Source: a virus
Direction: 5' to 3' (one strand)
DNA length: 25,993 bases
IMG/VR virus record: IMGVR_UViG_3300047386_000169
Location: 1 to 25,993 of that record
The translations under genes were made by a program, and so were the position numbers. Position 1 is the first letter of the stretch, and every line of letters starts with the position of its first letter. The notes under the pieces are model-generated. The model was not told the origin of the DNA. It was given only the letters and a program-made list of their open reading frames with translations, and did not search any database. This document shows positions 1 to 25,993 of this stretch, piece by piece.

Positions 1-671
1 GCGGTAGTACTTCTTTTAGATTCGCTAGAGATGGTGGGTCACCTGTCTCAGATTTTACAGTCAACTTCGACAACGTAAAACTTACTCAGCTCACAGCAGA
101 CGGCCACGTCACAACATGGTATGACCAAAGTTCAAACGGACGAGATAGCTCACAGGCGACAGCCTCGGAACAGCCGAAAATCGTCGATGGTGGCACGCTG
201 GTAACTGACGGTTCAGGTAATCCAGCAATCGTTGGTGACGGCGTAGATGACACTCTTGTTCATCCAACGCTTACTCAAAGCTTAGACAATACCGATTTCT
301 TGGTTTCAGCAGTTTATGAAAACTCTTTGGCATTAGGTGTTTCCGGTGGTGTTCCTCGTTTATATATGACCCAAGCGGCGTGGTCTTACAACACCCTAAA
401 TACTCTTACCTTCAGTAATCAGTCTGGTAGAAATGTTTTGTCATTCCAAACTAATGGAAATGCTCAACAAGTATTTGGGAACGGAATATCACTCGGAACT
501 TCGTCTGAGGCACAAGCCAATTTTTCCCAAACAAGTTTCAATTTAATGAGGGCTGGCTCTGGATTCTCAAACGGCTTTCTTATGGAGGTCATTGTTTACA
601 ATAAAGCTATCTCAACAGCAGACCGTTTGTCTTTTGAGAATGGAATCAATAAGTATTATAACATTTTCTAA
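1..671 (+). CDS. Tail fibre / lectin-like structural protein, C-terminal part (5' end outside the window)
   Basis: The frame is open from base 3 to the TAA at 669-671, so the start lies upstream of the window. About 70 codons in, the translation contains WYDQSSNGRD, then QPKIVDGG and GVDDTL. This pattern is typical of concanavalin A-like (LamG or arabinofuranosidase-B catalytic-like) domains, which bind or cleave polysaccharide and are frequent in phage fibres and marine bacterial surface proteins. The rest is Ser/Asn/Thr-rich beta-type sequence ending SFENGINKYYNIF, a usual end for this fold. I infer a host-surface-binding fibre or an accessory adhesin. Its place before the portal is not the T7 fibre position; the T7-type fibre is at 18052. 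Domain assignment is likely; the exact role is uncertain. Confidence 0.6.
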   Translation, partial: GSTSFRFARDGGSPVSDFTVNFDNVKLTQLTADGHVTTWYDQSSNGRDSSQATASEQPKIVDGGTLVTDGSGNPAIVGDGVDDTLVHPTLTQSLDNTDFLVSAVYENSLALGVSGGVPRLYMTQAAWSYNTLNTLTFSNQSGRNVLSFQTNGNAQQVFGNGISLGTSSEAQANFSQTSFNLMRAGSGFSNGFLMEVIVYNKAISTADRLSFENGINKYYNIF

Positions 672-676
672 ATACC

Positions 677-913
677 ATGTTTTACACTTCAAAAGACCGA
701 GACATCCTCGACGCTTACAACGAGAAAGTAGTCGCTGGTGAAAACTATGACGGCACCACTACCGTGCGCTGGGCTGATGTTATTGAGCATCAAGACGGTG
801 GCCAGTGGGCAATCATTAAGAACCCGGCCTATGCACTCATCGACGGCGAAGAAGATGCGCCAACCGTTGACTCAATCGCTGACTTCTTTTCAAATTTAGA
901 CGAGCTTAATTAA
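677..913 (+). CDS. Small acidic hypothetical protein (78 aa)
   Basis: It starts 5 bases after the preceding stop and its stop shares one base with the next ATG, so it sits tightly inside one transcription unit. The product is acidic with several aromatics (begins MFYTSKDRD, ends FFSNLDELN); no signal peptide, membrane segment or known motif is seen. I do not recognise it. Its place just after a fibre-type gene allows a fibre chaperone or attachment role, but nothing in the sequence proves that. Coding is supported by packing and by codon use like that of the neighbours. Confidence 0.6.
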   Translation: MFYTSKDRDILDAYNEKVVAGENYDGTTTVRWADVIEHQDGGQWAIIKNPAYALIDGEEDAPTVDSIADFFSNLDELN

Positions 914-1242
914 TGGACCCTGACGCACCACTTACAGACATTGAGCAATCCCGAGCCGACACTGGCTTCAGATACTATGTCGTCCAACCTGACGAACTCT
1001 ATACGAGCCTTGTGGCAGCCGTAGATGCTGACCGTGGCTATCCGAATCCTAACACGTTCACGGGCCTACCTCCTGTAGAAAACCTTGCTGAAGCCACTGA
1101 CGGTAGCGGGCGACTCATAGCCATCGACTGCTGGCGCTTTACATCCAACGACGACGCGATGCTTGAAGATGCCGAGGGTGTGCAGGAGTTAACCCAACTA
1201 GAATTTTTATCAATCAAACCTCAACCCGAGGAACTACTTTAA
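913..1242 (+). CDS. Acidic hypothetical protein (109 aa)
   Basis: The ATG overlaps the upstream stop by one base (TAATG), a sign of translational coupling. The product is acidic, has no membrane segment and ends in a Glu-rich tail (PQPEELL). The middle (RYYVVQPDELYTSLVAAVDADRGYPN) looks like a folded cytoplasmic or virion-accessory protein, but I do not recognise a family. It is the last gene before the portal. The 12 bases between its stop and the portal ATG are CA-rich (AACAACAATAACAC) and contain no Shine-Dalgarno. Confidence 0.6.
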   Translation: MDPDAPLTDIEQSRADTGFRYYVVQPDELYTSLVAAVDADRGYPNPNTFTGLPPVENLAEATDGSGRLIAIDCWRFTSNDDAMLEDAEGVQELTQLEFLSIKPQPEELL

Positions 1243-1254
1243 CAACAATAACAC

Positions 1255-2808
1255 ATGCAAGCCGAGACAGCACAGCAACTCTATACCACCCTAGAAGGCG
1301 CACGGTATTCCTACCTTGACCGAGGACGGGCCTGTTCAAAGCTGACGCTTCCTTATGTTATGCCTGAGGAGGGCTTCGGTCCCCACAGTCGCCTAGAGAC
1401 ACCTTTCAGTGGCGTCGGTTCCCGTGGTGTTAACAATCTTGCCTCTAAGCTGCTCCTTGCGTTGTTGCCTCCTAACTCACCTTTCTTTAGATTCCAAGCC
1501 AACGAAAAGAAGCTTGCCGAGGATGATACTCCACCTGAGTTAATGAGTGAGATCGAAGCATCTCTCCAAGCCCTTGAGGAGCTAGTGATGGATGAGGTTA
1601 CCCGAGGTGCATACCGGGTTGCTCTTCACGAAGCCCTTAAGCATCTCATCATCACCGGTAACGCATTGTTATATCTACCGGATGAAGGAGGACTCCGAGT
1701 CTTTCACCTCGACCGCTTTGTTGTTCAGCGTGACCCTATGGGTAATTTGTTATCTGTGGCCACCAAGGAGTCTGTTGCATTCAGCACTCTTTCGGAGGAG
1801 ATACGCCAACGACTTCAACAACAAGATCCGAACCTTGCCGAAAGTGACGCTAAGGTGGACTTGTTTACATCTTGTAAAAGGAAAGCCAAACACTGGGTGA
1901 TCACTCAGGATGTTAATGGTGTAGATATTCCGTATGCTGGTGGTAAGGTAACAATGGACCGCAACCCGTTCATCCCTTTAAGACTTTCTAGGATTGATGG
2001 TGAAGCTTACGGACGTGGGTTTGTTGAGGAATACCTCGGTGACATCCAAAGTCTTGAAGCGTTGACCCGTGCTATTGTCGAGGGATCGGCTGCTGCTGCT
2101 AAGGTTCTCTTTCTTGTTAACCCTAATGGCACCACACGAGCCCGGACGTTAGCTGAAAGCCCCAACGGTGCGATTGTCCAAGGCAACGCCGCTGATGTTA
2201 ACACTCTCCAACTAGATAAGTTCAATGACTTTAGGACAGCCCAGGTTACCATGGAAGCAATCAAGGACCGCCTTGGTGCTGCCTTCTTGTTGACCTCAGG
2301 TGTAGTCCGACAGGCCGAGCGTGTGACAGCCGAAGAGATCCGTATGTTATCTCAAGAGCTTGAGGCTTCCCTAGGTGGTCTTTATTCACTCCTAGCTGCT
2401 GAGATGCAATTACCATTGGTGAAGCGCATCATGTCAGTCATGCAAAAGAAGAAGTTGTTACCTAAGCTTCCTAAGGACTTGGTGAAGCCAGTTATTGTTA
2501 CCGGGGTAGAGGCCCTTGGTAGAGGTAACGATCTTTCTAAATTAGATTTATTCCTTGCCGGTGCTGCTCAGGTCGTAGGACCAGAAGCTATCGGCCAGTT
2601 TGTTAATGTTGAAGACTACTTTAAGCGTCGTGCCACTGCTCTCGGTATCAAGACCGAAGGACTCATCAAGAGTTCCGAGCAGATGCAACAAGAAGCACAG
2701 ATGCAACAGATGCAAGCTATGACTGAGAAGCTAGGACCAGCCGGTATTAAAGCCTTGAATGATCAAGCTATGGCCGGTAATATGCCATCAGTTGAACCAC
2801 AAGAATAA
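1255..2808 (+). CDS. Portal (head-tail connector) protein, T7 gp8-like
   Basis: The portal forms the dodecameric ring at one capsid vertex through which DNA is packaged and ejected. The 517-aa length is close to T7 gp8 (about 536). The N-terminus (LYTTLEGARYSYLDRGRAC, then KLTLPYVMP and SRGVNNLASKLLLALLPPN) is characteristic of the T7 connector family. The C-terminus is Gln/Met-rich (MQQEAQMQQMQAM), as usual for these proteins. The start follows a CA-rich leader without Shine-Dalgarno. The scaffold gene starts 2 bases after its stop, the same order as T7 8-9-10. Family assignment rests on recognised sequence and on order. Confidence 0.93.
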   Translation: MQAETAQQLYTTLEGARYSYLDRGRACSKLTLPYVMPEEGFGPHSRLETPFSGVGSRGVNNLASKLLLALLPPNSPFFRFQANEKKLAEDDTPPELMSEIEASLQALEELVMDEVTRGAYRVALHEALKHLIITGNALLYLPDEGGLRVFHLDRFVVQRDPMGNLLSVATKESVAFSTLSEEIRQRLQQQDPNLAESDAKVDLFTSCKRKAKHWVITQDVNGVDIPYAGGKVTMDRNPFIPLRLSRIDGEAYGRGFVEEYLGDIQSLEALTRAIVEGSAAAAKVLFLVNPNGTTRARTLAESPNGAIVQGNAADVNTLQLDKFNDFRTAQVTMEAIKDRLGAAFLLTSGVVRQAERVTAEEIRMLSQELEASLGGLYSLLAAEMQLPLVKRIMSVMQKKKLLPKLPKDLVKPVIVTGVEALGRGNDLSKLDLFLAGAAQVVGPEAIGQFVNVEDYFKRRATALGIKTEGLIKSSEQMQQEAQMQQMQAMTEKLGPAGIKALNDQAMAGNMPSVEPQE

Positions 2809-2810
2809 AT

Positions 2811-3572
2811 ATGGAAAGCGTTACATTTAGCGAACCCACAGAACAGGAGAATATGTCTCTTGAACAACAGGCTGCCATGCAAGATGAGCAAGCCAAAGAA
2901 CAACAGCCCGAAACGGCTGAAGCTCCTCCACAAGACCGCCCTGAGTGGTTACCGGAGAAGTTTGATAACCCGGAGGCTTTAGCAGACGCTTACAGCAACC
3001 TCGAAAAGCAGTTCCACGAGAACAAAGCCGAGCCATCCGAGACCGAAGACAACGCCACCAGCGAACCAGAGGTAACCAACACTGCTGTCACCAGCGCATC
3101 CGAAGAATACTTCGAGACCGGTGAGCTATCCGAGGAGACCTATAAGTCCCTTGAGGCTAACGGCATCCCTAAGGAGATGGTTGATATGTATGTTAATGGC
3201 TACGAAGCTGTGGCTAACCAACAACAACAAACCTTGATGCAAGAGGCTGGAGGAAAGGAAAACTACGACGCTATGTCTGAGTGGGCAGCTACATCTTTAA
3301 CAGACCAAGAACAAGAGGTGTATAACAACACTGTCGAGTCAGGGGATGTTAACGCAGCAACCATGGCGATCCGTGGTCTATATGCTCGCTTTCAGTCGGA
3401 CGGTGGAACACCTGTTTCTCTTGTCCAAGGGGACACCTCGGGAACAGCCGGGGCATTGCCCTTTAGCTCCTCTAAGGAGATGACGATTGCTATGCAAGAC
3501 CCGCGCTATAGTTACGATAACAAATACCGGGAGCAAGTCTCACAACGACTATCAGTCACAACCGCATTCTAA
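2811..3572 (+). CDS. Capsid assembly (scaffolding) protein, T7 gp9-like
   Basis: This is an internal scaffold that guides capsid shell assembly around the portal and is then lost from the prohead. The product is a 253-aa, very acidic, Glu/Gln-rich protein of low complexity up to about residue 110. It includes WLPEKFDNPEALADAYSNLEK (residues about 45-65), a pattern recurrent in podovirus scaffolds. The C-terminus is more basic (YREQVSQRLSVTTAF), as expected for the capsid-contacting end. It sits 2 bases after the portal stop. Size, acidity and order all match the gp9 family. Confidence 0.88.
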   Translation: MESVTFSEPTEQENMSLEQQAAMQDEQAKEQQPETAEAPPQDRPEWLPEKFDNPEALADAYSNLEKQFHENKAEPSETEDNATSEPEVTNTAVTSASEEYFETGELSEETYKSLEANGIPKEMVDMYVNGYEAVANQQQQTLMQEAGGKENYDAMSEWAATSLTDQEQEVYNNTVESGDVNAATMAIRGLYARFQSDGGTPVSLVQGDTSGTAGALPFSSSKEMTIAMQDPRYSYDNKYREQVSQRLSVTTAF

Positions 3573-3574
3573 TT

Positions 3575-3763
3575 ATGTCAGCTATTATTACTTACATCCT
3601 CGACAACAAAACTGAACTACTCAGTGCCATCTCTATGGTCATTGCTGCTTGTTCCGCTATCGCCGCTCTTACACCTACACCTGTCGATGACGGGTTGGTC
3701 AAGAAGCTTTACAAGGTTGTCGATTTCCTTGCACTTAACATTGGTCGTGCCAAACAAAAATAA
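3575..3763 (+). CDS. Small single-span membrane protein (62 aa), possibly holin-like
   Basis: It starts 2 bases after the scaffold stop. A hydrophobic segment at about residues 14-33 (ELLSAISMVIAACSAIAAL) is followed by TPTPVDDG and a basic C-terminus (NIGRAKQK). Small membrane proteins of this kind, with a TP motif after the span, recur in marine podoviruses near the capsid genes; their role is not established. A holin or a membrane accessory role is possible, but a second holin candidate at 19110 lies in the classical T7 position, so I do not call this one the holin. Confidence 0.6.
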   Translation: MSAIITYILDNKTELLSAISMVIAACSAIAALTPTPVDDGLVKKLYKVVDFLALNIGRAKQK

Positions 3764-3788
3764 CAACATTTAAACACACACGCACCAC

Positions 3789-4124
3789 ATGTCTGTGTCT
3801 CTGCTAGTCAAGTTACTAATATCGTTTCCTCGGTTAGCAGAGGCATTTCGTGGTCTTATGGAAGCCTATGAAGAGAAACTATATGTTGAGCGTCACAGCA
3901 ATATGCGTGATGTTATTGATGAGTGGATGCACTCCGACTCTTCGTCCGACAAAGCTCCCTTACTTTTTAGAGAAGGCCAAAGAGCAGACGTGGACAGCGG
4001 ACCAGAAGCAGACGGTGGGGGAGATGTTACATTACATCAACGACCTAGAGAACAACCAACATGCCCGCTAAACGAAAAGGATTGTCCCTTCGCAAAGAAC
4101 ACAAGTCAGACAAAGGAGGCTTAA
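3789..4124 (+). CDS. Hypothetical protein (111 aa) overlapping a nested lipoprotein frame
   Basis: The N-terminal 50 residues look genuine: an amphipathic stretch (VSLLVKLLISFPRLAEAF) followed by a charged helix (MEAYEEKLYVERHSNMRDVIDEW). From about residue 52 the composition turns unnatural (SGPEADGGGDV, Pro/Arg/Gln-rich), because here the other frame (3868-4071) appears to be under coding constraint. Either both frames are translated, as in Rz/Rz1 spanin pairs, or this protein's tail is poorly constrained. There is no clear 20-residue membrane span, so an inner-membrane spanin is not convincing. The leader is CA-rich (ACACACGCACCAC) without Shine-Dalgarno. Confidence 0.45.
   Translation: MSVSLLVKLLISFPRLAEAFRGLMEAYEEKLYVERHSNMRDVIDEWMHSDSSSDKAPLLFREGQRADVDSGPEADGGGDVTLHQRPREQPTCPLNEKDCPFAKNTSQTKEA
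3868..4071 (+). CDS. Nested small lipoprotein (67 aa), possible outer-membrane spanin
   Basis: Read in the +1 frame relative to 3789-4124. From the ATG at 3868 the product begins MKRNYMLSVTAICVMLLMSGC: a short basic N-region, a hydrophobic core and a lipobox-like LMSGC with the lipidated Cys at residue 21. The mature part is about 46 residues (TPTLRPTKLPYFLEKAKEQ, ending in a helical YINDLENNQHAR). An in-frame ATG 18 bases earlier (3850) would only lengthen the N-region. Nested lipoproteins are the hallmark of Rz1 o-spanins, and T7 also has an overlapping spanin pair, though next to its terminase genes. Spanin function is inferred; a superinfection-exclusion lipoprotein is an alternative. Confidence 0.5.
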   Translation: MKRNYMLSVTAICVMLLMSGCTPTLRPTKLPYFLEKAKEQTWTADQKQTVGEMLHYINDLENNQHAR

Positions 4125-4306
4125 CAGAAAAAGGGCGCAAGTATTACAACCGAAAGACAGGTAGTAACTTAAAGAAACCGCAACCAGAGGGAGGCCCGAG
4201 GAAGCGGTCTTTTTGTGCGCGGATGTCCGGCGTCAAAGGCCCGATGAAAGATTCCAAAGGCAGGCCCACTCGAAAAGCTTTAGCTCTTAGAAGGTGGAAA
4301 TGCTGA
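4061..4306 (+). CDS. Small very basic phage protein (81 aa), function unknown
   Basis: The ATG overlaps the end of the lipoprotein frame by 11 bases. The product is rich in Lys/Arg (MPAKRKGLSLRKEHKSDKGG; YYNRKTGSNLKKPQPEGG) and contains RSFCARMSGVKGPMKDSKG and a C-terminal ALALRRWKC. I recognise this as a conserved family common in marine podoviruses, where it lies near capsid genes and has no proven function. The strong positive charge and conserved Cys residues suggest nucleic-acid contact or a zinc-binding packaging accessory; this is inference. Confidence 0.72.
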   Translation: MPAKRKGLSLRKEHKSDKGGLTEKGRKYYNRKTGSNLKKPQPEGGPRKRSFCARMSGVKGPMKDSKGRPTRKALALRRWKC

Positions 4307-4338
4307 ACCCAACCCCAACCAATAACAATAACACTATT

Positions 4339-4461
4339 ATGCCCAAAGTAGGAGATAAGTCGTATCCGTATACCCCTAAAGGTAAGAAAGCAGCTAAGAA
4401 AGCAGCCAAGCGGAAAGGGTTGAAGATCATGTCGAAGAAGAAGAAAGGCAACGGATCTTGA
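4339..4461 (+). CDS. Tiny Lys-rich protein (40 aa)
   Basis: A short frame starting at ATG 4339 behind a CA-rich leader (AATAACAATAACACTATT) and ending TGA at 4459-4461. The product begins MPKVGDKSYPYTPKGKKAAK and is about 40 percent Lys, with no acidic residue after Asp6. Its stop overlaps the TTG start of the next gene by 4 bases, which supports translation. Similar tiny MPKVG...YTPKGKKAAK proteins occur between scaffold and capsid in other marine podoviruses. A DNA-condensing or capsid-decorating role is possible but unproven. Confidence 0.6.
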   Translation: MPKVGDKSYPYTPKGKKAAKKAAKRKGLKIMSKKKKGNGS

Positions 4462-4784
4462 GGAAAGTAAACGAAAACCTCCTGTTAGGAGATGTTATTA
4501 AAATAGATTTCCTAGACCACGTGCAAGACGGCACCGATGGTCCCCTTGAATGCTCAGTCTATGGTTCACTTACGGACATAGGCGATAACTACCTTACTGT
4601 TACCTCATGGCAAGGCTGTGAGAATAACACAACAACTTTCACCATTATTACAAGCTGCATAAGTAGCTTGGTGGTGTTTAAACCAAACGTCATCATAAAG
4701 ATAGACTCCCCCGAGGCCGACGATGAGACCCACTGCGGTGGACAATCAATAACTCCGAACCCGGTTATGGACACATCAGAATGA
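4458..4784 (+). CDS. Hypothetical protein (108 aa) with TTG start
   Basis: The only plausible start is TTG at 4458, in a TTGA overlap with the upstream stop, indicating translational coupling. The first part reads as a compact beta protein (LLLGDVIKIDFLDH; YGSLTDIGDNYLTVTSW), and the C-terminus is polar and probably disordered. No membrane span or known motif is seen. It ends 36 bases before the capsid ATG. An RNA-binding or decoration function cannot be judged from sequence. Coding is supported by the overlap and the absence of competing frames. Confidence 0.5.
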   Translation: MRKVNENLLLGDVIKIDFLDHVQDGTDGPLECSVYGSLTDIGDNYLTVTSWQGCENNTTTFTIITSCISSLVVFKPNVIIKIDSPEADDETHCGGQSITPNPVMDTSE

Positions 4785-4820
4785 GGACAACCTTAACAAC
4801 AACTAAAACAACAAAATACT

Positions 4821-5861
4821 ATGGCTAACACCCTACCGTCCCGCTTGGGACAAGTCAACGTGGCAGGTGATGCGAATGCTTTGTTCCTCAAGGTGTTCTC
4901 AGGAGAAATCCTGACCACATTCGAAGAGTTCAACGTGATGAAAGGACTTCACACGATTCGGACTATTGCTAACGGTAAGTCTGCTCAGTTCCCTGTAACT
5001 GGTATCGCTGATGCTAACTACCACACCCCAGGTCATAACATTGCTGATTCAACGGCTGGTTATTTGAGTCAGATTAAACACGCTGAGAAAGTTATCAGCA
5101 TTGATGATGTCCTACTTGCCTCAACCTTCATCGCAAACATTGATGAGCTTAAGAACCACTACGATGTCCGAAGCATTTATGCTCAGGAACTCGGTAAGGC
5201 TCTTGCAAAGCGTTTTGATCTTGCAACCATGAAGACCCTTGCGGCTGCTGCACGTACTGAATCTGCACTTAAGACCTCTGCATCTGATGGATACGATGGT
5301 ATAGACGGGATCGCTATCAACAGCACTGTCGCCCTTAACTCGTTAACCGGTCAAAACATCCAAGATGTCCTCTTTGAGGCTGCTCAGAAGCTTGACGAGA
5401 ACGACATCCCTAACGACGGAAAGCGTTTCGCTATCCTTAAACCTAAAGACTACTACACCTTGATCGCCTCTGGTGAAGAGGTTGTTAATCGTGACTTCGG
5501 TGGTCGTGGTGATGTTGCTACTGGTCGCATCCCAATGGTTGCTGGAATTAACCTCTACAAGAGTAATCACCTTAACGACATTGACTCTGACTTGTCAGGT
5601 GTCTCTACTGGAGATGGTTCATCTTCCGTCAAGAATGACGTGTTTGGTGGAGGTTCCAATGGCGCTGGCTACAACGGAAACTTGTCAAAAACTCAGATCA
5701 TCGGTGGACACCCGTCGGCTATCGGAACTGTCAAGCTCCTTGACCTTGCTACCGAAAGCGACTACAAGGTCGAACTACAAGGAAGCCTGTTCGTAGCTAA
5801 GTATGCTATGGGCCACGGCGTCCTTCGCCCCGAGGCTGCTTTTGAAGTAACCGCCCCCTAA
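4821..5861 (+). CDS. Major capsid protein, T7 gp10A-like
   Basis: The main shell subunit, HK97 fold. The product is 346 aa, almost the same as T7 gp10A (345). Features of the T7/cyanopodovirus capsid family: N-terminal LGQVNVAGDANALFLKVFSGEILTTFEE region, then HTIRTIANGKSAQFPVTG, IDDVLLASTFIANIDELKNHYDVR and QELGKALAKRFDLA. The start follows a long CA-rich leader (TTAACAACAACTAAAACAAC) with no Shine-Dalgarno, the most developed such leader in the window, fitting the most abundant product. A strong terminator follows. No programmed frameshift like T7 10A/10B is evident. Confidence 0.95.
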   Translation: MANTLPSRLGQVNVAGDANALFLKVFSGEILTTFEEFNVMKGLHTIRTIANGKSAQFPVTGIADANYHTPGHNIADSTAGYLSQIKHAEKVISIDDVLLASTFIANIDELKNHYDVRSIYAQELGKALAKRFDLATMKTLAAAARTESALKTSASDGYDGIDGIAINSTVALNSLTGQNIQDVLFEAAQKLDENDIPNDGKRFAILKPKDYYTLIASGEEVVNRDFGGRGDVATGRIPMVAGINLYKSNHLNDIDSDLSGVSTGDGSSSVKNDVFGGGSNGAGYNGNLSKTQIIGGHPSAIGTVKLLDLATESDYKVELQGSLFVAKYAMGHGVLRPEAAFEVTAP

Positions 5862-5882
5862 TACCCCCTAATAACCCCAACG

Positions 5883-5925
5883 GTCGCACTCCTTTCTTTA
5901 ATGATGGGGGTGCGGCTTTTTCTTT
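5883..5925 (+). terminator. Rho-independent terminator after the capsid gene
   Basis: A 10-bp stem (GTCGCACTCC at 5883-5892 with GGGGTGCGGC at 5907-5916, including two G-U pairs) closes a 14-base loop and is followed directly by a T-rich run (5917-5925). T7 has its only late terminator, T-phi, at exactly this place after gene 10, so the role is probably the same: high capsid mRNA with partial read-through into tail genes. Confidence 0.88.
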
Positions 5926-5936
5926 TCCCAATTACT

Positions 5937-6533
5937 ATGGCTACCCTTACCACCAAACTTGACGCTGTTAACACCATGCTCGGTTACGTTACCGAAGCAC
6001 CTGTAAACTCTATCGCTAACACTACTTCTTTGCCGCCATCTGCTGCACTTGCTAAAGGTGTTATTGACGAAGTGTCACGTGAGGTTCAACAAGATGGGTG
6101 GCACTTTAACACAGCCCTAGACTACAAGTTGGACGCCAACGCCTCCAATAAGTTTGTGTTACCTGACAACGTCCTGCAAGTGGACACAGTTGACACCACC
6201 TATGATGTAGTCCAACGAGGCACCACATTGTTTGACCGCAAGAACTACACTGATGTATTCACTGAAGACGAGCTTAAGGTTAACATAACATTTTTACTTG
6301 AATACGAAGAGCTACCAGAACAGGCTCGACGTTACATTGCCCTCAAGGCATCCCGGATGTTTGCTAACAGACTTGTTGGCTCCCGTGAGATTGAGGCACT
6401 TATTTACCGTGATGAGATTCGCGCCAAGGCAGCTATGGAAGAAGCTGAAGGTAACAACTCTGATCGAACCATCTTCGACAACTACGACACTGCTACACGT
6501 ATCGGCATCAACCGCCGCACTGACCTTGCTTAA
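5937..6533 (+). CDS. Tail tubular protein A, T7 gp11-like
   Basis: This protein forms the ring adapting the portal to the tail nozzle. The 198-aa length matches T7 gp11 (196). It begins MATLTTKLDAVNTMLGYVTE, then APVNSIANT, VIDEVSREVQQDGWHFNT and a C-terminal YIALKASRMFANRLVGSREIE, all typical of the gatekeeper family. I chose the ATG at 5937: the in-frame ATG at 5901 lies inside the loop of the capsid terminator and would add a meaningless MMGVRLFLFPIT prefix. It ends 3 bases before tail tubular protein B. Confidence 0.93.
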   Translation: MATLTTKLDAVNTMLGYVTEAPVNSIANTTSLPPSAALAKGVIDEVSREVQQDGWHFNTALDYKLDANASNKFVLPDNVLQVDTVDTTYDVVQRGTTLFDRKNYTDVFTEDELKVNITFLLEYEELPEQARRYIALKASRMFANRLVGSREIEALIYRDEIRAKAAMEEAEGNNSDRTIFDNYDTATRIGINRRTDLA

Positions 6534-6536
6534 ACG

Positions 6537-9284
6537 ATGGCCAACATAACAACTACCGTTCCTAACCTCATCCAAGGGGTCAGCCAACAGTCACCTCAGG
6601 TGCGCCTAGCTGGTCAATGTGAGGAACAGATCAACGGTCTTTCCACCGTCACTAAAGGACTCACTAAGCGTCCTCCGGCACGGCTCATAGACAACCTAGG
6701 GGCTGTAGCGTTGGAGGGTGACTTCCTGCACTTCATCAACCGGAGTGAGACTGAAAGGTATGTTGTTACTGTTGAGCATCGGACATCAGGCGACGGCACA
6801 GGTGTTATCAGGGTGTTCAACCTAGAGACTGGAGACGAAGCGTCCATTACCGCAGGAGGAGTAACATATGCCAACGGTTACCAAGTCAGTGGTGATTATC
6901 TTAAGCTAGCAACAGCTAACAAGTCCCACGAACAACTTAAAGCTCTTACCATAGGGGACAGCACGTTCCTTCTTAACACTGATGTTACTGTAGCTAAGAC
7001 AACCGAGAAGTCCGAGGCGCTTGATTCGTCCCGTGCCTTAGTGTTTGTTAAACAAGGAGACTTCGGTAAGAAGTATGGTCTTAAGTTTAGAGACAAAGGA
7101 ACCTTTAGTGGTGGTGGTGCAAAATTCCAAGTCACTTGGGTTCGTGATCAAAGCGGAGTGTTTAGTATTAAATACGCTTACAAGATTCAGTCCATTACCC
7201 TTATCAGTGGAGGATCTAATTATGATGAGGATGACGTGCCAACCTTAGAGTTCCCGTCAGATGTTGATTGGGACGTGCGTCCTGAGTTTAACATTACGAT
7301 AGACTCTGCTACCAACGCGGTAACCGGTATAACACTTTTACATCCCGGTCTTACTGTTGAGTATGACTCGGCTCAGACCTTCTCTACAAGCGTTGACGCA
7401 TCCCCTGCTTTTGATGAAGGAAGCATTGTCACGGCTCTAAGCGGAGGACAGAATAAAGAAGAGGTGGCGGACGCAACCAACATCGCATCACAGTTACGTC
7501 TTGTATTAACAAACCAGTCTACAAATACTCACCTAGCTACCGGAACTCCTTCTCCAGAAATCGCCGCCGCTTACACCTCAAAGGACAAAGACGGCGCTAT
7601 CCTCATCAATCGCAACGACGGCCAAGACTTCTTCCTTGAAGCATTCGATGGTCTTGCTGGTTCCGGCCTAGGACTCGTCCACAAGGAAGTCGATGCCCTT
7701 TCGGATCTACCTGTGCGTGGTCCTGATGGTTTCCGTGTGGCCGTGCGTGGCTCTGCTGACGCCAACGAGGACGACTACTATCTCCGCTTTGAGACTAACG
7801 ACGGTCAATCCTTTGGTGAAGGAGGATGGGTAGAAGACGTAGGAGCAGACCTTGACATCGCTCTCGACCCTAGCACTCTTCCACTTCAGCTTGTTAACAC
7901 AGCCCCGAACACCTTTACAATTAACACTACCCAATGGGCCAAGCGTAAGGCAGGTGATGATGAGACCAACCCATTTCCATCCTTTGTCGGCAAGAAGCTT
8001 AACAACTTTGTCTTCTTTAAGAACCGCCTAGGATTCATCTACGAGGACTCTGTGGTGCTTTCGGAAGCCGGAGAACTCTTTAACTTCTTTAGGACCACCG
8101 TAAGGACTCTGTTGGATACCGCTCCGATTGATGTTACATCTGCCACTGCTAACGTAACAAACCTTCGAAGCAGCGTTGCCTTCCAAGAGAACCTGTTGTT
8201 ATTTGCCGACCGGGGACAGTTTGTTCTTAAGGGTGATCCCTTGACCAACGAAACAATCACTCTTGAGGCAGTCACCAACTATGATGTTAACACATCCGAA
8301 GATCCCCTTGCTGTTGGCTCTTATGTCTATTTCCCATTTAAGCGCGGTAACTTCCTTGGTATGCAAGAGTATTCTCTCAATGCCACCACGGACGTTTACG
8401 ACTCGGATGACATTACCACACAAATTCCAGGATACATCACAGACGGTAACATCCTTGTAACATCAGGTTCATCGGCCACCGACCTCATTGCTCTTAGCTC
8501 AGGAGGCGACACCATCTACGTCTACAAGTATTTCTTTAACGGACGGGAAAAGGTTGTTAGCTCTTGGAGCAAGTTCAAGATGCCCTTCAATGTCCTAAGC
8601 CTAGAGTTCATCAATAGCTCCCTGTTTGTTGTCGGTGACAAAGATGGCGACACCCTGTTGACTGAGATGAAGTGTGAAGAGCTACGCCTTGAGGATGACA
8701 CCCTTGACGGCTTTACGATCCACCTTGACATGCTCAAGAAGACAACATTTGTTGGTAACCCGACCTCTACACCTACGGACACCTTGATCGACCTCGGGTT
8801 CACTCCCGGTCCTGATGATGTTGTTGAGGTGTATGACAGCCACGGCAACCGAGTTGTTGTTAATTTTGTCAATGTCAACCAAGCAAGCATTCAGTCCTAC
8901 AACCGGACGTGCTTCAGCGGTCTGCGATACAACCTAGAATACACCTTCAGTGAGCCGGTGTTCAAACAAGGTAACCCACCGGTGTCCTCGGGACTTGCCC
9001 GTATGATCCTCAGGAATGGCACCTTGTTCTTTACGGACGCCTTGGATTTCCAAGTTGAGGTAACACCTATTGCTAGAGACAAGCGTATCTTTACCTACAG
9101 TCCTAACGTCATTAACATCACCTCGACGGACTCTTTGCTTTCACAAGACGGTAAGTTACGATTCTCGATCTTTACACAAGCCAAGGATTCGCTTATTAAG
9201 ATTGTTAACTCAAGTGCATTTGCATCTAACTTCCAAGCCTGTGAATTCGAAGCCAACGTCCATACCCGTTCAACTAGAATATAA
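6537..9284 (+). CDS. Tail tubular protein B (nozzle), T7 gp12-like
   Basis: The nozzle of the short tail, contacting gp11 above and the fibres at its side. The N-terminus MANITTTVPNLIQGVSQQSP, followed by QVRLAGQCEEQINGLSTVTKGL and KRPPARL, is the classic gp12 signature. The 915-aa length is longer than T7 gp12 (794) but normal for marine podoviruses. Further family marks are FPSFVGKKLNNFVFFKNRLG and LSEAGELFNFFRTTV in the middle (roughly residues 480-520). The 3' end overlaps the proposed start of the gp13-like gene by 44 bases. Confidence 0.95.
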   Translation: MANITTTVPNLIQGVSQQSPQVRLAGQCEEQINGLSTVTKGLTKRPPARLIDNLGAVALEGDFLHFINRSETERYVVTVEHRTSGDGTGVIRVFNLETGDEASITAGGVTYANGYQVSGDYLKLATANKSHEQLKALTIGDSTFLLNTDVTVAKTTEKSEALDSSRALVFVKQGDFGKKYGLKFRDKGTFSGGGAKFQVTWVRDQSGVFSIKYAYKIQSITLISGGSNYDEDDVPTLEFPSDVDWDVRPEFNITIDSATNAVTGITLLHPGLTVEYDSAQTFSTSVDASPAFDEGSIVTALSGGQNKEEVADATNIASQLRLVLTNQSTNTHLATGTPSPEIAAAYTSKDKDGAILINRNDGQDFFLEAFDGLAGSGLGLVHKEVDALSDLPVRGPDGFRVAVRGSADANEDDYYLRFETNDGQSFGEGGWVEDVGADLDIALDPSTLPLQLVNTAPNTFTINTTQWAKRKAGDDETNPFPSFVGKKLNNFVFFKNRLGFIYEDSVVLSEAGELFNFFRTTVRTLLDTAPIDVTSATANVTNLRSSVAFQENLLLFADRGQFVLKGDPLTNETITLEAVTNYDVNTSEDPLAVGSYVYFPFKRGNFLGMQEYSLNATTDVYDSDDITTQIPGYITDGNILVTSGSSATDLIALSSGGDTIYVYKYFFNGREKVVSSWSKFKMPFNVLSLEFINSSLFVVGDKDGDTLLTEMKCEELRLEDDTLDGFTIHLDMLKKTTFVGNPTSTPTDTLIDLGFTPGPDDVVEVYDSHGNRVVVNFVNVNQASIQSYNRTCFSGLRYNLEYTFSEPVFKQGNPPVSSGLARMILRNGTLFFTDALDFQVEVTPIARDKRIFTYSPNVINITSTDSLLSQDGKLRFSIFTQAKDSLIKIVNSSAFASNFQACEFEANVHTRSTRI

Positions 9285-9747
9285 TAACGTCTACCTTAGG
9301 TCAGCCCGTAAATCTGACTGTGAAGAGGTAGGCATCAACATGCGCCACATTGACAAGCTTGAATGTTTGTTAACCAGTGGGTCCACCCCAACACAAGCAT
9401 TGTTCTTAGGATTAGAGCAGGACTACCATACGTGGACTATATGCGCCAAAGACGATCACGCTCCCTTAGCTTGCTTTGGGATCGGTGAGCTTGTCAAAGA
9501 TAACACCAATTACATCTGGTTGTTAATGACCGATAGGCTGCTTCAAGTTGCGGGCTTTGAGTTTGCTAAAGCTAGTAAAGCTTGGCTTTCCTTTATTGTT
9601 AACCACTACAAACTACCATGTGTCAACCACGTCCACGTCCAAAACACCACAGCTATTCGATGGCTTAAGTGGTGTGGTGCTGAGTTCTCCGATGACGACT
9701 TCACCGACTTCCTTTCATTCCAAATCAATCCCTCATTCTCTAAATAA
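9241..9747 (+). CDS. T7 gp13-like protein (GNAT-like fold)
   Basis: The frame contains VYLRSARKSDCEEV at the N-terminus and NTTAIRWLKWCGAEFSDDD near the C-terminus, matching the pattern of T7 gp13 (IRPTKSTDFEVF ... NTSHIRFLKTIGAVFHEEYT), a small protein with an acetyltransferase-like fold needed for infective virions. No ATG lies between the gp12 stop and this homology. GTG at 9241, overlapping gp12 by 44 bases, is the most natural start (168 aa); the next ATG (9340) would remove the first conserved strand. A farther ATG at 9070 would give a long unnatural prefix read out of frame through gp12. Whether it has acetyltransferase activity is unknown. Confidence 0.75.
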   Translation: MNSKPTSIPVQLEYNNVYLRSARKSDCEEVGINMRHIDKLECLLTSGSTPTQALFLGLEQDYHTWTICAKDDHAPLACFGIGELVKDNTNYIWLLMTDRLLQVAGFEFAKASKAWLSFIVNHYKLPCVNHVHVQNTTAIRWLKWCGAEFSDDDFTDFLSFQINPSFSK

Positions 9748-9752
9748 CAATT

Positions 9753-10283
9753 ATGTGTGAACCTATCTCGATGGCTATGGGTGCTGCCAGTGCTATCTCC
9801 TCCTTCGCTGGGCAACAAGCTGCGGCAAGCGCCCAAGAAAAAGCTCAAGCGCAAGCCTCTGCTGCTGAACAAGTTAGAGCGCAACGTGCTAATACCGCTA
9901 TACAGGTAAGAGCCGGACAGGAAAACATCGCAAGGTCACAACGAAAAGAAGCCGCTCAACTCCAAACTATGGAAGCTAAGTCGCGTGCTAGGCTTGTTGC
10001 ATTAACTGAAGCAGGTGTAGGCGGACGTTCCTTAGACCAGATCCTAGGAGCGATGACAGCAAAGAGTGGGCGATACAGCGCGTCCGAGGAACGACAGAGA
10101 AAACTACAAGCACAGCAGACGGCCTTTGAGATGGAAGAAGGAGCAATACGATCACGAATGAACCAGCTTAGAATCAACCAGCCAATCAAACAAGCTAGCC
10201 TGTTGGAATCAGGGTTACAAGGAGTGCAAACAGGTCTTTCTACATTTCAACTTCTACCCGCAAAAACTAAGTCAGATAACTAA
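9753..10283 (+). CDS. Internal virion (core) protein B, T7 gp14-like
   Basis: An ejected core protein thought to form the pore in the outer membrane. It begins MCEPISMAMGAASAISSFAG, a Cys-Glu-Pro start followed by an Ala/Gly hydrophobic segment, the standard start of marine gp14-like proteins. The middle is Ala/Gln-rich coiled coil (AQEKAQAQASAAEQVRAQRA) and then VALTEAGVGGRSLDQILGAM. The 176-aa length is near T7 gp14 (196). The start is behind AATAACAATT and the stop overlaps the next ATG (TAATG), so B and C are coupled. Confidence 0.85.
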   Translation: MCEPISMAMGAASAISSFAGQQAAASAQEKAQAQASAAEQVRAQRANTAIQVRAGQENIARSQRKEAAQLQTMEAKSRARLVALTEAGVGGRSLDQILGAMTAKSGRYSASEERQRKLQAQQTAFEMEEGAIRSRMNQLRINQPIKQASLLESGLQGVQTGLSTFQLLPAKTKSDN

Positions 10284-13200
10284 TGACAACTGAAGAACTT
10301 AAAAAAGCTTTATCTCAACAAACACGAGAGATTGTTAATGTAAACGTAGGCCAAGTTCCATTACAGCCAACCGTAACTAGGGGTGGTCAGTATAACGTAG
10401 TCACGGCTCCTACACCTAAACAGAACTCTCTAACTCGTTTAGCAACAGCTTTAAATCAATTACCACAAATTGCAGGGCAGTTTAAAAACATCCGACAAAA
10501 AGCTGGTGTTGAAAAGGTCCAAGCGATGGACCCGCAGGAGATTAAAGATGAGTTAGCACGTCGCGCCGAGGCTGGTGATCAAGAGTCCAAGAATTTTCTA
10601 TTTGACTGGGGACACCAAGAAGCGGTCGATAAAGCTCTTTACAACCAGTTGTTTAAGTCTGAGATCCAACCCGCGTTAGATAGATTAGAACAAGATTTTA
10701 AAAACTCCAGCTTACAGGAGATTAACAAACAGCTTACAAAAGATGGAAAGATTGACACAGACGAGAACATTCAACAGCGTTTAGTCGATGCTTATAAAGC
10801 TGCTATCCCCGAGGAGATTAACGAAATGGTTAAGAATTTTCCAAACCAAGTGTCTCTTCACAATCAACTGTTACTTCAGTTACCGGCCTTTGCCTCAAGA
10901 ACCCATGCCCAGCTAGTTGAAAAACGACAGAAGTTTCTGAACGACAGCATGTATCAAAACATTGGTTCAAGCTTATCAGGATTGCGCGATATGCCTACAG
11001 CACAAGTCGCAGCGCCGGGAGACAACGTAGAGATCACTGGAGAGTTTGGAATGTTACCTCCACTCGCAGGAGACCCTTTCCGAGAGCGTAGTGAGGAAGA
11101 TGAGCCGGTCCTTTCACCTCAGACTGTGCAAAGCAACATCTCAATATACTCGCCACAAAAAGGAGGAAAACTTAAGAAGATGGAAGGAGGCTACGCCTCG
11201 TCACGCCCCGGAGCTGACGGAAAGAGTATCGTAAGAACTTTAGAAGATTTTCGAAAAGACCCAGAGAATACGGTAGTAACAGTCGCGGGTAACCCTGAGT
11301 TCTATGGTCGTCGTTATGTTGTTGAAAGTATGACGTATGAGACCAAAGACGGAACGCAGCATACGCTTACTAATGTTCCTGTTATGGTTCACGATACCGG
11401 CTCCGCGTTTGAAGATGCTCCCGAAGGACGCTTTGACATACCGGTAGATAAGGACTCCAACAACGCAATGATGGCGAAAAACGATGCGCTGTTGAAAGGC
11501 ATCTCATTTATTCGCGATCAAGACAAGGAGACAGAAAAACCAGAACTGGTCACAAAAACCGCTAGTCAAGTAGTTAAACAAGGGAGTAACGATTATCAGC
11601 ACAAACTAAAAAGCCGTGCTGAACAGATGTCTGTGTTAATTAACAACACGCAAAACAACGCGCTTCGGGATGCAGGGACCAACGTCGATCAAAGTAAAAT
11701 TAAAAACCAAGTAATAGCAGACACGACCCGAGAACTGTTATTGTCAGTCAGTGACGGGAATCTTGAAGAGGTAGGGGAGTTTGTTGATCTCGCTAAAAAA
11801 GGTTTAATAACAATAGGAGGAATCCCTTACGACGCGGGAATGCTGACATCCGTAACAAAAGCGATAGACAGTAAACAAGAGGATCTCGACCGTCAAGAAG
11901 ACAGAGACAAAGATAAGATAGGCGAAGACCAAGCGGAAGAACTGCTAAAGAATATTGCGGGTTTGCGAGGTTCTTCAGACACAATGGGACCGGGAGAGTA
12001 TAAGAAATCTTTGGATGACCTTGAAAAACAAACATCTCAATTAAGAAGTAGAGGCGAACTAGGGCAAGCCGCTTACAATAATGTTATATCAGAGATAAAC
12101 AGATCTCGCGAAGGTGACCTTAAAACTAGCGACGAATGGGCCAAACCAGGCTTTAGAACAAACATTCACAACGCTTTTCACGCTGATGCAGGAGAGATTT
12201 ATCTTGGGCGTAAGTTTATGGATGTTGCGGAATCACTCGGTAACTCAATGGAACCATTTAAGAAAGTCGATGCCTTTAATATCTCTAACCCTAATAGCAG
12301 AGAGATTCTACTGGACATCATGCAAGGTGCAGACCGGATGGCTTTTGATAGCGCAAGAACGGCAACCTTAAACCAGATTGTCCCTCAGTTTGAACAACGA
12401 GGATTAACAGAACCAATGAACTTCCAAGTCCCCGTCGAAGGAGATTTAGAAGGACCACCAGAACCTATACGTGATCTGTATCGTCGGCTGTTTGAAGCTA
12501 ACTATAAAACCTCCGTCCAGTCAGTTTATTCTAAATTAAAAGGATCTCTGGAGGCACGCGCTGCCAACCAAGCTCAAGCCCTTGAAACATCAGTGTCCAC
12601 TGCGTTAGAGGAAGGGGAACCAATAGAAGGTTTATCTGAAGAGGCAAGCAGGCAGATGAGATACGACGATGCCGCCAAAGCCGTAGAGGAACGTTTAGGA
12701 GGGACCGATTTGCTTGATGAGAAAGGGAAACTTCAAATCAGAAACCGAGAACTACCAACTTACTATCTACGTAAACTTGTTAAGACGTTTACGCCGGAAG
12801 ATGACTTAGAACAAAATAGCGAACGAATGCAAGTTATCGTGGAGAGAAACACACTTGAGCAACGCCAAGCTGCTTTTCGGATGGCTAACACGAAGATCGA
12901 AGAGAATGATTTTGGTTTTTTGAAACACAACGCAAAGAAACTAACAGACAAACTCAGAAGCGGAGATACGTCAGGGTATTCTAAATCTTTAAACGAATTT
13001 ACAAACATATTTAAATACACTGGTCTATCTATGAAGATCCACGGTAATGAAGGAATATTTGAAGACCCAATACTAGACCCTAAAACAGGACGTAAAAAAG
13101 GAGACCTAGGATTATTGGATAACGTCAAACCTAAATGGCAAGCTGAACGCTTGAACTTAAACTGGAATGAGCGTTACAAAAAAGAAGAGACCGCTAAAAC

Positions 13201-13393
13201 ACATGTCTACAATTTAGAAGCAATAATTAGCTGGCAGAAAGGCACCGGAACGTATGCAAAAACAAACATGGAGATCCTTTATAACACTTACTTTAAAGAT
13301 AACGACGCTGTGTCCTTAGAACAATTCGCTAACTACCAGCTTGCACTTGGTCGTAAATTAAAATTCATTCCAGAACTTACTGAAGATAAATAA
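10283..13393 (+). CDS. Internal virion protein C, T7 gp15-like, with an embedded double-psi beta-barrel hydrolase-like domain
   Basis: Its position between gp14-like and gp16-like genes gives the gp15 assignment; at 1036 aa it is much longer than T7 gp15 (747). Extra length lies around residues 296-395: MEGGYASSRPGADGKSIVRT, then VVTVAGNPEFYGRRYVV, VMVHDTGSAF (Asp371) and EGRFDIPVDKD (Asp385). This resembles the MltA/3D type double-psi beta barrel, whose paired Asp residues are catalytic in lytic transglycosylases. I infer a virion-associated peptidoglycan hydrolase; in T7 that activity (an SLT domain) lies in gp16. Most of the remainder is helical and charged. Codon use here favours AAA and TTA, unlike tail tubular B (AAG, CTT). 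Confidence 0.75.
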   Translation: MTTEELKKALSQQTREIVNVNVGQVPLQPTVTRGGQYNVVTAPTPKQNSLTRLATALNQLPQIAGQFKNIRQKAGVEKVQAMDPQEIKDELARRAEAGDQESKNFLFDWGHQEAVDKALYNQLFKSEIQPALDRLEQDFKNSSLQEINKQLTKDGKIDTDENIQQRLVDAYKAAIPEEINEMVKNFPNQVSLHNQLLLQLPAFASRTHAQLVEKRQKFLNDSMYQNIGSSLSGLRDMPTAQVAAPGDNVEITGEFGMLPPLAGDPFRERSEEDEPVLSPQTVQSNISIYSPQKGGKLKKMEGGYASSRPGADGKSIVRTLEDFRKDPENTVVTVAGNPEFYGRRYVVESMTYETKDGTQHTLTNVPVMVHDTGSAFEDAPEGRFDIPVDKDSNNAMMAKNDALLKGISFIRDQDKETEKPELVTKTASQVVKQGSNDYQHKLKSRAEQMSVLINNTQNNALRDAGTNVDQSKIKNQVIADTTRELLLSVSDGNLEEVGEFVDLAKKGLITIGGIPYDAGMLTSVTKAIDSKQEDLDRQEDRDKDKIGEDQAEELLKNIAGLRGSSDTMGPGEYKKSLDDLEKQTSQLRSRGELGQAAYNNVISEINRSREGDLKTSDEWAKPGFRTNIHNAFHADAGEIYLGRKFMDVAESLGNSMEPFKKVDAFNISNPNSREILLDIMQGADRMAFDSARTATLNQIVPQFEQRGLTEPMNFQVPVEGDLEGPPEPIRDLYRRLFEANYKTSVQSVYSKLKGSLEARAANQAQALETSVSTALEEGEPIEGLSEEASRQMRYDDAAKAVEERLGGTDLLDEKGKLQIRNRELPTYYLRKLVKTFTPEDDLEQNSERMQVIVERNTLEQRQAAFRMANTKIEENDFGFLKHNAKKLTDKLRSGDTSGYSKSLNEFTNIFKYTGLSMKIHGNEGIFEDPILDPKTGRKKGDLGLLDNVKPKWQAERLNLNWNERYKKEETAKTHVYNLEAIISWQKGTGTYAKTNMEILYNTYFKDNDAVSLEQFANYQLALGRKLKFIPELTEDK

Positions 13394-13395
13394 TT

Positions 13396-16300
13396 ATGAG
13401 TCTATTTCCCCGTCAAACACTGACCTCCTCTCTTCCTTTTGCTGCCCCAGCGTTTGGTAGTCGTAAACTTAACGACCCAGACTATGAGCATTTAGACATC
13501 GCAGATCCAAGTGAAGAAGAAGATGTAGGGTTTTTTGAAGACATTGGCACAGGTGTGTTATCTGGTTTAGAAGGGTTTGGCCGCTCAATGATAGGAGTAG
13601 CTGACATGGTGCTTGGAGACGCGTTACCGGAAGAGTGGGAAAAACGAACCCTAGAACGACCTAAAGGATTAGCGGGTGGACTTGCCGAGGGTTTTACTCA
13701 GTTCGCGGCGGGTTTGATTCCGGGGCTTGGAGCGGTAGGTGCTGTAAGTAAATTAGGACGAGCAGCAACTGCAATTAAATTTGGAGAGAAGACAACTAAA
13801 CTTGCTAAGGGATACACGGCAGGAGCTATCGCTGACTTTGTGGCTTTTGATGGACATGAAGAACGTCTTAGTGACCTCTTAGCGGACCACACGGAGTTTC
13901 TTAAACCAGTAACAGAATACCTTCAATCCGATCAAAGCGACTCTGAGTTCGAAGGACGGATGAAGAATGTTATTGAAGGCAGTCTTGTTGGCGGTGCAAT
14001 TACTGGGTTAATCTCCGGCACCAAACTGTTAAAAGCTATGAAGAACTTTGACGGGTCACCAGTAGCTAAAGCAAACCTTGAGAACGCTAAAGCAGCGATT
14101 GAGGAAGAACAAATTGCGGCGGGAAATTATACTCGACAAGGTTTAGAACAAGCGAAACGTGTTGAAGAGCTTGTCAAGGAATCCGACCCGGAAGAGTTAG
14201 TTAAAGAAGTCCCAGGAAATCCAGTAAAGGAAGACCCGGTAAAGGCCGCAAAGAAAACTTTTGAAGAACCCATATCTCCAGAAGCCCCGAGAGACGCAGC
14301 TAAAAGCGCGGACTTGCCCGAAAGCATAAGCGGTCCCGCAGCTATCTACGCGAACTCCCGTATAACATCAGCGTTAATGGGTGCAGATACGGCAGAAGAA
14401 TTAGACGATATGTTCAAAAGCTTTGTGCCTGAGTTAATGGCTAAGGAGAAGAGGACAACCGAAAAGATTGCGGCGGAGATGTTACAACGCACCCGTGTCA
14501 TGGGAATGGATACTACTCCTATTGAAACCTTTATTAAGTCAGGAGGTTTAGACAGACCCGGATCAGCACAAGACTTCGTAAGAATTAACATAGAACAACA
14601 ACTTGCGTTTGCAGGTGTCAAAGTAGTTAACGAGCAACTGGATCTTCTTAGTCAAAGTTACGTAAAACTACAGGCTGATGGCGCAACCCGATTGGAGCTT
14701 GATGAAATGAAACTTAAGATTGTCCAAGCGGAGAACCGACACAAACGCTACACTCTTAAACACGCGACAATCGGAACCGGAGCGTCTGATCTAATGAGAT
14801 CCCGACAAGGTAAAAACATTGTAGACCTACAAAACAGATTGGATGTCGATAAGTTAGTGGACGAAGCGAACACGTTGGACGACTCACAGTATCTTGCCAC
14901 TGAGATGAGTAACACTCGATTGAAAGCCACAGACGAGGCCGCAAGCGACATACTAGACGACACCGACGATATTCTTGACCCTGAGACAGTTAAACCGTCA
15001 AAAGACAAGCAGGAGAAAATAGCAGATAAAAGACAACAGGAGATCGAACGCTTAGAGAAACAACTAGAAGCAAGACGTAAGCGCACAGCTAGAATTAACG
15101 ACATGGATCCAGATGAAATCAGGAACATGACGGACGAACAAAAAGCAAAGCTTGACGAAGACCCTGAGATTTTAGCTCTTAAAGAAAAGATTTCTTACCA
15201 CGACGAAGCCCTTCGTGACGAACAGTCTATTATAAGTCTACGCGAAGAGGAACACTATGTGGATACCCTTAGTAACGCTGATTACAAGAAACGCGTGAAC
15301 GAGCGGAAGGCCCAATTAGACCGCACTAAGAAGTTCAGAGACGAGTTAAAACCCGGAAAAGCTAACTCCGCAGTCAAACAGCTACAGGCTTTAGTTAAAA
15401 GCAAAGGACAACGGAAACTTAAACTTGCAGACGCGCAGGAGTTACTGGATGAGACACGTCGTAAGCTTCTGAACGGAGATGAGGCTTCTAAAACAAAACC
15501 TCTTCCTGATGACATTAAAACTGATCCCGAACTCAAAGTTATTCTTGATAAGATTAAATCTAATCGGGACATGTTAAAAGAAGAGAATGACATCCAAGAT
15601 TTAATCAAGGATTTCCAAGCTCTATCAAAACTCACTGACAGACAGTTTGTTAACATGCAAGCTCTGCAAAAGAACCGGAACTCTCTGCTAAAACAAACAA
15701 AAAAGACTAGGCTACAAGAATTAAGAAAGCAGCGGAAAGAATACATTGAGAAACGCAAAGAGGCTATGGCTGTTACTGGGCGTGGTTTCACAACTAAAAA
15801 GAACTTTGATAAGTGGCTTAAGTCTAGGTTTGGTAACATGGAAAAAGGTTTCGACACTTACATTAAACGTCGCTTGTTTGCGATTGAGAACGAAACTGGA
15901 GTAGACCAACTTCAAATCGCAAAGAAGATCTCAGAGATGAGTCTGTATGATAAGTTCACTAACTTTGGTGTTAGGTTGTTTCAGTCCAACTTACTATCAG
16001 GACCAGCCACAGTAACACTAAACGTTGCTATGCCTTTAGCTGTGCGTTTTCTTAAACGAGCCGAGCGGATTGTTGGGTCTGGAATAGGATCATTAAGAGG
16101 TGACGCAGCGCAGCAGCAGGTCTTTAAAGAATCCTTAAAGTTTCACACCGATATGGAAGATGTCGCAAGGGCATGGGCTGTAGGAACCAAAGGAGCTAGC
16201 ACACGTACTGACGCTTTCACAGGAGGAAAGAATCCTTTCAATGAAGGCAATGATGTTTTGATTGATGCTGCTGACCCGCGGGTGCTTGGAATGGAACAAG

Positions 16301-18045
16301 ATAGCGCACCTGGTAAAGTTATGGGATGGTTTAACTGGGCTATGAACCTTCCGTTTGCACTTAACGCCGGTGGTGACTCGATGAACAAAGCCCTAGCAGG
16401 TTACACACGTTTAAGACAACAACTACGAAGTCACGCTTATACAGATAAAAACTGGGTTAACAAACCGGTCGATGCGAAAGAAGCGTGGATTAAGAAATCA
16501 CTTGATCAGGCTATTAACAAAGATGGATCCCTTTACACTGAAAGCCGCATTCTTAAAGACTTCTCAAAACAAGCACGGGAAAACATCTTGAACGCACCCA
16601 ATAGCCGCGAACTGATGCAAGATGACTTGGGGTTTGCTAACGAATTCGCAAGCGTAACAAGACAGAATAGAGACAGACTAATTGAAGATCAAGACGTTCT
16701 TAGGGCGATTGAGGAAACAAAAGAATACGTAAGGGAAGTAACATTTACTAAAGTAGATCAGGGTGAGATTGTTGGCATGGTTAATAGGATGCGACAGAAA
16801 TTTGCTCCCCTTAACTTAATCCTTCCGTTTGTTAACACACCCGCACAGATTCTTTCTTTTGGATTAAAACGAACACCGATGGGGTTTGCTTACGATCAGA
16901 TTGCGCCGCGGATTACTGGCAAAGCTAAAATGAGACGCGCAGAATACGACGCAATGAACCCAATGCAGAAAGCAGAATACAGCGGGCGCATGGCGACAGC
17001 AACAGCAGGGTCAGCCGCACTCTTCTACTTTGCGTATCTTAACCGTGATCGGATAACCGGAAGTGGTCCTAGAAACCCAGATGAAGTCAAAGCTCTTAGA
17101 GCCACCGGATGGCAACCTAACTCGTTTGTTATGGGAGATGAAGATAATCCGACCTACGTTAGTTACCAACGTCTTGACCCATTTGCAACAATGATCGGAA
17201 TCGCAGCAGACGTAGCTGACTATATGTCGATGAATCCAGAAATGGAACCCGAAAGCTCAGAGGCGGTATCCGCTTTGATGTTCACGGTAGCTGAAAGTAT
17301 CACTGATAAATCGTTTCTTCGTGGATTTAACAACGCTTTGAACTTTGTGCAGCAACCTGAGATCTACGGGCCTAAGACGTTACGAGATATTGGAAGTGGA
17401 TTAGCGGTTCCTATGTTTGTTAACCAAGTAAAAGACATCGGAGAAAGTGAAGTCCTTATCAGAGAGTCACGCAGTTTAACAGATGCTATATTACGTAAAA
17501 TGCCGTTTACCGATGAAATGATCCCGCCTAAACGCACATTCCTTGGTGAAGCTATCTACAAACAAAACCCCCTAGGACTCCTCGGGGTAATGAACCCTGT
17601 GTATATCTCAAGCACAAGAAACGATATTGTAGACAAAACCATTCAAGAATTAGTCCACGGGTTTGGAATGCCTTCGCATAATTTTACTAATAACGACGAA
17701 ACTAACATGCGTGAATTCTATAACGTAGAAGGAAGACAAGCCTACGACCGTTACTTAGAGCTAACATCAACTACTGAGATTGAAGGACGAAACCTGAGAG
17801 GTGCTTTAAAAGGTCTTATAAAATCACGCGGGTTTAAGAACTTAACTCAAGCGATTGAACAGCAAGGAGGCGTAGGACAACTTGAAGAGCAAGATCCTAG
17901 AGTTAAAGTGATTAACAGAGTGTTGAGCGCGTATCGTGCAAAAGCAAAAAGAGAAATGATTGGAGAGTTTCCTGAGCTTCTTAAAACAATTCAAGACATC
18001 AACTTAAAGAAACAACAACTTAGAAACCCTATCCCAACCTTATAA
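13396..18045 (+). CDS. Internal virion protein D (ejected DNA-translocation protein), T7 gp16-like
   Basis: A very large (1549 aa) core protein expected to be ejected and to form the channel across the periplasm and inner membrane. The N-terminal region (residues about 91-117, GLAGGLAEGFTQFAAGLIPG) is Gly/Ala-rich and membrane-active in character. Residues about 535-795 are a long charged coiled coil. Later hydrophobic stretches include NLLSGPATVTLNVAMPLAV (about 866), PLNLILPFVNTPAQILSFGL (about 1138) and GSAALFYFAYL (about 1205), typical of gp16-like proteins of marine podoviruses. I see no SLT lytic transglycosylase motif at the N-terminus, unlike T7. It starts 2 bases after the gp15-like stop and ends 6 bases before the fibre gene. 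Confidence 0.85.
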   Translation: MSLFPRQTLTSSLPFAAPAFGSRKLNDPDYEHLDIADPSEEEDVGFFEDIGTGVLSGLEGFGRSMIGVADMVLGDALPEEWEKRTLERPKGLAGGLAEGFTQFAAGLIPGLGAVGAVSKLGRAATAIKFGEKTTKLAKGYTAGAIADFVAFDGHEERLSDLLADHTEFLKPVTEYLQSDQSDSEFEGRMKNVIEGSLVGGAITGLISGTKLLKAMKNFDGSPVAKANLENAKAAIEEEQIAAGNYTRQGLEQAKRVEELVKESDPEELVKEVPGNPVKEDPVKAAKKTFEEPISPEAPRDAAKSADLPESISGPAAIYANSRITSALMGADTAEELDDMFKSFVPELMAKEKRTTEKIAAEMLQRTRVMGMDTTPIETFIKSGGLDRPGSAQDFVRINIEQQLAFAGVKVVNEQLDLLSQSYVKLQADGATRLELDEMKLKIVQAENRHKRYTLKHATIGTGASDLMRSRQGKNIVDLQNRLDVDKLVDEANTLDDSQYLATEMSNTRLKATDEAASDILDDTDDILDPETVKPSKDKQEKIADKRQQEIERLEKQLEARRKRTARINDMDPDEIRNMTDEQKAKLDEDPEILALKEKISYHDEALRDEQSIISLREEEHYVDTLSNADYKKRVNERKAQLDRTKKFRDELKPGKANSAVKQLQALVKSKGQRKLKLADAQELLDETRRKLLNGDEASKTKPLPDDIKTDPELKVILDKIKSNRDMLKEENDIQDLIKDFQALSKLTDRQFVNMQALQKNRNSLLKQTKKTRLQELRKQRKEYIEKRKEAMAVTGRGFTTKKNFDKWLKSRFGNMEKGFDTYIKRRLFAIENETGVDQLQIAKKISEMSLYDKFTNFGVRLFQSNLLSGPATVTLNVAMPLAVRFLKRAERIVGSGIGSLRGDAAQQQVFKESLKFHTDMEDVARAWAVGTKGASTRTDAFTGGKNPFNEGNDVLIDAADPRVLGMEQDSAPGKVMGWFNWAMNLPFALNAGGDSMNKALAGYTRLRQQLRSHAYTDKNWVNKPVDAKEAWIKKSLDQAINKDGSLYTESRILKDFSKQARENILNAPNSRELMQDDLGFANEFASVTRQNRDRLIEDQDVLRAIEETKEYVREVTFTKVDQGEIVGMVNRMRQKFAPLNLILPFVNTPAQILSFGLKRTPMGFAYDQIAPRITGKAKMRRAEYDAMNPMQKAEYSGRMATATAGSAALFYFAYLNRDRITGSGPRNPDEVKALRATGWQPNSFVMGDEDNPTYVSYQRLDPFATMIGIAADVADYMSMNPEMEPESSEAVSALMFTVAESITDKSFLRGFNNALNFVQQPEIYGPKTLRDIGSGLAVPMFVNQVKDIGESEVLIRESRSLTDAILRKMPFTDEMIPPKRTFLGEAIYKQNPLGLLGVMNPVYISSTRNDIVDKTIQELVHGFGMPSHNFTNNDETNMREFYNVEGRQAYDRYLELTSTTEIEGRNLRGALKGLIKSRGFKNLTQAIEQQGGVGQLEEQDPRVKVINRVLSAYRAKAKREMIGEFPELLKTIQDINLKKQQLRNPIPTL

Positions 18046-18051
18046 AACACC

Positions 18052-19101
18052 ATGCCTGACACAAGTGGACTATCATTCTACGAAACCGACGACCCAACAA
18101 GTAAATCAATTACCTATGGTTTTGACGTATTAAGCGCCGATGACATTACTGTTATTGCGATTGCTTCAAACGGAGCCAGAACTGTTTTAACAGTAGAAAG
18201 CGGGGACGGATACGGATACACGGTCAACCTCACTACCCAGACTGTTACTTATACAGGAGCATCGTGGGACAGTCACCCGTTGATCTATCCTTCTAGCTCA
18301 GTGCGTGTCTATCGGACCACCTCAGTTATACCTGCGATTGACTTTAAGTCAGGCGCTGTGTTAAGTGAAAGTGATCTCGATACTGCCTATAAGCAAGGTC
18401 TCTTTGCCGCACAGGAGATGACCGAGGACGCAGCCGACACGAACGCTGGTCTTCAAAGTGTAACATCAGGTGTTATTGCAGCCGGTGCTGTAACCGCTCC
18501 TAAAATTGCAACAAACTCAATCTCAGAAGACCGCATAATTAACAGCGCAGTCACTAACGCAAAGATTGCAGACAATGCTGTTAACGCCGCTAAGATCCAG
18601 AACGGCACAGTAGGATCAGTTGAGCTAGCGACTGGTTGTGTTATAGAAAGCAAAATCGGCAACCTAGCTGTAACGGAGACTAAAATAGGCGATCAAGCGG
18701 TAACACAAAACAAGGTGACTAAAGCCACCAAAGCTAACATGGAAGCCCAAAGCGGTAGCTATGGTGTAGTCACACCTGACGTTCTTAAACACAGTCCGTT
18801 TTCTCCAAAGTGTTATGGAACAGTAGCTTATAGCTCAGGGTCCGCAACCTTAGCTGCCGGTTCGTATAATGTTGCGTCAGCGTCACAATCCGGGGATCAA
18901 AGAACAATTACGTTCACAGACGGTATGTTCGATACTAATTATGTAGTGCTTGCTAACATGGTGACTAGTGGATCTATGGGTGACAATCACTCTGTAACAG
19001 TTATGTCTAAAACAACCGCCGGGTTTACGATAGAATCGCAAGCTAACGTAGCATCGACTACTAGTATTAACTTCATCGTCTTCGGAAGCACCTTTGCATA
19101 A
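18052..19101 (+). CDS. Tail fibre protein with T7 gp17-type N-terminal anchor
   Basis: Residues 1 to about 130 match the T7 fibre anchor domain that docks to the tail (TYGFDVLSADDITVIAIASN; SVRVYRTTSVIPAIDFKSGA; LSESDLDTAYKQGLFAAQEM). Residues about 140-230 are short imperfect repeats of the type N-x-KIADNAV / IGNLAVTETKIGDQAV, usual in fibre shafts. The last about 100 residues are a Ser/Thr-rich beta domain ending INFIVFGSTFA, which looks like a head or trimerising tip. At 349 aa it is short compared with T7 gp17 (553), so it may be an anchor/shaft that works with a second receptor-binding protein, perhaps the product ending at 671. Confidence 0.88.
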   Translation: MPDTSGLSFYETDDPTSKSITYGFDVLSADDITVIAIASNGARTVLTVESGDGYGYTVNLTTQTVTYTGASWDSHPLIYPSSSVRVYRTTSVIPAIDFKSGAVLSESDLDTAYKQGLFAAQEMTEDAADTNAGLQSVTSGVIAAGAVTAPKIATNSISEDRIINSAVTNAKIADNAVNAAKIQNGTVGSVELATGCVIESKIGNLAVTETKIGDQAVTQNKVTKATKANMEAQSGSYGVVTPDVLKHSPFSPKCYGTVAYSSGSATLAAGSYNVASASQSGDQRTITFTDGMFDTNYVVLANMVTSGSMGDNHSVTVMSKTTAGFTIESQANVASTTSINFIVFGSTFA

Positions 19102-19109
19102 CACAAGAC

Positions 19110-19271
19110 ATGAACTCCTCAGTCAATACACCCTTAGTAGGTATCACCGGATTGATTGCAAACATAACACTCGAACAAGTTAACACCACTGTGGCTATTG
19201 CGGTAGGACTCTCGACGTTGATCTATATGTTAATAAAGATCAGACACCTCTTAAAGAATAAACAGAAATGA
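19110..19271 (+). CDS. Small membrane protein, probable holin (53 aa)
   Basis: A short frame from ATG 19110 to TGA 19269-19271, overlapping the next ATG (ATGA). It has a hydrophobic segment NTTVAIAVGLSTLIYMLIKI (about residues 25-44), a polar N-terminus and a basic tail (RHLLKNKQK). T7 places its holin gene 17.5 between fibre gene 17 and small-terminase gene 18, exactly this position, and T7 gp17.5 is also a small single-span protein. The function is inferred from topology and position. Confidence 0.72.
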   Translation: MNSSVNTPLVGITGLIANITLEQVNTTVAIAVGLSTLIYMLIKIRHLLKNKQK

Positions 19272-19498
19272 GCGACGAAAAACGAAGCATAAAGATGGAG
19301 GGATTACAAGACCTTCTCATTGATACATTCATCGACCAAATCAAGAATGGCGAACCTGCTCCTGCCTTGTTAAACGCTGCACGTCAGTTACTTAAGGACA
19401 ATAACATCACAGCCAGTATCACTAAGGACTCACCCTTGGAAGCACTTGTAAATTTACTTCCCTTCGAAGATCCGACTGATAAGGTTGTTAATGAATGA
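19268..19498 (+). CDS. Terminase small subunit, T7 gp18-like
   Basis: This protein recognises and positions phage DNA for packaging. The product is 76 aa, near T7 gp18 (89). MEGLQDLLIDTFIDQIKNGE, followed by PAPALLNAARQLLKDNNI, is the typical N-terminal helical part of T7/cyanopodovirus small terminases. Coupled on both sides: its ATG overlaps the holin stop and its stop overlaps the large-terminase ATG (ATGA). Confidence 0.88.
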   Translation: MSDEKRSIKMEGLQDLLIDTFIDQIKNGEPAPALLNAARQLLKDNNITASITKDSPLEALVNLLPFEDPTDKVVNE

Positions 19499-21168
19499 GT
19501 GATCTTCCACCACAGCTTAAGGACTTCCGTAACTTCCTTTGGATGACATGGAACCACCTTACGCTACCCGCACCCACCCCTATCCAATACGAGATAGCCG
19601 AGTGGATGCAAAACGGTCCACGACGAGGTGTTATCCAAGGGTTCCGAGGTGTCGGTAAGTCATGGATCTGTTCTGCCTTTGTAGTCCACCAGCTACTCCT
19701 AGACCCACAAAAGAACATCCTTGTTGTCTCGGCATCCAAGAACCGCGCTGATGACTTCTCCACGTTCACCCTTAGGTTGATCCACGAGATGCCCGTGTTG
19801 GCTCACCTGATGCCTGGGGACAAACAACGCTTCTCTAAGATCTCCTTTGATGTCGGACCAGCCCAAGCATCACACGCTCCCTCGGTCAAGTCCCTTGGTA
19901 TAACATCTCAGCTTACCGGTAGCCGTGCGGACATCATTGTTGCTGATGACGTAGAAGTCCCTAACAACTCAGCCACCCAGTCGATGCGTGACAAGCTCTC
20001 AGAGCAAGTCAAGGAGTTCGAAGCTATCCTTAAGCCCGAGGACAACAGCCGCATCCTTTTCCTTGGGACACCCCAGTGTGAGGACAGTATCTATAACAAG
20101 ATGCTTGAGCGTGACTACGAGATGCGCGTGTGGCCCGCAAAGAAGGTAACAAAAGATAAGTCCGAAAAGATCTACAAGGGAAGCATAGCTGACTCCTGTA
20201 TCGATGACGATAACGTAGGGGAACCTACCGAACCCAGCCGCTTTGGTGACATCGACCTAGCAGAGCGTGAAGCATCCTATGGTAAGTCAGGGTTCGCCAT
20301 GCAGTTCATGCTGGACCCTAAGCTGTCTGACTTGGACCGCTATCCCCTAAAAATCAATGACCTGATTGTTATGGACCTTGATAACGAGACGGCACCCGAA
20401 AAGCTTGTGTGGGCGCAAGTCCCGGAGAACGCTTGGGACAGCACTGTGCCTAACGTCGGTTTCACCGGGGACCGCTTCTTCCGTCCTATGAAGCTTGTAG
20501 GTGAACACGTGCCTTATACCGGAAGTGTCCTTGCTGTTGACCCATCAGGCCGTGGTAAAGACGAGACCTCTTGGGCTGTCGTCAAGATGCTTAATGGTTA
20601 CCTGTATGTTACCGATGCCGGTGGTATGCAAGGAGGATACGACGAAAAGGTTCTTAAGGTCTTAACAATGAAGGCCAAGATGAACAAGGTTAATGTTATT
20701 GTGGTGGAAAGTAACTTTGGTGACGGCATGTTTGTGGAGATCATTAAGCCCTATCTCACTAAGATCTACCCTTGCACCATCGAGGAGATCCGACATAACG
20801 TCCAAAAGGAAAGGCGAATAGTAGATACCCTGGAACCAGTCCTTAACCAACACAGGCTTGTTATCGACCCTAAGGTCATCAAGAACGACTACGAATCAGC
20901 CCAAAAGTATCCTATCGAGACACAGCTAAAATATCAGCTAATGTTCCAACTCTCTCGCCTTACACGAGAAAAAGGGGCGTTAACACATGATGATAGACTT
21001 GATGCCCTTTCTATGGGAGTCTCCTACTGGACACAACAGATGGCCCAAGATGCTGACACTAAGATAGGAGAACGCAAGGAAGAAGCCATCCTACAACAAC
21101 TCAGGGACTTCAAGGACACCTATTACAAGTCCCACAATAACAAAAGCACATATACATCATGGATATAA
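19495..21168 (+). CDS. Terminase large subunit (packaging ATPase and nuclease), T7 gp19-like
   Basis: The DNA-packaging motor and concatemer-cutting nuclease. The 557-aa length is close to T7 gp19 (586). The Walker A motif is GFRGVGKS at residues 49-56; Walker B is IIVADDVE at 147-154 (T7 has a near-identical ADD(V)E). The nuclease half carries VLAVDPSGRGKDETSW with Asp349, then VVVESNFGDGMF and HDDRLDALSMG with Asp499, Asp500 and Asp503, the expected metal-binding carboxylates. The 3' end overlaps the amidase gene by 10 bases. Confidence 0.96.
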   Translation: MSDLPPQLKDFRNFLWMTWNHLTLPAPTPIQYEIAEWMQNGPRRGVIQGFRGVGKSWICSAFVVHQLLLDPQKNILVVSASKNRADDFSTFTLRLIHEMPVLAHLMPGDKQRFSKISFDVGPAQASHAPSVKSLGITSQLTGSRADIIVADDVEVPNNSATQSMRDKLSEQVKEFEAILKPEDNSRILFLGTPQCEDSIYNKMLERDYEMRVWPAKKVTKDKSEKIYKGSIADSCIDDDNVGEPTEPSRFGDIDLAEREASYGKSGFAMQFMLDPKLSDLDRYPLKINDLIVMDLDNETAPEKLVWAQVPENAWDSTVPNVGFTGDRFFRPMKLVGEHVPYTGSVLAVDPSGRGKDETSWAVVKMLNGYLYVTDAGGMQGGYDEKVLKVLTMKAKMNKVNVIVVESNFGDGMFVEIIKPYLTKIYPCTIEEIRHNVQKERRIVDTLEPVLNQHRLVIDPKVIKNDYESAQKYPIETQLKYQLMFQLSRLTREKGALTHDDRLDALSMGVSYWTQQMAQDADTKIGERKEEAILQQLRDFKDTYYKSHNNKSTYTSWI

Positions 21169-21848
21169 AGACTGTTAACGACATTATAAAGATGCTTGAG
21201 GAATACCGCGATAGTGGCCTTAGGATGGATTCTGAAAGGGTTTTGGATGGACCGGTAGGTGAGCCTAGGAAACAACGCCTCGTGCTCGCTGTGGGGCATT
21301 CTAGGGCCAACGACAAGGGAGCCGTGAGTTGGGATGGCACTTACACCGAGTGGGCCTACAATCGAACCCTTGCTCACTTTATCAATCTTTACCTAGATGA
21401 GTCTATTGATGTTACCATTATCGACAAATACAAAGGGGACTCCTACACCGAAGCTATGGCTAACCTTAAGCTTGGCGTTGATCCCCTTGGGGCTGACCTT
21501 GTGGTCGAACTCCACTTCAACGCCTACAAGTCCCAAGAGGCCAACGGATACGAAGCTCTTTACTGGCACACCTCCAAACACGGCAAACAAGCCGCCGACG
21601 CCTTTATCGACTCAATGTCCTCCGCTTTCCCCAACAACCTCAACCGTGGACCCAAAGCCATCAAGGACAACTCCGAAAGAGGCGCACGGTTCCTTAGGAT
21701 GCTTAAAGCACCTTGCGTTATCCTTGAACCATTCTTCGGAACCAACAAAAAAGAATGGACCATGTTCCAAGAATCATACGGAAAACAACAACTAGGAAAA
21801 GCAATAGCCACGTCTATTAACAAGTGTTTTTTAGATTGGGCTAAGTAG
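21159..21848 (+). CDS. N-acetylmuramoyl-L-alanine amidase (endolysin), Amidase_3 type
   Basis: It cleaves the amide bond between muramic acid and the stem peptide, releasing progeny. The zinc-site residues of the Amidase_3 family are visible: His47 (LAVGHSRAND), Glu64 (YTEWAYN) and His119 (VVELHFNA); the catalytic Glu is Glu190 (VILEPFFGT). Residues 1-40 form a polar N-terminal extension with no signal peptide, so export would depend on a holin. Total 229 aa. T7 uses an unrelated amidase (gp3.5) located in the middle genes; here the lysin is the last late gene, directly after the terminase. Confidence 0.88.
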   Translation: MDIKTVNDIIKMLEEYRDSGLRMDSERVLDGPVGEPRKQRLVLAVGHSRANDKGAVSWDGTYTEWAYNRTLAHFINLYLDESIDVTIIDKYKGDSYTEAMANLKLGVDPLGADLVVELHFNAYKSQEANGYEALYWHTSKHGKQAADAFIDSMSSAFPNNLNRGPKAIKDNSERGARFLRMLKAPCVILEPFFGTNKKEWTMFQESYGKQQLGKAIATSINKCFLDWAK

Positions 21849-21903
21849 TTGAATAACAATCCTTTACAAATAAGACCCATAATAGGGTAAGGGGAAAAAT
21901 AAG

Positions 21904-22019
21904 TCTATCTTAGGATTATCCCGAAGGTGGATGGTCTAAGGATTATTTCCTTCCAATAACATCCCTCCTCATTCTCTATCTTAGAATTACCCCGAAGGTG
22001 AGCTTATCTAAGGATTATT
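21904..22019 (+). repeat. Two direct repeats of about 44-45 bp in the late/early junction
   Basis: Copy 1 is 21904-21947 and copy 2 is 21975-22019. Both run TCTATCTTAG(G/A)ATTA(T/C)CCCGAAGGTG, then 8-9 variable bases, then TCTAAGGATTATT. Each unit thus starts with a CTTAG and ends with a CTAAG (reverse complements of each other) and contains ATTA/ATTATT. Position after the last late gene is where a T7-like genome carries terminal-repeat or packaging signals. No open frame covers the stretch. Function unknown. Confidence 0.75.
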
Positions 22020-22050
22020 AATATCATCCTCATCATCCTCCACCTAAGGA

Positions 22051-22108
22051 GATCTTATAATATCTTAGAATAAGGGAGGCTTAAGGGAGTCTTAGAATAG
22101 CTCTAAGA
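22051..22108 (+). promoter_or_regulatory. CTTAG-rich segment with -10-like TATAAT and a perfect 7-bp hairpin
   Basis: TATAAT occurs at 22056-22061 but no TTGACA-like box is found 16-18 bases upstream, so a promoter here is only possible. The hairpin TCTTAGA (22090-22096) / TCTAAGA (22102-22108) has a 5-base loop and uses the same CTTAG/CTAAG words as the repeats upstream. No T run follows, so it is not an intrinsic terminator; an operator or RNA processing site is an alternative. Confidence 0.3.
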
Positions 22109-22153
22109 GAGGAGGAGAAGGATACCTATATAGAACCAACCTATCAGTGTTTA

Positions 22154-22435
22154 ATGCAACATAACTCCAACATCCAGCACCAAGAGATACCTGAGGTCTC
22201 CCTAGACAACCTAGAGCATGCCTTAGCTTGCTTAAAGGAACACTTCGATGATGTTGTTGTTGCTGTTCATCACAAGGACACCAGGAACATCAAGGTTATC
22301 TCATCTAATCCTTATGCTGGCCTCGGGATGATGCCGACTATCCAAACGAAGCTTAGGGGTGCCATAGAACACGCCGAGATGACACAGTTGATCCATGAGG
22401 AATCCTATGAGATCGAGGAGGATGATAGGCTGTAG
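22154..22435 (+). CDS. Hypothetical acidic protein (93 aa)
   Basis: A free-standing gene in the junction, 305 bases after the amidase and 470 bases before the next gene. The product (begins MQHNSNIQHQEIPEVSLDNL) is soluble, with HALACLKEHFDDVVVAVHHK, then SNPYAGLGMMPTIQTKLRGAI and an acidic tail (SYEIEEDDRL). I do not recognise it. Codon use (AAG, CTT, GTT) is like the terminase block. There is no Shine-Dalgarno directly before the ATG; a purine-rich run (AGAGGAGGAGAAGG) lies about 30 bases too far upstream. It could be the first injected early gene or the last late gene. Confidence 0.6.
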   Translation: MQHNSNIQHQEIPEVSLDNLEHALACLKEHFDDVVVAVHHKDTRNIKVISSNPYAGLGMMPTIQTKLRGAIEHAEMTQLIHEESYEIEEDDRL

Positions 22436-22641
22436 GTTTTTGTTATAAAAATGTGAAGGGGTATAGTTAGCGCGGCGACGGCGAAAATCCCCCCAAGTCC
22501 CCTCGAAAACGTCACAATAAGCGGTAATCGCACACAAAACAAGAGAGGGGGGTGTCTAAAGCTAGATGGTGAAGCGATAACGGAGAACATATGGAATGTT
22601 TTTGATCTTGCTTCGGTGATGTTATTCTACTAGGCGAAGCC

Positions 22642-22660
22642 ACAATCGAAATTGTATAAT
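22642..22660 (+). promoter_or_regulatory. Candidate -10 box with adjoining small inverted repeat
   Basis: TATAAT at 22655-22660 is directly joined by ACAAT-CGAA-ATTGT (22642-22655), a layout in which a repressor could cover the promoter. No good -35 hexamer is seen at the expected distance, and the next gene is about 245 bases away, so this is weak. Confidence 0.25.
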
Positions 22661-22741
22661 CCACAGCCTGGTTTTCATTAGTGCTTGTTTTTCGTTGTCC
22701 ACCCCTTTTGAAATGTAGCTGTATGCACAATGTAAACACAA

Positions 22742-22796
22742 CCTAAAGCAACCCAAGTAACACCTAAAGCAACCCAAGTAACACCTAAAGCAACCC
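22742..22796 (+). repeat. Three tandem copies of a 21-bp unit with core CCTAAAGCAACCC
   Basis: The 13-base core is identical at 22742-22754, 22763-22775 and 22784-22796, with linker AAGTAACA between copies, giving an exact 21-base period (two DNA turns). Each core begins CCTAAAG, which from memory is the heptamer repeated next to the T7 terminal repeats. The exact period suggests protein binding on one DNA face. Three units without spacers exclude a CRISPR array. Confidence 0.88.
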
Positions 22797-22830
22797 GGTG
22801 CTTGCACTTTTAAACTAGATTGCAAGCACC
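22797..22830 (+). repeat. Perfect 10-bp inverted repeat next to the tandem repeats
   Basis: GGTGCTTGCA (22797-22806) and TGCAAGCACC (22821-22830) are exact reverse complements with a 14-base AT-rich centre (CTTTTAAACTAGAT). It begins at the very base after the third tandem core. There is no T run within 20 bases downstream, so terminator function is unlikely. Operator, integrase core-type site or replication/packaging signal are open possibilities. Confidence 0.8.
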
Positions 22831-22856
22831 CTCATAAAAGACACACGAAACTTTTT

Positions 22857-22886
22857 TTGTTTTTTATTTGTAAGATCACTTAGATT
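22857..22886 (+). promoter_or_regulatory. Weak candidate host-type promoter before the early genes
   Basis: TTGTTT (22857-22862), 18 bases, then TAGATT (22881-22886), 20 bases before the ATG at 22906, within a T-rich tract. Both boxes are imperfect. It is the best sigma70-like pair close to the first early gene of this cluster. Confidence 0.25.
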
Positions 22887-22905
22887 AGTCCATTACTGTA
22901 ATTGT

Positions 22906-23268
22906 ATGAAGAAAACAACCTACCAAGCACACCAGACAGAAATCATCGCCTTCGGTCAGATCATTCAGTATATCATGGATCACGACAAGGCGATCACCTT
23001 AGAGAAGCTTAAAGACACTATCTTTTCTCTGCCTGATTATGAGATCATCATGGAATGCCTTCAATGGGAAGATGTGGAATGGATGATTAATACCATGTTT
23101 CACCGGCTTTCACCTTTAAGAGAGACCAAGGAATGGAAGAAGCTTTTCAAAGAGCTGAACAACATTCAAAACAACGGGGAGCACGATCATCACGACATCG
23201 TAAGCATTACCGGTTTTTTTGGTTCCCTTGAAGAGCTAGAGGCACACGTTAAAAAGAACCGGTGTTAA
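22906..23268 (+). CDS. Hypothetical early protein (120 aa)
   Basis: First gene of the accessory cluster. The product begins MKKTTYQAHQTEIIAFGQII and is helical and acidic with several Trp residues (CLQWEDVEWMINTMFHRLSP). It has a His/Asn-rich stretch (NIQNNGEHDHHD) and ends SLEELEAHVKKNRC. No signal, span or nucleic-acid motif is seen. Three genes in this cluster start MKKT. Position suggests a host-takeover or defence-evasion factor; that is inference. Its stop codon lies inside the first conserved leader element. Confidence 0.6.
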   Translation: MKKTTYQAHQTEIIAFGQIIQYIMDHDKAITLEKLKDTIFSLPDYEIIMECLQWEDVEWMINTMFHRLSPLRETKEWKKLFKELNNIQNNGEHDHHDIVSITGFFGSLEELEAHVKKNRC

Positions 23269-23325
23269 TTCCTAGGATTCCTCGCTTGACGCGGGGGGTC
23301 CAATGGAGTTAATACCACCACTCTT
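23264..23325 (+). ncRNA. Structured leader 1 (two hairpins) before the 136-aa gene
   Basis: Conserved GTTAATTCCTA (23264-23274), then an 11-bp RNA stem GGATTCCTCGC (23275-23285) / GCGGGGGGTCC (23291-23301) with loop TTGAC, then ATGGAGTTAA, in which GGAGT (23305-23309) can pair with ACTCT (23320-23324) just before the ATG at 23326. The same arrangement precedes the gene at 23992. No T run follows, so it is not a normal terminator. I infer a cis-acting translation, processing or attenuation element. No known riboswitch was recognised. Confidence 0.6.
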
Positions 23326-23736
23326 ATGAAAAAGACAGAAAACACAATACAAGGCCGTAAGGTCATTAAACAGGGCAACCGCTTGGTTGTCGAAATCCAG
23401 ACCGGACGCGGTAAAGCGTTCGCCAACATCGCCAAAGAGGAGTTAACACAAGCCACGCGCAAGCTGGGAAGCAACCGAGGCAAAACTAGATTGTGGTTAG
23501 AGGGTAACATCTTATCAAGCCACGGCTGGACCACGGGTGACAAGTTCGACGTGGTTATGATCGATGGTGTTCTTAAATACGCCAAGAATCCAAACGGAAA
23601 AAGGAAGGTAGCCGGGAAGACCGGTCGTCCTATCGTTGACACCAACACCAATACCATTAGCGACACCTTGAACGCATTGCCGGGGGAGGTTGTTAATGTC
23701 GTTGCAACCCGTGAAGCAATCACCATTCAAAAGTAG
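23326..23736 (+). CDS. Hypothetical early protein with two AbrB/SymE-like repeats (136 aa)
   Basis: The central part (residues about 50-85, TRLWLEGNILSSHGWTTGDK, then FDVVMIDGVLKYA) reads like the swapped-hairpin AbrB/SymE pattern (L-x-G-x-x-L...GF-x-x-GD-x-(V/F)-x-V...G-x-L). The second part (about 100-136, GRPIVDTNTNTISDTLNALP, then GEVVNVVATREAITIQK) repeats the theme. AbrB-fold proteins are small DNA-binding regulators or toxin/antitoxin parts, and related halves occur beside phage DNA methylases. I infer DNA binding; the evidence is pattern-level only. The N-terminal 45 residues are basic and may contact nucleic acid. Confidence 0.6.
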   Translation: MKKTENTIQGRKVIKQGNRLVVEIQTGRGKAFANIAKEELTQATRKLGSNRGKTRLWLEGNILSSHGWTTGDKFDVVMIDGVLKYAKNPNGKRKVAGKTGRPIVDTNTNTISDTLNALPGEVVNVVATREAITIQK

Positions 23737-23742
23737 AGAGCC

Positions 23743-23916
23743 ATGACCTTCCTAGAAAACCTAACAGGCCCTCTATTCCTCATCCTCCTTGCATGCGCTC
23801 TTCTTATCCTCGCTTACTGTTGCATAGTTGTTAACTACGCTCGCAGCAAAGCACGCTATGAACGCATGCGGGAACAAGCCGAAAGTAAAAGAAGCCGCGA
23901 AGACTTCCGACTCTAA
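23743..23916 (+). CDS. Small single-span membrane protein (57 aa)
   Basis: ATG 23743 lies 6 bases after the upstream stop, behind AGAGAG, a weak Shine-Dalgarno. The product is MTFLENLTGPLFLILLACAL followed by LILAYCCIVVNYARSK: one hydrophobic span at about residues 10-31, then a highly charged basic tail (RYERMREQAESKRSREDFRL) probably in the cytoplasm. Small inner-membrane proteins are common phage takeover or exclusion factors; the function here is unknown. The conserved leader element starts 6 bases after its stop. Confidence 0.6.
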   Translation: MTFLENLTGPLFLILLACALLILAYCCIVVNYARSKARYERMREQAESKRSREDFRL

Positions 23917-23921
23917 CGCGC

Positions 23922-23991
23922 GTTAATTCCTAAAGCTCCTCTCGATCATGTCGCGGGGGGCTTTATGGAGTCAACGAACTCCAACTAAACT
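23922..23991 (+). ncRNA. Structured leader 2 (two hairpins) before the 96-aa gene
   Basis: Conserved GTTAATTCCTA (23922-23932); stem TAAAGCTCCTC (23931-23941) / GGGGGGCTTTA (23955-23965) with inner extension CGAT (23943-23946) / GTCG (23950-23953) after one mismatch; then ATGGAGTCAA (23965-23974) with GGAGT (23967-23971) / ACTCC (23978-23982) before the ATG at 23992. Compared with leader 1, the outer stem pairs have changed on both sides and still pair, which supports a selected RNA structure. Confidence 0.6.
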
Positions 23992-24282
23992 ATGAAAAAA
24001 ACACTGAAAACAGCCCAACAAAGGGCCAAGGATAGAAAAGCCATTCGAGACTTCACCAAGCAACTTCACGCGGAGGCTTTCGAGCTTGTGGAGGAGTTCA
24101 AAGGGGAGTGGCATTGTAGCCATGACATCAATCACATTTCTGTGGGAGTTGTTTCGAGGATGTTAAATGTTAATAGCCATGAGCTTGAACGCTTAAAGCT
24201 TCGCGCCACACAAGACTTCACCGGTGAGAAGTTCGCAGAGGATACAACGTGGGAAGGACACTACGATGAAAAGAATAACTAA
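23992..24282 (+). CDS. Hypothetical early protein (96 aa)
   Basis: The product begins MKKTLKTAQQRAKDRKAIRD and is helical: a basic first third, then QLHAEAFELVEEFKGEWHCS and an acidic end (WEGHYDEKNN). The region HISVGVVSRMLNVNSHELER could form a helix-turn-helix-sized helical hairpin, but I would not assign DNA binding. It follows structured leader 2. The 3' end overlaps the next gene by 17 bases. Confidence 0.55.
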   Translation: MKKTLKTAQQRAKDRKAIRDFTKQLHAEAFELVEEFKGEWHCSHDINHISVGVVSRMLNVNSHELERLKLRATQDFTGEKFAEDTTWEGHYDEKNN

Positions 24283-24553
24283 AACCTACTTACGACAAAA
24301 GATTGACCTTTTGAATCAAGTTGCAGGCCGTCCTTTGGATCACTGGAACGAATCAAACGGGAAACGCATTGCGAATGAAGGTCATTTTCACCTTTCACAA
24401 GCGTATGGGGGCTACAGTCTCCACGAAAACAGCGAAGGCGGCGGAGAGAGAGACACCTTTCGGTGTGGACACATTACCGCAAGAGATCTTTGTAATCGAA
24501 TTAACGCTTTTATCGAAGGCATTACTGTAGGCTGGGAGGGACGCAACAGATGA
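24266..24553 (+). CDS. Conserved small phage protein of unknown function (95 aa)
   Basis: I chose ATG 24266 rather than the in-frame ATG at 24224: it has GGGAAGGA 6-13 bases upstream, a real Shine-Dalgarno-like site, and the product then begins MKRITKTYLRQKIDLLNQVA, matching a widespread phage accessory family (N-terminal helix, then GHFHLSQAYGGYSLHENSEG and RDTFRCGHITARDLCNRINA). The function of that family is unknown. Frequently found in the early or accessory regions of diverse tailed phages. The stop overlaps the next ATG (ATGA). Confidence 0.68.
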   Translation: MKRITKTYLRQKIDLLNQVAGRPLDHWNESNGKRIANEGHFHLSQAYGGYSLHENSEGGGERDTFRCGHITARDLCNRINAFIEGITVGWEGRNR

Positions 24554-25095
24554 AAAGTGATCTAGCTAAACTATCGGATTCCTACGGAATCACCTTGGAG
24601 CTAACCGGGAGACCAAAGGGAGAAATCAGAGATGCTTCTTGGCTTTGTGTTACCTTCCCGGTGGAGCTTCTCCGAAATGAGAAAGTGATTTGGTCCGGTC
24701 GTTATTCCCAAGGGATAGGGTGCTTTGATGTTAAGAAAGTGATTCGATACACTCGAGAACGTTCTTTGTATGAGTGGCAAAACGGCCTTGAAAAACACGG
24801 TCTTTCCTGTCGCTTCAAAGATAAGAGGGGCTTGGTTAATTTATTAGCTGCCTTTGCCCGCTCCACCAAAAAACACCCGGATGTTGATGATGTGCTGTTT
24901 GCGTGTTTACTCGATGGCCAAGCTGATTTTGACGGTTATTCGTTTGAGGATTTTGCGTCTGAAATGGGCTATGATAGCGACAGCATCAAAGCGCATAAGA
25001 TGTATGAAGAATGCTGTACAACCGGGAGACGCTTTAGAGCTTCGTTTGATTACTTAGAGCTTGAACAACTCCGAGAAATCGCAAACGAACACTAG
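24550..25095 (+). CDS. Conserved phage accessory protein of unknown function (181 aa)
   Basis: It is coupled to the upstream gene by an ATGA overlap, with GGGAGG about 10 bases before the start. The first 70 residues are beta-type (GITLELTGRPKGEIRDASWL; VIWSGRYSQGIGCF). The C-terminal part matches a pattern common in phage accessory proteins: PDVDDVLFACLLDGQADFDG, then SFEDFASEMGYDSDSIKAHK and MYEECC. That family has no established function. The pairing with the preceding 95-aa protein looks like a portable two-gene cassette also seen in other phages. Confidence 0.65.
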   Translation: MKSDLAKLSDSYGITLELTGRPKGEIRDASWLCVTFPVELLRNEKVIWSGRYSQGIGCFDVKKVIRYTRERSLYEWQNGLEKHGLSCRFKDKRGLVNLLAAFARSTKKHPDVDDVLFACLLDGQADFDGYSFEDFASEMGYDSDSIKAHKMYEECCTTGRRFRASFDYLELEQLREIANEH

Positions 25096-25106
25096 AAGGT
25101 AACACC

Positions 25107-25193
25107 ATGAACAAATTCGAGGAAATTCTCTGGCTCTTCTTCTCTCTCCTTTCCGCCTATCTAGCTTGGGAGTTATTCCGGGGAGGTAACTAG
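25107..25193 (+). CDS. Mini membrane protein (28 aa)
   Basis: MNKFEEILWLFFSLLSAYLA followed by WELFRGGN: one short span (residues about 7-21) with an acidic N-terminus and basic C-terminus. A Shine-Dalgarno-like GAAGG lies 7-11 bases before the ATG, 12 bases after the upstream stop. It is the last gene before a strong terminator, so it is transcribed with the cluster. Such mini-proteins are easily missed; translation is likely but not proven. Confidence 0.5.
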   Translation: MNKFEEILWLFFSLLSAYLAWELFRGGN

Positions 25194-25218
25194 CACCAGC
25201 ACACAACAACACCACCAC

Positions 25219-25253
25219 AAAGCAACCTAGGGGAAACCTTGGGTTGCTTTTTT
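25219..25253 (+). terminator. Strong Rho-independent terminator of the early cluster
   Basis: A 14-bp stem (AAAGCAACCTAGGG with CCTTGGGTTGCTTT, two G-U pairs), closed by a GAAA tetraloop at 25233-25236, followed by a run of six T (25248-25253). It separates the early cluster from the integrase, which therefore needs its own promoter. Confidence 0.93.
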
Positions 25254-25286
25254 GTTACCATCACACCACCAAAACCTGGAAATCCT

Positions 25287-25805
25287 ATCGTTGGGGCAAA
25301 AAACATCTTTACATGATGAAAGTTTTCGTCTAATCGTTGGGCATGGCAAACATACAAGACCTATTTGAAGTTACCTTTATCAATCGTTGGGCCGAAAAAG
25401 CCCGCGCGGAGGTAGAGCAAAGGAATATTTCCTTTTGGTTAAAAAACCTACCCAAAACCACAAGGGGGTTATCGTTGGGCGTAATCGACAAGGTGATCCT
25501 TAGCGAGGTCAAGAAGGGTAACAAACCCAGCACCATCAACTCCAAGCTACAGACACTCAAGACCACCCTGGATTTCACACGGGAGCGCGGGATGCATGAC
25601 GTTGGGTTCAAAGTTCCACGCCTAAAGCAACCCAGTGACGCTAGGATGTCGTTCTTTAGCGAGGAGGACCAAGAGGCCATTGAGGCTTTGATTGACGACA
25701 AGGGCTTTCGCCTGTTCTTCCGTTGGTCTATTGAGACAGGGCTTCGTCCATCGGAATCGTTGGGCCTAAAGTCCTCCATGATCCGCAAAGACCCTATCGT
25801 TGGGC
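25287..25805 (+). repeat. Dispersed direct repeat ATCGTTGGGC in and before the integrase gene
   Basis: Exact copies at 25333-25342, 25383-25392, 25471-25480, 25756-25765 and 25796-25805; a one-base variant ATCGTTGGGG at 25287-25296. Shorter CGTTGGG at 25600-25606 and 25888-25894. All are in the same orientation. Inside the gene the copies are read as NRWA, LSLG, SLGL and IVGP, that is, in all three codon phases, so protein constraint does not explain them. Regulator-binding or integrase arm-type sites are the natural guesses. Confidence 0.9.
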
Positions 25806-25993
25806 CGGTGATCGATATTATCAAGACAAAGAACGGGGAGCCAAGGACCATCCCATTAACAACCAAAGCACTGACGGCCCTTGAGACCGTTGGGGAGTGG
25901 AAGCGATACACGTCCTACCGGATCACAAGGGAGTGGGCAAGACTACGCCGAAAAGACCCGGAGGCTTTGAAAGACTTTGTGTTTTATACGTGC
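25343..25993 (+). CDS. int: Tyrosine-recombinase integrase, N-terminal 217 residues (3' end outside the window)
   Basis: It would integrate and excise phage DNA between attP and attB. Residues about 1-95 resemble a core-binding (SAM-like) domain: STINSKLQTLKTTLDFTRER, then LKQPSDARMSFFSEEDQEAI starts the catalytic domain. ETGLRPSESLGLKS holds the first catalytic Arg (Arg135), and IIKTKNGEPRTIPLT the beta-hairpin Lys (Lys161 or Lys163). The HxxR and Tyr motifs would lie beyond the window. The ATG at 25343 directly follows a repeat copy (GTTGGGC-ATG) with no Shine-Dalgarno. Integrases just before RNA polymerase are known in marine T7-like podoviruses and suggest a temperate life style. Confidence 0.85.
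   Translation, partial: MANIQDLFEVTFINRWAEKARAEVEQRNISFWLKNLPKTTRGLSLGVIDKVILSEVKKGNKPSTINSKLQTLKTTLDFTRERGMHDVGFKVPRLKQPSDARMSFFSEEDQEAIEALIDDKGFRLFFRWSIETGLRPSESLGLKSSMIRKDPIVGPVIDIIKTKNGEPRTIPLTTKALTALETVGEWKRYTSYRITREWARLRRKDPEALKDFVFYTC

Follow-up and report, generated by a model that had tools for sequence, protein, structure and literature searches.

A ten-base word repeated in one orientation in and around the integrase gene of Ayaqvirus-like phages

Gene Content and the Integrase Locus

The window, by which we mean the whole stretch of DNA analysed here, is a 25,993-base contig and is all that the record holds; int is truncated at its end, so word counts for a full genome were drawn from relatives. 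Its gene content is that of the T7-like family, with structural genes, terminase, lysin and small early genes followed by int, which encodes a tyrosine integrase (Table 1). The closest named relative is AP013544 (Ayaqvirus S45C18, Autographiviridae), with an integrase identity of 92.5%. AP013544 is an uncultured fosmid genome, and all other relatives considered below are metagenomic contigs.

The full-length integrase (269 aa) has a core-binding plus catalytic layout, with no space left for an arm-binding domain. In an alignment to the 292-residue P2 integrase chain (5c6k), its residue 55 falls at residue 66, and little sequence precedes the core-binding domain. The protein was also aligned to the HP1 integrase, and its size and N-terminal helices gave no indication of an arm-binding domain. 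An AlphaFold model of the integrase reached a pLDDT of 50 and was unusable. No tRNA was found near int, and the candidate int promoter is weak, since it was missed by a consensus scan.

Many contigs begin or end inside int (the window at 25993, L023–L028, L042–L045 and L062), by eye more than expected, perhaps reflecting assembly breaks at strain variation. Elsewhere in the window, an AT-rich noncoding stretch that separates the lysin gene from the ORF after it (21880–22110) carries repeated TCTTAG(G)ATTA..CCCGAAGGTG blocks. A 136-aa ORF at 23326–23736, in which two AbrB-like repeats can be seen by eye, has no Pfam match and is present in some members of clades A and C (see below); it possibly encodes a DNA-binding protein. 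Three tandem 21-bp units with CCTAAAG (ACCTAAAGCAACCCAAGTAAC) lie at 22741–22796. The terminal repeat of T7 is adjoined by CCTAAAG repeats, which these units resemble, and they probably mark the physical genome end, approximately 2.5 kb before int. A 13-mer of the units, CCTAAAGCAACCC, is found again within int at 25621.

Table 1. Features of the int region, in window coordinates.
Feature	Position	Strand	Remarks
Intrinsic terminator-like hairpin upstream of int	25219–25250	+	Position kept in relatives, stem sequence variable
Copy 1, ATCGTTGGGG, one mismatch, upstream of int	25287–25296	+	In a subset of clade A relatives; gone where a ~35-nt upstream segment is missing
Possible int promoter, TTTACA-15-TCTAAT	25308–25334	+	By eye, from sequence and alignment
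Copy 2, exact, abuts int ATG (25343), overlaps 3' end of possible -10 box	25333–25342	+	Kept or nearly so in most clade A, B and C relatives; degenerate in L006, L008, L009 and L018
int, tyrosine integrase gene	25343–25993	+	217 codons inside the window, 3' end missing at contig end (25993); PF00589 matched on full-length relative
Copy 3, exact, codes N-R-W-A, phase 1	25383–25392	+	TCGTTGGGC in 28/29 integrases; no variation in codons AAT and CGT
Copy 4, exact, codes (L)-S-L-G, phase 2	25471–25480	+	TCGTTGGGC in 23/29; not retained in L012 or clade B; clade C has TTCGTTGGGC
Short copy CGTTGGG, codes D-V-G, weak	25600–25606	+	In 14/20
Copy 5, exact, codes (E)-S-L-G, phase 2	25756–25765	+	TCG-TTG-GGC identical in 29/29 integrases
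Copy 6, exact, codes I-V-G-P, phase 0	25796–25805	+	In 22/29; not retained in clade C, where a new copy has arisen further downstream in int
Short copy CGTTGGG, codes T-V-G-E, weak	25888–25894	+	In 12/20

A Ten-Base Word in and Around int

The word ATCGTTGGGC occurs in the window as five exact copies and one single-mismatch copy, all on the plus strand. The original prediction had listed these six copies in a single orientation, with start-to-start spacings of 46, 50, 88, 285 and 40, one copy abutting the int ATG and two shorter CGTTGGG copies (25600 and 25888), and the sequence agrees on every count. Four of the exact copies lie in coding sequence, in phases 1, 2, 2 and 0, and the copies at 25287 and 25333 precede the ATG. 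Exact matches in the record number five forward and zero reverse, with zero for a reversed-pattern control. The prediction had seen no other exact copy in the window, and this extends to copies with up to one mismatch, of which no further ones were found on either strand.

The array in int is not a product of chance. None of 100 dinucleotide shuffles reached six matches (mean 1.01, whole window, both strands). In the shuffled-codon null that had been proposed as a check, run as 20,000 trials of synonymous resampling of int, at least one copy arose in 1,483 trials, at least two in 35 and at least three in none; when the synonymous codons of int itself were permuted, the count never exceeded two.

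In the complete AP013544, all seven sense-strand sites scoring at least 14.2 bits in a position weight matrix scan fall within 930 bp (9633–10562), a stretch that takes in int, the sequence upstream of it and the ORF that follows. Measured from the int start, the array spans about −57 to +870 and sometimes reaches +1060, and all strong sites, in AP013544 as in the other relatives, are oriented along transcription. The sequence 3' of int varies among relatives, being ORF F25, F21 or F30 or directly the gene for a MarR-like protein, and three of these unrelated sequences carry a sense one-mismatch copy of their own (ATCGTTGGGG in F25, ATCGTTGGGA in F21 and ATCGTTGTGC in one MarR variant). None of them has an antisense copy within the 700 bp after int.

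Conservation Among Relatives

A scan of IMG/VR with the integrase protein recovered 23 related loci, all Ayaqvirus-like Autographiviridae, in which the word or its core stands at the same places in int and in the same orientation. The array recurs, likewise with positions and orientation kept, in clade B (L023, L024 and L039–L041, from further scans; integrase identity ~80%) and in clade C (L052, L056, L057, L062, L067, L069 and others; ~75%), where int is ~75–80% identical. Almost every relative has the coding copies at approximately +46 and +419, which are invariant or nearly so down to ~74% integrase identity; those at +134 and +459 were lost in some lineages, and clade C gained one near +629.

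This conservation is seen directly at the DNA level. Among 20 sequences, synonymous diversity was 0.099 in the word vs. 0.328 elsewhere (MWU p = 4e-5), and for conserved codons of 29 integrases it was 0.114 in the main copies vs. 0.417 elsewhere (p = 1.2e-4), p-values that are indicative only because the sequences are related. Thus, the word is kept in relatives along with the protein, with almost no synonymous change at these places. The original prediction therefore withstood its main refutation test, and there is good support for its claim of selection at the level of DNA or RNA. This support draws on same-position retention, the use of three codon phases, the gain and loss of sites, the copies in unrelated ORFs and the absence of the word outside the int-bearing group.

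Within the group, the array is restricted to int-bearing members. RNAP relatives at ~41% identity lack int, and the word is not seen on their sense strand. In clade D, represented by L217 (integrase identity ~59%), int is present and ATCGTTGGGC is absent. An exact 15-mer, CGTTGGAGTCAAAAG, occurs in L217 at 5–19 and 95–109, once ahead of the int ATG and once at position +46; in this one genome it appears to be a site of this type whose sequence has changed. Eleven pelagiphage integrases yielded no conserved repeated word of at least eight bases, and the same procedure finds CGTTGGGC in clade A. A pair-pattern search of all IMG/VR contigs for arrays elsewhere returned this group together with unrelated pairs attributable to chance (L053 and L068 were inspected and belong to the latter), and a scan with AATCGTTGGGCATG for further arrays was too unspecific to be of use. 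No close prophages or lysogens of the group were found in 85k genomes. No published description of such an array was found in the literature searched, and the papers containing the 10-mer were unrelated among the matches listed.

Candidate Readers of the Word

Most relatives encode a MarR-fold protein of ~100 aa between int and RNAP (model pLDDT 87; best PDB matches MarR and MepR), which by its place next to int would be the first candidate for a reader. MarR proteins usually bind palindromes; ATCGTTGGGC is not palindromic, and the word and this protein do not co-vary. In clade B the MarR-like protein is 23–27% identical and has a different recognition helix, and in L052 its gene is replaced by one for a DnaA-C-type HTH protein (PF08299, Bac_DnaA_C); the word is unchanged in both cases. 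With the sequence diverging or the gene being swapped while the word stays constant, the MarR-like neighbour (F2) is unlikely to be the reader. The pattern of conservation is a better fit to a host protein, or to a phage protein that is itself conserved, for example the integrase or RNAP. Even in relatives that are otherwise close, the slot between int and RNAP is filled either by the MarR-like protein or by the HTH protein resembling DnaA domain IV (L052:4095–4478 vs. L067:1270–1602).

Proposed Mechanism and Alternatives

We favor, with a probability of roughly 40%, a roadblock on DNA, in which a polar, stoperator-like operator array would limit transcription through int toward the phage RNAP gene. 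The word would be an asymmetric binding site, present in about six to eight copies that together form a polar array for a sequence-specific regulator, and this regulator would limit both int transcription and read-through to the downstream MarR-like and RNAP genes. Protein bound at the copy that usually lies on the int start would block initiation, and copies in int and the following ORF, aligned with transcription, would act as roadblocks to elongation, in the manner of Cluster A mycobacteriophage stoperators. Such roadblocks in int may stop host RNAP from reaching the phage RNAP gene and thereby hold off the lytic programme. We infer here that a protein is the reader, DNA the target and transcription the process affected. 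In the lysogeny cassette of the temperate T7-like phage LUZ100, host RNAP has been proposed to read through int toward RNAP, and MarR control of lysis and integration in temperate T7-like phages is itself a hypothesis (PMC10134795). Stoperators are asymmetric and mostly in one orientation, they act on initiation and elongation, and their orientation matters (PMC9283540, PMC6550527). Against the roadblock, the sites cluster in ~0.9 kb of mostly coding sequence, and conservation is lower for the copy near the promoter than for those in coding sequence. Since the promoter copy is degenerate in some relatives while the coding copies are kept, a role in elongation or at the RNA level seems to matter more than promoter occlusion. 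More tentatively still, the array could represent stoperator-like lysogeny control in temperate T7-like marine phages, of an origin independent of the mycobacteriophages and read by a possibly host-encoded factor that gates transcription through int to RNAP.

The original prediction had offered three readings of the array: arm-type integrase sites, binding sites for a lysogeny regulator, and sites for an mRNA-binding protein. Regulator sites on DNA or mRNA remain preferred, with the adjoining MarR-like gene an unlikely source of the reader, and the mRNA-binding regulator is the strongest rival to the DNA roadblock. An RNA-binding protein would then read the word in int mRNA (AUCGUUGGGC) and cause a translation block or decay. 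All copies are mRNA-sense and mostly in coding sequence, and an RNA target predicts the same orientation bias. There is also a precedent in P4, whose Vis protein has been suggested to bind the mRNA of int (PMC2951348). However, one copy lies at or before the likely transcription start and the copy at 25287 is upstream of that start, which places them outside the int mRNA unless it begins farther upstream; the predicted accessibility of the copies is slightly under background (0.32 vs. 0.39), and no Rfam family was found. We regard control at the RNA level as unlikely. A simple phage antisense RNA is not indicated, because neither the window nor AP013544 has a reverse-complement copy with up to one mismatch. 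Somewhat more doubtful is a role in recombination, with the copies as arm-type or RDF-binding sites of attP that also autoregulate int, as in KplE1 intS (PMC2951348). Such a role is consistent with ten-base asymmetric direct repeats that adjoin int and are tied to its presence, and with the joint change of word and integrase, the word being kept at integrase identities of at least 74% and altered at ~59% in L217. Yet the integrase is unlikely to be the arm-binding protein because it is core-only, and the sites span ~930 bp, extend deep into int and recur in unrelated ORFs, which weakened the arm-type reading of the original prediction. Near the sites there is no inverted core and no inverted copy, nor is there a tRNA near int.

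Two further explanations carry less weight. The copies might be pause or termination signals for the phage's T7-like RNAP, akin to the T7 class II signal ATCTGTT, that exclude late transcripts from int. The orientation of the copies, the 67–97% conservation of RNAP across clades A, B and C and the position of int, a few kilobases downstream of where the genome probably ends, are in line with this. Nevertheless, no copy of the word occurs elsewhere in the window or AP013544, for instance at the end of the late genes, and ATCTGTT itself is not placed in int, which leaves such signals improbable. A T7-type pause or termination signal is normally a single site. Finally, the word could be a by-product of protein or codon constraint on R-W, S-L-G and V-G motifs, or of chance. 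The R-W and V-G positions are protein-constrained, but the three codon phases, the invariant six-fold codons, the noncoding copies, the copies in unrelated ORFs and the synonymous nulls all contradict this explanation, to which we give hardly any credence.

Comparison With Known Systems

The sites resemble Cluster A mycobacteriophage stoperators (L5, TipsytheTRex) in being short, asymmetric, numerous and in one orientation relative to transcription, with one probably placed at a promoter and the rest spread over the transcription unit. Stoperators differ in being 13 bp long, in exceeding 20 copies per genome, most of which occupy short gaps between genes, and in having a known two-domain repressor, whereas here 6–8 copies of 10 bp cluster in and around the int coding sequence. 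A search for a stoperator-type repressor (HTH plus stoperator domain) found only the MarR-like neighbor discussed above. The array would work like stoperators, but we do not class it as a stoperator array because the genome-wide intergenic distribution is absent. Arm-type and RDF sites at int promoters (KplE1 intS, P4, lambda, L5 attP) are similar in being ~10-bp direct repeats near the int start that are able to regulate int; they differ in that our integrase looks core-only and our sites run through int into later ORFs. The MarR–int–RNAP cassette of LUZ100, the HTVC019P group and Pasto likewise has the three genes close together, with a MarR fold and int before RNAP. In our group, by contrast, the MarR-like gene follows int, and the pelagiphage int lacks a conserved repeated word. 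The T7 class II signal shares with the word its shortness, its orientation and, in principle, an action on elongation, and differs in sequence and in that many copies are confined to int here.

The word bears on how temperate T7-like phages keep RNAP off and choose between integration and lysis. As a conserved, oriented word in int, it offers a bait for the factor that reads it and can be mutated silently, with synonymous versions in all three phases. The array further provides a clear phage example of a regulatory code overlapping a protein code.

Sequences at the Phage RNAP Gene

The clade A RNAP gene contains three sense CGTTGGG sites, kept across the clade, against 0.06 expected from codon usage, a result that is suggestive only, because these sites are weaker and scores on the antisense strand are comparable. 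Upstream of RNAP, ATCGTAGGGAGA was considered as a word-like phage promoter and dropped, as it is not recurrent in the genome. A separate, highly conserved element with a small hairpin, AGAGTCGTAGGAGAGCTACG...TCATTGAACACC, precedes RNAP in clades A–D (L031, ~9682–9745, and equivalents) and is possibly a phage promoter or leader element.
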